From Herpetosiphon geysericola (lineage in GTDB: Bacteria; Chloroflexota; Chloroflexia; Chloroflexales; Herpetosiphonaceae): DNA of 64,000 bases. Location: contig NZ_LGKP01000022.1 in assembly GCF_001306135.1 (NCBI RefSeq), positions 310,001 through 374,000 of the forward strand, written 5' to 3'. The first letter of the stretch is position 1. Each line of letters begins with the position of its first letter. A program made the translations under genes and the position numbers. Positions 1 to 64,000 of the stretch are shown in pieces. A model generated the notes under the pieces. The model ran no database searches. It was not told the origin of the DNA and saw only the letters and a program-made list of their open reading frames with translations.

Positions 1-612
1 CGTAAAATGCAACGGGTGTGGCTCATGGCGCAATGCCCCAATCACCAAGCGCTTAACGCCATGGAGTAAATCAAAGGTTGGCTCTGGAATATGGCTCACA
101 TCAGTCATATAGGCCAAATCGCCAATCCGAAAGCCCAAAATTTGCCAGTTGCCATGCTCAATTGGCAAGGGAATAATTGGCACATCGCCAATCTGTAACG
201 CTGAGCCATCGAGTAAGTTCAAGCCCAAGCTAGGGCGAGTTGAAGCAGATTCGCCACTGGCAAAGGCATAATCATATTGGTAGCGAATGCGATCGAGGGT
301 GAATTGGTTGGCATACAGCGGCAAGCTGCGTTGGCTGTGCAAGGTAAATGGTCGTAAATCGTCGATGCCGCCGATATGGTCTTGATGGGGGTGGGTAACC
401 AACACCGCATCAAGTTGTGAGAGACCTTGGCGCAAGCCTTGAATCCGCAAATCAGGGCCAGGATCGATCAAAATCGTTGTGCTTGGGCTTTGAATTAATC
501 CAGCAGTGCGGGTACGCTGGTTGCGCGGCTCATTCGAGGTACACACTGCACAGTCACAGGCCATCATTGGCACGCCCATGGAGCCGCCACAGCCCAAAAT
601 TGTCAATTGCAT
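1..612 (-). CDS. Metallo-beta-lactamase fold hydrolase, PhnP-like (partial)
   Basis: The reading frame opens at an ATG at 612, after an AAGGAG ribosome site, and runs off the left edge, so the C-terminus is missing. It starts MQLTILGCGGSMGVP, followed by a Cys cluster (CDCAVC) like the zinc-binding Cys segment of PhnP. Around residues 78-88 lies the metal-binding motif HPHQDHIGG, and near residue 170 a Met-Thr-Asp-Val-Ser-His stretch supplies further ligands. Enzymes of this type are soluble binuclear metal phosphodiesterases that act on cyclic phosphates or related esters; the substrate here is unknown. It is transcribed away from the gene at 729, with 116 bases between them. The fold is secure, the exact reaction is not. 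Confidence 0.85.
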   Translation of the reverse strand, partial: MQLTILGCGGSMGVPMMACDCAVCTSNEPRNQRTRTAGLIQSPSTTILIDPGPDLRIQGLRQGLSQLDAVLVTHPHQDHIGGIDDLRPFTLHSQRSLPLYANQFTLDRIRYQYDYAFASGESASTRPSLGLNLLDGSALQIGDVPIIPLPIEHGNWQILGFRIGDLAYMTDVSHIPEPTFDLLHGVKRLVIGALRHEPHPLHFT

Positions 613-728
613 CAAACCCACTCCTTGGTAGCCTATTCAAGAAAATCGAGTGCAGCTAGCATTTTAGCATGGCCCAAGCCCTTTTACCGTTACAATGGAG
701 CGAGCTTTGTTGATTGTTGGAGGTTGGA

Positions 729-1493
729 ATGAGTGCAGTTGTTGAGTTAAATCGCGCCGAGCTGGTGACGATTTGTGCGGTGGTTAGTGCCGCCACGATT
801 ATGGGCGTTGAGCCAGCAGCCAATCCGAGTGAGCATGCCCAGCTGGTACAGCACGGCGAAGCCAGTTTGCGCCAACGCAAGCTCGCCCAATCCGATCACG
901 ATGGGATGCTGATGATTGCCCGCGATACCTTGGCGCTGGTCGCAACCTGTGCCTATCCCCAACGCAGCCTGATTCTGCATCATCTGCCAAGCAATGGTGC
1001 GTTGTTGCAGGCTTTTGGCCATAAACACGCCGATTCAGTGGTTTTCCACGAGGTGCTCAATCCCGATGCCCAACGCTTGCAGGCACTTGGCTCGTTGGCG
1101 GATTTGACCAGCCATGTGCTCGATTGGTGTGGCTATGCTGGGGATGCCCAAACGCCGTTGCGCTTTCATATTCAAAGCGCGGTTTTGGCCGCCGTCCGTA
1201 GCCTCATCGAACGCAGCGAAGAGCAAGCAGCCTTGCAAGCCTTGGCTGATTCTGGGGTGAGCGCGCAAGCAGCCAGCGTATTTATTGATATGCTGAGCCA
1301 AAACCACACAACCAGCATTTTCAATGCGGTGGTGTATCAGGGCCAACAGGTGTTGAGCCGCGAATATACGCTGTTACAGGCAGGCGATCAGGCCTTGCTG
1401 ATGACCCAAACCAATATCGAACAGGATCTCTATCAATTGGAAACAACTAGCCGCGAACGCTTGGCCAGTTTGTTGCTTCAATCGTTAGCATAG
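729..1493 (+). CDS. Conserved hypothetical protein upstream of a DNA methyltransferase
   Basis: A 254-residue soluble protein with no signal peptide or membrane segment. I chose the ATG at 729 because GGAGG lies five bases before it; an in-frame TTG at 714 has no such site. The sequence is Ala/Leu/Gln-rich and mostly helical, beginning with a segment ELVTICAVVSAATIMGVEP. The pattern of an N-terminal helix pair followed by a GEASL..RKL segment faintly recalls ESX-associated EspG-like proteins, but I cannot identify a domain. It ends 15 bases before the methyltransferase start, so the two are probably one transcript. The function is unknown. Confidence 0.75.
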   Translation: MSAVVELNRAELVTICAVVSAATIMGVEPAANPSEHAQLVQHGEASLRQRKLAQSDHDGMLMIARDTLALVATCAYPQRSLILHHLPSNGALLQAFGHKHADSVVFHEVLNPDAQRLQALGSLADLTSHVLDWCGYAGDAQTPLRFHIQSAVLAAVRSLIERSEEQAALQALADSGVSAQAASVFIDMLSQNHTTSIFNAVVYQGQQVLSREYTLLQAGDQALLMTQTNIEQDLYQLETTSRERLASLLLQSLA

Positions 1494-1508
1494 TTAGAAG
1501 GACGGGGC

Positions 1509-2357
1509 GTGAATTCGCAGCACTCAAATCAGCTTATTCAGGGCGAAATGCTTGCCGTTATCGCCACAATCGCGCCACAATCGATCGATTTGTTGTATCT
1601 CGACCCGCCGTTTGCTGCTGGTCGGGTGTTTGCTGATAGCGCTGGAGCGTTTGATGATCGTTGGCACGGTGGTTTGAACGAATATTTGACTTGGCTCGAG
1701 CAACGGTTGGTGGCTGCACGTCAGCTTGTAGCTGAGCATGGCTCGTTGTTTTTGCACCTTGATCGACGGGCGGTGCATTATGCTAAAGTGCTGCTTGATC
1801 GGATTTGGGGCTTCGATTGTTTTCGCAATGAAATTATTTGGCATTACACTGGCGGCGGGCGCGCGCGGCGCAGCTTTTCGCATAAGCACGATACGATTCT
1901 TTGGTATAGCAAACATCCCCAACAATGGACATTTAATCTTCAGGCAATGCGCCAACCTTATAAAGCAAGCAGTGGTTTTGCCAAGGCGGGCATTCGCTCG
2001 GCGGCAGGCAAGCACTATTTGCCGCATCCAGATGGCACACCGGTTGATGACGTCTGGGATATTCCAATGCTCAACCCGATGGCTGCCGAGCGTTTGGGCT
2101 ACCCTACCCAAAAGCCTGAACGCTTGTTGGAGCGGATTATCCTGGCTGCAAGCAATTCAGACGATCTGGTTGCCGATTTGTGTTGTGGCTCTGGTACGAC
2201 GGCGGCGGTGGCGCAACGCTTAGGTCGGCGCTGGATTGCTGCTGATCAATCGGCTGATGCCTTGGCCTTGGTGCGCACTCGGTTGCGCCAGCAGGCCGCC
2301 GAATGGCACGAGCACGTTATCCAGCCTCAGCCAGATTGGCTTGCCGCCAAGCACTAA
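1509..2357 (+). CDS. Beta-class site-specific DNA methyltransferase (N4-cytosine/N6-adenine)
   Basis: A 282-residue AdoMet-dependent DNA amino-methyltransferase. The catalytic motif DPPF is at residues 32-35 and the AdoMet-binding motif DLCCGSGTT is near residues 222-230. This order (motif IV first, target recognition region in the middle, motif I last) defines the beta class of the N6_N4_Mtase family. The start is GTG at 1509 preceded by AAGGACGG. No restriction endonuclease gene lies beside it, so it may be an orphan methylase with an epigenetic or housekeeping role. Its last 41 bases overlap the end of the convergent HD-GYP gene. The recognition sequence cannot be read from the protein. 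Confidence 0.9.
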   Translation: MNSQHSNQLIQGEMLAVIATIAPQSIDLLYLDPPFAAGRVFADSAGAFDDRWHGGLNEYLTWLEQRLVAARQLVAEHGSLFLHLDRRAVHYAKVLLDRIWGFDCFRNEIIWHYTGGGRARRSFSHKHDTILWYSKHPQQWTFNLQAMRQPYKASSGFAKAGIRSAAGKHYLPHPDGTPVDDVWDIPMLNPMAAERLGYPTQKPERLLERIILAASNSDDLVADLCCGSGTTAAVAQRLGRRWIAADQSADALALVRTRLRQQAAEWHEHVIQPQPDWLAAKH

Positions 2358-2949
2358 GCGCCGTCGCCGCCACTGTTGAATCCCAATCTTGGCCAATTGT
2401 TTGATCGATCAAACCTTGTAGGGTATTGTCAAGGCTGTTTGGTTGTGCCCGCAGATGGTCGAGCGCATTCGCCAAGGCAATAATTTGCGCGCTGCTGGTT
2501 GGATATTTGCTGCCACGTGGAAAGCCAGTGCCATCAAGCCGTTCGTGATGCTCAGCTACTAACGGAATCAGGCTGTGCAAGCTTGGATATGCTTGCAAAA
2601 TTGCGATGCCTTCGTTGACATGTTGCTGATAGAGCGCAACTTCCCAATGCGGGCTGCCAAGCGCTGGGCGAACCACCATGCTGCGCGGGAGGCGGGTTTT
2701 GCCACAATCGTGCAAAAGCGCTGCCAGCCAAAGCTGCTGCTGTTCGTATTGTGGTAGGCCCAGCGTTTGGCTCATATGCCATGCCATATGGCTAACCCGT
2801 AGCGAATGTTGATAAAGTTGGTACGAATGCTGCGCGATCGAATTTGCGATTAAGTGGGCGGGGTAGGGCAAAGCTGATAGATTTGGCATCAAGGCTGCAA
2901 GCTCACGCGGAATGGAATGCCAAAGGTCTGGAAAAGCTGTTGTATCCAT
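2317..2949 (-). CDS. HD-GYP-type metal-dependent phosphohydrolase (variant)
   Basis: A 210-residue protein started at the ATG at 2949, which follows AAGGAG; an upstream in-frame start at 3009 has no ribosome site and would extend into the neighbouring gene. The HD dyad is at about residues 80-81 (HDCGKTRLP) and the second half has HHERLDGTGFP at about 134-144. HD-GYP enzymes hydrolyse cyclic di-GMP or related nucleotides; here the GYP triplet reads GFP. There is no receiver or sensor domain, so it is a stand-alone enzyme. Its 3-prime end overlaps the methyltransferase gene tail to tail. Confidence 0.8.
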   Translation of the reverse strand: MDTTAFPDLWHSIPRELAALMPNLSALPYPAHLIANSIAQHSYQLYQHSLRVSHMAWHMSQTLGLPQYEQQQLWLAALLHDCGKTRLPRSMVVRPALGSPHWEVALYQQHVNEGIAILQAYPSLHSLIPLVAEHHERLDGTGFPRGSKYPTSSAQIIALANALDHLRAQPNSLDNTLQGLIDQTIGQDWDSTVAATALSAWRQANLAEAG

Positions 2950-2968
2950 ACCGCGTTCTCCTTCTCGG

Positions 2969-3349
2969 CTAAAGCCTGCCAGATTCAATATTGCCCCATT
3001 GCCAGGCAACGTTCAATGGAGCGGTTTGCAATTGTTGGGTGACGGTGATGGTTTCGATATCGCCCCATTGCCAAGCGGTGTTAAGTGGTTGTGTTTGCAA
3101 TTGCTGAGTGACGGTGATGGTTTCAATATCGCCCCATTGCCAAGCAGTGTTGCGTGGTTGTGTTTGCAGTTGTTGGGTGACGGTGATGGTTTCAATATCG
3201 CCCCATTGCCAAGCGGTGGGAGCTGCTGGTGTATCAAATTGAAGCGTTTGGCTGCTTGTGAGGGCAGTGTAAACAAAACTGACCAAAATCAGGCCGAAGG
3301 TTGCGAAGGCGAGTAAGATGCGGCGGCTAATTGCTGATGAGTTGTTCAC
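2969..3349 (-). CDS. Small exported protein built of 23-residue repeats
   Basis: I place the start at a GTG at 3349, six bases after a perfect AGGAGG; the longer upstream frame has no such site. The 126-residue product has a positively charged N-terminus, one hydrophobic segment (about residues 9-31) and then three full and one partial copy of a 23-residue unit (AWQWGDIETITVTQQLQTQP core). Each copy is encoded by 69 bases of DNA, and the frame stops inside the fourth. The repeats are rich in Trp, Thr and Gln, consistent with an extracellular beta structure, but I recognise no family. It lies 19 bases upstream of the HD-GYP gene on the same strand, possibly co-transcribed. Confidence 0.65.
   Translation of the reverse strand: MNNSSAISRRILLAFATFGLILVSFVYTALTSSQTLQFDTPAAPTAWQWGDIETITVTQQLQTQPRNTAWQWGDIETITVTQQLQTQPLNTAWQWGDIETITVTQQLQTAPLNVAWQWGNIESGRL
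2985..3230. repeat. 69-bp tandem repeat inside the small exported protein gene
   Basis: The string cgccccattgccaag recurs at exact 69-base intervals (anchor bases at 2992, 3061, 3130 and 3199). Copies differ at only a few bases, which suggests recent duplication or homogenisation. Because 69 is divisible by three, gain or loss of a copy keeps the reading frame and would change protein length only. Confidence 0.9.
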
Positions 3350-3493
3350 TGAGAGCCTCCTAAGCTGTATCAATTTGGGTATGGACACAGCTTCGTTTTC
3401 TCGGTGCGACAACCCTGTGAAAGGCCTGCGACACGCATGCGACAATTATTTTGGGTATATTTAATTGATAGGTTTTTGAAAAAGGCTAAAAAT

Positions 3494-3537
3494 TAAAAAA
3501 ATCAGCCATGGCGTTACGAATGACGCTCATGACTGAT
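3494..3537 (-). terminator. Intrinsic terminator downstream of the MFS gene
   Basis: On the minus strand an ATCAG...CTGAT hairpin with a stem of about 14 pairs (arms 3501-3514 and 3523-3537, one or two mismatches) is followed by seven Ts. It lies 25 bases after the stop codon of the MFS transporter gene. Confidence 0.75.
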
Positions 3538-3561
3538 CGATTTAAGCCGATTAATCTTAAT

Positions 3562-4770
3562 TTATTGCTTAGTTCGCTGCCTCCGGCGTAATAACACCAG
3601 CATTGGCCATAAACAGCAGCTTGCGGCCACAAACGCTGCGGGGAGGCCCATGCGACTGGCGATTAAGCCAATGATTGGGCCTCCCAAAATCTGGCCAAAA
3701 GCATCTGCTTGGCTATTCATCGAGATAATTGTCGCGCGACTGCGCCCTTCAATCAGCCGATTGAGCCACGCACCATACAAGGGTTGAATGCTTTGGCGTA
3801 ACATTCGAATTAACATAATCCAAAATAAGGCTATAGCAAATTGTTGGGCGAATGCTAAGCCAAGTAAGCCCGCTGCCAACAAGCCATATTGCCAGCGTAA
3901 TAGCCAAATACTGCGCTCGGTGGTGTTGCTGGCTAAGCGTTTAATCACGCTAACTGCCGCCAAACTAGCTAAGGTTCCCAAGGCGGCGATTGCCCCAAAC
4001 CAAGTAACTGGCTGGAGATTAAGCCACGTTGGTAGGCCAATATTGTTGAGCAAATGGGCTTCCCACAGCCGATCATAGCCCTCGGATGCAGCGCCAGCAA
4101 TTGCACTCATTAGCAATAAACTCGTCAGCACTGGCTGCCCGCGTACTGCTTGCCACCCATGACGAAGGGTGGCTCCAAAGCGGCCCCAACTTTGGCGCTC
4201 AGTTGCAGGCGCGGGGGCAAACCCAGTTTCGGGCATCAACCAGCGCATGGTGATCGCTAAACCAACCAAGGCGATGCCACCACTAACGATCGGCCAACCC
4301 AAGCCAATATTTGCTAACGCCACCCCCAGCCCAATGCCAAGTAAGCTGGCGATGCTGTTGAGCTGAGCAGCCTTGAGAAATAACGGCTCGACTGCTTCAA
4401 CCCCGAGTTCATCGGTGATCCAAGCTTCGGTTGCGCCGCTCATCAGGGTATAGCCCAAGGCCCATACAACTTGAGCCAACAAACTACCAACGAAACTACC
4501 CAGCCAAACCTCGCTGAGCGCTCCCAAGCCCAAAAAGGCTACTCCCAATACGACCGACAAACGCCGACTATAGACATCGGCAATTACGCCCGTGGGAATT
4601 TCGAGGGTGAAGGCGGCAGCCTCAAGCATTGTGCCAACTAAAACCAGTTGTAATGGATCAAGCCCAAGCACTTGAATCCGATACAGCATCGAGGCAGTAA
4701 AAATACAACTTAAGAGCAGCCGAGTACCAAACGATAAACCCAAATAGCTAAAACGCGCTTGCGGTTGCAC
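3562..4770 (-). CDS. Major facilitator superfamily transporter
   Basis: An integral membrane protein of about 402 residues with roughly twelve hydrophobic segments and the MFS loop signature between helices 2 and 3 (GVIADVYSRRLSV). The start is taken as the GTG at 4770, six bases after AGGAG; the TTG at 4776 abuts the ribosome site and is unlikely. MFS pumps of this kind export drugs or small solutes using the proton gradient; the substrate is not readable. A possible 18-residue leader peptide lies in the 5-prime region (4856-4912), which is a known way to control resistance pumps. It is divergent from htpG. Confidence 0.9.
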   Translation of the reverse strand: MQPQARFSYLGLSFGTRLLLSCIFTASMLYRIQVLGLDPLQLVLVGTMLEAAAFTLEIPTGVIADVYSRRLSVVLGVAFLGLGALSEVWLGSFVGSLLAQVVWALGYTLMSGATEAWITDELGVEAVEPLFLKAAQLNSIASLLGIGLGVALANIGLGWPIVSGGIALVGLAITMRWLMPETGFAPAPATERQSWGRFGATLRHGWQAVRGQPVLTSLLLMSAIAGAASEGYDRLWEAHLLNNIGLPTWLNLQPVTWFGAIAALGTLASLAAVSVIKRLASNTTERSIWLLRWQYGLLAAGLLGLAFAQQFAIALFWIMLIRMLRQSIQPLYGAWLNRLIEGRSRATIISMNSQADAFGQILGGPIIGLIASRMGLPAAFVAASCCLWPMLVLLRRRQRTKQ

Positions 4771-4855
4771 ATGCAACTCCTGCTAGAAAGATTCAGTCCA
4801 GCTAGCTGAGCCGCAGCGCGATGAGTCCCATTGACCATTGATTGACCTTTCGGGG

Positions 4856-4912
4856 CTATCCTTGCTGTTGCTCAACCCGAACAATACCAGCAGTCGTTAA
4901 TAGTGTTTGCAT
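4856..4912 (-). CDS. Possible 18-residue leader peptide of the MFS transporter
   Basis: An ATG at 4912 follows GGAGG by about six bases and opens a frame of 18 codons (MQTLLTTAGIVRVEQQQG) ending in TAG at 4856, about 85 bases before the MFS start. A short frame with a good ribosome site just before an exporter gene resembles leader peptides that control antibiotic pumps by ribosome stalling. This is suggestive only; no competing hairpin that masks the MFS ribosome site is obvious. Confidence 0.35.
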   Translation of the reverse strand: MQTLLTTAGIVRVEQQQG

Positions 4913-5014
4913 GAATTGCCTCCAAATCAAAACGGTAGCTGGTTTATACCAAGTTTTGGCGGGCTTAGCCTCCGCCTAAGGACGCATCTCCAACACAATG
5001 CTAACGTAGAAGCC

Positions 5015-5044
5015 TTCTCGGCGAGGGCTTGGCTATGCTACAAT
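5015..5044 (+). promoter_or_regulatory. Likely htpG promoter (extended minus-10)
   Basis: TGCTACAAT at 5036-5044 is an extended minus-10 element. The minus-35 region is poor (TTCTCG at 5015-5020, 18-base spacer), as expected when the TG extension compensates. It lies 53 bases before the htpG start codon. Confidence 0.45.
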
Positions 5045-5096
5045 CGGCCTAGCAGTTAAATTTTGATTTAGAAGTTTGCATAAGGAGTAGCGACCT

Positions 5097-6971
5097 ATGG
5101 CTGAGCAACACGACGTTGCCAACGAGCGCGAACAGTTTCAATTTCAAGCTGAAATCCAACAAGTTTTACATATTTTAATTCACTCGCTGTATACCCACCG
5201 CGAGATTTTTGTGCGTGAATTAATTTCGAATGCCTCCGATGCCTTGAATCGGGTGCAATTCGAGATGCTCACCAACCAAGATGTGCGTGATCCTGAGCTG
5301 GAATTGGCGATCACCTTGGAAGCCGATAAAGATGCGCGGATCATTCGGATCAGCGATACTGGCATCGGCATGACCCGCGATGATATGATCAAGAATTTGG
5401 GGACTGTGGCCCAATCTGGCGCGAAAGCCTTTTTGCAAAAGCTTGGCGAAGCCAACCCAACCAATAGCAGCGAAATTATTGGCCAATTTGGCGTAGGCTT
5501 CTACTCGGTGTTTATGGCTGCCGATGAAGTGCGAGTGACTTCGTTGTCGCACCAGCCCGATGCAACTGCATGGCGCTGGACTTCGCGCGGCGAAGCAACC
5601 TACACCTTGGAAGCAGCAGAACGCAGCGAACGCGGCACCACAATCGAAATTGTGCTCAAAGAAGATGCAGAAGAATACGCCGAACGCTGGAAGCTTGAAC
5701 AAATTGTGCGCCAACACTCGAATTTCGTGGCCTTCCCAATCTACTCAGCTGAGGGCGACGAAAAGAAGGTGCTCAACCAACGCACAGCATTATGGCGCAA
5801 GCAACCACGCGAAGTCACCCAAGAAGAATATAATGATTTCTATCGCCAAACCACGATGGATTTCAGCGAACCACTGAGCACAGTCCATATCAGCACCGAT
5901 GCGCCAGTCGATTTGCATGCAATTTTGTTCTTGCCCGCCAAACGCGAGCAAGGCATGATGCGCCAAATTCCTGATCCAGGCTTGAAGCTCTACTCGCGCA
6001 AGGTGCTCATCCAAGATCGCAACGAAGAATTATTGCCCAAACATCTGCGCTTTGTCCAAGGTGTGGTCGATTCAGAAGATCTGCCGTTGAATGTCTCGCG
6101 TGAAACGGTCCAAAGCAGCGGGACGTTGCGCCAAATTGCCAAAATTATCACCAACAAAATCACCAAAGAAATTGAAACCTTGGCCGATAACGATGCCGAA
6201 AAATTTGCTGAGTTCTGGCGTGAATTCGGGCCATATTTCAAAGAAGGCTTGGTCACTGATCCTGGCACGCGCAGCCAAATTGAGCCACTGTTGCGCTTCC
6301 ACTCGACCAACAGCGAGGGCTTGACCAAGCTCAGCGAGTATGTCGAGCGCATGAAGGAAGGCCAAGAAGATATTTATTATGTGATTGCCGACAACGTGGA
6401 AACCGCCCGCCGTTCGCCACACCTTGATTATTTCAACGAACGCGGCTACGAAGTGCTGTTGATGCATGAGCCAATCGATAGCTTTGTTATCTCAAGCTTG
6501 CGCGATTTCCAAGGCAAAAAGCTGCGCTCAGTTGATGATGCCGATATTGCTGGCGACGATGTTGAGTTGGAGGGCTCGCTCTCAGCAGCCACCATCGGCC
6601 AGCTTGGCGACCGAATCAAAGAATTGTTGGGTGAGCAAATTAGCGAGGTGCGCGGCTCGAAGTTGTTGCGCAGCAACCCTGTACGTTTGGCCGCCCCCAG
6701 CGACGATTTTGGCCGCGATATGGATCGGATTCGGCGCATGATGGGCCAAGAATATAGCGTGCCAAGCAGAATTCTTGAACTCAACCCACGCCACGCGATT
6801 GTTCACAACTTGGCTGCCCTGCTCGACGAGCCAGATCAAGCAGAGTTGTTCAAGGTTGCGGTCGAGCAATTGTATGGCACGGCCTTGTTGGGCGAAGGCT
6901 TGCACCCCAATCCCAGCGAGTTGATCAGCGGCGTCCATGCCTTGATCGCTGCCGCCACTAAAAAGCAATGA
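5097..6971 (+). CDS. htpG: Molecular chaperone HtpG (Hsp90)
   Basis: A 624-residue cytosolic Hsp90 homologue, the usual length for bacterial HtpG. The GHKL ATPase domain covers about residues 1-220 with ELISNASDAL at 41-50, the nucleotide-binding segment ISDTGIGMT at about 85-93 and GQFGVGFYSVF at 129-139. The middle client-binding domain (about 235-500) contains the conserved stretch DLPLNVSRETVQ, and the C-terminal dimerisation domain follows. It folds and remodels client proteins in an ATP-driven clamp cycle. The start has AAGGAG upstream. It stands alone as a transcription unit, without dnaK or groEL genes nearby. Confidence 0.98.
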   Translation: MAEQHDVANEREQFQFQAEIQQVLHILIHSLYTHREIFVRELISNASDALNRVQFEMLTNQDVRDPELELAITLEADKDARIIRISDTGIGMTRDDMIKNLGTVAQSGAKAFLQKLGEANPTNSSEIIGQFGVGFYSVFMAADEVRVTSLSHQPDATAWRWTSRGEATYTLEAAERSERGTTIEIVLKEDAEEYAERWKLEQIVRQHSNFVAFPIYSAEGDEKKVLNQRTALWRKQPREVTQEEYNDFYRQTTMDFSEPLSTVHISTDAPVDLHAILFLPAKREQGMMRQIPDPGLKLYSRKVLIQDRNEELLPKHLRFVQGVVDSEDLPLNVSRETVQSSGTLRQIAKIITNKITKEIETLADNDAEKFAEFWREFGPYFKEGLVTDPGTRSQIEPLLRFHSTNSEGLTKLSEYVERMKEGQEDIYYVIADNVETARRSPHLDYFNERGYEVLLMHEPIDSFVISSLRDFQGKKLRSVDDADIAGDDVELEGSLSAATIGQLGDRIKELLGEQISEVRGSKLLRSNPVRLAAPSDDFGRDMDRIRRMMGQEYSVPSRILELNPRHAIVHNLAALLDEPDQAELFKVAVEQLYGTALLGEGLHPNPSELISGVHALIAAATKKQ

Positions 6972-7068
6972 CATTGTTGGTCGCGCTTCGTTTTAGCTAA
7001 AATTGCACAGCCATCGATCGCATCATTAGCATTCGATTGTTGATGCGATGGTTATGCAAGCGGTGGAA

Positions 7069-7138
7069 TTTAGGCGGTGCAGGGGGATTAAAGCCCCTGC
7101 GTTCCCCGCCTTGAGGCGGGGCGGAGGGGTGGTGATCA
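7069..7138 (+). repeat. Dispersed double-hairpin element, copy 1
   Basis: About 70 bases with two adjacent hairpins: GCAGGGG/CCCCTGC, then CCCCGCC-ttga-GGCGGGG, ending in the conserved tail GGAGGGGTGGTGATC. The same arrangement recurs at about 10369, 18299 and, inverted, 42563. It resembles REP/MITE-type intergenic repeats. Confidence 0.85.
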
Positions 7139-7172
7139 CCCTTGTATCGAAAACGTAGAAATGAAGTTCTTT

Positions 7173-7202
7173 GCCCATAACGCTTAAGTTATGGGCTTTT
7201 TT
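7173..7202 (+). terminator. Intrinsic terminator downstream of htpG
   Basis: A perfect nine-pair stem GCCCATAAC/GTTATGGGC (7173-7181, 7188-7196) with a six-base loop is followed by six Ts. Confidence 0.85.
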
Positions 7203-7288
7203 ACTCCTTAAAATCCTAACCTGCGAATGATTACGTCCCAACTACTTCAGCCTATGCTAGGCAACGTTGAACTATTATGAGGTGCACG

Positions 7289-7829
7289 ATGAGTGATGAG
7301 TTTGTAGCCTTTCCCAAAATTGCCCGCCTAGCGCGCCAAGTTATTGTGACCGAGAAAATTGATGGCACCAACACCTGTATTTTGATCAACCAACAGGGCG
7401 AGATTCGGGCTGGCAGCAGGAGCCGCTGGATAACCGTTGATGATGATAAATAACTATGGCTTTGCCGCGTGGGTTGCTGCCAACCACACTGTGCTGCTTG
7501 AACTGGGCGTTGGTACGCACCATGGCGAATGGTTTGGCCATAGTGTTGGCAAGCGCCAATATGGGTTGAACGAACGGCGCTTTGCCTTGTTTAATACTTC
7601 GCGCTGGAACGCCGAGAATCGACCTGCTTGCTGCGAGGTTGTGCCGGTGCTCTACGATGGTTTGTTTGATACTACTGCCATCGAGGCATGCCTAGAAGAT
7701 TTGCGCGTCAATGGCAGCCGCATGGTTCCTGGCTTTATGCAGCCCGAAGGCGTGATTATCTATCACACTGCTGCCAACAGCTTTTTCAAGAAAACCATGC
7801 CCAACGATGGAGCTAAAGGCAACATTTAA
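7289..7829 (+). pseudogene. RNA ligase family protein, frameshifted
   Basis: From the ATG at 7289 (GAGG before it) the frame encodes a nucleotidyltransferase with the ligase motif EKIDGTN, whose Lys would be adenylated. The frame stops at 7451-7453. The rest of the protein continues in the next frame from about 7449: NNYGFAAWV, the motif ELGVGTHHGEWFG, PEGVIIYH and FFKKT, which match ligase motifs III, IV and V. Removing one A from the AAA at 7448-7450 restores one protein of about 180 residues. It is therefore an RNA_ligase-family gene (RNA end joining or repair) that is inactivated, programmed to shift, or carries a sequencing error. Confidence 0.8.
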
Positions 7830-7856
7830 CCAATAAACATCGATCTTAATCAAACA

Positions 7857-7887
7857 GGCGCGCGATCAAGCTTGATCGCGCGCCTTT
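7857..7887 (+). terminator. Long perfect-palindrome terminator
   Basis: GGCGCGCGATCAAG at 7857-7870 is followed directly by its reverse complement at 7871-7884 and then TTTAT. A 14-pair perfect stem this GC-rich should be a strong terminator after the RNA-ligase pseudogene. Confidence 0.8.
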
Positions 7888-7924
7888 ATACAGTCAAATT
7901 CTAAAGAAATACTTAAGATTTTAA

Positions 7925-7952
7925 TTGACTCTTTACAAATTTATACTATTAT
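7925..7952 (+). promoter_or_regulatory. Likely promoter of the mannanase gene
   Basis: TTGACT at 7925-7930 and TATTAT at 7947-7952 with a 16-base spacer, in an AT-rich stretch right after the terminator. The leader to the start codon at 8084 is about 125 bases. Confidence 0.55.
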
Positions 7953-8083
7953 CGCTGCTGGGAATGTTCCTGCATTCGCTCTGACTCTTGGCCATTCGCA
8001 GGTGTAGCCATCGCATCCTAGCCTCGTTCTATCCACGATTAATACCCAATGCTGAGTGTCCTCAATCAAAGGAGATTGTCGCT

Positions 8084-10168
8084 ATGTGGTCGAACCTAAG
8101 CCGTTCGCGGTCGTTGTTGACCATTGCGCTCCTTGGGGTCTTGCTTGGTTCACTGAGTTTGTTACCAACGCACACCACCAAGGCCGCAATTACCGCCTAT
8201 CAAGCCGCCGATCCGAATCTTGCCCCGTATGCCCAAAATGTGCTCGATCGTTTCGTTCAATACAAAGGTCAGTATTGGCTCGGCGGTCAGCAAGAAGTCC
8301 ACTGGGATAACGCTCGCAAAGACGAAATGTCGAACGCAGTCTATGCCCGTACCAATCCACAACGTTACCCCGCCCTGCGTGGCTGGGATTTTCCCATCGG
8401 CGGCGCATTGCCCAACGATGGCCAATGGATGATCGATGCGATCATCAGCGATTGGACTAACGCTAAAGTTATTCCAACCATCAGCCAACACTGGACACCT
8501 CTCGCTAGCCAAGGCACCAACCACCAAGATATGTTCACCGTGGTTGATATTGATCGTATGTTTGTTGATGGCACTGCTGAGCGCAATAATTATCTGATTT
8601 GGCTTGATAATATTGCCGATGATTTGCAACAACTCGAAGATGCCAACGTGCCAGTGCTGTGGCGACCCTACCACGAGGCTGGTGGCGGTTGGTTCTGGTG
8701 GGATAAAGATAACGGCGCGACCAACTATCGCCGCCTCTGGGATGATATGTTCAGCTATTTGGTGACCACTCGTGGCCTGCACAACTTGATCTGGGTTTGG
8801 ACACCTGGGGTCAAAGGGGTCAGTACCGCTTGGTATCCCGCTGGCCAAGCAGATATTTTGGGCAGCGATGTCTATAATGAAACCTCGGGTAACTATGTCA
8901 GCTGGTACGAAGATCTTGGCCGTTTTTCGCAAACCAAGATTAAAGCCCTCAGCGAAACCGACTATATGATGGACCCAGCGCTTTTGAGCAGCGCCCCCTT
9001 CGCCTACTTTATGATCTGGCACACCGATATGTTTTATCGCAACACTGATAGCCGGATTCAAAGCACCTATGCCCACTGGGCAACCTTGAATCGAACCAAT
9101 GTTGGTCAACTTTGGAATGGCACGCTTGGGAGCGCTCCCACGGCAACGCCAGGTACGCCAAGCCCAACGCCATTGCCCGGCATCGTGGTGAGCGATTTTG
9201 AAGATGGCACGCTCCAAGGCTGGACTGGCTCGAATTTGGTTTCTGGGCCAGTTGTCACTACTGATTGGGCAGCCAATGGCCAACGCGGCATCAAAGCCCA
9301 AGTTGATTTGGCCGCGACGCCAGCAGCAATTCAGCTGCCAATTCAGCTCAACTTGGCTGGTCAATCACGGATTCAAATTCGCTTGAGTGCCCAAAATGTT
9401 GGGAACGGTCTCAATGCCAAGCTCTACATCAAAACTGGCAGCGCTTGGCATTGGAAAGATAGCGGCACGGTGCTGCTTGATTCAGGCACCAGCTTGCTGA
9501 CGATTGAATTAGCTGGCGTGCCAGATATTAACCAAGTGCGCGAGTTGGGGGTTGAATTCAATGCCTTGACTGGCAACACTGGCACGGCAACGATCTATGC
9601 CGATTATTTGACGGTTGGCGTGATCAATAGCAGCCAACCAACCCCAACCTCGGGGCCAAGCGCCACGGCTACGCGCACGCCAACCCAAGCGCCAACCGCC
9701 ACTTCAACCAGCATTCCAACCGCAACCAGCACGCCAACTCAAGGCCCAACTTCGACGGCAACCAGCATTCCAACGGCGACTTCAACCAGCGTGCCAACCG
9801 CAACCAGCACGCCAACTCAAGTGCCAAGCGCCACGCCAACCAGCACTGGCGGCGCTTGCAAGGTTGATTTCAAGCTTGCCAGCCAATGGGGTTCTGGCTT
9901 CGTTGCCGATGTAACCGTAACCAACTTGCAAGCAAGTGCCTTGAATGGCTGGAATGTCAAGTTCAACTTGCCCAACGGCCAGACCATCAGCAACCTGTGG
10001 AATGGCACGGTCAGCCAAACTGGCAGCGCAGTCACGGTCAGTAACGCTGGCTGGAACGGCAACCTTGCAGGCAATGGTGGCAGCGTCAACTTTGGTTTCC
10101 AAGGGGTTGGCAGCCCACCAAGTTTGGCCAGCAGCGCCTTCCAACTCAATGGCGTAACCTGCCAATAA
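8084..10168 (+). CDS. Secreted GH26 beta-mannanase with two carbohydrate-binding modules
   Basis: A 694-residue exported enzyme, started at the ATG at 8084 after AAAGGAG rather than an upstream in-frame start. Residues 1-34 form a signal peptide. The GH26 domain (about 45-345) has the acid/base Glu198 in RPYHEAGGGW and the nucleophile Glu291 in LSETDY, typical of endo-beta-1,4-mannanases. A Thr/Pro linker leads to a beta-sandwich module starting near DFEDGTLQGW (about 370-515). A second Thr/Ser/Pro linker (about 520-585) leads to a C-terminal CBM2-type module (about 590-694) bounded by Cys and with conserved Trp residues, expected to bind cellulose. It probably degrades plant mannan outside the cell. 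It is a single-gene unit. Confidence 0.92.
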   Translation: MWSNLSRSRSLLTIALLGVLLGSLSLLPTHTTKAAITAYQAADPNLAPYAQNVLDRFVQYKGQYWLGGQQEVHWDNARKDEMSNAVYARTNPQRYPALRGWDFPIGGALPNDGQWMIDAIISDWTNAKVIPTISQHWTPLASQGTNHQDMFTVVDIDRMFVDGTAERNNYLIWLDNIADDLQQLEDANVPVLWRPYHEAGGGWFWWDKDNGATNYRRLWDDMFSYLVTTRGLHNLIWVWTPGVKGVSTAWYPAGQADILGSDVYNETSGNYVSWYEDLGRFSQTKIKALSETDYMMDPALLSSAPFAYFMIWHTDMFYRNTDSRIQSTYAHWATLNRTNVGQLWNGTLGSAPTATPGTPSPTPLPGIVVSDFEDGTLQGWTGSNLVSGPVVTTDWAANGQRGIKAQVDLAATPAAIQLPIQLNLAGQSRIQIRLSAQNVGNGLNAKLYIKTGSAWHWKDSGTVLLDSGTSLLTIELAGVPDINQVRELGVEFNALTGNTGTATIYADYLTVGVINSSQPTPTSGPSATATRTPTQAPTATSTSIPTATSTPTQGPTSTATSIPTATSTSVPTATSTPTQVPSATPTSTGGACKVDFKLASQWGSGFVADVTVTNLQASALNGWNVKFNLPNGQTISNLWNGTVSQTGSAVTVSNAGWNGNLAGNGGSVNFGFQGVGSPPSLASSAFQLNGVTCQ

Positions 10169-10184
10169 ACTAAATTGCAACTCA

Positions 10185-10218
10185 CCAACGACGATCTCAG
10201 GAATGGGATCGTCGTTGG
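10185..10218 (+). terminator. Hairpin after the mannanase gene
   Basis: A perfect 12-pair stem CCAACGACGATC/GATCGTCGTTGG (10185-10196, 10207-10218) lies 16 bases after the stop codon. There is no strong T run after it, so it may act as a terminator or as an mRNA-stabilising hairpin. Confidence 0.6.
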
Positions 10219-10368
10219 CATTTAAGCACCTCGATCATTACTCGTAGACTTTTGTTGGCCTGTACTACGGGAAGAGTTGGTTTGATAAGGATAGATTATT
10301 AATCTCTCTATGCTTGAGCCAAGCAATGACTGGTTCATCGCTCGATGATTACTATCCATTTGATGTCA

Positions 10369-10438
10369 TTTAGGGGGTGTAGGGGGATGAAAACCCACTA
10401 CGTTTCCCGCCTTGAGGCGGGACGGAAGGGTGGTGAAA
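10369..10438 (+). repeat. Dispersed double-hairpin element, copy 2
   Basis: Same design as the copy at 7069: a GGGGG...CCC hairpin that is weaker here, then CCCGCCTTGAGGCGGG, then GACGGAAGGGTGGTGA. It is followed by AT-rich sequence. Confidence 0.85.
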
Positions 10439-10502
10439 ATTGAACGATTCCGATAACCAATCCTTGGATAATAATCTATGGAGCCGAGAGAAGGAAGGTT
10501 TT

Positions 10503-10534
10503 GCACCTAGGTGCTAGCTTGCAGCTGGTATGAT
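10503..10534 (+). promoter_or_regulatory. Kinase promoter with a 12-bp palindrome
   Basis: TGGTATGAT at 10526-10534 is an extended minus-10 element 29 bases before the kinase start. The perfect palindrome GCACCTAGGTGC (10503-10514) sits where the minus-35 would be, so a dimeric regulator probably binds there. Confidence 0.45.
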
Positions 10535-10562
10535 GAAATCATTGGTTTATAGGTAGCACTCA

Positions 10563-12698
10563 ATGATTTTTATTCTGCAATCGATTGCCCTCGCAATTTC
10601 CATTTTTAATGCAATTATCTGTTTATGGCTGGGTATGACTGTGACGCTTGATGGCGGGCGTGAGCGTGGCCCACGTTTGGCAGCAGCAGGTTTATTGATG
10701 GCTGGCGTGTTCTTTTTGATTCACGCCGCGATCATTGGCCGTGGTCCGCCGGTGGTTGATGTTGGCTTGCCCTTTTGGTGGCGGGTCATCAGCGTGGTTT
10801 CGCTGCTCGCGCCCTATGCCTGGTATGCCACAATGATTTGGTATACGGGAGTGAGCGGCAAGAGCCTGCGCATTCATAAATTGCTGCTCTTTACGATGGG
10901 CATTTTTATTGGGATTTTGGGCTTGGTGCTGACCGCAATTTACCCGCTGCCCCAAGAAGCCCGCATTTTGGCCCTGAAATTCGTCCCAGCATGGCTGGTT
11001 GCTAACTTACCATTTATCGTGGCGGGCTATCTTTTGGCCTTGATAATGTGTTTTAGCTTGCCAATTCATGCTCTGCTGACTGGCCCCGGGCGGCGCAATA
11101 ACCTGCCGCATCAAGCGTGGTTGCGGGTGCGCTCGTGGCTAATTCGCACTTCATTGCTTGGTTTGCTGGCGGGAATTGTGGCCCTGATCGGCGCGGTGGT
11201 GGTGTTTTCGCAAGGCTCCTCGGTGCGCACGCCAGAGGTGGCATGGCTCGCCGATCGGGCAATCGAGCTGTTTTTTCAATTAGATGTGATGGTGCTGATT
11301 GTGGTTGCCGCAGCCTTGGGTGCTGCTGGCCAAGCCATGGGTGCCTATGCGGCCTTTACCGATCGGCCCTTGCCGCAGTGGAATCGCATCGATCAATGGC
11401 GTTGGTTGGTGGCAATTGCTGGCGGTTTTGCCTTGATGGTCGGCGTTAGTTCTGCCTTGCAAGTTGCCTCGATCTATATTGTGTTGTTTGCTACAACCTT
11501 GGCCTCGTTGGCCTATGGCTTGTTGAGTTGGCGCTATCGGGTGGAGCACGAGGCCTTTATGGAACGCTTGCGGCCTTTCGTCGGCAGTTTGCACTTTCAA
11601 GATCGTTTGCTTGATGGCGGAGCCAGCCTTTCGGCTTCAGTCGAGGGCTTGGTCGAGGCGATTAGCCGCGATGTGTTGCGCGCCGAACGAGCATGTTTGT
11701 TGCTGCGTGATGCAGTACCTGGCTTGCCTAAGGTGATTAGCTATCATTGGGGCCAAACGCCAACCCCCATCCTTGAGCAATTGCCAATTTCCTCAGAACG
11801 CCGTACTTCGGGGATTCAATTAAAAGCTCAAAGTGGCGCTGAATGGGCCATTCCATTGTGGGATGGGCGCGGTTTGGCTGGGGCCTTGGTGCTTGGCTCG
11901 CCCCAAAGCGGCGCGGTTTATAGCGAGGAATTAATGGAAGTTGCGGCGGCATGCTGCGCCCGTTTAACCGATGCCTTGGCTGGCGAACGGGCGGCGCGCA
12001 TGTTGGGCGATGTGTTGCGCCAGCGAATTGCTGAAGTCAAAGTGTTGGGCAGCCAAGGCCGCCGCACCTTGCACGACGATGTGTTGCCGCAAATTCACGC
12101 CGCGCTGATTCATTTGAGCGCGGTTTCGGCCAACGATCCACTGGCCCAACAAACGATTCAGGCTTTATCCGAGGCCCATACCAAGCTTTCGGCGCTGATT
12201 CGCTCGTTGCCACCTGCAACCCCGCATCGTTTGGCCCAAGGTGGCTTGGCGCAAACCTTGCACGATATGGTTTTAGTTGATTTTGGCAATGCCTTTGATC
12301 AGGTAACTTATCGCGTTGCACCCGCTGCTGAAGCCCGTTTGGCTGATACACCGCAGTTTATTGGCGAAGTGATTAGCTATGCGTTGCAAGAAACATTGCG
12401 CAATGCAGCCCGCCATGCCCGAGGCAACGACCCACGCCGTCACTTAAATCTTAATGTTCAGATCGATTGGCAACATGGCTTGGTGGTCGATATTTGCGAC
12501 GATGGCGTGGGCATGAGCGCAAATCCATCAAGCTCTGCTGGCAGCGGCAGCGGCCTGCGCTTACATCGCGGCTTGTTGATGGTGATTGGCGGCAGTCTGA
12601 CAATTTCCACTCCTGCCCAAGGCGGCACCCAGATTCATATGCAAGTGCCTGAAGAGTTGTGGAATTTGCCAGTGCTTGAGCCAGAAGAAATTGCCTGA
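10563..12698 (+). CDS. Membrane sensor histidine kinase (HisKA_3/LytS-type), orphan
   Basis: A 711-residue protein. About eight hydrophobic segments fill residues 1-320, followed by a GAF-like region (about 340-480). A dimerisation helix carries the probable phospho-acceptor His504 in RRTLHDDVLPQIH. The C-terminal HATPase domain has an N-box (ETLRNAARHA), a G1 box (DICDDGVGM) and a Gly-rich segment (GSGSGLRLHRG). It should autophosphorylate and pass phosphate to a NarL-type response regulator, but none is encoded beside it. The stimulus is unknown. It ends four bases from the convergent glycosyltransferase gene. Confidence 0.9.
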   Translation: MIFILQSIALAISIFNAIICLWLGMTVTLDGGRERGPRLAAAGLLMAGVFFLIHAAIIGRGPPVVDVGLPFWWRVISVVSLLAPYAWYATMIWYTGVSGKSLRIHKLLLFTMGIFIGILGLVLTAIYPLPQEARILALKFVPAWLVANLPFIVAGYLLALIMCFSLPIHALLTGPGRRNNLPHQAWLRVRSWLIRTSLLGLLAGIVALIGAVVVFSQGSSVRTPEVAWLADRAIELFFQLDVMVLIVVAAALGAAGQAMGAYAAFTDRPLPQWNRIDQWRWLVAIAGGFALMVGVSSALQVASIYIVLFATTLASLAYGLLSWRYRVEHEAFMERLRPFVGSLHFQDRLLDGGASLSASVEGLVEAISRDVLRAERACLLLRDAVPGLPKVISYHWGQTPTPILEQLPISSERRTSGIQLKAQSGAEWAIPLWDGRGLAGALVLGSPQSGAVYSEELMEVAAACCARLTDALAGERAARMLGDVLRQRIAEVKVLGSQGRRTLHDDVLPQIHAALIHLSAVSANDPLAQQTIQALSEAHTKLSALIRSLPPATPHRLAQGGLAQTLHDMVLVDFGNAFDQVTYRVAPAAEARLADTPQFIGEVISYALQETLRNAARHARGNDPRRHLNLNVQIDWQHGLVVDICDDGVGMSANPSSSAGSGSGLRLHRGLLMVIGGSLTISTPAQGGTQIHMQVPEELWNLPVLEPEEIA

Positions 12699-12702
12699 AT
12701 AC

Positions 12703-13956
12703 TTAGCGACCTAATACCCGATGAATCTGATCGATTGCCTGGGCCGTGCCATGCTCAGCTTGAATCTGCTCGCCAAGCTGGGCTGCGCGCTCGCGAATCG
12801 CTGTTTGCTTGGTTACCTGATTGATTGCCGCAACCAAGCGCTCGAGCGTCAGTTGCTTGCGCGGAATGGGCGCAGAACCCACGCCAAGTTCAGCAACCCG
12901 CCGCCCCCAGAATGGTTGATCGAAGGAAAATGGCACCACGATTGATGGCTTGCCACTGCGTAAGGCCGCACCAGTTGTGCCAGCACCGCCATGATGTACA
13001 ATCGCCGCCATTTGGGGGAAAAGCCAATAATGCGGGACATCCTTAACGAACAATAGCTGATCGTTGGCATCCGTCGTTTCACCTAAAGCTCCCCAACCGC
13101 CAGCTAAAATTCCCCGTTGGCCAGTGCGCGCTAATGCCTCGCTCACAAGGTTGGTCAATGTTTGTGGATCGCCGCCCATCATGCTGCCAAAGCCAATATA
13201 AATCGGCGCCGACCCAGCAGCGAGAAAATCGGTTAGTTCAGCTGGTGGCGACCAGTCGCTAGGCGGCGGCAGAAACCAAAATCCTGTAACTTTGTGTTGA
13301 TCAGGCCAGTCGTTTGGGCGAGGTACCACATAGTTGCTATAGCCATGCAGCCGCAACGCAACCTGCCCACGAATCTTGGCAAATGGGCTACCAAATCCAT
13401 ACGATCGCAAGCCAAGCACCTGCGTTCGCACCCGATTGACGGTCGGTCGGAAAACTTGCCAAAACATTTGCTCAAACCCAAGGTGGGTCAGATAGTTGGC
13501 AAAGCCACCAAGTTTCAGCCAGCTGGGGGCAATCGGCGATGGAAACGATCTAGTTGGAGTTACAGGTTGCAACACAGCTTCGATAAACGGCACCCCGACT
13601 TTTTCGGCGAAGCTGGCAGTTTGGGGGCCAGTGCCAATGATGCAATCAGTATCTTGGCATGCCTGCAAGGTTTCGTGGGCAACTTGCTCAATCAGCTCAT
13701 TCAGTTCATTGTGCAAGCTTTTCAACAAACGGATCGAATTGTTCGATTTGGATAAACTTGCCATTCGTTCGCGCAAATAGGCTTGAAGATCAACCCCAAC
13801 CGAGGCAAACGGCACTCCTGCTGCTTGGCTCAAATCGGCAAAATTGGCAGGGCCAATCAGCTTAACGGTATGCCCAACGTGCTGTAATGCCCGGCCAAGC
13901 GCCAAATAGGGCTGCACATCACCCCGCGAACCGTAACTCACAATCGTAATATCCAT
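12703..13956 (-). CDS. Glycosyltransferase, UGT/GT1-like
   Basis: A 417-residue GT-B fold enzyme; the ATG at 13956 is preferred because GAGG lies eight bases upstream. The N-terminal half begins with DITIVSYGSRGDVQPYLALG, the acceptor-domain signature of the sterol/macrolide glycosyltransferase group. The C-terminal half contains the nucleotide-sugar motif VHHGGAGTTGAALRSGKP followed by PFSFDQPFWGRRV. Such enzymes transfer a sugar from a nucleotide donor to a lipid, sterol or polyketide acceptor in the cytoplasm. The acceptor is unknown. A strong promoter upstream (14152-14179) is separated from the gene by a terminator. Confidence 0.9.
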   Translation of the reverse strand: MDITIVSYGSRGDVQPYLALGRALQHVGHTVKLIGPANFADLSQAAGVPFASVGVDLQAYLRERMASLSKSNNSIRLLKSLHNELNELIEQVAHETLQACQDTDCIIGTGPQTASFAEKVGVPFIEAVLQPVTPTRSFPSPIAPSWLKLGGFANYLTHLGFEQMFWQVFRPTVNRVRTQVLGLRSYGFGSPFAKIRGQVALRLHGYSNYVVPRPNDWPDQHKVTGFWFLPPPSDWSPPAELTDFLAAGSAPIYIGFGSMMGGDPQTLTNLVSEALARTGQRGILAGGWGALGETTDANDQLLFVKDVPHYWLFPQMAAIVHHGGAGTTGAALRSGKPSIVVPFSFDQPFWGRRVAELGVGSAPIPRKQLTLERLVAAINQVTKQTAIRERAAQLGEQIQAEHGTAQAIDQIHRVLGR

Positions 13957-14065
13957 CGACGACACCTCATGTCTAGGCTATGTATGGATCGGTTTCGCTT
14001 GCTTACTATGTAACAAATATCACAATCTAGGGCAGGTGTCTAGGATAAAGCGAGGAATTGGTTGG

Positions 14066-14145
14066 GAAAATAAAAAAGCGTTTTAAACCACAAACGGCTC
14101 GCATAATGGAGCCGCTTGTGGGAGAGAAGAGAGAGGAGAAGGTTT
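14066..14145 (-). ncRNA. Candidate small RNA, pyrimidine-rich 5-prime end
   Basis: A TTGACA-16-TATAAT promoter (14152-14179) would start transcription near 14145. The first 20 or so bases of the RNA are almost all C and U (CUUCUCCUCUCUCUUCUCCC), complementary to GGAG-type ribosome sites. A strong hairpin (14088-14121) and T-rich sequence (to about 14066) follow, giving an RNA of about 70-80 bases. No open frame is present. It could act on mRNA ribosome sites, or the hairpin could be an attenuator in the leader of the glycosyltransferase gene. Confidence 0.45.
14072..14121 (-). terminator. Terminator between glpD and the glycosyltransferase gene
   Basis: A 13-pair stem CCACAAGCGGCTC/GAGCCGTTTGTGG (14088-14121, one G-T pair) is followed on the minus strand by TTTAAAACGC and then six Ts. 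It can end both the glpD operon and any transcript begun at the promoter just upstream. Confidence 0.75.
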
Positions 14146-14151
14146 GATTGC

Positions 14152-14179
14152 ATTATAGCTTGCTTCTCTGTATTGTCAA
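14152..14179 (-). promoter_or_regulatory. Consensus sigma-70 promoter in the glpD-glycosyltransferase gap
   Basis: On the minus strand TTGACA (14174-14179), a 16-base spacer and a perfect TATAAT (14152-14157). It is 12 bases past the end of glpD and points towards the glycosyltransferase gene. Confidence 0.7.
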
Positions 14180-14191
14180 ATTAGAGCAACA

Positions 14192-15781
14192 TTAATGAGC
14201 CGCGCTTGGCAACCCATAATGCTGCACAATGAGTTGTTGATAATCATGCCACTCGCTTGCCCAGCGCTGTGCATCCCAGCCCAATTCCTCAGTGCAGATT
14301 GCTTGAATTTGGGCCTGATAGGTTGCTGCGCCATTTGGCAGCAACATACCCAATCGGCTGCGACGCAACAGCAAATCGCCCAAATTCGTCACTGCTTCGT
14401 AGCGCGCGGCCCAGCGCATTTCGGCCCATAAACTTGGCAAGCCTTCGATGGCCGCAAACTCATGGGCTGGGAGTGCTTGTAGCATTGCTGGCGCTTCGGC
14501 GGCATAGCGCCCCAACAAGCGTTGCTTGATCGGCAACGCTAGCTTGCCAGCCAAATCAGCTGGCGCAGGATTGAGCCGTGGTGCATGCGGCCAAAGCTTG
14601 ATTTGGGGCAAGCGTTGGCGTAAAAGCTTTAATGCTTCTAGCGCAATGAGGCGAAAGGTAGTTAATTTGCCTCCGGTTACGGTAAGCAGCCCTTGCTCTT
14701 GCCACAACACATAATCGCGCGATTCCTTGGATGGATCACTGGCTCCCGTATCGACCACAGGCCGCACCCCGCTCCAGGTTGAAATGACCTGCTCTGAAGT
14801 TAAACCCAAACTTGGAAAGGCTGTTTGCACCGCTTCGAGCAAATAGGCAACTTCAGCAGGGCTGATACTTGGCTCTTGCCATAAATCTGGCTCGTGATCA
14901 AGATCGGTTGTACCAACGATGCTCACCCCTTCCCACGGCACAAAAAAGACTGGCCGCCGATCGCGGGGATGCTCAAGATTAATCGCTTGGGCCAGCGGTA
15001 AGGCTGCTTGGGCAAATACTAAGTGGCTGCCGCGCAACGGGCGCATTTTAGCTGGCGCTTGAATCTGTTGCCGCAACTGATCAACCCAAACCCCAGTTGC
15101 ATTGATAACTGCTTTGGCTTTGAGGGTTTGCTCACGGTCGCTAAGTTGATCGCGCACCACAACGCCGACAACTTGCTCAGCTTCACGAACTAATTGGGTA
15201 ACTGCTGCATAATTTAATAAGCTTGCACCTGCTGCCGCTGCTTCGCGCAAAATCCGCAAAACCAACCGCGCATCATCGGTTTGAGCATCGCTGTAGCGCA
15301 AACCAGCCGCTAGTTTGGTCTCATCGAGGTAGGGCGCAAGCAAACGCAAATTGGGCAGGCTCAAATAATGGGCTTCACTGCGGCGAGCCAAGGCATCGTA
15401 GGCCAATAATCCCGCCTGATACACCCAGCGCTTCAGTGGTTTGCCTTGGGGCAGCCCAATCAAAAAGCCCAGCGGCTCCACTAACCCAGGTGCTTCATTC
15501 AAAAGTTGTTCGCGCTCAATCACCGAATCGTAGGTTACCCGCACTTGGCCTTGAGCCAAATAGCGTAAGCCACCATGCACTAATTTGGATGAGCGGCTTG
15601 AGGTTCCCCAAGCAAAATCGCGGGCTTCGAGCAAGAGCACGTTGAGACCAGCGCGGGTTGCTTCGCGCAATAAACCTGCTCCAGTGATGCCCCCGCCAAT
15701 GATAATCACATCCCATTCTTGCTGTAGCTCGCTCCATGTGCGTTCGCGCCAAGCAGCATTCCATTGCAAACGTGGGTTCAT
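14192..15781 (-). CDS. glpD: Aerobic glycerol-3-phosphate dehydrogenase
   Basis: A 529-residue FAD-dependent, membrane-associated enzyme that oxidises glycerol 3-phosphate to dihydroxyacetone phosphate and feeds electrons to quinone. The FAD-binding motif VIIIGGGITGAGLLRE is at about residues 25-40, followed by the family signature SSRSSKLVHGGLRYL; the C-terminal DAO_C domain is present. Its ATG overlaps the TGA of the preceding flavoprotein gene by four bases, so the two are translationally coupled. Together with the GntR regulator they form a glycerol-phosphate/DHAP operon. Confidence 0.95.
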   Translation of the reverse strand: MNPRLQWNAAWRERTWSELQQEWDVIIIGGGITGAGLLREATRAGLNVLLLEARDFAWGTSSRSSKLVHGGLRYLAQGQVRVTYDSVIEREQLLNEAPGLVEPLGFLIGLPQGKPLKRWVYQAGLLAYDALARRSEAHYLSLPNLRLLAPYLDETKLAAGLRYSDAQTDDARLVLRILREAAAAGASLLNYAAVTQLVREAEQVVGVVVRDQLSDREQTLKAKAVINATGVWVDQLRQQIQAPAKMRPLRGSHLVFAQAALPLAQAINLEHPRDRRPVFFVPWEGVSIVGTTDLDHEPDLWQEPSISPAEVAYLLEAVQTAFPSLGLTSEQVISTWSGVRPVVDTGASDPSKESRDYVLWQEQGLLTVTGGKLTTFRLIALEALKLLRQRLPQIKLWPHAPRLNPAPADLAGKLALPIKQRLLGRYAAEAPAMLQALPAHEFAAIEGLPSLWAEMRWAARYEAVTNLGDLLLRRSRLGMLLPNGAATYQAQIQAICTEELGWDAQRWASEWHDYQQLIVQHYGLPSAAH

Positions 15782-17379
15782 TGGCCGTCCTCATATAATT
15801 TGGCGGGGTTTAGCAAGCCCTGCGGGTCAAAATGGTGGCCAAGTTGTTGCAACGCAGCAATTCCCAAACTCCCTTTTTCAGCCTCAAGATAAGGCCGATG
15901 ATCAAGCCCCACGCCATGTTGATGACTGATCGTGCCGCCTGCTGCCACAATTGCTTGGCTGGCAGCGGTTTTGAGTTTTTGCCAATGCGCCATGGTTGTT
16001 TGGGCAGTGTCGCCCAGCCGAAACACATAGGTGGTGTAAATGCTTGAGCCTGTGGGGTAGAAATGCGAAAGATGGGTGAACACATGCACCTGTTCGTGCT
16101 CAGCGGCTAAGCCATTGCGCAGGCTATGTTCAAGCTGCTGTAATAATGGGTTGACGTTTTCCCATGTTGTGGCGGTTTCGACCGTATCCACGCCATAGCC
16201 CAGCTCCCAAAGCCGATTGCGCAGATAGGGCGCACGAAAACGGCCAGCTTGCCACGCTTTGCCAAAGCTTTGGCCAATATGCACCCCGCCGTGTTGGCGA
16301 GCCAAGCCTAAAACAGCGTCACGGCTGAGCGCAACTTGGGCTTTGCTGCCGATGAATCCAACCAGCAGCATGCATTTTTCGGCTCCAACGCCACGCAATT
16401 TTAAAAAGCCTTCTAGCAGGCCAATTGCCCGTTCGTGGCCCGCTAAAGCCAAATTGGTCATGGTTTCGGTGGGCGTGCTCAGGCGCAGCATTCCCAATGG
16501 CACATGAGCTTGGACAATCGCCCGCGCCGCAGTTTGGGCTTGCTGCCAATTAGCAAAGAAGATCGCATGCACTACATCAAGCGCGGGAATTGGCCGAATT
16601 CGCACCGTGGCTTCGGTGATAATGCCATAGCGACCTTCGGAACCAAGCAGCATTTCGCGCAGGTCGGGGCCAGCAGCCGAAGCAGGAAAGGGTGCTAATT
16701 CGAGCGCGCCTTGGGGTGTTTCAATGCGTCCGCCAGCCCATAATTGCTCAATTCGCCCAAAACCAAGCGATTGCTGGCCACTTGAGCGTGTGGCAATCCA
16801 GCCGCCAAGCGTGGAAAGCTCAAACGATTGGGGAAAATGGCCGAGCGTAAAGCCCAAGGCCCGCAATTGGGCTTCGAGATCAGGGCCTTTGATACCAGCA
16901 CCAAAACGAGCTAAGCGCGCCGTTGGATTAATATCGAGCAAGCGATTGAGCTTGGCAAGGCTAACGGTCAAAATTGGCCGCTCGCCTGCAACTGGGTTGA
17001 TATGGCCCGCTACGCTTGTGCCGCCGCCATAGGGAATCACGGTGATGTTATTGGCGCTGGCCCAATCGAGCAACGAGCGCACGTCCTGACTGGTTTGTGG
17101 CAAGGCCACGCCATCAGGAATTTGGCCCAAATCACCGCTGCGAGTGGCTACTAAATCAGCAAAGCTCTGGCCGCGTGCATGGCGAATCCGCAGTTCAGGA
17201 TCGGTGCTAATCAGATCGTGCTGGGGCAAGCGTGATGCTGGCACCTTGGCCAAAACATCAGCCAAACCTACATCTTTTGGAGCTGTGCCAACCCCAATTA
17301 ACTGCTTTAACAAGCCTAAAATGCCAGCTTTAACCGGATAATCTTTCGTTTCATCGCCCCAACCATTCCAACGGCGCAT
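15778..17379 (-). CDS. FAD-linked oxidase, alkylglycerone-phosphate synthase-like
   Basis: A 533-residue flavoprotein of the vanillyl-alcohol-oxidase fold. It begins MRRWNGWGDE as alkyl-DHAP synthase homologues do. The FAD_binding_4 domain covers about residues 85-265, with VIPYGGGTSVAGHINPV, and the C-terminal FAD-oxidase domain ends with SHQHGVGLDHRPYLEAEKG. Alkyl-DHAP synthases exchange the acyl group of acyl-DHAP for a fatty alcohol in ether-lipid synthesis; related proteins oxidise 2-hydroxy acids. The link to glpD, whose product is DHAP, favours a DHAP-related substrate. A good AAAGGGG ribosome site precedes the ATG. Confidence 0.8.
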   Translation of the reverse strand: MRRWNGWGDETKDYPVKAGILGLLKQLIGVGTAPKDVGLADVLAKVPASRLPQHDLISTDPELRIRHARGQSFADLVATRSGDLGQIPDGVALPQTSQDVRSLLDWASANNITVIPYGGGTSVAGHINPVAGERPILTVSLAKLNRLLDINPTARLARFGAGIKGPDLEAQLRALGFTLGHFPQSFELSTLGGWIATRSSGQQSLGFGRIEQLWAGGRIETPQGALELAPFPASAAGPDLREMLLGSEGRYGIITEATVRIRPIPALDVVHAIFFANWQQAQTAARAIVQAHVPLGMLRLSTPTETMTNLALAGHERAIGLLEGFLKLRGVGAEKCMLLVGFIGSKAQVALSRDAVLGLARQHGGVHIGQSFGKAWQAGRFRAPYLRNRLWELGYGVDTVETATTWENVNPLLQQLEHSLRNGLAAEHEQVHVFTHLSHFYPTGSSIYTTYVFRLGDTAQTTMAHWQKLKTAASQAIVAAGGTISHQHGVGLDHRPYLEAEKGSLGIAALQQLGHHFDPQGLLNPAKLYEDGQ

Positions 17380-17397
17380 ATTAACCCCTTTGTTCAG

Positions 17398-18093
17398 TTA
17401 TTGATTGGTGTTTGTGCTGAATTCTTGCCAAAGCTCGATGCTTTGTTGCATGGCTGCTTGGCTCGCTTGGCGGGCAAGGGCCACATCGTGCGTCTTGGCG
17501 GCCTGCAACAGGGTTTGATAAAAACTCGCCGACTGTTGCCGCGCCTGCGCTAACTCAAAATAGTTCAAGGCCATCATGCTGTAGAAACCACGAAAGCCAT
17601 TTAAAATTAAGGTATAAATTGGATTCGTCGAAGCGATCGTCAGTTGATGCTGTAATTGCCAATCGAATGCTGCATAAGCCGCAGCTGTATCAGCTAATGG
17701 CAGCGCTGTTTGCAACAAGCCCACAAGCTGCTCAGCATGGTGTTCAATTGCCATTGCAGTATAGCTTGGGGCTAAATCAAGGCGTACCGCTAGCAATTGA
17801 GGCACAATTTGGGCTGGTAGCTCGGCGCTATGCTGCACCAAACTTCGCAACACGCCTAGCCCGCCATCATGCCAAATATTGCAGACCATCGTTGGCTTGC
17901 CTTGCTGTACCACGAGCCAGCCATCACGCGCCAAGCGTTGAATTGCCTCGCGCAAGGTTGGCCGCGTAACACCTAACTGTGCGGCTAGCTCGCGCTCACT
18001 GGGCAAGCTCGTTCCTGCTGCATAGTTGCCACCAATAATTCGTTTGATCAATTGCGCTTCGCAATACGATGCAGGTCGTTGTAATTCACTCAT
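17398..18093 (-). CDS. GntR/FadR-family transcriptional regulator
   Basis: A regulator of about 231 residues with an N-terminal winged helix-turn-helix (LPSERELAAQLGVTRPTLREAIQRLARDG pattern at about residues 35-65) and a C-terminal all-helical FCD-like ligand domain. I prefer the ATG at 18093, since TTG and GTG codons at 18102 and 18099 abut the operator. The promoter directly upstream contains a FadR-type operator, so it probably represses its own operon (regulator, alkyl-DHAP-synthase-like flavoprotein, glpD) until a metabolite such as glycerol phosphate or an acyl compound binds. The operon genes follow 18 bases downstream. Confidence 0.88.
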   Translation of the reverse strand: MSELQRPASYCEAQLIKRIIGGNYAAGTSLPSERELAAQLGVTRPTLREAIQRLARDGWLVVQQGKPTMVCNIWHDGGLGVLRSLVQHSAELPAQIVPQLLAVRLDLAPSYTAMAIEHHAEQLVGLLQTALPLADTAAAYAAFDWQLQHQLTIASTNPIYTLILNGFRGFYSMMALNYFELAQARQQSASFYQTLLQAAKTHDVALARQASQAAMQQSIELWQEFSTNTNQ

Positions 18094-18101
18094 ATTCACC
18101 A

Positions 18102-18154
18102 ACTGGTCAGACCACTTACCAGTCGAGTATAGAGAATTGTTTGTACTCTGTCAA
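18102..18154 (-). promoter_or_regulatory. Promoter and GntR operator of the glycerol operon
   Basis: On the minus strand TTGACA (18149-18154), a 17-base spacer and TATACT (18126-18131). Immediately downstream is TGGTCTGACCA (18104-18114), a match to the FadR-type consensus TGGTnnnACCA, nested in a wider ACTGGT...ACCAGT pair (18102-18122). An operator at the transcription start suits autorepression. Confidence 0.75.
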
Positions 18155-18581
18155 GAGTGGGGATCGGGGTTTGGGGTTTGGGGATCGGAATCGCGTAGAA
18201 CGCGAAGTTGTATTTTTTTTTCGCCACGAATTGCACGAATTCCACGAAGGAAAATGGTCGGGGGTTAGGAAATATAACGCCAATCTACGAAATAAATATT
18301 TGGGGGTACAGGGGGCTGAAAACCCCCTGTGTCTCCCGCCTTGAGGCGGGACGGAAGGGTGGTGATCCTTGATGTAACAATATGCTTTTGAGAATCTTAT
18401 CAAGGACACGAAGCGCACGAAGGATAGAAACCACGAAGAACGCAAAGTTGTATTTTTTTCGCCACAGATTGGCACAGATTTTTATGATTATTTTACATTC
18501 TTTGCGCTCTGACTTCTGATTTTTGATTTCTGACTTTTGACTTTTGATTTTTGATTTTTATGTTCTATACTCTTCGCCCTT
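18123..18581. other. Intergenic region with dispersed element and word-like repeats
   Basis: No supported gene. It holds the operon promoter at its left edge, cacgaa-type word repeats (18209-18260 and about 18400-18480), copy 3 of the double-hairpin element (18299-18366) and a run of TGACTTTTGATT-like heptamers (about 18500-18560). Confidence 0.7.
18299..18366 (+). repeat. Dispersed double-hairpin element, copy 3
   Basis: The best-formed copy: a perfect CAGGGGG/CCCCCTG hairpin, then CCCGCC-TTGA-GGCGGG, then GACGGAAGGGTGGTGATC. Confidence 0.88.
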
Positions 18582-19691
18582 CTAATTCTGCTGGGTAAAC
18601 TGCTGCACAGCATAATAAATAGCCTTTGGTGTGCCATCAGGAGCCACAAACGTATAATTATCAGCATAGGTATAGGTCAAATTGGGCAACGAGAATTGCC
18701 AAAAACCAACCGTTTGCATCCATGGCCAATGCTTTTCGGCCCATGTATAGGCGGCAATTGTATTTTGCACCCGAATTGGCGGCGGCACCGCGTTGGGCCA
18801 GCGCGGATGGTCGTTCCAGCCGCCTTCGGTAATATAAAATGGCACATCATAGCCTGCCTTCACTACCAAAGCATGAATGAGTTCTGTGCGGCGAAAGTTG
18901 GTAGTGCTTGGCTCGGGCGCTTGATCAGCAGGGTTGATCGCGCCATAGGCATGCACCGAAACTGCATCAAACGGTGGTTTTTCAGCTAAACATACTTCTA
19001 AAAAACTCAGATCATTAACACTCAATGTTTGGGGATCAATCGGCCCAGTCGGGCCTCCAGGGGCCAGCCCAGCCAAGGTTATCAGCGCTTCAGGCGCAAC
19101 TGCCTTAACTCGTGGATAGACTACTTTCAAAAGGTTGGCATAGGCCACTGGGTCGGGCGCACGGTCGCCCCATTCAAAGCGCAAATTTGGCTCGTTCCAG
19201 ATTTGCAGCACCCGCACGCCTTGCGGCACATAGCGCTGCGCAAACGCCGCCACAAAATCTGCATAGGCTACATAGTGATTAGGATCGATATAGCGATCAT
19301 TGGTGTTGGCTGGCCGCGCCCAAGCTGGCACAAAATCGAGCCGTGCAATCACGCTGAGGCCTTGGCGTTGAGCGTGGGCAATCAACATATCGCTGCCTGT
19401 CCACTCGTAGCTGTTGGCCGAACGAGGCTGAATAACCGCCCACGGAAAAAGATCGATGATTGTGGTTGCGCCCATTTCGCGCACTTGCTGCAACGTCCGC
19501 CGAATTGTCGCCTCATCCAAACCCATCAGGCGAGTGTGAATGCCAACAATTGGGTGCGTCGTTTGAACGCTCGCAGGTGCTGGCAGCTTGAATGCTGCTG
19601 GCACCCGTTGGCGATACAATTGCAACCCAGCGATGCTCAAGATTGCAAGCATCAGCATGCTTTTGATTAATAGACTGCTTGATAACCGCAT
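18582..19691 (-). CDS. Membrane-anchored clan-A glycoside hydrolase-like protein
   Basis: A 369-residue protein with an uncleaved-looking N-terminal hydrophobic segment (about residues 8-25) and a TIM-barrel glycosidase domain. The probable acid/base Glu is in QIWNEPNLRF and the nucleophile Glu in YITEGGWND, the layout of GH39/GH5/GH42-type retaining enzymes. The sugar it acts on is unknown. It starts three bases after the coiled-coil gene stops, without a clear ribosome site, so translation may be coupled. Confidence 0.8.
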   Translation of the reverse strand: MRLSSSLLIKSMLMLAILSIAGLQLYRQRVPAAFKLPAPASVQTTHPIVGIHTRLMGLDEATIRRTLQQVREMGATTIIDLFPWAVIQPRSANSYEWTGSDMLIAHAQRQGLSVIARLDFVPAWARPANTNDRYIDPNHYVAYADFVAAFAQRYVPQGVRVLQIWNEPNLRFEWGDRAPDPVAYANLLKVVYPRVKAVAPEALITLAGLAPGGPTGPIDPQTLSVNDLSFLEVCLAEKPPFDAVSVHAYGAINPADQAPEPSTTNFRRTELIHALVVKAGYDVPFYITEGGWNDHPRWPNAVPPPIRVQNTIAAYTWAEKHWPWMQTVGFWQFSLPNLTYTYADNYTFVAPDGTPKAIYYAVQQFTQQN

Positions 19692-19694
19692 GAC

Positions 19695-20033
19695 TTAGAG
19701 CTTTTCACGCAAAATTCGCAGGCCACCGCTGCGCATCGATTCCTTACGCGAGGTCTGAATTGCATCGACCAAGGCAAAATTACCTGCTGCTTCTAATTCT
19801 TGCACCAATTGCTCAATCCCTTTGCGATCGTAGGACACGATCACTGAAGGATTGGAGATTTGGAGCGTGCCAAAGCCCCGCAATTGAATTTTGCCGCCCA
19901 GTTGATCAACCAATTCTGAGAGTCGCGCCCGAATGGCTTCGCGCTGAGCTTCAAGTTCGCTTAATTGTTCTTCGACGGCGACAAGATCGTTGCAGAGGCT
20001 TTTGAGTAACAGTTGATCAGCGGGGTTTAACAT
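19695..20033 (-). CDS. Small coiled-coil protein
   Basis: A 112-residue cytosolic protein with AAGGAG before its ATG. Residues 12-45 form a heptad-rich coiled coil (VEEQLSELEAQREAIRARLSEL spacing of Leu and Glu). The rest is mixed, ending in basic residues. I recognise no family; its size and layout resemble small phage-type or chaperone-like proteins, but nothing confirms this. It sits between the zinc-ribbon and glycosidase genes on the same strand. Confidence 0.65.
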   Translation of the reverse strand: MLNPADQLLLKSLCNDLVAVEEQLSELEAQREAIRARLSELVDQLGGKIQLRGFGTLQISNPSVIVSYDRKGIEQLVQELEAAGNFALVDAIQTSRKESMRSGGLRILREKL

Positions 20034-20120
20034 GGACCGGCTCCTTCAAAAAAACTGCTTGCGCCATCGTACATGATTCGACGATGCTTGCCAACTAGCG
20101 CTTGCTGCGCCAGCAAACGC

Positions 20121-20345
20121 TCAATCGATTGCTAGGCCATCATTCAAAACGGGACTGCTTGGGCTTTCGGCAACATCGACATTTGCGGCGAGCGGCGGCA
20201 ACGGGCCTGCATTAATTAATTGGGTGCCGCACCAAGGGCAGTACCAATGATCGCGGGGCGGAGCATCGCCAATGCTCCACCAGCCGCTACATGCGCCACA
20301 TTGAAAATGGTGTAATTGCTCGATTGAAAAATGCACATGGCTCAT
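20121..20345 (-). CDS. Small zinc-ribbon protein
   Basis: A 74-residue protein with two Cys pairs, CGAC near residue 17 and CPWCG near residue 36, forming a probable zinc ribbon; the tail is disordered and acidic. Its ATG overlaps the stop codon of the NADAR gene by four bases, so the two are made together. No further function can be read. Confidence 0.7.
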   Translation of the reverse strand: MSHVHFSIEQLHHFQCGACSGWWSIGDAPPRDHWYCPWCGTQLINAGPLPPLAANVDVAESPSSPVLNDGLAID

Positions 20346-20788
20346 TCACGTTCCTCATCACGTAGGCTTTGCCGAATTTCAACTAGTAATTGCCCAAGCA
20401 TATTTTTGCCTGAGCCATCGGCGCCGCAGCCCCAATAATAATCGCCTGGCGCGTTTTCGACGATTGGCTGATCGCCAGTTGCCAACAAAATGGCTCGAAT
20501 ATCGGCGTGGCTGCGAAATTTTGCCAACAAAGCTTGGCGCATCACGTCATCCTTGATTGCTTCCCAATCGCGGCGTAACGGTTGTTTGCGGCTACGACCC
20601 AAGCGCGCGGCAATTGCTGGCGATTTGGCTAGCCGAATAGTCGTAGCATAGTCAGTGCCAGCAAACTTTTGGGCTTGAAAATAATGCTCGCTGGTTGGCC
20701 AATAGTGGCCATCAAGTTTAAAGTCATGGACCGAAAAGTTCGAGAAACAGCCAAATTCAGCCGAAACTGCGTAAAAAGAGATTGTCAT
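20342..20788 (-). CDS. NADAR/YbiA-family protein
   Basis: A 148-residue protein started at the ATG at 20788 with GGAG eight bases upstream. It shows the family signatures FGCFSNFSVHDF, WPTSEHYFQAQKF, a central basic GRSRKQPLR segment and the C-terminal DYYWGCGADGSGKNMLGQLL. NADAR proteins act on ADP-ribosyl or riboflavin-pathway N-glycosidic compounds, including removal of damaged intermediates and of ADP-ribose from guanine. It heads a set of same-strand genes with a zinc ribbon, a coiled-coil protein and a glycosidase. Confidence 0.88.
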   Translation of the reverse strand: MTISFYAVSAEFGCFSNFSVHDFKLDGHYWPTSEHYFQAQKFAGTDYATTIRLAKSPAIAARLGRSRKQPLRRDWEAIKDDVMRQALLAKFRSHADIRAILLATGDQPIVENAPGDYYWGCGADGSGKNMLGQLLVEIRQSLRDEERE

Positions 20789-21019
20789 GATTGTACTCCA
20801 GGCAAACATTTGTTATGCTATTTTTGCTTGTTTGTTGCTTTGAAGCTATCTGCATGCGACCGATTTAAGCTGCATCTTGCGACGGATGGTGGGCTAGGCA
20901 TTTATTGGTATGCTATGCTTGAAACAAAAGATCTGAGTAAAACGTCTTAACTACAGACACACCTTCAATCAACGTTACAATAATTTAACAGCGCGCTTGT
21001 TGGCGCTAAGGAATTTGTT

Positions 21020-21553
21020 ATGACCCAAGCATTTTATAAAATTTGCCCAACCTGTAGCACCCAAACGCATCCTGATGTAATGTTTTGTACTAATTGTGGT
21101 GGCTCGATGCAAGGCAGCCCCCTCCATGGCGCCCAAACCGTCGCCTATCAGCAAAATCCAGCTCCAACCCCGGTTGGCTATCAACAATATGATCAGCCAG
21201 TGCAACCACCACCAATGTATCAAAACAATTATCAACAGCCAATGGTGAGCTACCAACAGCCCTACCAAGTGCCGCATGGCTACGCCCAGAGCGAAAAAAA
21301 TAAAGTTGTGGCTGCTTTGTTGGCGTTCTTCTTGGGGCCATTTGGGATTCACGGTTTTTATTTGGGCAATAATCAAATGGGACTGATTTTCTTACTGTCG
21401 AATTTGATTTTTCTGCCATTAACTTGTGTGGTGATTGGCTTTTTCGGCTATGCTATAACTGGAATTATCTGTTTGGTGCAAACCGTGCTGTATCTGGTGG
21501 CCTCAGATGCTGAGTTCTATCAGAAGTATGTGGTACAAAAAAGCTGGTTCTAA
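21020..21553 (+). CDS. Zinc-ribbon TM2-domain membrane protein
   Basis: A 177-residue protein: an N-terminal zinc ribbon (CPTC at about 10-13, CTNCGG at about 24-29), a Gln/Tyr/Pro-rich flexible region to about residue 88, then a TM2 domain with the typical AFFLGPFGIHGFYLGNNQMG loop between two membrane helices. TM2 proteins are small membrane proteins of uncertain role. It has AAGGA before the ATG and forms its own transcription unit, followed by a large hairpin terminator. Confidence 0.85.
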   Translation: MTQAFYKICPTCSTQTHPDVMFCTNCGGSMQGSPLHGAQTVAYQQNPAPTPVGYQQYDQPVQPPPMYQNNYQQPMVSYQQPYQVPHGYAQSEKNKVVAALLAFFLGPFGIHGFYLGNNQMGLIFLLSNLIFLPLTCVVIGFFGYAITGIICLVQTVLYLVASDAEFYQKYVVQKSWF

Positions 21554-21602
21554 ACAGTTTATGGCGCTACGGCGCTGCTCGTAACTATCGTATGGTTTGG
21601 CT

Positions 21603-21669
21603 ATAATTGGAGCTTGCGCTAGCTTGCAATTGTTGTTGCAATTTGGGCGCGGCTCCAATTATATTTTTG
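21603..21669 (+). terminator. Large nested hairpin terminator after the TM2 gene
   Basis: An 11-pair outer stem ATAATTGGAGC/GCTCCAATTAT (21603-21613, 21652-21662) encloses inner complementary pairs including TTGCAA/TTGCAA, and is followed on the plus strand by ATTTTTGG. It overlaps the stop codon of the convergent permease gene. Confidence 0.6.
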
Positions 21670-22297
21670 GGGTTAGTCGTTGCTCCAAAAGCGCCAAAAG
21701 GCCATAACACACCAAGGCTAACGCAGCAATGCTGATCGTGCCAGCCCAAATCATATCGGCGCGATCGAAGGTAATGCCTTGAAACAGCAATTGGCCCAAG
21801 CCGCCCACCCCAATCATCGCGGCAATTGAGCTAATTGCAATGCACATGATCGCTGCAATTCGCAAGCCAGCTAGCATAATTGGCAAGGCCAAGGGCAATT
21901 CAACCCGCCACCAAATTTGCCAAGCGTTCATGCCCAATCCCCGCGCTGCTTCGAGCACTGCCCGATCGATACTTTGCATGCCAACCACAATGTTGCGCAC
22001 CAAAATCACTTGGGCATAGATCACCAAGGTCACAACCACGGTGGTTTTGCTTAGACCAAAGACTGCAATTAACATAATCAGCATTGCCAAACTTGGTACG
22101 GTGTAGAGAATGCTGAGCAGTGCCATGACGATGCCCGCTAACCAGCGCACCCGCACTACCAGCAAGCCCAAAGGCAAGGCAATCAGACTAGCGATCAATA
22201 AACCTAGCAGGCTAATTGTTACGTGTTGGCCGAGCAATTGCCAAATCGCTGTGCGCTCGGTCACGAGGTAGTTGAAGCCATCAACGATGTCGTTCAT
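21659..22297 (-). CDS. Compatible-solute ABC transporter permease (OpuB/OpuC type)
   Basis: A 212-residue inner-membrane permease with about five to six helices and the BPD_transp_1 EAA-type loop (EAARGLGMNAWQIWWRVELPLALP). The ATG at 22297 lies inside the end of the ATPase gene and has GAGG upstream. It is the last of four genes encoding a complete importer for quaternary amines such as glycine betaine, choline or carnitine, used in osmotic protection. It pairs with the other permease at 24292. Confidence 0.9.
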   Translation of the reverse strand: MNDIVDGFNYLVTERTAIWQLLGQHVTISLLGLLIASLIALPLGLLVVRVRWLAGIVMALLSILYTVPSLAMLIMLIAVFGLSKTTVVVTLVIYAQVILVRNIVVGMQSIDRAVLEAARGLGMNAWQIWWRVELPLALPIMLAGLRIAAIMCIAISSIAAMIGVGGLGQLLFQGITFDRADMIWAGTISIAALALVCYGLLALLEQRLTPKI

Positions 22298-23255
22298 TGA
22301 TGACCTCTGGGTGGAGATAGGCGTGAATTGCTGCCAACGAAAGCATGCCAATTGGCTGATTGTGCTCGACGACCAGCAATTGGTCGTTGCTGCTGGCCAG
22401 CAATTGATTTAAGCCATCGCGCAAATTGTGGCTACTTTCAATTGTTGTCAGGCTTGCAACGTAGCTCTTGGGCAATGGCTGGAGCACATGGCGCACCTGA
22501 ATCAAGCTCAAACGGCGCAACAAATCATCGGCTCCCAGCAATTCGGCCACATATTGGTTGGCAGGGTTGCGCAATAAATTCAAGGGCGTATCGTATTGCA
22601 CGATTGTGCCTTCGTGGAGAATCGCAATTTTATCGGCCAAACGCAAGGCTTCTTCAACATCGTGGGTCACAAACACAATTGTTTTATGCAGTTGCTGTTG
22701 GATACGCAGCATCTCATCTTGCAAAATTGTGCGTGTAATTGCATCGATTGCCCCAAACGGCTCATCCATCAGCATCACGCCAGGATCAGCCGCCAAGGCG
22801 CGGGCTAAACCGACCCGTTGAGCTTGGCCGCCGGAAATTTGGGCTGGGTAGCGGTGGCGAAATTGAGCGGGATCAAGCTGAATCAGGCTGAGCAATTCAT
22901 CGATGCGGCTTTGGATTTTGGCCTTAGGCCAGCCGAGCAATTTAGGCACGACCGCAATATTTTCGGCCACCGTCATGTGGGGAAACAAGCCAACTTGCTG
23001 AATAACATAGCCAATCTGTTGGCGCAACTTGGTGGCATTGACCGTCTGAATATCGACTCCATCGAGCAAAATTGTGCCGCTACTTGGCTCGATGAGGCGA
23101 TTGATCATCTTCATCAAGGTTGTTTTGCCACAGCCTGATGGGCCAAGCAAAATCACAAATTCGCCGCGATTGATCGTCAGCGAAATATCGGCGAGCGCCG
23201 CAGTTGTGGCCTTGGGATAGATTTTACGAACATGCTGAAACTCGATTGTGCTCAC
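22281..23255 (-). CDS. Compatible-solute ABC transporter ATP-binding protein
   Basis: A 324-residue ATPase started at the GTG at 23255, which follows GGGAG; the longer frame upstream is unlikely. It has Walker A LGPSGCGKTT, signature ISGGQAQRVGLARAL and Walker B VMLMDEPFGAID. A C-terminal extension (about 240-324) resembles a CBS region, which in OpuA-type ATPases senses ionic strength. It energises uptake of osmolytes together with the adjacent permeases and binding protein. Confidence 0.92.
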   Translation of the reverse strand: MSTIEFQHVRKIYPKATTAALADISLTINRGEFVILLGPSGCGKTTLMKMINRLIEPSSGTILLDGVDIQTVNATKLRQQIGYVIQQVGLFPHMTVAENIAVVPKLLGWPKAKIQSRIDELLSLIQLDPAQFRHRYPAQISGGQAQRVGLARALAADPGVMLMDEPFGAIDAITRTILQDEMLRIQQQLHKTIVFVTHDVEEALRLADKIAILHEGTIVQYDTPLNLLRNPANQYVAELLGADDLLRRLSLIQVRHVLQPLPKSYVASLTTIESSHNLRDGLNQLLASSNDQLLVVEHNQPIGMLSLAAIHAYLHPEVINERHR

Positions 23256-23325
23256 ACCTGCTACTCCCTTGGGCAAAAACAGTATTGGGTAGCGGCGTTT
23301 GTAACCACTACCCAATTGAACCAAC

Positions 23326-24270
23326 CTACTTGAGCAAGCCTTGAGCGGTTAAGAACTCTTTGGCTACATCTTCGTACTTGCGATTATTGCCACTAACTTC
23401 GAAGTTGAGTTTTTGCATGGTGGCATCATCGAGTTTCGGCGCCAAGGCGTTGAGCAATTCGGCCACTTTAGGATTGGCATCTAAGACACTTTGGCGAACC
23501 AACGGTGCGATTTGATAGGGTGGGAACATCGCGCGATCATCTTTCAAGACGACCAAGCCATAGTTGGCAATTTCGCCATCGGTGCCGAAGGCCACGACCA
23601 CATCTGCATTGCCTTCGACCAAGCCCTTGTACTTGAGGCCTGGATCAACTGGCACATATTCTTTGAGTTCGAAGTTTCCATATTTGGCTTGAATGCCTGG
23701 CAAACCATCTTCGCGCTCTTGGAATTCTGGTGGGCCGATCATGCGCAATTCGCTTGCTTTGGCAGCCATATCGGAGATTGTGATAATGCCAAATTTCTGG
23801 GCGCCTTCTTTGGTCATGGCCAACGCTTGGGTGTTATTCATTGGGGCTGGGTCGAGCCACGCAATTTTGAATTGTTCAGCATAGCCCTTTTTGACCGTTT
23901 CGTAGACCGCTTTAGGATCGGTTTGGGTGGGCAATTTGAGCACGGTCAATAAACCAGTGCCCGTGTATTCGGGATAAATATCGATCTCGCCTTTTTCCAT
24001 GGCTGCTTGAGCAACATCGGTTGCGCCTAAGCCAATTTTGCGCTCCACTTTGTAGCCTGCTTGCTCCAAAATGAGGGCATACATTTCGCCGACAATAAAT
24101 TGCTCGGTAAAATTCTTTGAGGCAATCCGAATCACCTGATTCTCACTACCACTTGGCGCGGGAGTGCTGTTGCCGCTTGGGACGCTGGTGCTGGCTGCAT
24201 TATCGCCACACGCCGCTATGATCGTCATCAAAAGCGTGAGCAACACCGTTCGCTGGATGAAACGTCGCAT
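23326..24270 (-). CDS. Glycine betaine/choline-binding lipoprotein
   Basis: A 314-residue substrate-binding protein of the OpuAC/ProX group. The signal peptide ends in a lipobox IIAACGDN, so the mature protein is anchored at Cys21 to the membrane. A Ser/Pro linker precedes the two-lobe binding domain, which contains the usual segments IRIASKNFTEQFIVGEMYA and DIYPEYTGTGL. It delivers quaternary ammonium osmolytes to the ABC permeases on either side of it. Confidence 0.92.
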   Translation of the reverse strand: MRRFIQRTVLLTLLMTIIAACGDNAASTSVPSGNSTPAPSGSENQVIRIASKNFTEQFIVGEMYALILEQAGYKVERKIGLGATDVAQAAMEKGEIDIYPEYTGTGLLTVLKLPTQTDPKAVYETVKKGYAEQFKIAWLDPAPMNNTQALAMTKEGAQKFGIITISDMAAKASELRMIGPPEFQEREDGLPGIQAKYGNFELKEYVPVDPGLKYKGLVEGNADVVVAFGTDGEIANYGLVVLKDDRAMFPPYQIAPLVRQSVLDANPKVAELLNALAPKLDDATMQKLNFEVSGNNRKYEDVAKEFLTAQGLLK

Positions 24271-24291
24271 GAATCCTCCTGTCCAAACAAA

Positions 24292-24945
24292 CTAAAACTG
24301 TGGTGGTCGTACCCATCGCAACAGCCCTGCCATTACGATTTCGGCCACGATGGCCAGCAATGCCACCGGAATAGCGCCAACAAGCAAAATATCGACGCGG
24401 CTCATACTAAATCCTAAGGTGATAAAACTGCCCAGCCCGCCAGCCCCAATAAAGGCTGCCAAGGTTGCGCTAGCAATCACCTCAACCAAGGCAATTCGAA
24501 TGCCCGAGAGAATCACGGGCGCCGCTAAAGGCAATTCGACCCGCCATAATTGCAGCCATGCGGGCATGCCCATGGCTTTGGCTGCTTCGCGCACCGCTGG
24601 GTTGAGTGTCCGAAAAGCGGCATTGGTGTTGATCAAAATTGGCGGTAAGGCCAAAATTGTCAGCGCCACAATTGCCGAACGAATGCTCAGGCCATAGCCA
24701 GGAATAGCAACAAAGAGAAAGAGGATTGCAAGGCTTGGGATGACCCGCAGAATATTTGTGGTGTTGATCGCAAGCGCGCTAATGATGCGTGAGCGACTGC
24801 TCCACCAGCCAAATGGCAAGCCAAGCAGCAATGCAATTGCCATCGCACTGGCCACAAGCTGCCCATGCCGACTGAGTGCCGCGCTTAATCGCGCCAAATT
24901 GCGCGGCTCAAGAGCATACGCCAATGCCTGCTGAAATACACTCAC
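24292..24945 (-). CDS. Compatible-solute ABC transporter permease (first gene of operon)
   Basis: A 217-residue permease with five or six membrane helices and the loop EAAKAMGMPAWLQLWRVELPLAAP. It starts at a GTG at 24945 with AGAGGA upstream. Gene order permease, binding protein, ATPase, permease is the common OpuB/OpuC arrangement. A TGGTATGCT extended minus-10 element lies about 35 bases upstream. Confidence 0.9.
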   Translation of the reverse strand: MSVFQQALAYALEPRNLARLSAALSRHGQLVASAMAIALLLGLPFGWWSSRSRIISALAINTTNILRVIPSLAILFLFVAIPGYGLSIRSAIVALTILALPPILINTNAAFRTLNPAVREAAKAMGMPAWLQLWRVELPLAAPVILSGIRIALVEVIASATLAAFIGAGGLGSFITLGFSMSRVDILLVGAIPVALLAIVAEIVMAGLLRWVRPPQF

Positions 24946-25006
24946 ACCGATTCCTCTATGCTGGAAACCTCAAAAAGCATACCACAATTTAGGCCAAAAA
25001 GTAGCT

Positions 25007-25393
25007 CTAAAGTGCTTGTAATAAGGCCACTAATTGATCACGCAAGTCGGATAAACCGGCGCGAACTTCTTCGGAGCTTGGCAGTTCGACACTCAAAGCT
25101 TGGCTTAGGCGATCAAATTGGGCTTGGATATTGCTGGCAATATCGGGAAAGGCGGCCTCGACGGGCACGCGTAGGGCATTCCAACCTTGTTCGACCGTGC
25201 TAAACAAGGCGCGGGTACGTTCCCAATCGTTATTGCGCACTGCTTCTTCGATGCCCGATAAACGATTAACCAAATCTTGGACTGAGGTTTCGCTTAATTG
25301 TTGAACTGTATCGGAAACTTGGGTAGCGATGCTACTACCTGAACAGCCAGCGAGCAGCAATAGCAGGCTCAGACCTACAAACCAACGACGCAT
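25007..25393 (-). CDS. Small lipoprotein, unknown function
   Basis: A 128-residue protein with a lipobox LLLAGCSG at residues 13-20 and AAGGAGGG before the ATG. The mature part is helical and acidic with heptad spacing (SDTVQQLSETSVQDLVNRL). No family is recognised. It lies upstream of the compatible-solute operon on the same strand, with 61 bases between them, and could be co-transcribed. Confidence 0.75.
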   Translation of the reverse strand: MRRWFVGLSLLLLLAGCSGSSIATQVSDTVQQLSETSVQDLVNRLSGIEEAVRNNDWERTRALFSTVEQGWNALRVPVEAAFPDIASNIQAQFDRLSQALSVELPSSEEVRAGLSDLRDQLVALLQAL

Positions 25394-25468
25394 TATCGAC
25401 CCTCCTTTGGGTTAAGTTACGTCTGTCATTCTAAACGGTGTGTAAAGGGCAAGTGCTATGCCACAACC

Positions 25469-25500
25469 AAAAAGCCCCTCGCTGGCAAACGAGAGGCTTT
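25469..25500 (-). terminator. Terminator of the HtrA gene
   Basis: On the minus strand an 11-pair stem AAAGCCTCTCG/CGAGGGGCTTT (one mismatch) with an eight-base loop runs into TTTTTGG, 27 bases after the stop codon. Confidence 0.85.
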
Positions 25501-25526
25501 ATAACAGCATTGGGGAGATTTTCGTT

Positions 25527-26636
25527 TTAAGATGGACGTTCGGTGAGCGTAATTTGGACATCTTGTTGTTGACCGTTGCGCTCAATTGTAACTGTCACCG
25601 TATCGCCTGGCTTATATTGCAACAACAGGCGTTGCAATGAATGGCGTTGGGTAATTTCCTCGCCGTTGACTGCAAGAATAATATCGCCACGGCTAACCCC
25701 AGCGCGGCGGGCGGGCGTGCCTTCATCGACGTTGGTTACAAAAGCGCCCTTACCATTGGCGATGCCAAGATCGGCGGTTTCGGGCGAAAGCAGCTCGTAG
25801 CTAATACCCATGTATGGCCGAACCACTTGGCCATTGGCAATCAAGGTATCGCTGACTTCGCGCACAATATTCGATGGCACTGCAAAGCCCAAGCCTTGTG
25901 CTTCATCGATGCTGCCAATATCCCCACGAACAACCAAGGTATTGATGCCAACAATCTCGCCTTTGAGGTTGATCAGTGGGCCGCCGCTGTTGCCATGGTT
26001 AATTGCAGCATCAGTTTGAATCAAGCCTTCCATGCGATCGATGGTGCGATCGAGGGCGCTGACCACCCCAACCGTGACACTATTTTGAAATTTGCCAAGC
26101 GGGCTGCCGATGGCGACAACCGTCTCGCCAGGTTTTAATTCATCTGAATTGCCCAAGGAAATTGTGGCTGGCACTGCATCGAGCACCCGAATCACCGCAA
26201 TATCCGAAAAAGCATCGGTGCCGATCAATTCTGCATTGTGGCTTGTGCCATCGGAATAGATAACTTGCAAGCGATTTTGGCCTTCAACGACGTGATTATT
26301 GGTGATGATATAGCCATCTTCGTTGATGATTGCGCCTGAGCCGCTGGCCTGACCGCCAGCAACGGTGCTGATGATTTTGACCACTGCTGGCGAGGCATTG
26401 GCAACGGTTTGGACCACCGCATCGTTACTATTGGCGACGACTGGTTGGGCCGTCAGATTTGCGTTGGTTTGGGGGTTGGCGGTGGTTGGGGTAACGTCAA
26501 CCGCAGTTGCCGTTTGATCAACTTGGGCCAAGCGATAGCCTGCCACGCCCCCAACCATGCCACCACCAACCCCTGAAAGCACTAAGGCGGCAATGATCAA
26601 GCCGCCGAAACCGACGGTCCGTTTTGGATTACTCAT
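25527..26636 (-). CDS. HtrA/DegP-family serine protease with PDZ domain
   Basis: A 369-residue membrane-anchored protease. One hydrophobic segment (about 10-33) is followed by a Thr/Ala-rich linker, a trypsin-like domain (about 70-245) with catalytic His115 (TNNHVV), Asp145 (FSDIAV) and Ser217 (HGNSGGPL), and one C-terminal PDZ domain (about 265-360). It should degrade or refold damaged proteins outside the cytoplasmic membrane. GAGGA precedes the ATG. It is a single-gene unit with its own terminator. Confidence 0.95.
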   Translation of the reverse strand: MSNPKRTVGFGGLIIAALVLSGVGGGMVGGVAGYRLAQVDQTATAVDVTPTTANPQTNANLTAQPVVANSNDAVVQTVANASPAVVKIISTVAGGQASGSGAIINEDGYIITNNHVVEGQNRLQVIYSDGTSHNAELIGTDAFSDIAVIRVLDAVPATISLGNSDELKPGETVVAIGSPLGKFQNSVTVGVVSALDRTIDRMEGLIQTDAAINHGNSGGPLINLKGEIVGINTLVVRGDIGSIDEAQGLGFAVPSNIVREVSDTLIANGQVVRPYMGISYELLSPETADLGIANGKGAFVTNVDEGTPARRAGVSRGDIILAVNGEEITQRHSLQRLLLQYKPGDTVTVTIERNGQQQDVQITLTERPS

Positions 26637-26812
26637 AACGATTCCTCGTAGCTGCGTGTTTATATTGCTGCTTGTATTGTAGCAAGATTTAGCTAAAACG
26701 CAGGCTAACGTAGGCTAAATGGTGGTTTAGAAAAATGGCTATTAATCGGGCTTTTGCTCATTCAGCGTTTAACCAATTCTGCATCAAATCTTCACAGCGA
26801 TCAGCTAGGCCC

Positions 26813-26843
26813 AAAAAAAGAACCCGTGGCTGAACCACGGGTT
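26813..26843 (-). terminator. Terminator of the PPC/P-domain gene
   Basis: A perfect nine-pair stem AACCCGTGG/CCACGGGTT with a five-base loop (26821-26843), followed on the minus strand by C and seven Ts. Confidence 0.9.
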
Positions 26844-26868
26844 GCGTGCGGCGAATGATCCAGCTTAT

Positions 26869-29142
26869 TTAGGCATCTTTACTAACCCACGGCAGATAGA
26901 CTGGAATGAGGGTTGGGCCTGTGGTTGCGCTTGGGCTAGCCGTTGGCGTGTTGCTTGGCGTAATTGTCATTGTCGGCGTATTGGTATTCGTCGGCGAAAC
27001 CGTACTTGTTGGTGTATTGGTTGGTGTTGCTGGGGTTGGGCTTGGCGTTGGCGTAACACTCACACTCCCCGTTGGCGTGACGCTTGGGGTTGGGCTATTG
27101 GTTGGCGTTTCAGTGTTGGTTGCCGTCTCCGTGATTGTTGGGGTTGGGGTTTCGGTTGGTGTGCTGGTATTAGTTGGGGTTTCGGTTGGCGTGCTGGTAT
27201 TGGTTGCGGTTGGCACTTCGGTTGGGGTTGCGGTTGGCAGCGCCACACAGCCCATAATTTGGAAGTCATCGATGGCAATCCCAGCGAGATTGACACTCGT
27301 ATCCGAATCAAGATGGTAAAGCACTTTGATCGTTTGACCTTTGAACTCGCTGATATCGTGTAATTGGCGACTCCAAGCAGTGCTTTCTTGATAGGTGATA
27401 TTTGTACCAACACTATTCGTCATGGTTGCTGCATCAAATTCATAGAGTGTTTTGGTAATAACACCTGAGCCAATTGAAGCTGTGTAATGATCAAACGAGG
27501 CATTTTCCATTTGATAGCGTTGTTGCCATTGCAGATAGACTGGGCCTGCAACGTTGGGAATACTGATGTTTGGCGAGAAGAGATTGGCAACACTATTGGT
27601 TGAGTAATTCCCATCAAGATTTGTCTTCCAGCTATTGACTCCGCTGTAGCTACCGATTAATGGGGCGGCAATTGGCGCGCCATATTCCCATGAATCCAAG
27701 GTTCCGCTATGGGTGAAGCCACCATCGTTGGCCTCAAAATCGTTGCTGGTGATAGTTGTCATGGCGGTTCCATCGGGACAGCTTGCTGGCGGAGCAGCAC
27801 AGAGTCGAATACCCCAATTTTGGAGGATTCCTCCATTGCCTGCTGTATCATCGTGAATTAACAATGTCCATGTGCCAGCAGTACGCCCACCATCAAACCA
27901 GTCGAGGCGATAATTCAACTCAGGAATAGAGCGCATTCCCGCGACAACACTGAATGATCCAATTGGAATCGCCGCTTCATCATCTAAATCAAGATTCATT
28001 GTGGTTTGGCTATTTGCGCCAATATCGGTAAAGAGGCCAACAACATTGCCATCTGGGCCTTGCAACTGCACATCAAGGTCGGCCATATTGGTATGGGTTA
28101 ATTGAATCGTAACATCGAGATCGGCGATGATCATGTTTTCTGGGATGGTCAGGGTTGAGGTGATGAAACTGGTAGTTGTTGGAATAACCTTGCCAACATT
28201 GGTGCTGTTATAGGTTGTACAGTTGGCCTGCTGCGCGGCAGGAAACACCGTTACACCTAAGAGATAGGTGGCTGCTGCAGGAATACTGGTGCTAGCCGTT
28301 GAAACGAGCACATAGTAGGTGCCACTTTGCTTAACCGTCATAAAATGCGCTTCAGCATTCGGCGAGGTCACACTGATATCATCAATTAATAAAGTAAAGT
28401 TATTAAACGTGCCGATTCCAAGCAAACCATTCCAGGTAGTGCCATCGCGCTCTGGGTTAAGGTCAAGGCTGGTAAAAATAGTATCACCAGCATTCAGATT
28501 AAATTGGACATAATCAGAATCGGTCACACTAGAGAGGGTTCCCGAGAGAATCCCGCTTGGCGGTAAGATTTGAGCTTCGGGAATAGTATTATTTGGCTCT
28601 TGTTCAGCAGTCGGTACTCCGCTCAAGACACGCACGTGCAAATCGTAGTAGCGAAGCTGGGTTGTGCCAGTGCTGTTAACTCGCAGGTAATAGGTTGCAG
28701 TTGTTGTGACTGGAGCTGAGCTAATGACCGATGATGAAGTGCCAAAAAAGCCATCATCATTATCAACTTCAATGATGGTGCTTCCATTCGAGGCATACAG
28801 GGTTAAGGTTGAGTCACCATTGGTACTCGCCGAAGCTGAGGTCATTGTGGCTGCACTGAGCCGTTCACCTGCTGCTAGTTGAATACTATAAAAATCAACA
28901 TCGCTAGCCCAAATATTAGCTCGCACAATGGCGCTACTAGCCAAAATCGGATTGGCGGTTGCTGGCGTATTATTGCTCTCCTGCTCTTTGATGCGCACCG
29001 CACCGTGCGGAATCGTGGCTTGCTGAATCTGTGGGGAATGGACGTTACTGGGTGCTGCTTGAACCTGCTTGAAGGTGCGAAAACTGCCAGTTAGCCCAAC
29101 TAAAGCGATCATGAGGCCGATAAACCCAATCCGGAGACGCAT
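26869..29142 (-). CDS. Secreted protein with PPC domains and a proprotein-convertase P domain
   Basis: A 757-residue exported protein. A signal peptide (about 1-29) is followed by two pre-peptidase C-terminal (PPC) domains (about 50-160 and 175-295, with EQESNNTPATANPI and EQEPNNTIPEAQIL starts) and a P domain (about 305-455) containing LDVQLQGPDGNVV and a C-terminal WTLLIHDD. A beta-sandwich region then precedes about 110 residues of Thr/Pro/Ser/Asn repeats and a short tail LIPVYLPWVSKDA. No protease domain is present. The tail may be a sorting or anchoring signal. It is a paralogue of the gene at 29291. Confidence 0.85.
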   Translation of the reverse strand: MRLRIGFIGLMIALVGLTGSFRTFKQVQAAPSNVHSPQIQQATIPHGAVRIKEQESNNTPATANPILASSAIVRANIWASDVDFYSIQLAAGERLSAATMTSASASTNGDSTLTLYASNGSTIIEVDNDDGFFGTSSSVISSAPVTTTATYYLRVNSTGTTQLRYYDLHVRVLSGVPTAEQEPNNTIPEAQILPPSGILSGTLSSVTDSDYVQFNLNAGDTIFTSLDLNPERDGTTWNGLLGIGTFNNFTLLIDDISVTSPNAEAHFMTVKQSGTYYVLVSTASTSIPAAATYLLGVTVFPAAQQANCTTYNSTNVGKVIPTTTSFITSTLTIPENMIIADLDVTIQLTHTNMADLDVQLQGPDGNVVGLFTDIGANSQTTMNLDLDDEAAIPIGSFSVVAGMRSIPELNYRLDWFDGGRTAGTWTLLIHDDTAGNGGILQNWGIRLCAAPPASCPDGTAMTTITSNDFEANDGGFTHSGTLDSWEYGAPIAAPLIGSYSGVNSWKTNLDGNYSTNSVANLFSPNISIPNVAGPVYLQWQQRYQMENASFDHYTASIGSGVITKTLYEFDAATMTNSVGTNITYQESTAWSRQLHDISEFKGQTIKVLYHLDSDTSVNLAGIAIDDFQIMGCVALPTATPTEVPTATNTSTPTETPTNTSTPTETPTPTITETATNTETPTNSPTPSVTPTGSVSVTPTPSPTPATPTNTPTSTVSPTNTNTPTMTITPSNTPTASPSATTGPTLIPVYLPWVSKDA

Positions 29143-29242
29143 GCAAACCTCCTAAACCAAGGCTGTTGCTAAGGCAAGAATGTCGGGGGTTGGGTAAGCA
29201 TAGGCTACGGATTGCTGAAACACAAGGGTGAATTTGGGGGAA

Positions 29243-29277
29243 CTGCTCCAGTCTGGTATCCCCCAAAACTGGAGCAG
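29243..29277 (-). terminator. Hairpin after the second PPC/P-domain gene
   Basis: A perfect ten-pair stem CTGCTCCAGT/ACTGGAGCAG (29243-29252, 29268-29277) lies 14 bases past the stop codon. No T run follows, so termination is possible rather than certain. Confidence 0.5.
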
Positions 29278-29290
29278 TAGTCAAGCAATT

Positions 29291-31348
29291 TTAGTATTCG
29301 ACGATGACGAGCGGCAGATGGATGTAGAAGCGCGCTGGGTCAAGCGTTGGGGTTGGGGTCATGCTTGGTGTTACGATGGGGGTTGCGCTTGGGGTTGGCG
29401 TTGTGCTTGCTGTTGGTGTGATAGTTGGCGTAATTAAGCCAGCATCAATACAACCAGTAATTTCTACATCATCAACTGAGATGCCCGCAAAATTAGCATA
29501 CGAGTCGCTCCCAAAATCCCATTTTAATGAGAGTGAAGCCCCTGCATAGCTGCTGAGATCATGGCGTTGCAAACCCCAACCAGTACTTTGCTCAAGAATT
29601 TGGCTTGGGTTGCCAAGCTCAGTCCGCATTTCGGCGCTGCGATGCTCGAATAGCGGTGAAAAGAACAACGAAGACGATGGGTGGGCTGTTACGATATAAA
29701 AATCATTCAGGCTATTGCCAAGCTGATAGCGCTGATACCAACTTGCATAAATTGGCCCGCTGACGTTGCTAAGATTGATATTGGGCGAGACCAACTGCAT
29801 GCGCGCGCTATTGGGATAATTGCCAGTTAAGTTGGTGTTCCAGCTGTGTTCGCCGCTATAGCTACCAATAATTGGTGGGCTGTTATGGTTGCCCCAAACC
29901 CATTCGAAATCATAATCGCCTGAGCCGAAGCCACCGTTATCAGCCTCAAATTGGCTGCTATAAATCACGCTGCGAGCCTTGCCAACTGGGCAATCTGCAG
30001 GAGCAGGCATGCCACAAATTCGCAAGCCCCAGCTATTGAGCGTGCCGCCATTGCCGTCAGCAGTATCATAGATTGTGAGCGTCCATTGGCCTTGCGCTTG
30101 TTGGCCAGCAAACCAATCGAGGCTAAAAGCTGCTTCTGGCGCAAAATGCACGCCGCTCAAATTGTGATAGCTGCCTAAAGCCAAAGCTGCTTGCTGATCG
30201 AGCACCAGATCAACATTGGGGCGCTGGGCGCTGCCAATATCGGTAAAGAGCGCAACCACGTTGCCATCAGGTGCAATTAAGGTCACATCCAATTCAGGCA
30301 GCATGCTATGCTCTAAATCAAGCAGCACATCAAGATCGGCAATATTGGCTCCTTGCTCAACCGTTATGCTTGATTGCAAGACTGATTGATTGGGGCCAAT
30401 TGCTTGCGCTGTTTGGCTTGTAACGGTCTGGCAGTTAGCTTGGGTTATTGCTGGAATAATCACTACTTGGGCCAGATAGCTGGCTTGGGGGCCACCATCA
30501 GCTTCCGAGCCAATCACAATCTCATAACTCCCTGCATCCTTAACCGTCATAACGTTGGCTTCAGCATTTGGTGAAACGCTATTGGCATCATCAACTTGGA
30601 AATAGGTCGTGTCAAGCTTTCCAAGCCTCAGAAATCCATTCCAGGTTGTGCCATCACGCTCAGGGTCAAAATCAACAGTGCTGAACATCGTATCGCCAGC
30701 ATTGAGATTAAACTGATAGCGATCAAGATCATTGCTTGCTGAAAGGACGCCACTGATGCTGGCTTGGGTTGTAATAGCTTGAGGCAGCTGATCGTTGGGT
30801 TCTTGTTCGCTAACCGTTGTGCTCAACACGCGCACATATAAATCGTAGGGTTGGATGAGCGTGGTGGACGTGCCACCTTGAACTTTAATGTAGTAGCTGC
30901 CAGTGGTGGTGATTGGTTGCGAGCTAATGACCGATGAGCCATTGTTATGAACACCATCACTCAAATCGGTTTCGATCAGCGTTAGTGTCGGGTTAACATT
31001 GTTGCCATCCGAGGCGAATAAGCTGAGCGTTGTATCGCCAGACGCGATGCTTGTTCGCGTCATGGTTGCTAAAGCCACTCGTTGGCCAGCACTCAAATCG
31101 ATTTTAAAGTAATCAACATCGGTTTCCAGAATCGAGCCACGCACGATTGTATTGCTGCCAACCAACAGATTAGCATTCAATGGCAAGTCATTAAATTCTT
31201 GCTCTTGGATGCGGGCAAAGCCATAAGGAACACTCGTTTGATCAGGGGTTTGAGGCTGTGCTTGAGCAACATACTTGGGGCTTTCCAGCATTTTACCAAC
31301 GCTGATCATGAATAGAAGCGCAATGATCACGCCAACACGGACACGCAT
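29291..31348 (-). CDS. Secreted PPC/P-domain protein, paralogue
   Basis: A 685-residue exported protein with the same plan as its downstream neighbour: signal peptide, two PPC domains (beginning EQEFNDLPLNANLL and EQEPNDQLPQAITT), a P domain with LDVTLIAPDGNVVALFTDIG and WTLTIYDTADGNGG, a beta-sandwich, a shorter Thr/Pro linker and the tail FYIHLPLVIVEY. The ribosome site AGGAGGTT is nearly identical in both genes. The pair arose by duplication. Likely roles are adhesion or substrate binding outside the cell; no catalytic domain is visible. Confidence 0.85.
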   Translation of the reverse strand: MRVRVGVIIALLFMISVGKMLESPKYVAQAQPQTPDQTSVPYGFARIQEQEFNDLPLNANLLVGSNTIVRGSILETDVDYFKIDLSAGQRVALATMTRTSIASGDTTLSLFASDGNNVNPTLTLIETDLSDGVHNNGSSVISSQPITTTGSYYIKVQGGTSTTLIQPYDLYVRVLSTTVSEQEPNDQLPQAITTQASISGVLSASNDLDRYQFNLNAGDTMFSTVDFDPERDGTTWNGFLRLGKLDTTYFQVDDANSVSPNAEANVMTVKDAGSYEIVIGSEADGGPQASYLAQVVIIPAITQANCQTVTSQTAQAIGPNQSVLQSSITVEQGANIADLDVLLDLEHSMLPELDVTLIAPDGNVVALFTDIGSAQRPNVDLVLDQQAALALGSYHNLSGVHFAPEAAFSLDWFAGQQAQGQWTLTIYDTADGNGGTLNSWGLRICGMPAPADCPVGKARSVIYSSQFEADNGGFGSGDYDFEWVWGNHNSPPIIGSYSGEHSWNTNLTGNYPNSARMQLVSPNINLSNVSGPIYASWYQRYQLGNSLNDFYIVTAHPSSSLFFSPLFEHRSAEMRTELGNPSQILEQSTGWGLQRHDLSSYAGASLSLKWDFGSDSYANFAGISVDDVEITGCIDAGLITPTITPTASTTPTPSATPIVTPSMTPTPTLDPARFYIHLPLVIVEY

Positions 31349-31392
31349 ACAACCTCCTAAAATTCACATCTAGACTCACAAAACCTATCGCG

Positions 31393-32001
31393 TCATTCTA
31401 TACTCAGCAGGCTCAGAATAGTTTCAATCAATTGTTGGTGCTGTTGTGCGTTAGGTAATTGATTTCTGCTCCAATCGAGGGCTAAGAGCGGAGTGGTAAT
31501 CGTCGCCGTCCAATCCGCAAGCAAAGAGCCAAGTTTGGCTAGATCAGCGCGTTGAGCAATTTCGAGCGGGCGATTGCGTTGCTGATAGCGTTGGATAATG
31601 ACCTCGAGCGGCGCTTCAAGGCTAATGATCAAATCGGGCTGGCCTAAACCAGCACGTAGTTCGTCGTATAAGCGTTCGCAGAGCGCAAATTCAGCGTCAG
31701 TTAAGTAGCCCTGCTGCTGAAAATGCTTGCTAAACACCCAAAAATCTTCATCGAGGCCACCATCTTGCACACCAATGCCTGGCTGCGCTCGAATTGCCCG
31801 TTCTTGTTCGGCTCGTAATAAAAGGTAATCGAATTGGTTGGCAAGGGCATAGCGTTGGAGATTTTGGGCAAATAGCTGTTGAAATGGTCGTTCGGCATGG
31901 CTTTCTAGGGCCGCAAAAAAACGCTGATCGCTGCATAGGAGCTTCGTGAGGGTAGTTTTGCCAATGCCCGCGTTGCCTACAATCGTAATTAATTTGCCCA
32001 T
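31393..32001 (-). CDS. Deoxynucleoside kinase
   Basis: A 202-residue cytosolic kinase started at the ATG at 32001, after AAGGA. The P-loop GNAGIGKTT is at residues 9-17, an ERLYDELRAGLGQPDLIISLEAP segment gives the family DE-R-Y pattern, and RYQQRNRPLE is the lid-type basic segment. These enzymes phosphorylate deoxynucleosides in the salvage pathway. It complements the thymidylate kinase and deoC genes of this window, though it is not linked to them. Confidence 0.85.
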   Translation of the reverse strand: MGKLITIVGNAGIGKTTLTKLLCSDQRFFAALESHAERPFQQLFAQNLQRYALANQFDYLLLRAEQERAIRAQPGIGVQDGGLDEDFWVFSKHFQQQGYLTDAEFALCERLYDELRAGLGQPDLIISLEAPLEVIIQRYQQRNRPLEIAQRADLAKLGSLLADWTATITTPLLALDWSRNQLPNAQQHQQLIETILSLLSIE

Positions 32002-32177
32002 GATGTTGTCCTTGATTGGTGATTGACGTGTTGCTTTTGTACCCGAAAGCGGCCAAAGTTGCAACTGCAAACAACATCAGGGCAAATTCCCAAGCTGCGA
32101 ACCCTAAAATGACACGGCTACGCTCAACGCTATTGGGGCAGGCCGACTAACAGCTGCCTGTAGTCGCAAAGTTTCAA

Positions 32178-32206
32178 TTGGTGCTTTTTAAACCAGCAAG
32201 CACCAA
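32178..32206 (-). terminator. Hairpin after the aldo/keto reductase gene
   Basis: A perfect nine-pair stem TTGGTGCTT/AAGCACCAA (32178-32186, 32198-32206) lies 24 bases beyond the stop codon. It lacks a clear T tract. Confidence 0.4.
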
Positions 32207-32229
32207 CTTAATGATGCTTGCTTGGCTGA

Positions 32230-33120
32230 TTAAATTTGGCCAACCCAGCCGCGATCATGGGCCTGAAATTGGCTGGCGAGGTATTGATAGAGCTGCGGTT
32301 CAAGCGGGCCTTGATTCAAAAGGGCTAAATTATGCTGCATATGTTCAAGCTTGCGCGAGCCAACAATGCAGCTATGCACGCCTGGCGTGTAGGCAGTGAA
32401 GCGTAGCGCAATCCCTAAAAGATGCTCAGGATCGAGATCAAGCTGCATGGCTTGAAGCCGCTCCCAATAGACCTCAGCATAATCGCCAACTGGCCGCTGT
32501 TGAAACCGCCAAGCAACATTGGCAACTGGGCGTTTGGCAATCACACCAAGCTGCTGGTGCTGGGCTTGTGGCAAAATCTGGCCAATCACTCGTTGATCAG
32601 CAAGGTTTACCGAGCATTCAATTGCCCCAAAATGGCCAGCTTGCACCGCCCATTCCAAGGGTGCGTTATCGCCTGAGTAGGCTGTAACCAGCACTTTGCC
32701 TGCTTGGACTGCCCGATCCAAGGCTTCAATAACGTCGCCTGCGCGCAAGGTTTCGAGGGGGCAGGAATGAAAATGCACAATATCAAGATAATCGGTCTGC
32801 ATTTGGCGCAGCGCCGCATCGATGCCCGCTGTGATAATTGGACTCGTCCAATCGTCGTAGCCCTCGATGCCATAGCCAATTTTGGTCGAAAGCACAAACT
32901 CATGGCGACGTTGATGCAGATGTCGCCCGATGCGCTCCTCGGAAAGGCCATAGCCCCGCGCAGTATCGATTAAATTAATCCCGAGATCGAGCAAGCCATT
33001 TAGCAGGGTGCCAACTTCTGATTCAGTTAATTCGTTGCCGCCAATATGGCCTGCGCCAAACCCAAGGGCCGAAACCTGCAAGCCAGTTGCGCCAAATTCG
33101 CGCAGCGATCCACCATTCAT
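32230..33120 (-). CDS. Aldo/keto reductase
   Basis: A 296-residue NADPH-dependent TIM-barrel oxidoreductase. It shows the early family motif GINLIDTARGYGLSEERIG with catalytic Asp and Tyr, a Lys in VLSTKIGYG and His in IVHFHSCP. The C-terminal part contains the cofactor-binding segment CIVGSRKLEHMQHNL. The substrate aldehyde or ketone is unknown. It is on the same strand as the ferredoxin gene upstream, 47 bases away. Confidence 0.9.
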   Translation of the reverse strand: MNGGSLREFGATGLQVSALGFGAGHIGGNELTESEVGTLLNGLLDLGINLIDTARGYGLSEERIGRHLHQRRHEFVLSTKIGYGIEGYDDWTSPIITAGIDAALRQMQTDYLDIVHFHSCPLETLRAGDVIEALDRAVQAGKVLVTAYSGDNAPLEWAVQAGHFGAIECSVNLADQRVIGQILPQAQHQQLGVIAKRPVANVAWRFQQRPVGDYAEVYWERLQAMQLDLDPEHLLGIALRFTAYTPGVHSCIVGSRKLEHMQHNLALLNQGPLEPQLYQYLASQFQAHDRGWVGQI

Positions 33121-33166
33121 TCAGTTCCTATTCAACCAATAATCTCAGCGTGGAGATGCTTGGTGC

Positions 33167-33526
33167 TTAAAGCGGGCGTTCGAGCCATTCAGGCTCTGGA
33201 GTTATGCTATCTGCTGGGCGTGGGCCAGGGTCGGGCAAGCCCGAATCGCTTAATGTCATCAAGGGCTGAAGCTGCATATCAGCTTCACAGCTAATTTGGC
33301 AGGCCAAACGCACGCCAGTTAATTTGGCCTCGGCCAATTTAAATGATTCTGCCTTGGTGATGGTGCTTGGCTCGCCAGCCTGAAACTCGACCCGACAGGT
33401 GGTACAGCGGGCGTTGCCGCCACAGCGGTGCAAAATATCAATGCCCTGATCTTCTAGGGCATTGACCAAACGCGTGCCACTTGCTACCTCGAATGGCGCT
33501 TGTGAACCAACAGTGATCTGGGGCAT
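33167..33526 (-). CDS. [2Fe-2S] ferredoxin
   Basis: A 119-residue plant-type ferredoxin started at the ATG at 33526, which has a perfect AGGAGG; the frame upstream is not used. Cluster ligands are in CGGNARCTTC and LACQ. The first 85 residues form the ferredoxin fold and the last 30 are a Pro-rich acidic tail. It transfers electrons in the cytoplasm. It follows the degenerate CphA-like gene by 50 bases, suggesting co-expression. Confidence 0.92.
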   Translation of the reverse strand: MPQITVGSQAPFEVASGTRLVNALEDQGIDILHRCGGNARCTTCRVEFQAGEPSTITKAESFKLAEAKLTGVRLACQISCEADMQLQPLMTLSDSGLPDPGPRPADSITPEPEWLERPL

Positions 33527-33575
33527 GCTCCACCTCCTAGAATAATGATCGGTTAATTGTTCAAACTGGCTTAAT

Positions 33576-34586
33576 CTAGTGATCAAGTGCGCCAGTATCG
33601 AGCAATTGTTGCAATTGATTGACCACCAATCCTAATAATGGTTGTGGGATGCTGGCTGGTTCTTGGGTGCGCTGAAGTTGGACAACTGGGGCGGCAGTAC
33701 GTCGCGCCAAGCCAGCAGTGCGCAGATCATCAGCCAACAAAATGGTGTTGCCAAGCTCATCGGCGGTCAGGGCTGGTAAGCCTGCTGCCAAGGCTTGTTC
33801 TTCTGGCAAGCCGCTGATGCTCAGCACAATCCCAATCGTACAGCGATTAAAGGCTAAACCACGCTCAACCACATCTGCTTGATCTAAGGCAACAACAAAC
33901 AGTTCAGCTTCTGGTTGAACCAGCGCTTGACGCACGCTTGCGTAATCGCCCTTGGCAATATGCACAACGTTTTGCCAACCAGCAGCAGTTAGGCCTTGAG
34001 TAATTTGTTTAGCTGCCAATCCTGCGCCAAGCCCGCCAATTGCAATCAAGGGCACGCTGCGAATTTGCTCCCATGGCGGGTTGACCGCGAGGCCAAGGCT
34101 GAGTTGGGCAGGATCAAAGCGCCAGCCACCGCTGCCTGTGCCAAGCTGCAACATGCCATCGCCAACCGGCAAGACTGGAATCACCCGCCCTTGGGCTTCG
34201 GCGCGCAACTGCAGCAATGGCAAAACTGGGTCGATCCGCATGCGTTGGCGGCGCAAGTCGAAGAGCGCATCATCGTGGCTCCAATCTTCATCTTGGCGTT
34301 CGGCAGCCAGAATATCGTCAACTGCGTGTTGCAAACTTGCTGCGCCAAGGTGGGGGTGGTTGCAGGTAAAACTCAGGCTCAATTGCCAGGTTTGCTCGTC
34401 AAGTGGCTCGATTTTCATACGCAGATAGCCGATGATCAAGCCAACTGCCTGGGCCCACGTTTTGAGTTGGCGACCGATTTCATCGCGGAGATCATGACTG
34501 ACCTGCAAGGTTGCAGCTACCCCAGCTTGGGGATAGTAGATATTTGGGCCTTCTAAAACGCGAACATGGTCGATTGTGATTGACAT
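33576..34586 (-). CDS. Degenerate cyanophycin-synthetase/Mur-ligase-like protein
   Basis: A 336-residue protein (ATG at 34586, GGGAG upstream). The N-terminus VRVLEGPNIYYPQAG matches the start of cyanophycin synthetases. A segment near 146-156 (LQLGTGSGGWRF) resembles their QLGYG motif. The C-terminal half aligns with the Mur-ligase-like domain: ALVQPEAELFVVALDQADVV then ERGLAFNRCTIGIVLSI corresponds to their ETARGGILRRGLGYDRCDVGVVTN region. The P-loop that should read GTNGKTT is GGLGAGLAA (184-192), and the central ATP-grasp domain is missing. It therefore cannot be a normal ligase; a regulatory or scaffold role is possible. It neighbours a ferredoxin and a dehydrogenase. Confidence 0.65.
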   Translation of the reverse strand: MSITIDHVRVLEGPNIYYPQAGVAATLQVSHDLRDEIGRQLKTWAQAVGLIIGYLRMKIEPLDEQTWQLSLSFTCNHPHLGAASLQHAVDDILAAERQDEDWSHDDALFDLRRQRMRIDPVLPLLQLRAEAQGRVIPVLPVGDGMLQLGTGSGGWRFDPAQLSLGLAVNPPWEQIRSVPLIAIGGLGAGLAAKQITQGLTAAGWQNVVHIAKGDYASVRQALVQPEAELFVVALDQADVVERGLAFNRCTIGIVLSISGLPEEQALAAGLPALTADELGNTILLADDLRTAGLARRTAAPVVQLQRTQEPASIPQPLLGLVVNQLQQLLDTGALDH

Positions 34587-34634
34587 TGATTGATTGCTCC
34601 CAGCCATAGCGGCACGCTGCGCTCGGGCTGTCTG

Positions 34635-35669
34635 TTATGGAATTGCAATGACGACTTTACCAAATTGCTCTGCTGATTCAAGGTAGGCGTGGGCCGCTTG
34701 AAGCTCGCTCAGTGGAAACACTTTGTCGACCAGTGGCTCAAAGCGGCGTTCCCAGAATACTAAGCGCATAATGGTGTTGAATTCACGATTATTAGCCATT
34801 GTTGAGCCAATCAGATTAAATTGGCGCCAGAAAAGTTTGCGAATATCGATATTGACAATTGGGCCAGTCGTTGCGCCATAGGTTACGACCGTGCCACCTT
34901 TGGCTACGCTGCGCAATGAGCTTTCCCACGTTGCTGCGCCAACATTCTCTAAAACGACGTCAACGCCGCGCTTGTTGGTTTGTTGCCAAATCTCGCGGCC
35001 CCAATCGCCATCTGATCGTAGCACGTAATCGGCCCCCAGTTCCTTGGCCCGTGCCAGTTTTTCTGGCGAGCGCGAAGCTGCATAGACGGTTGCGCCTGCA
35101 TAACGAGCAATTTGTATTGCTGCACTCGCCACTCCGCCACCAGCACCCAAAATTAAGACACTTTGGCCAGCCCGCAGTTGCGCTTGGCCAATTAATGCTC
35201 GCCACGCCGTCATCCAGACTAAGGGCACAGCTGCTGCTTGCTCAAACGAGTAATCAGCGGGAATCGCATATACATTGCGGGCTGGCACGGCGATATATTG
35301 CGCCAAGCCACCAGTTTGGTGCTCGCCAAGCACGCCATAGCTATCGCACAAGGTTTCTTCGCCTGCGATGCAAAATTCGCACTGCCCGCACCAAATATTG
35401 GGATTAACAATCACGCGCTGGCCTTCGTTCCAGCCAGTTACACCCTCGCCTACTGCCGCAATTTCGCCAGCAATATCGCAGCCGCCGATATGCGGCATAT
35501 TCAGTTTTAGGCCGGGCAAGCCTTCACGCACAAAGAGATCAAGGTGATTCAGGGCGGCAGCGCGGATGCGGACCAAAACTTCATCTGGGCCAGCCACCGG
35601 CTCCGCCAAATCGCCATATTCGAGCACATCTAGTCCACCATGCTGGCGGAAAAATCCTGCCTTCATCAT
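34635..35669 (-). CDS. Zinc-binding alcohol dehydrogenase (MDR family)
   Basis: A 344-residue oxidoreductase; the ATG at 35669 follows AGGAGG, while a TTG three codons earlier is less likely. It has the GroES-like domain with the catalytic-zinc region GGCDIAGEIAAVGEGV, four Cys of the structural zinc site (CGQCEFC..EETLC) and a Rossmann fold with LGAGGGVASAAIQIARYAGA. It probably oxidises an alcohol or reduces an enal or quinone with NAD(P). The genes downstream are the CphA-like protein and the ferredoxin. Confidence 0.92.
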   Translation of the reverse strand: MMKAGFFRQHGGLDVLEYGDLAEPVAGPDEVLVRIRAAALNHLDLFVREGLPGLKLNMPHIGGCDIAGEIAAVGEGVTGWNEGQRVIVNPNIWCGQCEFCIAGEETLCDSYGVLGEHQTGGLAQYIAVPARNVYAIPADYSFEQAAAVPLVWMTAWRALIGQAQLRAGQSVLILGAGGGVASAAIQIARYAGATVYAASRSPEKLARAKELGADYVLRSDGDWGREIWQQTNKRGVDVVLENVGAATWESSLRSVAKGGTVVTYGATTGPIVNIDIRKLFWRQFNLIGSTMANNREFNTIMRLVFWERRFEPLVDKVFPLSELQAAHAYLESAEQFGKVVIAIP

Positions 35670-35729
35670 ACCGTCCAAGCCTCCTTGCTCAAAACAATGG
35701 CTATAGTGTAAAGGATGTTGGCAGTTTTT

Positions 35730-35886
35730 AGATCCACAAAGAGCACGAAGGCTTGAAACCGCGAAGCACGCGAAGATTGCGAAGATGGGCTATAGTTTTT
35801 AGCCACGAATTGCACGAATTTCACGAATAATGTTCCGATAGCCTATAGCCTGATCCCTGGCCCCTAGCCACTTCATCCCTCATCCC
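35730..35886. repeat. Word-like intergenic repeat block (cacgaag family)
   Basis: Short near-repeats such as cacaaagagcacgaag, gcgaagcacgcgaag and ccacgaattgcacgaatt, then catccctcatccctcatcc. The same vocabulary appears near 18.2-18.5, 40.3-40.6 and 47.6-48.0 kb. No gene. Confidence 0.7.
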
Positions 35887-37773
35887 TCATCCTTGATCCC
35901 TTACTAATTCCTCGCGCTCTTTGAATTGGGTATGATAGAGCTGAGCGTACAGCCCTGCCTGTGCCAACAACTCGCTATGGGTGCCGCGTTCGATCACTCG
36001 GCCTTGCTCGACGACCAAAATCAAATCTGCTGCCAGAATCGTCGAAAGTCGGTGGGCAATCACAATGCTGGTGCGATCTTTGAGCAATGGTTGCAAAGCT
36101 GCTTGAATTAATGACTCTGAGCGTGAGTCAAGTGCCGAGGTCGCCTCGTCGAGCACCAAAATCCGTGGGTTTTTGAGAATAACCCGTGCAATCGCAATCC
36201 GTTGTTTTTCGCCGCCAGAGAAGCGATAGCCTCGTTCGCCAACCACAGTATCGTAGCCATTGGGCAGGCTGACGATCAAATCGTGAATGTTGGCAGCACG
36301 GCAGGCAGCTTCTAATTCTGCATCAGTTGCATCGGGCTTGGCATAGCGCAAATTAACCCGCAAACTCTCGTGAAACAAAAAGGTTTCTTGGGTAACCATG
36401 CCAATTGCTTGGCCAAGGCTATCCAAATCTAGTTCGCGCACATCAACGCCATCAATCAACACCCGACCGCGACTGGCATCATACAAGCGCGGCAGCAAAT
36501 AGGTGAGGCTAGTTTTGCCCGCGCCAGAAGGCCCAACCAAAGCCACCAATTGGCCTGGCTTGGCGGTAAAATCAATATCTTCTAAGGCCCATTCGCGGGT
36601 GGCAATGGGGCTGATGAGGGTGGTTTCTTGGCCATTGCGTGAGCTAAGAATCGGATCATCATCAGCTTGATAGCGAAACCAAACATGCTCAAATTGCACT
36701 TCGCCACGAATGCTATCCAACATTTTGGGTTGGGCTGGGTCGAGAATTTCTTGCGGCAAATCGAGAATTTCAAACACCCGCTCGAATGAAACCAGCGACG
36801 AAGCTAATTCAACTCTGGTGTTGACCAAGGTTGAAATTGCCCCATACAAGCCGGGCAAATACAAGGCCAAGGCAATAATATCGCCAGTGCTGAAGCTACT
36901 TGAGGTAATTGCCAGATAGCCGCCAAACCAATAGACCGAGGTTACGCCAACTGCGCTGACCAAACCAACCATCACAAAAAACGAGCGCATCACCAACGAG
37001 GTGCGAATGCCAAGATCGCGCACTTCGCCTGCATGCTGGCTAAATTTGGCCACCTCATCGTTGCGGCGTCCAAAAATCTTGACTAGCAATGCACCGCTGA
37101 CATTTAATGTTTCGCCCATTAATGCGTTCATATCGCTGTTGGCTTGCATCTGCGAGCGGGTCAATGTGCGCACGACACGCCCGACGCGCCGCGCTGGCAG
37201 CATAAATAATGGCAATACGAGCAAGGCCAATAAGGTTAAGCGCCACTCGATTGTCAACATAATAAAGAGCGTGATGCTGACCGTGATGATATTTGTGATC
37301 AGCGTAATCAACGTACCTGTGACTGCCCGTTGCGAGCCAACCACATCGTTATTGAGCCGCGAAACCAATTCGCCCGATTTGGTGCTGGTGAAAAAGCGTA
37401 GGCTCATGCGTTGCATATGGTTATACAAAGCGCGGCGCAGATCGAAAATAATGCCCTCGCCAACTAGCGCTGAATTGCGCCGTTGCCAAATATCCAGCAA
37501 ACCGCCGACCAGGGGAATTGCCACCAAGCCCACAGCAACGAGATTCAGGCGGCCAAGATTGCGCTGTGGAATTGCCACGTCAATCAAATGGCGCACCAAC
37601 AACGGCGTAATCCGATCAAGCAAGGTTCCGATGAAAATTGTAAACAAGACCACAATGATGCCGCTGCGATAGGGTTTGGCATACCCCCATACACGCTGTA
37701 ACAACATGCGGCTGATAGTGGGTTGTTCGTCGTCGTTCGCGCGAACAAACCCTCGCCAGCCTCCACCATTCAT
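35887..37773 (-). CDS. ABC transporter, fused permease and ATPase (MsbA/MDR type)
   Basis: A 628-residue half-transporter with six membrane helices (about 35-330) and an ATPase domain (about 370-615): Walker A LVGPSGAGKTS, signature YRFSGGEKQRIAIARVIL and Walker B ILVLDEATSALD. An Arg/Ser segment at about 358-392 before the ATPase is slightly longer than usual. It exports lipids, drugs or peptides as a homodimer. AAGGAG precedes the ATG. It is divergent from the protease gene at 37916. Confidence 0.93.
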   Translation of the reverse strand: MNGGGWRGFVRANDDEQPTISRMLLQRVWGYAKPYRSGIIVVLFTIFIGTLLDRITPLLVRHLIDVAIPQRNLGRLNLVAVGLVAIPLVGGLLDIWQRRNSALVGEGIIFDLRRALYNHMQRMSLRFFTSTKSGELVSRLNNDVVGSQRAVTGTLITLITNIITVSITLFIMLTIEWRLTLLALLVLPLFMLPARRVGRVVRTLTRSQMQANSDMNALMGETLNVSGALLVKIFGRRNDEVAKFSQHAGEVRDLGIRTSLVMRSFFVMVGLVSAVGVTSVYWFGGYLAITSSSFSTGDIIALALYLPGLYGAISTLVNTRVELASSLVSFERVFEILDLPQEILDPAQPKMLDSIRGEVQFEHVWFRYQADDDPILSSRNGQETTLISPIATREWALEDIDFTAKPGQLVALVGPSGAGKTSLTYLLPRLYDASRGRVLIDGVDVRELDLDSLGQAIGMVTQETFLFHESLRVNLRYAKPDATDAELEAACRAANIHDLIVSLPNGYDTVVGERGYRFSGGEKQRIAIARVILKNPRILVLDEATSALDSRSESLIQAALQPLLKDRTSIVIAHRLSTILAADLILVVEQGRVIERGTHSELLAQAGLYAQLYHTQFKEREELVRDQG

Positions 37774-37843
37774 AGTAGCTCCTTCAATAGTGTTTGAGTG
37801 TGCAGATTATTAATGTCATGCTAACACGTCTAGGCCCAGAGCT

Positions 37844-37883
37844 TGCTATACTTAAGGTTAGAATTTTCTGTCCATGCGGACAG
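37844..37883 (+). promoter_or_regulatory. Promoter and leader hairpin of the YugP-like gene
   Basis: The extended minus-10 TGCTATACT is at 37844-37852. In the leader, CTGTCC-atgc-GGACAG (37868-37883) forms a perfect six-pair hairpin 33 bases before the start codon. It could be an operator near the transcription start or an RNA structure. Confidence 0.4.
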
Positions 37884-37915
37884 GAACATTGACAAGCATC
37901 CTCTGGAGGATACCG

Positions 37916-38623
37916 ATGATCTTCGACCCAATGTATTTCATTTTTGCCATTCCTGGCATGCTGTTTGCTTTCTGGGCGCAGTGGTATGTGAAATCAACAT
38001 TTAGCAAATATGCGAATGTTGGTAATATGCACCGCATGAATGGCTTTGATGTTGCCCAACGTTTGATGAGTGCCGAAGGTCTCAACTATGTGCGGGTAAA
38101 TCAAGTTGCTGGCCAACTTACCGACTTTTATAATCCCGCCGATAAATCGATCAACCTCTCGCAATCGTCGGTTACGCCATCGGTTGCTGCAATGGCGGTT
38201 GTCGCTCACGAGTTGGGCCACGCCTTGCAAGATCGCGAAGGCTACACGATGTTGCGTTTGCGTAGCTCGATTGTGGGCATTGCCAACATTGGCAGTAGCA
38301 TTGGCACATGGTTGGTGATGGGTGGCTTGATGTTTGGCGCTGCTTCACGCAGTGGCGGTTTCGGCTTTACCATGGCTTTGATTGGCTTGGCGTTATTTGC
38401 TGGCGCGGTGCTGTTTACCTTAGTCACCTTGCCCGTCGAATTCAATGCCTCAAGCCGAGCCAAAAAAATGCTGATCGCCAACGGCCTAGTTAGCCCACAA
38501 GACCAAGCTGCGGTTGCTAAGGTTTTGAATGCTGCTGCATGGACGTATGTTGCTGCTGCTGCACAATCAATTTTGACCTTTGCCTACTTTGCATTTCGAG
38601 TTTTTGGCGGTCGCCGCGACTAA
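37916..38623 (+). CDS. Neutral zinc metallopeptidase, YugP-like
   Basis: A 235-residue membrane protein started at the ATG at 37916 (TGGAGG upstream). An N-terminal helix is followed by the zinc-protease motif HELGH in MAVVAHELGHALQDREGY, then two or three more helices. This is the layout of the YugP/DUF neutral zinc metallopeptidases, which are thought to act on membrane proteins. A Glu in LPVEFNASSRA is a likely third zinc ligand. A 40-residue membrane peptide is encoded just downstream. Confidence 0.9.
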   Translation: MIFDPMYFIFAIPGMLFAFWAQWYVKSTFSKYANVGNMHRMNGFDVAQRLMSAEGLNYVRVNQVAGQLTDFYNPADKSINLSQSSVTPSVAAMAVVAHELGHALQDREGYTMLRLRSSIVGIANIGSSIGTWLVMGGLMFGAASRSGGFGFTMALIGLALFAGAVLFTLVTLPVEFNASSRAKKMLIANGLVSPQDQAAVAKVLNAAAWTYVAAAAQSILTFAYFAFRVFGGRRD

Positions 38624-38626
38624 AAA

Positions 38627-38635
38627 TGCTATACT
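38627..38635 (+). promoter_or_regulatory. Extended minus-10 before the 40-residue peptide gene
   Basis: TGCTATACT sits directly after the YugP-like stop codon and 39 bases before the next start, so the small gene may have its own promoter. No good minus-35 is present at 17 bases. Confidence 0.4.
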
Positions 38636-38674
38636 AGCGCCTAGTACCGCTTTTGATTTAGGAGGAATAATTCA

Positions 38675-38797
38675 ATGGATGATGATTTGAAGCGTCGGGT
38701 TGTTTATGGTTTGCTTAGTTTGGCGTTGGGCACGTTGGCCACTCGTTTGGCCTTGTACATCACCAACAAAATTTTGGGCGAGCCAGAAACGATCTAA
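38675..38797 (+). CDS. 40-residue single-pass membrane peptide
   Basis: An ATG at 38675 follows a perfect AGGAGG by seven bases and opens a 40-codon frame. The product starts with acidic and basic residues (MDDDLKRRV), has one hydrophobic helix (about 9-28) and ends in NKILGEPETI. This plan is reminiscent of DUF4235-type small membrane proteins, though the match is weak. A terminator follows 24 bases downstream. The strong ribosome site, promoter and terminator make it a convincing gene despite its size. Confidence 0.75.
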   Translation: MDDDLKRRVVYGLLSLALGTLATRLALYITNKILGEPETI

Positions 38798-38820
38798 GCT
38801 GCGCCAAATAATTGGCAATG

Positions 38821-38848
38821 AGAGGCGTATAGTTACGCCTCTTTCTTG
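38821..38848 (+). terminator. Terminator after the 40-residue peptide gene
   Basis: AGAGGCGTA-tagt-TACGCCTCT (38821-38842) followed by TTCTTGTTT. Confidence 0.85.
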
Positions 38849-38856
38849 TTTAAGCC

Positions 38857-38865
38857 TGCTATAAT
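38857..38865 (+). promoter_or_regulatory. Extended minus-10 of the Ser/Thr kinase gene
   Basis: TGCTATAAT at 38857-38865 is a perfect extended minus-10 element, 36 bases before the kinase ATG. Confidence 0.55.
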
Positions 38866-38901
38866 CGCGGCACGATTGGCTCATAGACGAAGGAAGCTGC
38901 A

Positions 38902-40323
38902 ATGAATCAAACCTTGGCAAATCGCTACCAATTGTTGGCAACGCTTGGGCAAGGCGGCATGGCGACGGTTTATCGCGCCCATGATTTGCTGCTCAAGCGC
39001 GATGTGGCCTTGAAGGTTTTGCGGCCAGAGTACGCCAATAATCCAAGCCTGAGCCAGCAATTTAGCGCCGAAGCCCAAACTGCGGCGCAATTGAGCCACG
39101 CCCATATTGCCCGCATTTTTGATGTTGGCCACGATCCAAGTGTTGGGCCGTTTTTTGTCCAAGAGCTGATCGATGGCCAAAGCCTTGATCAAATGTTGCC
39201 CGTGGTCGCGCCCCAAGCGTTAACGTGGACGCGCGAAATTGCCTTAGCCTTGGCGGCAATTCATCAACAAGGCTATGTGCATTGCGATGTTAAACCACAA
39301 AATATTAAAATTAATCCTGATGGCCATGCGATTTTGCTTGATTTTGGCATCGTGCAGCCAATTGGCACGACCAACCACGATCAAGTGTATGGCACGCCCC
39401 AATATATCGCGCCAGAACGGGCTGAAGGCGGCGCAACAACTGAGGCCAGCGATATTTACGCTTTAGGGATTATGCTGTATGAGCTGTTAACTGGCCGCGT
39501 GCCACTTGATGGCGATTCGGCGTGGGCGATTGTGCAGCGCCATCTAAATGAAGGTGTGCCTGCTTTGCGCCAAGCCTTGCCAGGCACCGCCACTGCCATC
39601 GAACAGCTAATCAAGCGGGCGACTGAGCGTGAGCCAAGCAAGCGTTTTGCCTCTGCCCAAGCCTTGGCAGGCGAGATTGAGAGCATTCAACAGGGCGCAA
39701 ATTCGGCCACAATTTCGATGCCAGTGCGCCAACGCTCTACAGTATCAATTCATAATATGGAAACGACTGCTGTGCGCGTGCCACCAAAAACCGCTGCTTT
39801 GGTTCAGTCGCAAGTGCAGCCCACGCCAACCAAAGCCTTGCTTGCCACGCCCAAACCAGCGGCTAAAAAGCAAATTGGCCTAACCCTAGCAGCGTTGGCG
39901 TTTGTGGCCGCAATAGCCGTGGCCTTTGCCAAATTAAGCGGCGATTCTGAACAACCTAGCCCAAGTGGTAATCCTGTGGCCGTAGCAACTACCACGCTTG
40001 CGCCGGTGGCCGAAGCAACCGCAACCGTTGCGCTCGAAGCGACTCAAGCGCCAGAGCCAACTGCTCCCAGCGAGCAAGCGCCAAGCATGCCCAATTTTGT
40101 GGGCCTCAAACGTGGCGAGGCCGAGCAACAAGCCCGCAATTTGGGGCTGAGCATTAATTTTATCGAGCAACCAAACGATCAAGCCAAAGATCGCATTCTG
40201 AGCCAAGAGCCAACAGTTGGCAGCCCAATTGTCGCCAACAGCCAAATCAACTTGGTGATTGGGGTCAAAGAGGCCAAAAAGCCCAAAGGCCCAGGCAATG
40301 GCAAGGGCAAAGACGATGATTAG
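38902..40323 (+). CDS. Eukaryotic-type Ser/Thr protein kinase with one PASTA domain
   Basis: A 473-residue membrane kinase. The kinase domain (about 9-265) has the Gly loop LGQGGMATVY, ATP-binding Lys in VALKVL, catalytic loop HCDVKPQN (usually HRD) and DFG in LLDFGI. A membrane helix follows at about 325-345. Outside the cell a Thr/Ala/Pro stretch leads to one PASTA domain (about 393-455), normally a muropeptide sensor, and the protein ends in a Lys/Gly/Asp-rich tail. The HCD in place of HRD places it among the RD-lacking kinases. AAGGAAG precedes the ATG. Confidence 0.93.
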   Translation: MNQTLANRYQLLATLGQGGMATVYRAHDLLLKRDVALKVLRPEYANNPSLSQQFSAEAQTAAQLSHAHIARIFDVGHDPSVGPFFVQELIDGQSLDQMLPVVAPQALTWTREIALALAAIHQQGYVHCDVKPQNIKINPDGHAILLDFGIVQPIGTTNHDQVYGTPQYIAPERAEGGATTEASDIYALGIMLYELLTGRVPLDGDSAWAIVQRHLNEGVPALRQALPGTATAIEQLIKRATEREPSKRFASAQALAGEIESIQQGANSATISMPVRQRSTVSIHNMETTAVRVPPKTAALVQSQVQPTPTKALLATPKPAAKKQIGLTLAALAFVAAIAVAFAKLSGDSEQPSPSGNPVAVATTTLAPVAEATATVALEATQAPEPTAPSEQAPSMPNFVGLKRGEAEQQARNLGLSINFIEQPNDQAKDRILSQEPTVGSPIVANSQINLVIGVKEAKKPKGPGNGKGKDDD

Positions 40324-40600
40324 AGCGTAGAGCAAAGAACATAGAACATAGAACAAGGATGAGGGTAAAGTCAGAAGGCAAAAATCAAAAATCAAAATCA
40401 AAACAAAGAGCATAGAGATTGGAGCAGGTTTTGGAGATTAGGCTATTTAACGCAGAGGCGCAGAGCAGAGAAAAGGATGAAGGATGAAACCACGAAGAAC
40501 GCGAAGTGATGGTGAACGATGAGGTTTTAATCATCATTGACTAAAAACGCTAGTCTCTAGCCCTTCGTGTTCTTCGTGTTCTTCGTGGTTAATATGCTCG
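40324..40600. repeat. Word-like intergenic repeat block
   Basis: About 270 bases of near-repeats such as agaacatagaac, gtcagaaggcaaaaatc, accacgaagaacgcgaag and cttcgtgttcttcgtggtt. The last two are inverted copies of each other about 70 bases apart, so a long weak hairpin is possible. No gene. Confidence 0.7.
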
Positions 40601-41707
40601 TTATTCGGCGGCGATTTTTACCCAGCCAGCGCGTTGGATGATGCTTTCATACAAAGGCCGTGGCAAGGTGCAAATAATATCGCCATCTTTGGCGGGCAAG
40701 GCTTGGCGCAAATCGGTGCGGCCTGCTTTGACCTTATTTGGCCAATCTGGCTCCCACAGGGCTACCCGCCCAAGCGCAACCAATTCAGCGCCATCTTGTA
40801 ATGGCAATTCTGCTTGCTCAACGGTTTCGATGCCACCAACCGCCATCAACGGCACGCGACCAGCCAATTTTTCAATGACCAACGTGCTGAGGCGTTGGGT
40901 TGATTGCGGATCGCGCATTGAGCCAGCAGCATAATTGCCCAACGAAATGTGCAAATAATCCAAGCGGCAATCTGCTAAACGATCAACCAACACTAAGGTA
41001 TCGTCAAACGTGATGCCTGGATTTTCAATTTCTTCAGGTGAGAAGCGATAGCCCACAATAAACTGATCGCCGACGGCTGCGCGCACAGCTTTGGCCAAGG
41101 TAATTGGATAGCGCAAGCGGCGTTCCAAATCGCCACCCCACTCGTCGTCGCGGCGGTTTGAATGCGGCGAGAAGAATTGCTGAATCAGGTAGGTATTTGC
41201 GCCGTGGATTTCCACGCCATCAAAGCCTGCAACGGCAGCCCGTTTGGCAGCAGCAGCAAAATCGGCAATGCTCTTTTCGACTTCGGCGGCAGTCATGGCT
41301 CGTGGCTCAAGGTAGCCTTGGCGTTCGGCAGCAATCGCCGAGGCTGAACGTGGCGCTGGTTCGCGCAAGACCTTGGGGTCTGCCATCCGCCCACCATCGT
41401 GAATTTGCAAAATTGCAATTGCGCCTTCTGCTTTGATAGCGCTCGCAGCTTTGCGTAATGAATCGAGCTTGTCGTCGTTGTCACAGCCCCATTGGTTGAT
41501 AAATGCTTGGCCATCTCGATCAACATAGCAAGCGGCGGTAATCACCGTGCCAAAGCCACCAGCAGCGCGGCGTTGCAATAAGGCGACTTCGCCGGGGCTA
41601 ATTTGGCCTTCTGGCGTGCCAGAATAGGTGGTCATCGGGGCAAGAACGAGGCGATTGGGCAGGGTAACTCCACTGACGGGTAGCGTGTATGGCTCGAACA
41701 ATGACAT
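40601..41707 (-). CDS. NADH:flavin oxidoreductase, old yellow enzyme family
   Basis: A 368-residue FMN-dependent TIM-barrel enzyme, started at the ATG at 41707 (GAGG upstream). Typical segments include NRLVLAPMTTYSGTPEG near the N-terminus, the FMN-region IQIHDGGRM, the substrate-binding HGANTYLIQQFFSPHSNRRDDEWGG and the C-terminal LVALGRVALWEPDWP. Such enzymes reduce activated alkenes or nitro compounds and are often induced by electrophile stress. A 46-base dyad overlaps the promoter region. It is a single-gene unit. Confidence 0.93.
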   Translation of the reverse strand: MSLFEPYTLPVSGVTLPNRLVLAPMTTYSGTPEGQISPGEVALLQRRAAGGFGTVITAACYVDRDGQAFINQWGCDNDDKLDSLRKAASAIKAEGAIAILQIHDGGRMADPKVLREPAPRSASAIAAERQGYLEPRAMTAAEVEKSIADFAAAAKRAAVAGFDGVEIHGANTYLIQQFFSPHSNRRDDEWGGDLERRLRYPITLAKAVRAAVGDQFIVGYRFSPEEIENPGITFDDTLVLVDRLADCRLDYLHISLGNYAAGSMRDPQSTQRLSTLVIEKLAGRVPLMAVGGIETVEQAELPLQDGAELVALGRVALWEPDWPNKVKAGRTDLRQALPAKDGDIICTLPRPLYESIIQRAGWVKIAAE

Positions 41708-41720
41708 AAAATCCTCGTGA

Positions 41721-41766
41721 CACAATATATCGAATTACGCATATGTGCGTATCCCAATATATTGTG
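41721..41766 (-). promoter_or_regulatory. 46-base composite dyad before the flavin reductase gene
   Basis: Outer arms CACAATATAT (41721-41730) and ATATATTGTG (41757-41766) and inner arms TACGCA (41736-41741) and TGCGTA (41746-41751) share the same centre at 41743.5. It begins 14 bases before the ATG. It is most simply an operator for one dimeric regulator binding two sites or for a tetramer; an RNA hairpin is the alternative. Confidence 0.65.
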
Positions 41767-41854
41767 CCACAAGTCGATTTTTTAAACGGGCAAGCTAGAG
41801 GAGAATTAACACAAATCTTACAGACGGGGAATTGAGCAAGCTACTTCCGGCAAC

Positions 41855-42082
41855 CTACGAGCTAGCAACGATGCCTTCGATGCCAACCCAAAAGTTATCT
41901 TTGCGGACATACGAGCGGGAAACGATGCGCACGCCCTCGACATCTTCATCGAAGATCTGGGTGGCGTTGACCAGCACGACATTGGGCCGTTCGCCAAAAC
42001 GATCTTCATAAGCAAAGATGGCTTCGGCAATTTTGAATCGTAACTCTTTCCGCGGATGATCATCAAACCAAGCTAAATACAC
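41855..42082 (-). CDS. Conserved small protein, second gene of a LexA-box-like operon
   Basis: A 75-residue protein that starts at a GTG at 42082 with AGGAGG seven bases upstream; another frame overlapping it has no ribosome site. The sequence (LAWFDDHPRKELRFKIAEAIFAYEDRFG then a beta-rich half) looks like a compact alpha/beta domain. I recognise no family. It lies 12 bases after the 42095-42322 gene and shares its promoter. Confidence 0.65.
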   Translation of the reverse strand: MYLAWFDDHPRKELRFKIAEAIFAYEDRFGERPNVVLVNATQIFDEDVEGVRIVSRSYVRKDNFWVGIEGIVASS

Positions 42083-42094
42083 GGTTGGCCTCCT

Positions 42095-42322
42095 CTAGCG
42101 TTCAACGCACCACGCATTTAAGCGCACATCTTGAAAAATGTTGTAAACCTGATTGTTGGTGCAGCGCACCCGAAAATAGTGGCGTGGCGGTCGTGCCCAA
42201 CGCGCCTCTCTGCTCCACACTCGTTCAATTCTCGCGACCTGATGGCTAATTCCACGCCATAAAAAGGCCATCGGCAAATAATTATGACGTTTGTGAGTTA
42301 ATTGAATTGGCTCAATCTGCAT
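42095..42322 (-). CDS. DUF6504-like small protein
   Basis: A 75-residue protein from the ATG at 42322, with GAAGGG eight bases upstream; the longer upstream frame has no start with a ribosome site. It has a Trp/Arg-rich beta pattern (FLWRGISHQVARIERVWSREARWARPP, then HYFRVRCTNNQVYNIFQD) as in DUF6504-like proteins. That family name is from memory and unverified. The promoter upstream carries a LexA-type palindrome, which suggests a role in DNA-damage response. Confidence 0.6.
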   Translation of the reverse strand: MQIEPIQLTHKRHNYLPMAFLWRGISHQVARIERVWSREARWARPPRHYFRVRCTNNQVYNIFQDVRLNAWCVER

Positions 42323-42469
42323 CTCGGTTACCCTTCGTGTTGTACTCAATTCGTGACAATGCTCCAAGCATCGTGGCTGGTAAAAAGCCTTGCATAGGGC
42401 TTGAAAAGCCCGCAAACGAGGGTGCGCACCGTGGATTACAAGCAGCAGCTTGGAGAAATCTGTGTTTTG

Positions 42470-42498
42470 AGTATACACGAACACATGTTCTATGTCAA
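42470..42498 (-). promoter_or_regulatory. Consensus promoter with a LexA/SOS-type palindrome in the spacer
   Basis: On the minus strand TTGACA (42493-42498), a 17-base spacer and TATACT (42470-42475). The spacer contains GAACATGTGTTC (42479-42490), which fits the Gram-positive LexA box GAACRNRYGTTY. LexA bound there would block RNA polymerase. Confidence 0.65.
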
Positions 42499-42562
42499 TT
42501 AAATTGAGCCTAAACTTGTGGGGAGATATGATTTCTAATGGTATTGGAGCATACTCATGGTT

Positions 42563-42629
42563 CGCCACCCTTCCGTCCCTCCGCCGGAGGGAAACGCCGG
42601 GGGTTTTCATCCCCCAACACCCCCTAAAG
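42563..42629 (-). repeat. Dispersed double-hairpin element, copy 4 (inverted)
   Basis: Read on the minus strand it has TTTAGGGGGTG, GGGGG...CCCCC, a second hairpin and GACGGAAGGGTGG, as in the other copies. The second stem is CCCTCCG/CGGAGGG here instead of CCCGCC/GGCGGG, so both arms changed while pairing was kept. Confidence 0.8.
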
Positions 42630-42717
42630 TTCAATTGATGGAGTGTAGGGGCAACCTGATGAAACTTGAGACGTTGGTTCTAAAAAAGTGTCAGCCTTAA
42701 GCTAAATAGAGTGAAGA

Positions 42718-43071
42718 TTAGAGCTGAATTCGTGGAACCAGATCCCAATCGATGCGGCCTTGACCAGTGCGCAAATCAGGAGGAATCAGGCTGGCGCAGG
42801 CTTGACTATACTCGCGAATGCCTCGAATATCGAGGTTGTATTGATTGATTTCAAAGGGAGCAAGCATCTCGTGGGCGCTGGCAAGCAGTTGGCGTGGGCT
42901 ATCGACAATGCCCAAGCGCAGTTGGTTGAGCGCAACCGAAAGTCGAATCAGGCCGCGATAGAGATCGCTGCGGTCGGCAAACCACAGTTCTTCCAATTGC
43001 AACACTCCATCAACAAAGCGCTCTTCGTTGAAAGCAGTGATAAAACCTTGCCAATGCTCTTGCTCATTCAT
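42718..43071 (-). CDS. DUF309 family protein
   Basis: A 117-residue helical protein started at the ATG at 43071 (GAGG upstream). It shows the DUF309 pattern FVDGVLQLEELWF followed by LYRGLIRLSVALNQLRLGIVDSPRQLLASA. The family has no settled function. Its first codons overlap the end of the preceding zinc-ribbon gene by eight bases, so it belongs to that operon. Confidence 0.82.
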   Translation of the reverse strand: MNEQEHWQGFITAFNEERFVDGVLQLEELWFADRSDLYRGLIRLSVALNQLRLGIVDSPRQLLASAHEMLAPFEINQYNLDIRGIREYSQACASLIPPDLRTGQGRIDWDLVPRIQL

Positions 43072-43360
43072 CGTCAACAACCTCAATCACAATCCCGCCG
43101 AAGCGTGCTTCCTTGGCGCAACAGCGCTGGCCGTTAATCCAACACTGGTCGGATGGATAGGCCGCTTGATCAGCGCGATAGCTGCCAGCACAGCCAGTGC
43201 CCATCAAGCCAGTATTGAAAAACTGCACTCCACGGCCATGCTGATCAGTCGCCAATGCCACGCAAGCGGCGCAAACATAGCGCGGATAACGTGGCATTGG
43301 CTGGACAGCATTGTCGCAAATTGGGCAAATCTGCTGCTTAGCGGGCGTACTGTTGTTCAT
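43064..43360 (-). CDS. Small zinc-ribbon protein
   Basis: A 98-residue protein with CPIC near residue 12 and CAAC near residue 30, a zinc ribbon, and later Cys residues at CAGS, CWIN and QRCC. The remainder is beta-rich. The ATG at 43360 lies 23 bases inside the end of the upstream gene, so translation is coupled. I recognise no family. Confidence 0.65.
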   Translation of the reverse strand: MNNSTPAKQQICPICDNAVQPMPRYPRYVCAACVALATDQHGRGVQFFNTGLMGTGCAGSYRADQAAYPSDQCWINGQRCCAKEARFGGIVIEVVDDE

Positions 43361-43832
43361 ATTCTGCTTGACGTAATGGCTGGCTATTGATGCGCGTGTT
43401 GGCAGGAGCTGCACAGTATGGGCAAACCTGCCAAGTCAAATCGATGACCCGTTCGCAGTTGCCACAATTGCGGCGCAAGTGGGTTTGGCAGTGGGGGCAC
43501 AATACAAAATCGGCCTGAATGCTGCGTTGGCAATTCGGGCAGACATGCTCATCCTCAATATCGCGGCGCATAAAAGTTTCTTCCAATTCGCGCTCGTATT
43601 TTTGAGTGAGCGTTTCGCGCGGACGCACCAACATATATAACAGCAACCCTGCAAATGGCAAAAAGAAGGCCATTGAGGTTGAAAGCACTTGCACCAAAAT
43701 ATCGTTGGAGCGGCTACTAATATCGCGGTATGTCCATACCAGCGAAGCAACCCAGAGGAGCACCAAATAGCCCCCAACAATCATGCCAACAATCGGCAAG
43801 ATGCTTTTAAGTTCTGCAATAATTTCTGTCAT
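43338..43832 (-). CDS. Membrane protein with two zinc ribbons
   Basis: A 164-residue protein started at the ATG at 43832 (TAGGAA upstream). Two membrane helices (about 10-33 and 48-70) are followed by an acidic cytosolic helix and two zinc ribbons, CPNC/CPHC and CGNC/CPYC. It probably anchors a protein complex or binds nucleic acid at the membrane. It is first of three overlapping genes (membrane zinc ribbon, small zinc ribbon, DUF309). Confidence 0.75.
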   Translation of the reverse strand: MTEIIAELKSILPIVGMIVGGYLVLLWVASLVWTYRDISSRSNDILVQVLSTSMAFFLPFAGLLLYMLVRPRETLTQKYERELEETFMRRDIEDEHVCPNCQRSIQADFVLCPHCQTHLRRNCGNCERVIDLTWQVCPYCAAPANTRINSQPLRQAEYEQQYAR

Positions 43833-43917
43833 GTTCCTATGCTTTCCTGAAGAATGCCCCAGCATTGCGGGGCGACTGCATGGGTTTAGAATACTGGCAC
43901 GTTGCCACGATTGGGCT

Positions 43918-43926
43918 ATTGTACCA
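43918..43926 (-). promoter_or_regulatory. Extended minus-10 of the zinc-ribbon/DUF309 operon
   Basis: On the minus strand TGGTACAAT, 86 bases before the first ATG. The same nonamer is found at the internal fusA promoter (58679-58687). Confidence 0.45.
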
Positions 43927-43946
43927 TATCAAACCACAGCCCAAGC

Positions 43947-43976
43947 GCATCTCAGCCTGATAGCCGACTGAGATGC
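43947..43976. other. Hairpin between the zinc-ribbon operon and tmk
   Basis: A perfect nine-pair stem GCATCTCAG/CTGAGATGC with a 12-base loop, about 20 bases after tmk ends. It has no T tract; it may be a weak terminator of tmk. Confidence 0.4.
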
Positions 43977-43994
43977 AGCTTATACCATTGGGGC

Positions 43995-44705
43995 TTAGCT
44001 CAAGGTTTGGATTTTGCTGAGATAGGGCTGAACAGCCGCCAGCAGTTGAGCAGTGAGGCTTTCACGTTCAATGTCTGCATCAAAGACCTGCCAGCGTTGT
44101 GGATCGGCGGCGATCATTTCAAGGTAGCCGTTGCGCACGCGTTCGTGGTAGGCGATTTCGCGGGCATCGAGCCGATTCCAATGCTCGCTTTGGCTTGGGG
44201 TTGGTTGCGGCAAATGCGGCAATGGCAAGGCCAATTGGCTCGATTCGCGAAAATCATCGCGCTGCTTGCGTTTGCGCTGCAAGCCTTGCTCCACTGGCAA
44301 ATCGAGGAAGAAGGTGACATCGGGCTGCAAGCCGCCAGTCGCAAAACGGGTGATTTCGCGCAGCTCAGTCAAATTACGGCCTAGGCCATAGCCTTGGTGG
44401 GCAAAGGTCGAATCGGCGTAGCGATCGCACAAAACAATACCGCCCAGCTTCAGATAGGGCAAGATCACCTCGCCAACTAACTGGGCACGAGCGGCAGCAA
44501 ACAAAAGAGTTTCAGTTGTCGGCTCCATCGCCGTCCATTGACCATCGAGCACAAGCCGCCGTACAGCATCGCTAATCGGCGTTCCGCCTGGCTCGCGAGT
44601 TAAGATGACTGGATAGCCAGCCTGTTGCAGATAATCCTTGAGGTAGCGGGCTTGGGTGCTTTTCCCGCTACCTTCCGGGCCTTCAAAGGTAATGAACAAG
44701 CTCAT
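43995..44705 (-). CDS. tmk: Thymidylate kinase
   Basis: A 236-residue dTMP kinase started at the ATG at 44705 (AGGGGAA upstream). It has the P-loop FEGPEGSGKST at 7-17, CDRYADSTFAHQGYG and a lid region GLQRKRKQRDDFRE. Between the lid and the C-terminal helix it carries a Pro/Gln-rich insertion (about LALPLPHLPQPTPSQ) that makes it about 25 residues longer than usual. It makes dTDP for DNA synthesis. It is 42 bases downstream of the R3H ATPase gene. Confidence 0.95.
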   Translation of the reverse strand: MSLFITFEGPEGSGKSTQARYLKDYLQQAGYPVILTREPGGTPISDAVRRLVLDGQWTAMEPTTETLLFAAARAQLVGEVILPYLKLGGIVLCDRYADSTFAHQGYGLGRNLTELREITRFATGGLQPDVTFFLDLPVEQGLQRKRKQRDDFRESSQLALPLPHLPQPTPSQSEHWNRLDAREIAYHERVRNGYLEMIAADPQRWQVFDADIERESLTAQLLAAVQPYLSKIQTLS

Positions 44706-44747
44706 GGTTCCCCTACAGTCCAACAGCGTTGAGGCCACGATGCCGAT

Positions 44748-46451
44748 TTAGCGGAAGATCCGAATCCGGCGCCGTGGTTCTTTGCCAGTACTTTCTGATT
44801 GTAGATTGTACCGCTCAACAATCTGATGTTGCAACCTGCGTACATACGAGCTTTGTGGGCTCAGTTCGATACTTTCGGTTGAGCCATCCATAACTTGGCT
44901 AATTGCCTCTTCGACCTCTTCCATGGCCTCGCTCAACGGGTCGCTGGGCGTGACGCTAATTTCGAAGGCCGAGCCAAGGCATTCTTCCATTTGAGTTTGG
45001 GTATTCGAGCGCAATACATACACTGGAATGCCCCGTTCCTCTGCATCGCGGAGGCGCGTTGGGTGTTGGCGATAGTAATTTTTCAAGGTAATGACCATCG
45101 TCGCTTGATCCATTTCGCGCACCAAACTGGCGGTAATGCCCAACCGATCAAGGGCTTTTTCCAAGCGATTGCGGCTTACGCCAAAGGCAAAGATGCGCGC
45201 TGGGGCGTTTTTGCCTGGCTTTTTGATCAAGACACTAGGTTCTTCGGTTTTTAAGCTTGCGTTCGGGTTTGGGTTCATGGTCATCGCATAGCGTTCGCGT
45301 TCTTCGCGTTGGGCTTCGCGGCGTTCGCTTTTGCGCCGCCAATCGCGCTCGCCATGGTCACGGTCGCGCTCACGCTCGCGGCTGCGATAGCCACCACGCC
45401 GGGTAAGCATGGTGCTGGCTTCGCTATCTGCCCGTTCTGGCCGACCTTCATGCACCTCAATATGGCCTTGTTCGTCTTTGGTGCGTTGTTCGGCGTTTGG
45501 CTCATTGCCCTGCAAAATCGAATCGACAGCTGAAGCGACTTCTTGGTAAATTGTCACGTCATCCCAGCTTTGAATTTCGACCAACACATCGAATGTTGGT
45601 GGAGCTTTGCGTTCGAGCACCGTTTTTTGGGTGCCCCGCCGCCGTGCTTCTTCATCGCCCAAGGTCACTGCCTGAATCCCGCCGATAAGATCGGAGAGGG
45701 TTGGGTTGAGCATAAGGTTTTCCAAGGTATTGCCGTGGGCAGTGCCAACCAATTGCACCCCGCGTTCGGCGATGGTGCGCGCAGCTTGGGCTTCCAATTC
45801 CGTACCGATTTCATCGATCACAATCACTTGGGGCATGTGATTTTCGACCGCCTCGATCATCACATTGTGTTGCTCAGCAGGCCGAGCCACTTGCATCCGC
45901 CGAGCACGGCCAATTCCAGGGTGAGGAATATCGCCATCGCCAGCGATTTCATTCGACGTATCGACGATCACCACCCGTTTGAGGAAGTCGTCGGCCAAAA
46001 CCCGAGCAACTTCGCGCAGCATGGTGGTTTTACCAGTCCCAGGCTTGCCCAGAATCAAGATCGATTTGCCAGCCTCGACCAAATCGCGCACAATTTCGAT
46101 TGTGCCATAGACGGCACGGCCAACCCGACAGGTCAGGCCAATCACCACGCCCGAGCGATTGCGAATCGCTGAAATGCGGTGCAGCGTGCGCTGAATCCCA
46201 GCGCGATTATCTTCGCCAAACTGGCCAATGCGTTCAGTCACATAATCGAGATCTTCGCGTCCGACCTCAGTTTCGCTGAGGAAACTTGATTGGTCGTGGC
46301 GAAAACGCGCTTCTGGCAAGCGCCCCAAATCCATGACAATTTCTATAACTTGATCTTTCTGTTCGTGAGTTGCCAACGGCTCGGCCAAACGTGGCGGCAA
46401 GGTTGACAGCAACAGATCGATATTATGAGTAATTTCGCGACGATCTAACAT
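44748..46451 (-). CDS. AAA ATPase with C-terminal R3H domain (Ycf45/SpoIIIAA-like)
   Basis: A protein of about 567 residues; I chose the ATG at 46451, though an ATG at 46463 is possible (AGAAGG abuts it). The N-terminal and ATPase region (about 1-280) has Walker [11 protein letters not shown] at 134-143 and Walker [11 protein letters not shown] at 209-218, as in Ycf45 and SpoIIIAA ATPases. A charged, Arg/Glu-rich linker (about 370-410) leads to a second domain and a C-terminal R3H motif ([12 protein letters not shown]) that binds single-stranded nucleic acid. A role in nucleic-acid transactions is likely. Confidence 0.88.
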
Positions 46452-46490
46452 GTTTAGTTGCATCCTTCTCAAACACACGCCGGAGTGTGT

Positions 46491-47498
46491 TTAGATAGAC
46501 GGTTCGGAGCGAACCGAAGATGACAGCGACGGCTTAACGACGCTTTCTCTCGTTCCTTCCAGCACAGGCCGCAACAACGGGTTGCGCAATGGCACTGTCA
46601 GTTCCTTGACCGTAAGGCGTTGATCTCCAATATGTTCAAAGCCGATCTCCTCTAAGTTGTGATGCAACTCGCCATGATATTCTGGCAGCAGGAGATAGAC
46701 GACACCTTGATGGGCATTGGCCAATTGGCTCATTCCAAATCGAATAACCGACGAGGCTAAGCGTTGCTCAGCAGGATCGATCAGAAGGCTCATGACTGCG
46801 GCGTGTGGGCCAAGCCACACATGTAACGCCGCGCGTAAAATATCATCTCGGCCATCGCGCCCAAGCACCCATGAGCGCTGACGAACTCCATGACGCGCAA
46901 CGACCGGCAGTTGCCATGATCGCGACGTTCGTCCTTCATATCGTACAACAGTTGCAGGGGTGATCGCCTCATACAATCGTTGGATTGCATGCGGGTCGCG
47001 GCGCTGTTGTGGGCGTAAAACAATGATTGAACTGCCTTCGGCAACATCGGGCGTTAACGTGCGCCAAACCTGTCGCGTAGCATAACTTTGAAAGCCAAGT
47101 TGGCGAAAAACTTCCAAATAGGGTGAATTCGAAGCCAAGGGCGCAAAAACGCGCTCAATATTGCGCGAACCCATGCGCACCACAAACGCTTCGAGCAAAC
47201 GATACCAAACATCGGGGTCGGTTGGCTGGCGCATGCCACGCCGAAATGGTTGCGATGCCAGATACACCAAATCTGCATCTGCACTATTTAATCGATACCA
47301 ACCTTGCACATAGCCCCGGAGTCCACGCTCGTGATAGACCAGCGTATGGCGGTCTTGGGCGAATGGCAGCAAACAGCGCAGCGCAAAGCTCATCGGGCGA
47401 TGACTGCCCGCCAATACTTGCTCACTGCCCAATAACATATAGGTGTACGGTGCGCGCCGTAACTCAAGACTATCGACTAATCGAACAGGTCGAATCAA
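46491..47498 (-). CDS. Double-GNAT acetyltransferase-like protein
   Basis: A 335-residue protein with two GNAT-like halves. The first (about 1-160) includes RLLEAFVVRMGSRNIERVFAPL and PYLEVFRQLGFQSY; the second (about 160-310) contains DDILRAALHVWLGPHAAVMSLLIDP and NLEEIGFEHIG. The acetyl-CoA loop is weak, so activity is uncertain. It ends 39 bases before the R3H/AAA ATPase gene on the same strand and may share its transcript. Confidence 0.65.
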   Translation of the reverse strand: MIRPVRLVDSLELRRAPYTYMLLGSEQVLAGSHRPMSFALRCLLPFAQDRHTLVYHERGLRGYVQGWYRLNSADADLVYLASQPFRRGMRQPTDPDVWYRLLEAFVVRMGSRNIERVFAPLASNSPYLEVFRQLGFQSYATRQVWRTLTPDVAEGSSIIVLRPQQRRDPHAIQRLYEAITPATVVRYEGRTSRSWQLPVVARHGVRQRSWVLGRDGRDDILRAALHVWLGPHAAVMSLLIDPAEQRLASSVIRFGMSQLANAHQGVVYLLLPEYHGELHHNLEEIGFEHIGDQRLTVKELTVPLRNPLLRPVLEGTRESVVKPSLSSSVRSEPSI

Positions 47499-47967
47499 GC
47501 CAGATTCTCCATCGCATAAGCTGCATTGCCCGATTCCGCTGTGCCACTTTGTACCTATCTATCATCGCACAAATTGGGCCAGAAAAAAACTAGCAGAGTA
47601 TTAATAAGTATGAAGGATGAGGCATGAAGGATGAATTCAAAAGTCAGAAGGCAGAAATCAAAAGATGAAAGAGTATAGAACAGAGCGCAGAAGGAAAGGG
47701 GATCGGGTGTTGGGGATTGGGGATCGGAAATTTAATGCTGCGCCTCTGCGTTAAATACCTGTTCGTTTACCGCAGAGAGTGAGGGATGAAGTCAGAAGGC
47801 AGAAATCGAAAGAACATAGAACAAAGAGCATTGAACATAACGGAAGGCAGAAGGCAAAACCAGAAATCAAAATGATGATCCACAAAGGACACGAAGTAAA
47901 AGAGTTAAATTGCCTCTTTGTGTCCTTCGTGTCCTTCGTGGTTAAATAATGCCTGAACCCTAGCCCC
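47499..47967. repeat. Intergenic word-like repeat block
   Basis: No supported gene in 469 bases. From about 47600 it is made of short near-repeats (agtcagaaggcagaaatc, gaacatagaacaaagagca, aaggacacgaag and its inverse cttcgtgtccttcgtgg). A frame of 89 codons here reads TTKDTKDTK and is an artefact of the repeat. Confidence 0.75.
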
Positions 47968-48540
47968 TCATGCTCTCTGCTCTTCTTTGTTCTCCGCTTG
48001 TTGCTGCTTGAGCATGGCATTGCGGCGCATGGTCAGAGTCCAAATTGCCCCAACCATCAAAAATGGTGCTAAACAGATCAGGGTGGTGATCCACGGCGGA
48101 AAAGGTGGCGTAACCAGCACTTTAAATTGATGCTGGCCCGTTTGATTGCCGGCAGTTACGCTTACATCGAGCGTCCAATAGCCTTCTTGATCAAACTCGA
48201 TTTTTTGTTCGATGCTGGCTTTCTGACCTGTGCTCTGGCCTGTAGCGCTTGAGTTGCTTGGTCCAGTGCTATTGGCATCAGCAACGGCCTGAATCGCGAT
48301 CGTCACTTCGCCATCAGCCATGCTGCTTGGCAGTTCAATATCGCTGTAAAACGTGCCAGTACCAACATCGGGGTCGGCCTTCATCGAAAGCGTAAACTCG
48401 CCCAATTTTTGGTCGTAGAGCACAGTGTATGGCTCGCCAAAGTGGGCCGCTGCTGGCTGCAACGGCACGAGGCTCACGAGAATCAGGCTGGACACAAACA
48501 TTCCTCGTAAGAGAATCAGCCAGCGTTGGATGGTTTGCAT
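47968..48540 (-). CDS. Exported membrane-anchored protein, first of the redox cluster tail
   Basis: A 190-residue protein with a signal peptide (about 1-31, ending PAAAHFG), an extracellular beta-sandwich-like domain (about 32-150) and one C-terminal membrane helix followed by a charged tail. A Ser/Thr/Gly insert (about 93-108) is likely a loop. It lies four bases after the iron-sulfur protein gene and is the last gene of that cluster. It may support cytochrome or copper-centre assembly, judging only from its neighbours. Confidence 0.7.
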   Translation of the reverse strand: MQTIQRWLILLRGMFVSSLILVSLVPLQPAAAHFGEPYTVLYDQKLGEFTLSMKADPDVGTGTFYSDIELPSSMADGEVTIAIQAVADANSTGPSNSSATGQSTGQKASIEQKIEFDQEGYWTLDVSVTAGNQTGQHQFKVLVTPPFPPWITTLICLAPFLMVGAIWTLTMRRNAMLKQQQAENKEEQRA

Positions 48541-48544
48541 TTAA

Positions 48545-49957
48545 TTATCCTTCTAGAATGCCACGCATATCCATGGGTTGGCTCAAAAGCCACATCGCGC
48601 TACCAGCCATCGCCACGATGACCAGCGCCCATGGTAGCCAAGCCCAGCGTTGGCGTTGTTTGGTGATTGTGGTTGTCGTTTGCCATGTGATCACTGCTGA
48701 AAGCACGCTGCCGAGCAAAATCATGCCCATTTGAAACGGGTAAATCATCGCTTGCGGCACCAGCGGGCTTAATCCAGTCACTGGCATCCAGCTAAAATTG
48801 ATCCCTGCTTCGGCCAACAGCGAGCGCAACACTGGCAAAATTGTCCAAAAGCCAATGATAAAGTGAAAAGCATAATGGGCTGTCCACATGGCGATGCCAA
48901 TTGGCAAAAAGCCCTTCATAAAGCGATTGATGATCGCGATCAAGCGTTCGTTATGGCCGCTGATCCGCCGAAACAGCCAAGCCGCACCACCGAGCAACAC
49001 CACTGGCTCAATCACCAAGGCCAAGATAAAGACTACACTCAGCAAAAAGGTTTCGCTGGTGATCGCAAATTGAGTGGTCAGCCAGTTGTAAAAGCTATAA
49101 ACTGGGCTGATCATGCCAAACGCGTTGAGCAATGCGCCCCACGTAAACACCAACATCAGCAAACTAAAATCGCTGCGCTCTTCGATTTTGCCAATTCCCG
49201 AGCGTGGTTGGAGGCTAATTAATTCTTGACCTGGCACGCGTGCCAACAAACCAATGTTATCGTGTGGGCAAGCATGAATACAATCCAAACACATTGTACA
49301 ATCGAGGTTGCCAACTTTTTTGGGCTGGAACAACCATAATTCACAGCCAGGCTGATCATCTCGCCCCACAATACAATCTTTGGTTGCGCAGGTTTGGCAA
49401 CGTTGGGGTTGGCGCACCGCCACCTCAATTGGCGAGAGCGTGGAACTCAACATATTGAATTGGCCCAGCGGACAGACATATTTACAAAATGGCGCACCCT
49501 GAAAGCTGCTATCGATCAGCAGCGCAGCCGCGAAATAGCTCACAATTAAGATTGCTGTCCACCACGGCGAGGCCCACAAATCAAAGCGCTCGTAGGCAAA
49601 GAAGAACAGCACCAACAAACCTGCCGCTAGCCATTTATTGCGCAGCCAGGTTGGCCATTTGAAGCGCGGCTTGATGATCCGGCGTGCCAGATTGCGCGGC
49701 AACATAAACGGGCAGGCCATACAAAACAGATTACCCACGACCAACAAGGCCAGCATCAAAAAGCCACGATAATGCACCCACACAATCACCGTGGCGCTAT
49801 TTTTGGGAGCCAGCTGCGCGCCAGTCAAGCCATCCCACACCATCAACATTGCTAAGGCAAATAGCGGCAGTTGCAGTGCAAATCGTGCATAGCGCCAGCG
49901 CCCAAGCCAGCGCAAGCCAGGTAGTTTCAGCAAATCGATTGCCGGAATCTGTTGCAT
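48545..49957 (-). CDS. Polytopic iron-sulfur membrane protein, NapH/CcoG-like
   Basis: A 470-residue protein with about ten membrane helices and Cys clusters of ferredoxin type: CKYVCPLGQF, CQTCATKDC and CTMCLDCIHACPHDN. This arrangement resembles NapH, NosR-type and CcoG/RdxA proteins, which carry electrons across the membrane to periplasmic acceptors or help copper-centre assembly. It is followed by an exported protein gene and preceded 17 bases away by a FixH-like lipoprotein gene, in agreement with an oxidase- or copper-related role. Confidence 0.85.
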   Translation of the reverse strand: MQQIPAIDLLKLPGLRWLGRWRYARFALQLPLFALAMLMVWDGLTGAQLAPKNSATVIVWVHYRGFLMLALLVVGNLFCMACPFMLPRNLARRIIKPRFKWPTWLRNKWLAAGLLVLFFFAYERFDLWASPWWTAILIVSYFAAALLIDSSFQGAPFCKYVCPLGQFNMLSSTLSPIEVAVRQPQRCQTCATKDCIVGRDDQPGCELWLFQPKKVGNLDCTMCLDCIHACPHDNIGLLARVPGQELISLQPRSGIGKIEERSDFSLLMLVFTWGALLNAFGMISPVYSFYNWLTTQFAITSETFLLSVVFILALVIEPVVLLGGAAWLFRRISGHNERLIAIINRFMKGFLPIGIAMWTAHYAFHFIIGFWTILPVLRSLLAEAGINFSWMPVTGLSPLVPQAMIYPFQMGMILLGSVLSAVITWQTTTTITKQRQRWAWLPWALVIVAMAGSAMWLLSQPMDMRGILEG

Positions 49958-49974
49958 GATTCAACTCCCTTGGG

Positions 49975-50352
49975 TTATTGAATGTTGAAGGCTGGTAAGG
50001 TTCGTTGCATCACTGCGCCATTGGCCTCAGTTACATTCACAATCAAGACCCATTCTCCAAGCATCGAAAAATCAATGCTCGCCTGATATTTGCCTGCGCC
50101 AAGCGCCTGCATTTGGACAATTTGCGATGGCATCCCAGCGTGGGTCATGGTTGCTTCGATTTGGACTTTGGCATTGTCGAGCGGCGTTGAGCCATCGTTA
50201 ATCACCAAAACAATGGTTTGGATACCCATTGCATTTGGCGTTTGCTCAAGGCTCATCAGCAAGCGAGGGTCGTCGCTTGGCGTGCGGCTACAGCCGAGTA
50301 AACTAAGGAACATTAAACTAAGCAGGATTAATTGCCCATAACGGAATAACAT
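49975..50352 (-). CDS. FixH/YtkA-like lipoprotein
   Basis: A 125-residue lipoprotein with a lipobox LSLLGCSR at about 15-22 and GAGG before its ATG. The mature domain has the FixH/YtkA pattern: VQIEATMTHAGMPS then ALGAGKYQASIDFSMLGEWVLIV. Such domains occur in oxidase-assembly and copper-handling proteins. It precedes the NapH-like gene by 17 bases. Confidence 0.8.
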   Translation of the reverse strand: MLFRYGQLILLSLMFLSLLGCSRTPSDDPRLLMSLEQTPNAMGIQTIVLVINDGSTPLDNAKVQIEATMTHAGMPSQIVQMQALGAGKYQASIDFSMLGEWVLIVNVTEANGAVMQRTLPAFNIQ

Positions 50353-50423
50353 TGCAAAACCTCAAAAATATTAAATACCCCACAGCAGTGGGCATTGGGC
50401 CAATCATTCGACGCTTGAAATGA

Positions 50424-50771
50424 TTAAAGAGTTTTTGGGGGTGGTACGTATTGCGGGTGAAACCACATTGCATAGCGCAAAAGCGGCGTTTCCCAATAGC
50501 GCCAACGTTGTTTGAGTGGGCTTAAATTGGGCAAATTACTTGGTAGATGCCAACTTAATGGGTTATACATGTGGTCGGCGATTGGATTGAGTGGCAACGA
50601 CAGCGGCACTTCGGAGCTTGATTGCGGCTCGTCGTTTAACTGCGGCATACATGGGTAGAACCACCAGCGCATATTTGGCTGGGGTTGATTGGCTTGGCCA
50701 ATTGGTAGCAGAATCAGCACAATTAAGCTGCTGAGCCAGCAATAGCCCAAAAATGATTGTTCGTATGCCAT
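50424..50771 (-). CDS. Small exported protein, paralogue of the 50894 gene
   Basis: A 115-residue protein with one N-terminal membrane helix (about 8-26), a WWFYPCMPQ segment and a C-terminus ending VPPPKTL. The divergent neighbour has the same layout: helix, YQYPC, Pro/Ser/His-rich middle, and IVPPPKAI end. No family is recognised. It is the first gene on the leftward side of the redox cluster, followed by the FixH-like gene. The start has a weak GGAA site. Confidence 0.6.
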   Translation of the reverse strand: MAYEQSFLGYCWLSSLIVLILLPIGQANQPQPNMRWWFYPCMPQLNDEPQSSSEVPLSLPLNPIADHMYNPLSWHLPSNLPNLSPLKQRWRYWETPLLRYAMWFHPQYVPPPKTL

Positions 50772-50801
50772 GTTTGTTCCGCCCAGTTAACCACAATCTG
50801 T

Positions 50802-50861
50802 ACTATAGCAAACTCGCTGGCAAACGCCAAATTTGGCCTTTTAAGCCGATTTTGGTATAGT
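50802..50861. promoter_or_regulatory. Symmetric divergent promoter with a shared palindrome
   Basis: Leftward: TTGGCG (50825-50830), 17-base spacer, TATAGT (50802-50807) with TGC before it. Rightward: TTGGCC (50833-50838), 17-base spacer, TATAGT (50856-50861) with TGG before it. Both minus-35 elements are the arms of the perfect palindrome GCCAAATTTGGC (50826-50837). One dimer bound there would switch both promoters. Confidence 0.65.
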
Positions 50862-50893
50862 ATAGTTAACGAAAAGGATTGTAGGTTGCTTGT

Positions 50894-51247
50894 ATGGCCC
50901 ATGAATTGCACATTTTACGCACTATGACGTGGCTCAGCACCATTGTGTTGCTGCTGATTCCGTTGGTGCTTGCGCCATGCCAACCGCGGATGTTGATGAG
51001 TTATCAATATCCGTGTGCGACCCAAGTCAGCCAAGGTTTTGCTGATGAGCATCATAGCGAACAGCCGATCTCTACGCCAGCAAAATCGCCAAGTGATGCC
51101 TGTGTTAGCCATGCAGCTCCGTTTTTGCTGGCTTCCGAGCAATTTGAGTTAATCCTTGTGGCTGATCAACTGCATTGGATGCCTGATCCGGTGCACTATC
51201 GTTCGCCAAGTTTAGCCCTCATTGTGCCCCCTCCGAAAGCCATTTAA
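50894..51247 (+). CDS. Small exported protein, paralogue of the 50424 gene
   Basis: A 117-residue protein with an N-terminal helix (about 12-28), the segment SYQYPCATQV, a His/Ser/Pro-rich middle with Cys (SDACVSHAAP) and the end IVPPPKAI. It is a diverged copy of the gene it faces. The next genes on this strand are DsbB and the DsbA-like protein, so its Cys residues may be targets of that oxidation system. The function is unknown. Confidence 0.6.
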   Translation: MAHELHILRTMTWLSTIVLLLIPLVLAPCQPRMLMSYQYPCATQVSQGFADEHHSEQPISTPAKSPSDACVSHAAPFLLASEQFELILVADQLHWMPDPVHYRSPSLALIVPPPKAI

Positions 51248-51338
51248 TCCTTCAAGATCGTGGTTAATGGTCAATCTGCCGTAGCATCGGCTGATCTGAT
51301 CGATCTGTGTGCTCGAAAAATAACCAAAGAAGGATAAT

Positions 51339-51833
51339 ATGCAACCCTCAGCGATTGAATCATCGGATCTTCACGATGCTGATGATCGAACGATTAGTTC
51401 ATTTGGACAGCGTGTCCGTCAAAATCTTGGCTATTTAGCTTGGCTTCAGGCGGTAGTTGCCACCCTTGGCAGCCTCTATTTTAGCGAAATCAAGGGCTTT
51501 CCGCCGTGTAATTTGTGCTGGTATCAACGGATTTTTATGTATCCCTTGGTGGCAATTCTCACTGTGGGGATCATCCGCCGCGATTCGGCAATGCGTTGGT
51601 ATGCGTTGCCGTTGAGCGTTGGCGGTTGGCTCATCGCCAGCTATCACTGTTTGCTGACCTATGGCGTCATTTCAGCTGAACTTGCGCCGTGCAGCGCTGG
51701 GGTTTCGTGCCTTGCCCGTTGGATCAATTGGTATGGCTTTATTACGATTCCCCTTTTAGCCTGGGTCGCCTTCAGTATCATTACCGTTGCTTTGTTATTT
51801 GTTAAACCAGCGAAGGAGCTTGATCATGAGTAA
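51339..51833 (+). CDS. Disulfide bond formation protein, DsbB/BdbC type
   Basis: A 164-residue membrane protein with four helices. The redox pair of the first loop is CNLC in PPCNLCWYQR and the second loop has APCSAGVSC. DsbB-type proteins reoxidise DsbA and pass electrons to quinone. AAGAAGGA precedes the ATG. Its last eight bases overlap the start of the DsbA-like gene, so both are produced together. Confidence 0.93.
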   Translation: MQPSAIESSDLHDADDRTISSFGQRVRQNLGYLAWLQAVVATLGSLYFSEIKGFPPCNLCWYQRIFMYPLVAILTVGIIRRDSAMRWYALPLSVGGWLIASYHCLLTYGVISAELAPCSAGVSCLARWINWYGFITIPLLAWVAFSIITVALLFVKPAKELDHE

Positions 51834-52515
51834 ATCGATTGCTAGCAATAAAAAACGCCAAAGCCGCACCCGCAAGCCGCAAGGGGGTTTGCCCCGTGAA
51901 GTTAAAATGTTGCTCTGGTTGAGTATTCCAGTTTTGGTGATTGTGGCTGTGGTGATGTTGACCCAAACTGGAGCTAATTCTTCCCAGCCAGTCGATATTT
52001 CGCGCTTGATTTATGCCGATAGCCCTGTTTTGGGTAAGAATGATGCGCCTGTAACGGTGGTTGAGTTTCTTGATCCTGAGTGTGAATCCTGCCGCGCCTT
52101 CTATCCAATTGTCAAAGATGTGCTGGCCCAAAATGGCGATAATGTGCGCTTAGTGGTGCGCTACTTCCCCTTGCACAACAACTCGGTTTTGGCGATTGCC
52201 GCCACCGAAGCTGCTGGCAATCAAGGCAAATATTGGGAAATGCAAGAGTTGTTGTTCAGCAAGCAAAGCGAGTGGGGCGAAAAACGAACTCCCCAAACTG
52301 CGCTGATGCTGCAATATGCCCAAGAGTTGGGGCTTGATGGCGACAAATTTGCCAAAGATCTGAGCGACCCAGTGATTATGCAGAAGATCGAGCGTGATAA
52401 TGCTGATGCGCAAGCGCTGAACGTGCGCGGCACCCCCAGCTTCTTTGTCAATGGCAAGCCTGTTGCGACCCTCAGCCAAAGCGCCTTACAAAGCGCCATC
52501 GACGACGCAAAGTAA
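51826..52515 (+). CDS. DsbA-like thiol:disulfide oxidoreductase
   Basis: A 229-residue protein from the ATG at 51826 (GAAGGAG upstream). A basic N-terminus and a membrane anchor helix (about 24-46) are followed by a thioredoxin-fold domain with the redox motif CESC in DPECESCRAFYP and a cis-Pro in GTPSFFVNGKP. It oxidises exported proteins and is regenerated by the DsbB protein encoded just before it. Confidence 0.93.
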   Translation: MSKSIASNKKRQSRTRKPQGGLPREVKMLLWLSIPVLVIVAVVMLTQTGANSSQPVDISRLIYADSPVLGKNDAPVTVVEFLDPECESCRAFYPIVKDVLAQNGDNVRLVVRYFPLHNNSVLAIAATEAAGNQGKYWEMQELLFSKQSEWGEKRTPQTALMLQYAQELGLDGDKFAKDLSDPVIMQKIERDNADAQALNVRGTPSFFVNGKPVATLSQSALQSAIDDAK

Positions 52516-52568
52516 AGCTTGGTAGCGCTGCCTGATCATCGATTGAGCAGCGCTTTTTAGATCGGCGC

Positions 52569-52982
52569 TCAACCTTCGCCTGCCCAACCTTCGTTACAGC
52601 CCTGTTCGTTGCTAATGCGACAATCTTCGAGCCGCAAGCATTGGCATTGCATCCCATATGTGAGCAATGCTTGCATTTGCTGTAAGACCTGCATTTGCTG
52701 GGCAACTTGGACGAGTTTGTTGCTGGCCATGGTTTGCCAGCGCTCTGAGGGCGGTGTAGCAGCTTCAAATCCATGAATTAATGTTTGAACTTCAGCAATC
52801 GAAAAACCAGCTTTGCGAGCCAAATTGATCAAGCTAATCCATTGCAACACACTTGGATCATAGCGGCGGCGGGTATTATGGCGCTGCGGCTTGGGAATTA
52901 ACCCCATCTGCTCGTAATAACGAATTGCTGACGTTTGAAGGCCGGTTTGGGCTGCGACCTCGCCAATTGATAATCCTTGCAT
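52569..52982 (-). CDS. MerR-family regulator with Cys-rich C-terminus
   Basis: A 137-residue regulator. The N-terminal helix-turn-helix (SIGEVAAQTGLQTSAIRYYEQMGLI) is followed by a long dimerisation helix and a Cys cluster CQCLRLEDCRISNEQGC at about 113-129. That cluster probably binds a metal ion or an iron-sulfur centre, similar in place to SoxR. It is divergent from a small Cys-tailed membrane protein gene, and a MerR-type dyad (about 52999-53020) lies between them. Confidence 0.85.
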   Translation of the reverse strand: MQGLSIGEVAAQTGLQTSAIRYYEQMGLIPKPQRHNTRRRYDPSVLQWISLINLARKAGFSIAEVQTLIHGFEAATPPSERWQTMASNKLVQVAQQMQVLQQMQALLTYGMQCQCLRLEDCRISNEQGCNEGWAGEG

Positions 52983-52998
52983 TGGTCAAAACTCCTGC

Positions 52999-53023
52999 TT
53001 GACTTAAAGTGCACTTCACATGA
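52999..53023 (+). promoter_or_regulatory. MerR-type operator-promoter
   Basis: TTGACT (52999-53004) is followed by the palindrome AAGTGCACTT (53007-53016) and a stretched spacer (about 19 bases) before TAGCGT. A dyad centred between widely spaced minus-35 and minus-10 sites is how MerR proteins activate. It would drive the gene at 53059. Confidence 0.55.
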
Positions 53024-53058
53024 TAGCGTATCCCTGTCAGGTTATAAAGGAGTATTTG

Positions 53059-53313
53059 ATGAAACTGTTGCAAGAGTGTTTTGGTTTGCTGCGCAGCAAA
53101 GTTGGTTTATTGCTGATTGCGGGGGTTATGCTTGGCGTATTCTTTTTTGAGCGCAGCGCGTTGGGTGGATTATTGGCAGGCGCAACGCCAATCGTCATGC
53201 TGCTTGCTTGTCTGATTCCATGTGCAATTCCATTATTGTTTTTGCGCCGTAAGCAGCCAACCAACCAGTGTGCTTGTGGCGACCCCAATTGTAGCGGCCT
53301 GACCAGCAAATAA
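53059..53313 (+). CDS. Small membrane protein with a Cys-rich tail
   Basis: An 84-residue protein from the ATG at 53059 (AAAGGAG upstream). Two membrane helices (about 15-33 and 36-58) are followed by a basic stretch and the tail NQCACGDPNCSGL with three Cys. The tail may bind a metal. It is divergent from, and probably controlled by, the Cys-rich MerR regulator. Confidence 0.7.
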   Translation: MKLLQECFGLLRSKVGLLLIAGVMLGVFFFERSALGGLLAGATPIVMLLACLIPCAIPLLFLRRKQPTNQCACGDPNCSGLTSK

Positions 53314-53350
53314 AAAAGCCGTCGCCCTTGGTTTGTTCAAGGGCGACGAC
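53312..53350 (-). terminator. Terminator of the secreted propeller gene
   Basis: On the minus strand a 13-pair stem GTCGTCGCCCTTG/CAAGGGCGACGGC (53318-53350) is followed by TTTTTTA. It also lies just beyond the convergent membrane-protein gene. Confidence 0.9.
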
Positions 53351-53362
53351 TGATAAGGCTTA

Positions 53363-55033
53363 TTACCAACCTAGGTTAGGGATTTGTTCGGCAGCCAAAC
53401 GCCCAAGTTGCACTTTGAATTCAGCAGGATTATCTGGATGCCATTCAAAGCGGGCGCGCTCAAACCATTGGGTCAGCACCCGATCACCATCAGGATTGGT
53501 TTCCATGTGCGGAGCAGTAAGCGGCAAGCCAAACAAGGCTAATGATTCAGCGTAACTAATCCCAGGTTCGCCTAAATCGAGGCCATGGTTTTGCCAATAG
53601 CTCAGAAATGCGCCGCAAAGCTTGCGATCGGTGGTGGCAAAATGTTGGCATTGACCAGGCAATTGTTCGGCGCCAGCTGAGCTATCACCTTCGGTTTGCC
53701 AATTGCGATTGAGCGTTACCAAGCGTTCAGCGCCTAAGCGACCCAACGAAACCTCATATGGCGTGCCTGCCAACTCAGGGTGGTGCTCGTAGCGCTGGCG
53801 TTCGAGAAACTGCACCGTGTAGGTTTTGCCAGTATCTGCATTAACTTGGCTAAATTCTTCGCTTTGAGGATAGCCAAACACTGCCAAGCCGCCATTTTTT
53901 TGCCAATATTGCTCAAATAAACCGCCAAGCGAGTGCATGCTTTCAGGGTAATAGCTGCGATTCGCGAGCAAAGGATCATTTGCTTGGCGCGGCGCAGTTG
54001 GCATGACCTCAGCGAGTGGCCGCACATGAATCACTGGTTTGGCACCGCGAGTATCGCTCCAGGCTACCAGCGAATTATTGATCGTAATCAATGGACGATT
54101 ACTATCGCTATAGCCAAAGCGATCGATTGTAAACATGCTTTTTTGCCGAATATCAACCCCAACGAGGTTCAGCTCAGCAGTCGCCTGTTCATCAAAATTG
54201 AGCGCTACCAAGAAATTGCCACTGCCAGCGAAGCCATAGAGCGCATCAAAACGACAGTTATTTGCTTGGATTAATGTTTCGCTATTTGCTAAGCTTCGAG
54301 CATATAAATGCCTGTCGTTGCAATAATAAAAGCTTTTATTGAGCAATAAATTTTGTTTAATCCCCATATTACAAACAGATTCGCTTAATTTTTGGGGAGC
54401 TTGTGAGCCATCCAAGGCAAGATAATGGATTTCCGCGCAGGCACTATATTTATTCGCAATATGGGTGGCATACGCCCAGCTAACAATTTCCCCATCGCTT
54501 TGCAACGAATCAGTGCCATAAATTGTGGCTACTTCGCTGCCAACCAACATGGGAGCCTGATTGCCAGCCAGATGCCATTTCCAGATTTGGTTGCTGATTG
54601 CAGGTGGTGCTCCTTCTAGTTCCAACCAAATCAACCAATCGCCAGCAACCGTCCAACGCATGTGGTTTTCTTGATGTGGCACTTGCAAAATGCTCTTGGT
54701 TTGGGTCGCCAGTTCATACTGATAGACATGTTGATTATCGCGCCAGATTACTCGACCATTTGCAATAAAGAAATCATAGGTTTGATTTTGCACACTGCCA
54801 AGGCTAATGCTAGTTCCGGTCGTGAGATTGGTTAGCATTAATTCGCTTGTGTAATTGACGAAATCTGTGCGCCAAGTGCGCCATGCAAGCCAATTGCCAT
54901 CAAGTTTAAGCTGCGTAATCGCATGCTCGCTCACAATATCGCGGCTACTGATTTGATTTTGTTGGGCGGATGCAGGCCGAAGTATAAAGCCGAGGCTCAA
55001 AATCACAATACCAATGCGCCATAACCATTTCAT
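53363..55033 (-). CDS. Secreted beta-propeller-like protein with two FGYP/YW repeats
   Basis: A 556-residue exported protein. A signal peptide (about 1-23) is followed by a propeller-like region (about 30-350) with repeated strands such as GNWLAWRTW, GRVIWRDN and NSLVAWSDTRG. The C-terminal part has two copies of a module beginning YWQKNGGLAVFGYPQSE and YWQNHGLDLG...LFGLP, each with an F-E-R-R..HPE core, common in exported Chloroflexota proteins. The module may bind cell-wall material. No catalytic motif is visible. Confidence 0.8.
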   Translation of the reverse strand: MKWLWRIGIVILSLGFILRPASAQQNQISSRDIVSEHAITQLKLDGNWLAWRTWRTDFVNYTSELMLTNLTTGTSISLGSVQNQTYDFFIANGRVIWRDNQHVYQYELATQTKSILQVPHQENHMRWTVAGDWLIWLELEGAPPAISNQIWKWHLAGNQAPMLVGSEVATIYGTDSLQSDGEIVSWAYATHIANKYSACAEIHYLALDGSQAPQKLSESVCNMGIKQNLLLNKSFYYCNDRHLYARSLANSETLIQANNCRFDALYGFAGSGNFLVALNFDEQATAELNLVGVDIRQKSMFTIDRFGYSDSNRPLITINNSLVAWSDTRGAKPVIHVRPLAEVMPTAPRQANDPLLANRSYYPESMHSLGGLFEQYWQKNGGLAVFGYPQSEEFSQVNADTGKTYTVQFLERQRYEHHPELAGTPYEVSLGRLGAERLVTLNRNWQTEGDSSAGAEQLPGQCQHFATTDRKLCGAFLSYWQNHGLDLGEPGISYAESLALFGLPLTAPHMETNPDGDRVLTQWFERARFEWHPDNPAEFKVQLGRLAAEQIPNLGW

Positions 55034-55188
55034 CGCTGGTCCTTTCTACATCAAGACTAACGCGACGATTGTACGCAAAGCTAAGCTGATTTTGGCTATA
55101 CGCTGACTGAAACCTGACTTGTGGGAATCTGATAGGAAGCTGAGAGGATTGAGTGAGAAGAAGAAACTTTGGGGCCTAAAATAAAAAA

Positions 55189-55264
<76 letters not shown>

Positions 55265-55270
55265 ACAGAA

Positions 55271-55299
55271 TGAGCGGCTTGGTATAAGCAAGCCGCTCA
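55271..55299. other. Hairpin between the two tRNA genes
   Basis: A perfect ten-pair stem TGAGCGGCTT/AAGCCGCTCA with a nine-base loop. It may guide processing of a shared tRNA precursor. Confidence 0.5.
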
Positions 55300-55311
55300 A
55301 ATCTTTAGTTG

Positions 55312-55386
<75 letters not shown>

Positions 55387-55427
55387 TTGACCTATGTATA
55401 ATAGCATACACTGAGTTACTTGTCAAA

Positions 55428-56384
55428 TTAGTGCTTCCTCAAGCTATAAACGCTCTGTTCAAGCGCAATTTGGGGGGTTTGGGCGGTTTTGAACAACTCG
55501 CGATCGACTCCAAGATCGCCGAATTGCATGGCAATTTCTGCTGAAGCGCTGGTAACGGTAACATCGCAGCCAAGCAGCCGAATTGCCTGAATCATGAGCA
55601 GCACATGTTCGGCAGCATCATTGGCCAGCTCGCGCACCCCTGCCATATCCAGAATGAGCAGGCGGGTGCGTTGGCGATGGATAGTTGCCAGCAAGCGTTT
55701 TTGAATGTGCTCAATTCGTTTGGTATCGAGTGCGCCGACGAGCGGCGCCAACAACACATTGGCGGCAATCGTCACTGCTGGAGTTTCGAGGGTTTCGACC
55801 AAGGTAAACAGGCGTTGTTGCTCCTGATTTTGCTTGAGCAAGGCATCTGCTTGGTTGCGCATTAACGTTGATTGCGCTTTGATTCGGCGCTGCTCGCCAT
55901 CGGATTTACTGATAGTTTCGCGTAGGGCCAACAAATTTGTTTCATTGATGGTGCGAATCAGCACCATTGCGGCAACGATCAGGCCATAGGCAACCAGATT
56001 ATCGACTGCTGCATAGACTCCATCGAAATTCGATCGGACTAAAATGCCCCCATAGCCAACAACGGCGCTGATAATCACAGCCGTTGAAGAACCCATAATC
56101 AAGGCCATTAACGGCGGGATCAGGGTCATGAGGCTGACTGGCTGGGTTTTATCGACAAAGACTGCGCAGATAATCGTCACAAAGCCAACCATTAACCAGC
56201 GACTCCACTCGATGCCGCGCCAATAGGCAACGCTAATTCCAATCAGCACCAGCAAAATGCTGCCCATCAAGAGGGGTTCTTGCCAGCCATTGCGCAGGCC
56301 AAGCACTACATCAATTGCGGCAGTTGTGATATTTAACAGCACTAAAAGGGCAAGAATTGCTTGGCGTTGAGTAATTCGGATCAT
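55428..56384 (-). CDS. Membrane protein with C-terminal STAS domain
   Basis: A 318-residue protein started at the ATG at 56384 (GGAG eight bases upstream). Six hydrophobic segments fill about 6-150, a coiled coil follows (about 155-195), and a STAS domain (about 200-310) begins with TPAVTIAANVLLAPLVGALDTKR and continues with LLILDMAGVRELANDAAEHVL. The order coiled coil-STAS is like RsbR-type stressosome proteins, here with a membrane sensor. In RsbR-like proteins the STAS region contains phosphorylatable Thr residues; a partner kinase is not encoded nearby. Confidence 0.82.
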   Translation of the reverse strand: MIRITQRQAILALLVLLNITTAAIDVVLGLRNGWQEPLLMGSILLVLIGISVAYWRGIEWSRWLMVGFVTIICAVFVDKTQPVSLMTLIPPLMALIMGSSTAVIISAVVGYGGILVRSNFDGVYAAVDNLVAYGLIVAAMVLIRTINETNLLALRETISKSDGEQRRIKAQSTLMRNQADALLKQNQEQQRLFTLVETLETPAVTIAANVLLAPLVGALDTKRIEHIQKRLLATIHRQRTRLLILDMAGVRELANDAAEHVLLMIQAIRLLGCDVTVTSASAEIAMQFGDLGVDRELFKTAQTPQIALEQSVYSLRKH

Positions 56385-56452
56385 GGAGTTGGCTCCGGAT
56401 TGCTGGAAGCAGGATTGCATCTGTGTGCTTTATTATACGCACAAAAAAGTTA

Positions 56453-56490
56453 AAAGAAAATGGGCCGATTGGTATACCCAATCGACCCAT
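56453..56490 (-). terminator. Terminator of fusA
   Basis: A 13-pair stem ATGGGTCGATTGG/CCAATCGGCCCAT (one mismatch) at 56460-56490 followed on the minus strand by TTTTCTTTT, 22 bases after the stop codon. Confidence 0.9.
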
Positions 56491-56512
56491 TTGTTGTGCT
56501 TTGTAGCAGGGT

Positions 56513-58618
56513 TTAGCTGCGAGCTTTTTCGACCAATTCTTCTTGCAAGTTGCGTGGAATTGGCTCGTAGTGATGGAATTCCATCGAGTAGGTGGCGCGG
56601 CCTTGGGTTTGTGAGCGCAAATCGTTGACATAACCAAACATGTTGGCCAATGGCACGAAGCCACGCACGACTTGAGCGTTACCGCGAGCTTCCATACCTT
56701 CGATCCGGCCACGGCGACTGTTGACGTCACCGATGACACTACCCATGTAATCTTCGGGCACAATCACTTCGATCTTCATGATTGGTTCCAAGATTTGAGG
56801 GCCGCCACGGCGAACGCCGTCCTTCAAGGCCATTGAAGCGGCAATCTTGAAGGCCATTTCCGACGAGTCAACGTCGTGGTATGAGCCGTCGAACAAGGTT
56901 GCTTTGACATCGACCACTGGGTAGCCAGCGATAACGCCAGTTTCCATGGCTTCGCGGATACCTGCTTCGACTGCTGGTACGTATTCGCGAGGTACAACCC
57001 CACCAACGATACCATTGACGAAGATATAGCCTTCGCCTTCGCCTGATGGCTCGAACTTGACTTTAACGTGGCCGTATTGACCTTTACCGCCCGATTGGCG
57101 CACGAACTTGCTATCGATATCGACGCTCTTGGTGATGCTTTCGCGGTAGGCCACTTGAGGCTTACCAACGTTGGCTTCAACCTTGAATTCGCGCATCATG
57201 CGGTCGACGATAACTTCCAAGTGCAATTCGCCCATCCCGCGGATGATCGTTTGGCCAGTTTCGACATCGGTGTTCAAGCGGAAGGTTGGATCTTCTTCAG
57301 CCAAGCGTGAGAGTGCAATCGACATCTTGTCTTGGTCGGCCTTGGTTTTTGGCTCGATCGCCACCGAGATAACTGGTTCTGGGAACTTGATACTTTCCAA
57401 AACCACTGGATCATCTGGTGAACAGATGGTATCGCCAGTGAAGGTATCCTTTGGACCCACCACAGCAGCAATATCGCCTGCGTACACTTCCTTGATTTCT
57501 TCGCGGTGGTTAGCGTGCATTTGCAGCAAGCGGCCAACCCGTTCGCGCTTGTTCTTGGTGGTGTTCAAAACGTATGAGCCAGTTTCGAGCTTACCTGAGT
57601 AAACGCGGAAGTAGGCCAACTTACCCACGAATGGGTCAGCCATAATTTTGAAGACCAAGCCAGTGAACGGTGCATTTTCGTCTGCTGGGCGCTCGATGAA
57701 CTCTGCGTCTTCAGCTTCTGAATCAACGCCTGGGCGCACAGCCTTGGTCACTGGAATTTCCAATGGTGAAGGCAATAGCAACACAACAGCATCGAGCATG
57801 CGTTGCACGCCCTTGTTCTTCAAGGCTGAACCACACAAGACTGGTACCAATTTGTTGCCGATGGTGGCAGCGCGCAGGGCGCGGCGCAATTCTGGCACTT
57901 GCAATTCTTCGCCTTCGAGATAGAGCATCATCAACTCATCGTCGGTTTCGGCGATTGCTTCGAGCATATAATCGCGGGCTGCTTTGGCTTTTTCAGCCAA
58001 TTCAGCAGGAATTTCGCGTTCTTCTTGAACTTTACCAACATCGTCCATATAGAAGATAGCTTTGTTTTCCATCAAATCGATGATGCCTTGGAAGCGATCT
58101 TCGGCCCCGATTGGCAATTGGATCGGCACTGGCTTAGCGCCAAGGCGATCAACAATCATGCTGACGGTACGGTCGAAGTTTGCGCCCATGCGGTCCATTT
58201 TGTTGACAAAACAAATCCGAGGCACGCTATATTTATCAGCTTGGCGCCACACCGTTTCTGATTGTGGCTCCACACCGGCCACTGCGTCGAACACCACTAC
58301 GCCACCGTCGAGCACGCGCAATGAGCGCTCTACTTCAGCGGTAAAGTCCACGTGGCCAGGCGTGTCAATAATATTAATTTGATAGCGTTGCTCAGCATAT
58401 TCCCAGTGAGCGGTGGTAGCAGCAGCGGTAATCGTGATCCCACGTTCGCGCTCTTGTTCCATCCAGTCCATGGTGGCAGCGCCTTCGTGGACTTCACCGA
58501 TCTTATAGTTACGACCGGTATAGAACAAAATCCGTTCGGTGGTAGTCGTTTTCCCTGCGTCAATGTGGGCAATAATCCCAATATTGCGTACTCTGTCGAG
58601 TGGTGTCGAGCGAGGCAT
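56513..58618 (-). CDS. fusA: Elongation factor G
   Basis: A 701-residue translational GTPase that drives tRNA-mRNA translocation. The G domain (about 1-290) has [15 protein letters not shown], the switch segment [21 protein letters not shown] and [10 protein letters not shown], with domains II-V following. It is downstream of rpsG but separated by a terminator and an internal promoter. No tuf gene follows; instead the transcript ends at a terminator. AACGGAG is placed near the ATG. Confidence 0.98.
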
Positions 58619-58678
58619 TCCTTACTCCGTTACATGGTTAGTATTAGTTGGTGACAGCCTGCACGGCGGTGACGTTGT

Positions 58679-58687
58679 ATTGTACCA
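58679..58687 (-). promoter_or_regulatory. Internal fusA promoter (extended minus-10)
   Basis: On the minus strand TGGTACAAT, 60 bases before the fusA start and just after the rpsG terminator. No good minus-35; the T run of the terminator occupies that position. Confidence 0.5.
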
Positions 58688-58700
58688 TAAGTATGCAGGC

Positions 58701-58730
58701 AAAAAGCGGCTAAACTCGCGTCTAGCCGCT
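58701..58730 (-). terminator. Terminator between rpsG and fusA
   Basis: A perfect eight-pair stem AGCGGCTA/TAGCCGCT with a ten-base loop followed on the minus strand by TTTTTG. Confidence 0.8.
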
Positions 58731-58784
58731 CTGGTCACCGACCCAATTGTTCACGACGCTGGTCGTGAGGGGTGGCCATAAACT

Positions 58785-59258
58785 TTAGAAGCGAGCGTAG
58801 TGTGAGAAGGCGCGGTTGGCTTCAGCCATACGGTGAACTTCTTCACGACGCTTGACGGTTGCACCAGTGTTGTTGAAGGCATCGACCAATTCGAGCGCCA
58901 AGCGTTCGTGCATTGGTTTGCCACTGCGAGCGCGAGCTGCGGTCAACAACCAACGAATTGCCAAGGCAATCCGGCGGTCGCTTTTAACTTCGACTGGCAC
59001 TTGATAAGTTGAACCACCGACGCGCTTTGGGCGAACTTCGATGGTAGGGCTTGAGTTGCGCAACACTTGTTCGAACAACTCAACTGCTTCGCGGTTCAAG
59101 CGCTGTGAAGCAACGTCTAAGGCGCGATACACGATGTTTTCAGCGACACTTTTTTTACCGTGCATCATGACCTTGTTGATCAACATTTGCACGTGTATGC
59201 TGTTGTGAATTGGATCACCAGGCACAATACGCTTGGCAATTTTTCGTCGTCGTGGCAT
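58785..59258 (-). CDS. rpsG: 30S ribosomal protein S7
   Basis: A 157-residue primary assembly protein of the small subunit head. It has the family start MPRRRKIAKR and the conserved segments GKKSVAENIVYRAL, VRPKRVGGSTYQVPVEV and KREEVHRMAEANRAFSHYARF. The gene follows rpsL by 16 bases. S7 can repress its own operon by binding a leader structure in some bacteria. Confidence 0.98.
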   Translation of the reverse strand: MPRRRKIAKRIVPGDPIHNSIHVQMLINKVMMHGKKSVAENIVYRALDVASQRLNREAVELFEQVLRNSSPTIEVRPKRVGGSTYQVPVEVKSDRRIALAIRWLLTAARARSGKPMHERLALELVDAFNNTGATVKRREEVHRMAEANRAFSHYARF

Positions 59259-59274
59259 TGTATTTTACCCTACC

Positions 59275-59715
59275 TTATTTTTTCTTCTTGCCCGTTGCAA
59301 CTTGAGCGTTCTTCTTGGTGCCGTACTTCGAGCGACCTTGCTTGCGGTTGTTGACACCTTGTGAGTCCAAGGTACCGCGCACAATGTGGTAGCGCACGCC
59401 TGGCAAGTCTTTTACCCGACCACCGCGAATCAAGACCACTGAGTGTTCTTGCAAGTTGTGACCTTCACCTGGGATGTAGGCGGTCACTTCCATTTGATTC
59501 GACAAGCGAACCCGTGCCACTTTGCGCAACGCCGAGTTTGGCTTCTTGGGGGTCATGGTCTTAACTTGCGTACAAACACCACGCTTTTGGGGTGCGCCGC
59601 TGCCGCGGGTAAGCTTGCCCTTCAGCGAGTTGTAGATGAAACGCAGCGCAGGTGCCTTGGTCTTTTTAACCACAGGTTTACGGGGCTTGCGGATCAACTG
59701 GTTGATCGTTGGCAT
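59275..59715 (-). CDS. rpsL: 30S ribosomal protein S12
   Basis: A 146-residue protein of the decoding centre. It contains [19 protein letters not shown] and [17 protein letters not shown], with the Lys residues that change in streptomycin resistance kept as wild type. It has the insertion of about 13 residues between PAL and PQKRGVC ([17 protein letters not shown]) found in monoderm-type S12. The tail is rich in Lys. GGAGG precedes the ATG. It heads the str operon. Confidence 0.98.
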
Positions 59716-59892
59716 TCAATTCCTCCAAAAATCTTGGAAATACCGAGTTTTGACGGTTCTCACGTCTACTATACCGTGAGCGTGTTCTAGCCTAACTAGC
59801 TATGGCATTGCCGCCCCAATGCCGCGAACAGTCAGAATCAATTGGTGTTCAATCAGCCAGCTGGTTGATTGACCCCAGCGAAAAATTGCAGC

Positions 59893-59919
59893 AAAAAAAG
59901 CATGCCCACCACGGGGCAT
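59893..59919 (-). terminator. Terminator-like hairpin early in the str leader
   Basis: ATGCCC-cgtggt-GGGCAT (59902-59919) followed on the minus strand by GC and seven Ts, starting only about ten bases after the predicted transcription start. Confidence 0.65.
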
Positions 59920-59928
59920 CGACCGCCC

Positions 59929-59957
59929 AGTATAGCACCTGCCTAGGCCTATGTCAA
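59929..59957 (-). promoter_or_regulatory. Main promoter of the str operon
   Basis: On the minus strand TTGACA (59952-59957), a 17-base spacer and TATACT (59929-59934) with a TGC extension. It is as close to consensus as any promoter in the window. Confidence 0.8.
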
Positions 59958-60080
59958 ACCACGCCTACATTTTTAGCTGCTCTATAAAGCAGGTTGGGTG
60001 TTGTGCGAAAAACATGGCTATTCAGCAAGCAAATTTTAGCGGGTGCAGCGGATAATCGATAGTATCTTGCAATAAGAATG

Positions 60081-60533
60081 TTAACGCTGCCAAATGAGCA
60101 TATTATTTTGATCAAACAATTGAATTAATTGTAATTCACGATCATTTGGGATGACTACCCCAAAAAATCCTTGCTGCGGTTTGATATCAAAATCTCTTGT
60201 GCTCCCATCGCTCATTACTAAATGGATGCGACTTGCTTGGAGATCAAGGACATAGCCACCATAAAAAGTCCCTGCTTGCTGCTCCGAAAAGCGCTCTTCA
60301 CGCTGGCATTCTACAATCTGATCAGTCAGTTTGAACGAAATTATACTTCCACCATTGCTTCCAACACAGGTTAATTGCAAGCTTGAATCAACCATTAGTT
60401 GAACTGGATGTTGGGTTAAACGATAGCTTTTGGCCTGAAATTGACTGGTTTGAGGATTAATACTATTAGCTTGCTGGCTATTACATCCAATCAAGAGCAG
60501 TATCAGCCAAATTATTCCTTGGCTATATTTCAT
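60081..60533 (-). CDS. Small lipoprotein, unknown function
   Basis: A 150-residue lipoprotein with a lipobox LLLIGCNS at about 11-18. The mature part is beta-rich with two Cys (TCVGSNG and VECQREE) that could form a disulfide. No family is recognised. Its ATG overlaps the stop codon of the degenerate deoC gene, so both are on one transcript. It lies 365 bases upstream of rpsL on the same strand. Confidence 0.7.
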   Translation of the reverse strand: MKYSQGIIWLILLLIGCNSQQANSINPQTSQFQAKSYRLTQHPVQLMVDSSLQLTCVGSNGGSIISFKLTDQIVECQREERFSEQQAGTFYGGYVLDLQASRIHLVMSDGSTRDFDIKPQQGFFGVVIPNDRELQLIQLFDQNNMLIWQR

Positions 60534-61237
60534 TGGTTGCTCATTTGCTGGGCTGCTGCCAACAAATCCCAGCCCATTGCTGTCTCCAAGCGGGTGCAGC
60601 CAGCGCTCAACAGTTCGCGGGCTTGGCCAAGCTCAGTAACACCATTAACTTTAATCCCCATCGCTGCGTTGATTGTGCGTCGCACATCAGCGACCAGCGT
60701 TGCTGAAACCGTCACCAAATCAAGCTCGTGGGTCGTTGCTTGGGCACAGGCTCGCAACCCAATTTGGGCCTGATCGCAGGCAGTTAAATTGAGTTTGATC
60801 AACGGCTTGGGATCATAGGAACCTGGCAGATTTGCTCTTAGCCAAGCCTCAAACTGTTCAGCCTCGCGCATAATCGCCTGCGGCACAAGTAATTCAATTT
60901 CGCTGACGCCAAGCCTCAGGGCATGCTCGGTTTGTTCGCGACTAAGGCTTATAATGCCGATGCGCAGCCCACTGCCAGCAGTTGCATCAACCCAAGCTTC
61001 TGCTTGCTCAAACGGCACGACCAAACAGCCAATTCCGGCGGCAATCGCTGCTTGCGCTTGGCGTTGGAGTTCAGCGAATGGCAGCACAGTGCTGATCAAT
61101 TGATCAAGCAAGGCAGCTAAGGCGCGGGGGGCATCGCTGCGCGCTTGCGGCAAGCCAACAAGTTGCGCACGTTCGCGCAGCGTTCGTAGCACCATTCTGC
61201 TTACTGTGGCTTCGACCGAATGGCGAATTGTAGTCAT
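60530..61237 (-). CDS. Degenerate deoxyribose-phosphate aldolase paralogue
   Basis: A 235-residue protein from the ATG at 61237 (AGGAG upstream). It follows the DeoC pattern: GIGCLVVP, VSEIELLVP, PLIKLNL, ELDLVTVSA and GIKVNGVTE align with the aldolase strands. The Schiff-base Lys of DFIKTST is Thr177 (DLVTVSA) and the catalytic Asp of EIDIVI is Glu115, so aldolase activity should be lost; Lys196 remains. It is divergent from a complete deoC and may act as a partner or regulator of it. Confidence 0.65.
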   Translation of the reverse strand: MTTIRHSVEATVSRMVLRTLRERAQLVGLPQARSDAPRALAALLDQLISTVLPFAELQRQAQAAIAAGIGCLVVPFEQAEAWVDATAGSGLRIGIISLSREQTEHALRLGVSEIELLVPQAIMREAEQFEAWLRANLPGSYDPKPLIKLNLTACDQAQIGLRACAQATTHELDLVTVSATLVADVRRTINAAMGIKVNGVTELGQARELLSAGCTRLETAMGWDLLAAAQQMSNQ

Positions 61238-61254
61238 CGAGATGAACTCCTTGC

Positions 61255-61285
61255 TTGCACTAAGCACAAGCGCTTGTGGTATTAT
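61255..61285 (+). promoter_or_regulatory. deoC promoter with LacI-type palindrome
   Basis: TTGCAC (61255-61260), a 19-base spacer and TATTAT (61280-61285) with a TGG extension. The spacer holds the perfect 14-base palindrome CACAAGCGCTTGTG (61265-61278), whose AAGCGCTT core fits LacI/GalR-family operators (AAnCGnTT). It lies between the two divergent genes. Confidence 0.65.
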
Positions 61286-61371
61286 CAGCGCAACAATCCG
61301 CATTGTGGATACCGAATTCTGATACTACCAATATGGGTTGGGCGGTTGTGGCTCGACCCCAAGGATGAACT

Positions 61372-62358
61372 ATGCAAACCGAAGTGGAGCGTGTCACGGC
61401 AATGACGCACGAACAACGTAACCCCATCAGCCCGCTCGACCTTGGCTGGGTCAATAGCTTGCGCGTCAATCGCTCGGCAGTCGAGCGCCGCGTGAGCACT
61501 TTGCCAAATCGGCGCACGGTTAAAAAGGATTGGCAGGCAGCCTGGCTGTTAAAAGCAATTAGCTGCATGGATTTAACCACCCTCTCTGGTGATGATACCG
61601 TTGGCACTGTCCAGCGTTTATGTTTAAAAGCCCGCCAACCAATTCGCGGCGATTTGGTCGATGCACTTGGGATTCGCAGCCTTAACCTGACGGTTGGTGC
61701 GGTCTGTGTTTACCATACCTTTGTTGAAACCGCAGTGCAAGCACTTAAAGGTACTGCTATTCCAGTTGCTGCGGTCTCAACTGCCTTCCCCGCTGGCTTG
61801 GCCCCAATGGAGCTGCGCTTGCGCGAGATTGAAGCTTCGGTGGCTGCTGGCGCAAGTGAAATCGATATTGTGATTTCGCGCCATCTGGTGCTCAATGGCG
61901 ATTGGCAAGCCTTATACGACGAAGTGCGGCTTTTTCGCGAAGCGTGTGGCGAAGCCCATATGAAAACGATTTTGGCAACTGGCGAGCTAGGCACTTTGCG
62001 CAATATTGCCCAAGCCAGCCTGGTTTGTATGTTAGCTGGCGCTGATTTTATCAAAACTTCGACTGGCAAAGAGCCAGTTAATGCAACCCTGCCAGTTTCG
62101 TTGGTGATGGTGCGCGCCATCCGCGATTACTATGAGCAAACTGGTTATAAAGTTGGCTTCAAGCCCGCTGGTGGCATCCGAACTGCTAAGCAATCATTGG
62201 ATTGGCTGGCCTTGATCAAGGAAGAACTTGGCGATGCTTGGCTGCATCCACATCTGTTTCGCTATGGCGCGAGCGCGTTGCTGGGCGATATTGAACGCCA
62301 ATTAGAGCATTATGTAACTGGCCAATATTCGTCAGCAATTCGCCATCCAATGGGGTAG
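61372..62358 (+). CDS. deoC: Deoxyribose-phosphate aldolase
   Basis: A 328-residue class I aldolase that splits 2-deoxyribose 5-phosphate into glyceraldehyde 3-phosphate and acetaldehyde in deoxynucleoside catabolism. The Schiff-base Lys228 is in DFIKTSTGK, with Lys264 in GFKPAGGIR and Asp165 in EIDIVI. It carries an N-terminal extension of about 60 residues and a C-terminal tail. AAGGA precedes the ATG. A small DoxX gene follows four bases downstream. Confidence 0.95.
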   Translation: MQTEVERVTAMTHEQRNPISPLDLGWVNSLRVNRSAVERRVSTLPNRRTVKKDWQAAWLLKAISCMDLTTLSGDDTVGTVQRLCLKARQPIRGDLVDALGIRSLNLTVGAVCVYHTFVETAVQALKGTAIPVAAVSTAFPAGLAPMELRLREIEASVAAGASEIDIVISRHLVLNGDWQALYDEVRLFREACGEAHMKTILATGELGTLRNIAQASLVCMLAGADFIKTSTGKEPVNATLPVSLVMVRAIRDYYEQTGYKVGFKPAGGIRTAKQSLDWLALIKEELGDAWLHPHLFRYGASALLGDIERQLEHYVTGQYSSAIRHPMG

Positions 62359-62362
62359 TGCA

Positions 62363-62728
62363 ATGAAACGTGTCGTTCGTGGGTTGCTTGCAAGTTTTAT
62401 GCTGGGCGTTGGGGTATTACACTTTACCAATCCCAAGCCATTCGTCAAAATTGTACCACCTTCGTTGCCTCGACCACGGAGTTTGGTCTATCTGAGCGGC
62501 CTGTTTGAGATTTTAGGTGGCCTTGGTTTATTGTTGCCTAGCGTGCGGCGCAAAGCTGGTTTAGGCTTGATGGCCTTGTATTTGGCGGTTTTTCCCGCCA
62601 ACATTCAGATGCTCAAGCAAAACGCACCACTGTTTGGCAAACAACGCCCATTTTTATTGTGGCTGCGCTTGCCGTTTCAACCATTGCTCATTTGGTTGGC
62701 ATGGTGGGTTTCCAGCGACGATAACTAG
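62363..62728 (+). CDS. DoxX-like membrane protein
   Basis: A 121-residue protein with four membrane helices and the DoxX pattern: GVLHFTNPKPFVKIVPPSLP, SGLFEILGGLGLLLP and ALYLAVFPANIQML. The role of the family is unclear. It is co-transcribed with deoC, four bases apart. Confidence 0.85.
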   Translation: MKRVVRGLLASFMLGVGVLHFTNPKPFVKIVPPSLPRPRSLVYLSGLFEILGGLGLLLPSVRRKAGLGLMALYLAVFPANIQMLKQNAPLFGKQRPFLLWLRLPFQPLLIWLAWWVSSDDN

Positions 62729-62752
62729 TTGCCCTAACTAAGATTAAAAAAC

Positions 62753-62792
62753 GAATCCCTGCGCTGAAGTTGTGCAGGGATTCATGCTTTTT
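62753..62792 (+). terminator. Bidirectional terminator between DoxX and GNAT genes
   Basis: A perfect ten-pair stem GAATCCCTGC/GCAGGGATTC with an 11-base loop, a T run to the right (62784-62792) and an A run to the left that serves the opposite strand. Confidence 0.85.
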
Positions 62793-63321
62793 AGCCGAGA
62801 TTTGCCCATGCCTGTCTCGTTTGGCGAAACAGCACATGCGGCAGGTTAGCACGCTCAAAATTGCGTTCATAGACCATGCCTAATTTTTCTGCCACCCGTT
62901 GCGAGGCATAATTCGTTGTCATGGTGAACAACACCAGCGAATCGAGCTGTAATTGCGCAAAGGCCACCGCCCGCGCTTGGCGCGCAATTTCGGTTGCCAG
63001 GCCTTGGCCCCACCATTCGGGCAATAAGGCATAGGCAATTTCGGTCTCTGGCTGATTATCGAGCTGAACCAAGCGCAAACCGCCGCGCCCCACAAACGCC
63101 CCGCTAGCCCGATCGTGAAATACACATAAGCCATAGCCTGCTTGCTGCCAATCCTGCACTTGGGTTTCCAAGCCTTGCTGGGTGCGTTGGCGATCTTGCA
63201 GGCCACCAAGGGTTGCCATCATGGTTGGATTTTGGTGCATCGCGGCGATTAAATCGATGTGTTCAAGGCCAATTTTGCTGGCAACCAAACGTTGCGTCGA
63301 GAAAACCTCAGGATCGAGCAT
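62791..63321 (-). CDS. GNAT-family N-acetyltransferase
   Basis: A 176-residue acetyltransferase of the RimJ/RimL type. It has FSTQRLVASKIGLEHIDLI at the N-terminus, the acetyl-CoA region ALLPEWWGQGLATEIARQARAVAF, and ASQRVAEKLGMVYERNF near the C-terminus. The substrate is unknown. It converges on the deoC-doxX transcript. Confidence 0.9.
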   Translation of the reverse strand: MLDPEVFSTQRLVASKIGLEHIDLIAAMHQNPTMMATLGGLQDRQRTQQGLETQVQDWQQAGYGLCVFHDRASGAFVGRGGLRLVQLDNQPETEIAYALLPEWWGQGLATEIARQARAVAFAQLQLDSLVLFTMTTNYASQRVAEKLGMVYERNFERANLPHVLFRQTRQAWANLG

Positions 63322-63488
63322 AAAACCTCGTATGCAATTTCAAATCAGCGATTGTGACCAAAATTAATTATCAGTTAAGCATGGTAGGCACTGATCTTGC
63401 CTATCGCAAGCGACATAAGTATGATACTATCAGCATGGCATCGTTGCCCTACATCGTCCCCATTCGCTGATAGAATTGGAGGTACGCT

Positions 63489-63917
63489 ATGAAGATCAAG
63501 CATGTGCTTGCAACCAAAAGTCCAATCATTCATACGATCAATCCCCAAACACCACTCAGCCAAGCCGTTGCGATTTTATCCGAACACAACATTGGCGCGT
63601 TGGTGGTGATTGAAGATGATCGGATTGCGGGAATTATCTCCGAGCGGGATATTATTCGGGCTGCCGCCCAAGACCCAGCAATTTTTGAGCGTCAAGTGCA
63701 GCATGTGATGACGGCCAATGTAATAACCGGTCGCCCCAGTGATGATCTTAAAGCGGTGCTCCAAACCATGACAAGCCGCCGCTTTCGCCATTTGCCAATT
63801 CTCGATGGTGACATTCTGCTTGGCATTGTGTCGATTGGCGATGTTGTCAAGGCCCAACTTGGGGAATATGAAGGCAAGCTCGATACCCTCGAAACTCAAA
63901 TTATCGAAGAGGGCTAG
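63489..63917 (+). CDS. CBS-domain protein
   Basis: A 142-residue protein with two CBS motifs (about 8-62 with HNIGALVVIEDDRIAGIISERDIIR, and 75-130 with RRFRHLPILDGDILLGIVSIGDVVK). Such stand-alone pairs bind adenosine nucleotides and regulate partner enzymes. GGAGG precedes the ATG. It lies 20 bases before the flavoprotein start at 63938. Confidence 0.92.
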   Translation: MKIKHVLATKSPIIHTINPQTPLSQAVAILSEHNIGALVVIEDDRIAGIISERDIIRAAAQDPAIFERQVQHVMTANVITGRPSDDLKAVLQTMTSRRFRHLPILDGDILLGIVSIGDVVKAQLGEYEGKLDTLETQIIEEG

Positions 63918-63937
63918 ACGCTCAAAGGATTGTTATC

Positions 63938-64000
63938 ATGACAACTGTGGGAACTGAAGCGCAGCCATTACGGGTTGCGATCATTGGTTCTGGGCCATCG
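63938..64000 (+). CDS. Flavoprotein start, ferredoxin-NADP reductase-like (partial)
   Basis: The last 63 bases encode the first 21 residues of a protein: a short lead, then RVAIIGSGPS, the FAD-binding GxGxxG start of pyridine-nucleotide oxidoreductases. The GSGPS pattern is common in adrenodoxin-reductase-type and thioredoxin-reductase-type enzymes. AAAGGA precedes the ATG. The rest is outside the window. Confidence 0.65.
   Translation, partial: MTTVGTEAQPLRVAIIGSGPS

Follow-up and report, generated by a model that had tools for sequence, protein, structure and literature searches.

A putative RNA control region ahead of the str operon in Herpetosiphon, and a conserved terminator element in the rpsL leaders of Chloroflexales

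In Herpetosiphon, the region between the predicted promoter of the str operon (rpsL-rpsG-fusA) and the rpsL start codon is rich in hairpins. Does it hold an attenuator, and which of its hairpins would do the work? The first-pass annotation of the 64,000-nucleotide stretch analysed here (the window) described a promoter followed almost at once by an intrinsic terminator, then further hairpins and a second -10, and proposed either transcription attenuation of rpsL-rpsG or two alternative promoters. To place the leader among its relatives, 60 related genomes were searched for rpsL, which was found in 58 (no match in G051 and G056), and 57 Chloroflexales leaders were kept after dropping L059, which reaches a contig end and has no leader, and L001, a duplicate of L003. 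Six of these genomes are Herpetosiphon, the genus of the window genome, and they are closely related and not independent. A second set of 14 genomes represents other orders of the class and gave 13 leaders, with L159 omitted as its gene start is absent.

The leader and its promoter-proximal hairpin

The promoter TTGACA-17-TATACT was recovered on the minus strand and agrees with the consensus at 11 of 12 letters. Taken from this predicted promoter, the leader in Table 1 would form the 5' end of the rpsL-rpsG-fusA transcript. Across the 57 Chloroflexales leaders, the best promoter-like site reads TTGACA in 54 and TATACT in 48, and the start codon was found 141–255 nt downstream of it; the site is weaker in the Herpetosiphonaceae metagenome-assembled genome (MAG) OHK22 (G007), where it reads TTTGCA-18-TATACT. 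DNA upstream of the -35 box is hardly alignable among the Herpetosiphon genomes. In many leaders of families f3 and f4, the first ~10 nt of the inferred transcript resemble ATCGCTGYGC or ACTGCTGCG, and f2 transcripts are inferred to begin ACCGCT; GTGTGC-like letters recur ~30 nt beyond the recurrent start sequence in Chloroflexales rpsL leaders. A lipoprotein-like open reading frame (ORF) lies upstream of the promoter, and one scan of one-per-species genomes returned no relatives of it.

Table 1. Features of the str operon and its leader, in window coordinates
Feature	Coordinates	Strand	Description	Basis or conservation
Leader RNA	59716-59922	-	5' leader of rpsL-rpsG-fusA	predicted promoter
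-35 box	59952-59957	-	TTGACA, predicted rpsL promoter	consensus match
-10 box	59929-59934	-	TATACT, 17-base spacer, TG preceding	consensus match
T1	59893-59919	-	hairpin ATGCCC/GGGCAT, then GC and U7; terminator-like	identical in 6/6 Herpetosiphon genomes
T1 stem-loop	59902-59919	-	ATGCCC-CGTGGT-GGGCAT, followed by GC	
T1 T7 tract	59893-59899	-		
H2	59842-59878	-	long hairpin at the position of the relatives' distal terminator, without U tract	predicted fold, most pairing kept
H3	59804-59823	-	GGCATTG/CAATGCC	arms invariant in 8 genomes, three genera
H4	59788-59802	-	TAGCT/GGCTA	different fully paired stem in G007
H5	59753-59783	-	ACGCTCACG / CGTGAG-AAC-CGT, AAC bulge, loop GUAUAGUAGA	
Inverted repeat	59759-59780	-	CTCACG/CGTGAG, containing TATAGT	
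TATAGT	59768-59773	-	"second -10", part of H5 loop, probably no promoter	
Shine-Dalgarno hairpin	59722-59740	-	TTTCCAA/TTGGAGG, pairs the Shine-Dalgarno sequence	
Shine-Dalgarno sequence	59722-59726	-	GGAGG	
rpsL	59275-59715	-	ribosomal protein S12, 146 aa	named by sequence recognition
rpsL-rpsG gap	59259-59274		16 nt	
rpsG	58785-59258	-	ribosomal protein S7, 157 aa	named by sequence recognition
fusA	56513-58618	-	elongation factor G, 701 aa	named by sequence recognition
ORF	60081-60533	-	lipoprotein-like, 150 aa, upstream of rpsL promoter	
tRNA genes (two)	55192-55264, 55315-55386	-	downstream of fusA, same strand	

The terminator-like hairpin soon after the promoter was likewise located. T1 begins ~4 nt past the inferred transcript start and has six base pairs with a folding energy of -8 to -10 kcal/mol, two bases separating the stem from the U tract. 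As a single sequence, T1 is an ordinary terminator and not beyond chance. A terminator scan of 3 kb returned 4 sites, compared to 4.0 ± 2.3 in shuffles; 230 of 300 shuffles of the window leader hold a hairpin and U tract with dG ≤ -8, and 16 of 300 hold one with seven Ts. The T1 hairpin itself was matched by 64 of 200 of its own shuffles, and the whole leader folds slightly better than shuffled sequence (z -1.65, 8/200 as good). What lifts the leader above chance expectation is its conservation, since only one column varies in the 54 bases following the -10 box across the six Herpetosiphon genomes. Because T1 is invariant within the genus, covariation cannot test it. The claim that the terminator is conserved holds at this level, with T1 identical in all six species, and stops there: in the two other genera that carry the three-hairpin element described below, other sequences occupy its place. 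G008 has other hairpins at that position, and G007 has a tRNA-Val(CAC) gene (L009:1263-1339) that separates the rpsL promoter-like site from the remaining leader, so the tRNA and the str operon may share a transcript. The idea that T1 is a remnant of this tRNA was rejected, as the alignment was no better than that of shuffles (410/1000).

Two readings of T1 have to be weighed. The first, which we think somewhat less likely than not, is that T1 works in Herpetosiphon as a regulated attenuator, at which polymerase stops ~30 nt after the start unless a signal prevents this. A hairpin followed by U7, in the correct order and identical across the species, is what such a device would look like, and 15 of the 57 Chloroflexales leaders have a terminator-like hairpin whose end lies no more than 25 nt from the inferred start (six Herpetosiphon, G006, six of genus g9, G022, and G055). 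However, the short stem, the low folding energy, and the two-base gap before the U tract count against it, as does a sequence that is not beyond chance. The candidate antiterminator, an alternative T1 pairing in the minimum-energy fold of the window leader, also relies on bases that the other five Herpetosiphon species do not have.

The second reading, which we rate neither above nor below the first, is that T1 acts at the 5' end of the mRNA, as a hairpin that shields it from decay or delays promoter escape, the U7 being incidental. Of the 13 leaders from other orders of the class, 10 fold significantly just after the -10 box (p ≤ 0.05), while only 5 contain, ahead of the gene and after the promoter, a hairpin and U tract that the scan accepts. 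Given that the 5' hairpin is more widespread than the U tract, which speaks against the attenuator reading, protection is as likely as termination for T1. Against protection stand the invariance of U7 in Herpetosiphon and the modest folding of the first 40 nt in Chloroflexales, where 9 of 57 leaders fold better than shuffles at p ≤ 0.05 (mean z -0.84) and the six Herpetosiphon leaders reach a z of about -0.3. Support for attenuation is confined to the order Chloroflexales and does not extend to the whole class.

A terminator element across Chloroflexales

Between promoter and gene, all 57 Chloroflexales leaders have at least one hairpin (dG ≤ -7) with a U-rich tract after it, compared to 42% of 285 shuffled leaders. 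At dG ≤ -15, the figures are 50 of 57 and 17%, and the seven leaders that fall short are the six from Herpetosiphon and L051. One conserved element was found in 43 of 43 leaders (f3, f4, plus G006; 41 distinct sequences), namely a terminator that encloses CTAAGGC-hairpin-ACCAG, with a stem around UCU-AA-GGCG/CG-A-CC-AGA and then the U tract. RNAalifold resolves its 5' side as a lower stem, UCU, an AA bulge, GGCG, and a variable hairpin, and its 3' side as CG, an A bulge, CC, and AGA. Eleven of the 16 pairs have changed on both sides, a number that 1 of 500 shuffles reaches, and the covariation score is 0.396 versus 0.193 in shuffles, with none of 500 reaching it. Slid pairings collapse, and five of the 16 pairs show no variation at all.

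When the 43 rows were made into a covariance model and 400 genomes of the phylum were searched with it, the model matched 31, all of them Chloroflexales, once each and, on comparing coordinates by eye, always just upstream of rpsL. These 31 are every f3 or f4 genome of that draw with an rpsL match, and matches there are expected because many of them gave rows to the model; what the search adds is the lack of second copies and of matches outside the order among the 400 genomes. An exact pattern matched 20 of the 400, 19 of them at rpsL. The other match, in G359, was set aside as chance, as it sits inside an unrelated 302-aa ORF that we take to be hemC. Six f2 leaders match the model weakly (E 6.7e-5, 0.0016, 0.054, 0.75, 1.0, and 5.3), and the Herpetosiphon leaders gave no match to it.

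Rfam 15 at the gathering score identified two tRNAs and nothing else in the window, and tRNAs alone in the 30 loci from relatives that were scanned; a relaxed threshold yielded two implausible sub-threshold matches in the window leader. The Chloroflexi-1 motif (RF01698) had no match at any locus scanned. A comparison of the order-wide element with eight loci holding 16S/23S genes from four genomes, made to look for rRNA mimicry, gave nothing above noise (best 8.3 bits, E 6.4).

On this comparative sequence evidence, attenuation of the str operon is well supported in Chloroflexales. The order-wide element is laid out like an attenuator, in which a conserved bulged helix resembling a protein site lies within the terminator, and this attenuator form is widespread and probably ancestral in the order. 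The first-pass proposal is supported in part: comparison speaks well for regulation of rpsL-rpsG through the leader and for attenuation in the order, and the case for attenuation is weakest in Herpetosiphon itself, where the strong distal terminator is absent.

Hairpins next to the gene in Herpetosiphonaceae

Beyond T1, where the earlier description had two more hairpins, four (H2 to H5) were found in the window leader (Table 1). H2 has 94% of cells paired over five distinct sequences, and two of its pairs have changed on both sides, a number reached by 192 of 500 shuffles; its covariation score is reached by 13 of 500. The segment from 59823 to 59753, which holds H3, H4, and H5, has three columns out of 72 that vary within the genus. 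Its hairpins are present in 8 of 8 genomes from three Herpetosiphonaceae genera, which sustains the expectation of conservation in close relatives for 59753-59823. In these eight genomes, the H3 arms and the 31 bases of H5 are constant, bar one H5 loop base in G007, and H4 is different: in G007, two of its pairs have changed on both sides (16/500 shuffles reach this). Covariation, which had been suggested as a check, was found for the order-wide element and for two H4 pairs; T1 is invariant, and so are the pairs of H3 and H5, which leaves their pairing without covariation support.

In a search of 400 genomes from the phylum, a list from which G008 is absent, a model of the three-hairpin element matched 7; all seven belong to f1 and match once each, at rpsL. 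A 26-base core pattern was found on five contigs of a one-per-species collection that may omit records near the window's own, all of them Herpetosiphonaceae (H. aurantiacus DSM 785, H. llansteffanensis, H. giganteus, and the MAGs MGR_bin20 and OHK22), and, when as many as 3 mismatches were tolerated, once in the genome of the window itself. For H5, the alternative pairings CTCACG/CGTGAG and ACGGT/ACCGT are both possible in all eight sequences, and conservation cannot choose between them because the stretch is nearly invariant; RNAfold prefers the bulged-stem form. A likeness of H5 to the sarcin-ricin loop (UAGUA...GAACC), which would have suggested EF-G, was dropped, since the pattern with up to 2 changes misses the sarcin-ricin loop in four 23S genes. 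In this comparison of H5 with rRNA, made with one pattern only, there was no convincing match.

The -10-like TATAGT does lie within an inverted repeat, as had been noted. Two promoters, a distal one and a proximal one at TATAGT that bypasses the leader, could be argued from its presence in 7 of the 8 genomes with the three-hairpin element. But the eighth, G007, reads TTTAGT, the best -35 candidates at 15–19 bases reach at most 3 of 6 matches in the eight genomes, and the invariance spans the whole H5 hairpin rather than a promoter pattern. The conservation of TATAGT fits its place within the H5 RNA hairpin, and we have dropped the two-promoter proposal as highly improbable.

In some other Chloroflexia (L152-L155 and L158), the 50 nt that follow the rpsL -10 box contain a palindrome of ~15 pairs (CGTGACCC/GGGTCACG or TTGTGACCC/GGGTCACAA), which may form an RNA hairpin or serve as a DNA operator. 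Near-perfect palindromes directly after the -10 box in several of these genomes would suit the view that some palindromes are operators for a transcription factor and not RNA structures. We consider this very unlikely, as compensatory changes preserve the pairing of the bulged structure in Chloroflexales, and the pairing of H4 is preserved despite sequence change.

Nearer the gene, a hairpin pairs the Shine-Dalgarno sequence. Mean Shine-Dalgarno pairing is at least 0.8 in 7 of the 8 genomes with the three-hairpin element, versus 1 of 45 other leaders; as six of the eight genomes are close relatives, this is a lead and not proof. The 45 are the 48 leaders outside the nine family genomes, minus three that contain none of six Shine-Dalgarno-like words, and G006 was treated apart. 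The value is 0.62 in G007 and 0.52 in G006. In the window, the local fold around the Shine-Dalgarno sequence is equalled by 57 of 200 shuffles.

Proposed mechanism and relation to known leaders

The leader seems to be a genuine RNA control region that has been conserved. With slightly more confidence than doubt, we read it as an autoregulatory str-operon leader that was ancestrally an attenuator and in Herpetosiphon probably acts mainly on translation, with the ligand, direction, and level of control all putative. In the Chloroflexales form, an operon product in excess would bind the bulged helix and so stabilise the terminator. In the window's Herpetosiphonaceae lineage, the distal terminator and its module would have been lost or altered, and H3-H5, with the invariant stem, bulge, and loop of H5, would have appeared beside the hairpin that pairs the Shine-Dalgarno sequence. 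H3-H5 would most likely be the receptor now, acting mainly on translation start, and T1 may provide partial early termination or 5'-end protection. By precedent, S7 would be the first choice of ligand.

The leaders of the window's family, to which G006 also belongs, differ in what they have kept. G006 has the order-wide terminator module. G008, a MAG, has a stem and U tract in common with G006 (AGGTCTTCGAT) without the module, and has H3-H5. The MAG G007 has its tRNA-Val gene, another terminator-like hairpin, and H3-H5, and Herpetosiphon has T1 and H3-H5 with no distal terminator. The order of events here is inferred from the comparison of these leaders. A bolder version, that Herpetosiphonaceae swapped the str-operon attenuator for a new class of translational leader RNA (H3-H5) with intermediates still alive, seems to us doubtful. 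If it is true, H3-H5 would be an undescribed protein-binding RNA. Herpetosiphonaceae may show by what steps a leader of this kind gets replaced. In Chloroflexales, the compact covarying element of the 43 genomes examined has a bulged helix that suits binding trials with S7, S12, or EF-G.

In a limited collection of literature, no recognisable account of a Chloroflexota rpsL leader was found among the matches listed. In the excerpts available, "rpsL" is absent from the paper that describes the Chloroflexi-1 motif RF01698 (PMC2864571) and from PMC6429828 and PMC11109978, and the excerpts of Eckert and Weinberg (2020, PMC7247131) hold neither "uS12" nor "uS7" and a single "rpsl", beside rplM in the L13 row of a table. 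The rpsL motif of Meyer and co-workers (2009, PMC2704228) is, per its authors and in the part of the text available, found in "Cand. Pelagibacter ubique" and marine metagenomes only. It resembles the window leader as a structured RNA ahead of rpsL whose ligand is unassigned, and differs in its shape, a bulged P1 leading to a three-stem junction.

Closer parallels concern ribosomal proteins. The 2024 review (PMC10931766), as far as its excerpts go, describes S7 control of the str operon as studied in only a few groups, and E. coli S7 as binding the rpsL-rpsG intercistronic region. The operon is the same here, and the precedent makes S7 the likely ligand, but the structures stand before rpsL, and the rpsL-rpsG gap appears too short for a structured intercistronic site of the E. 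coli S7 type, none being present in that gap. As a model, the Bacillus L10(L12)4 and L20 leaders treated in the same excerpts are alike in that a ribosomal protein, once bound to the leader, tips it towards the terminator; the proteins and RNAs are others, and the leader here has no Rfam match.

The nearest relatives by layout are the "rpsL-leader" attenuators of Naville and Gautheret (2010, PMC2965389), presented in the available text as widespread and multiform, with an uncertain partner and no shared structure. The taxa named there are Listeria, Xanthomonas, Pseudomonas, Rickettsia, and streptococci. "Chloroflex" is absent from that main text, and its supplement or an earlier 24-species prediction may list a Chloroflexota case. 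The Chloroflexales leaders lie between the operon promoter, as placed by consensus, and rpsL, and a terminator structure is conserved in 57 of 57 leaders of the order, in Herpetosiphon in the form of the weak T1 alone. As in the published attenuators, to judge from the text available, a premature terminator precedes rpsL-rpsG-fusA and the structures are lineage-specific. Unlike them, Herpetosiphon is without a strong terminator, and another element adjoins the gene.
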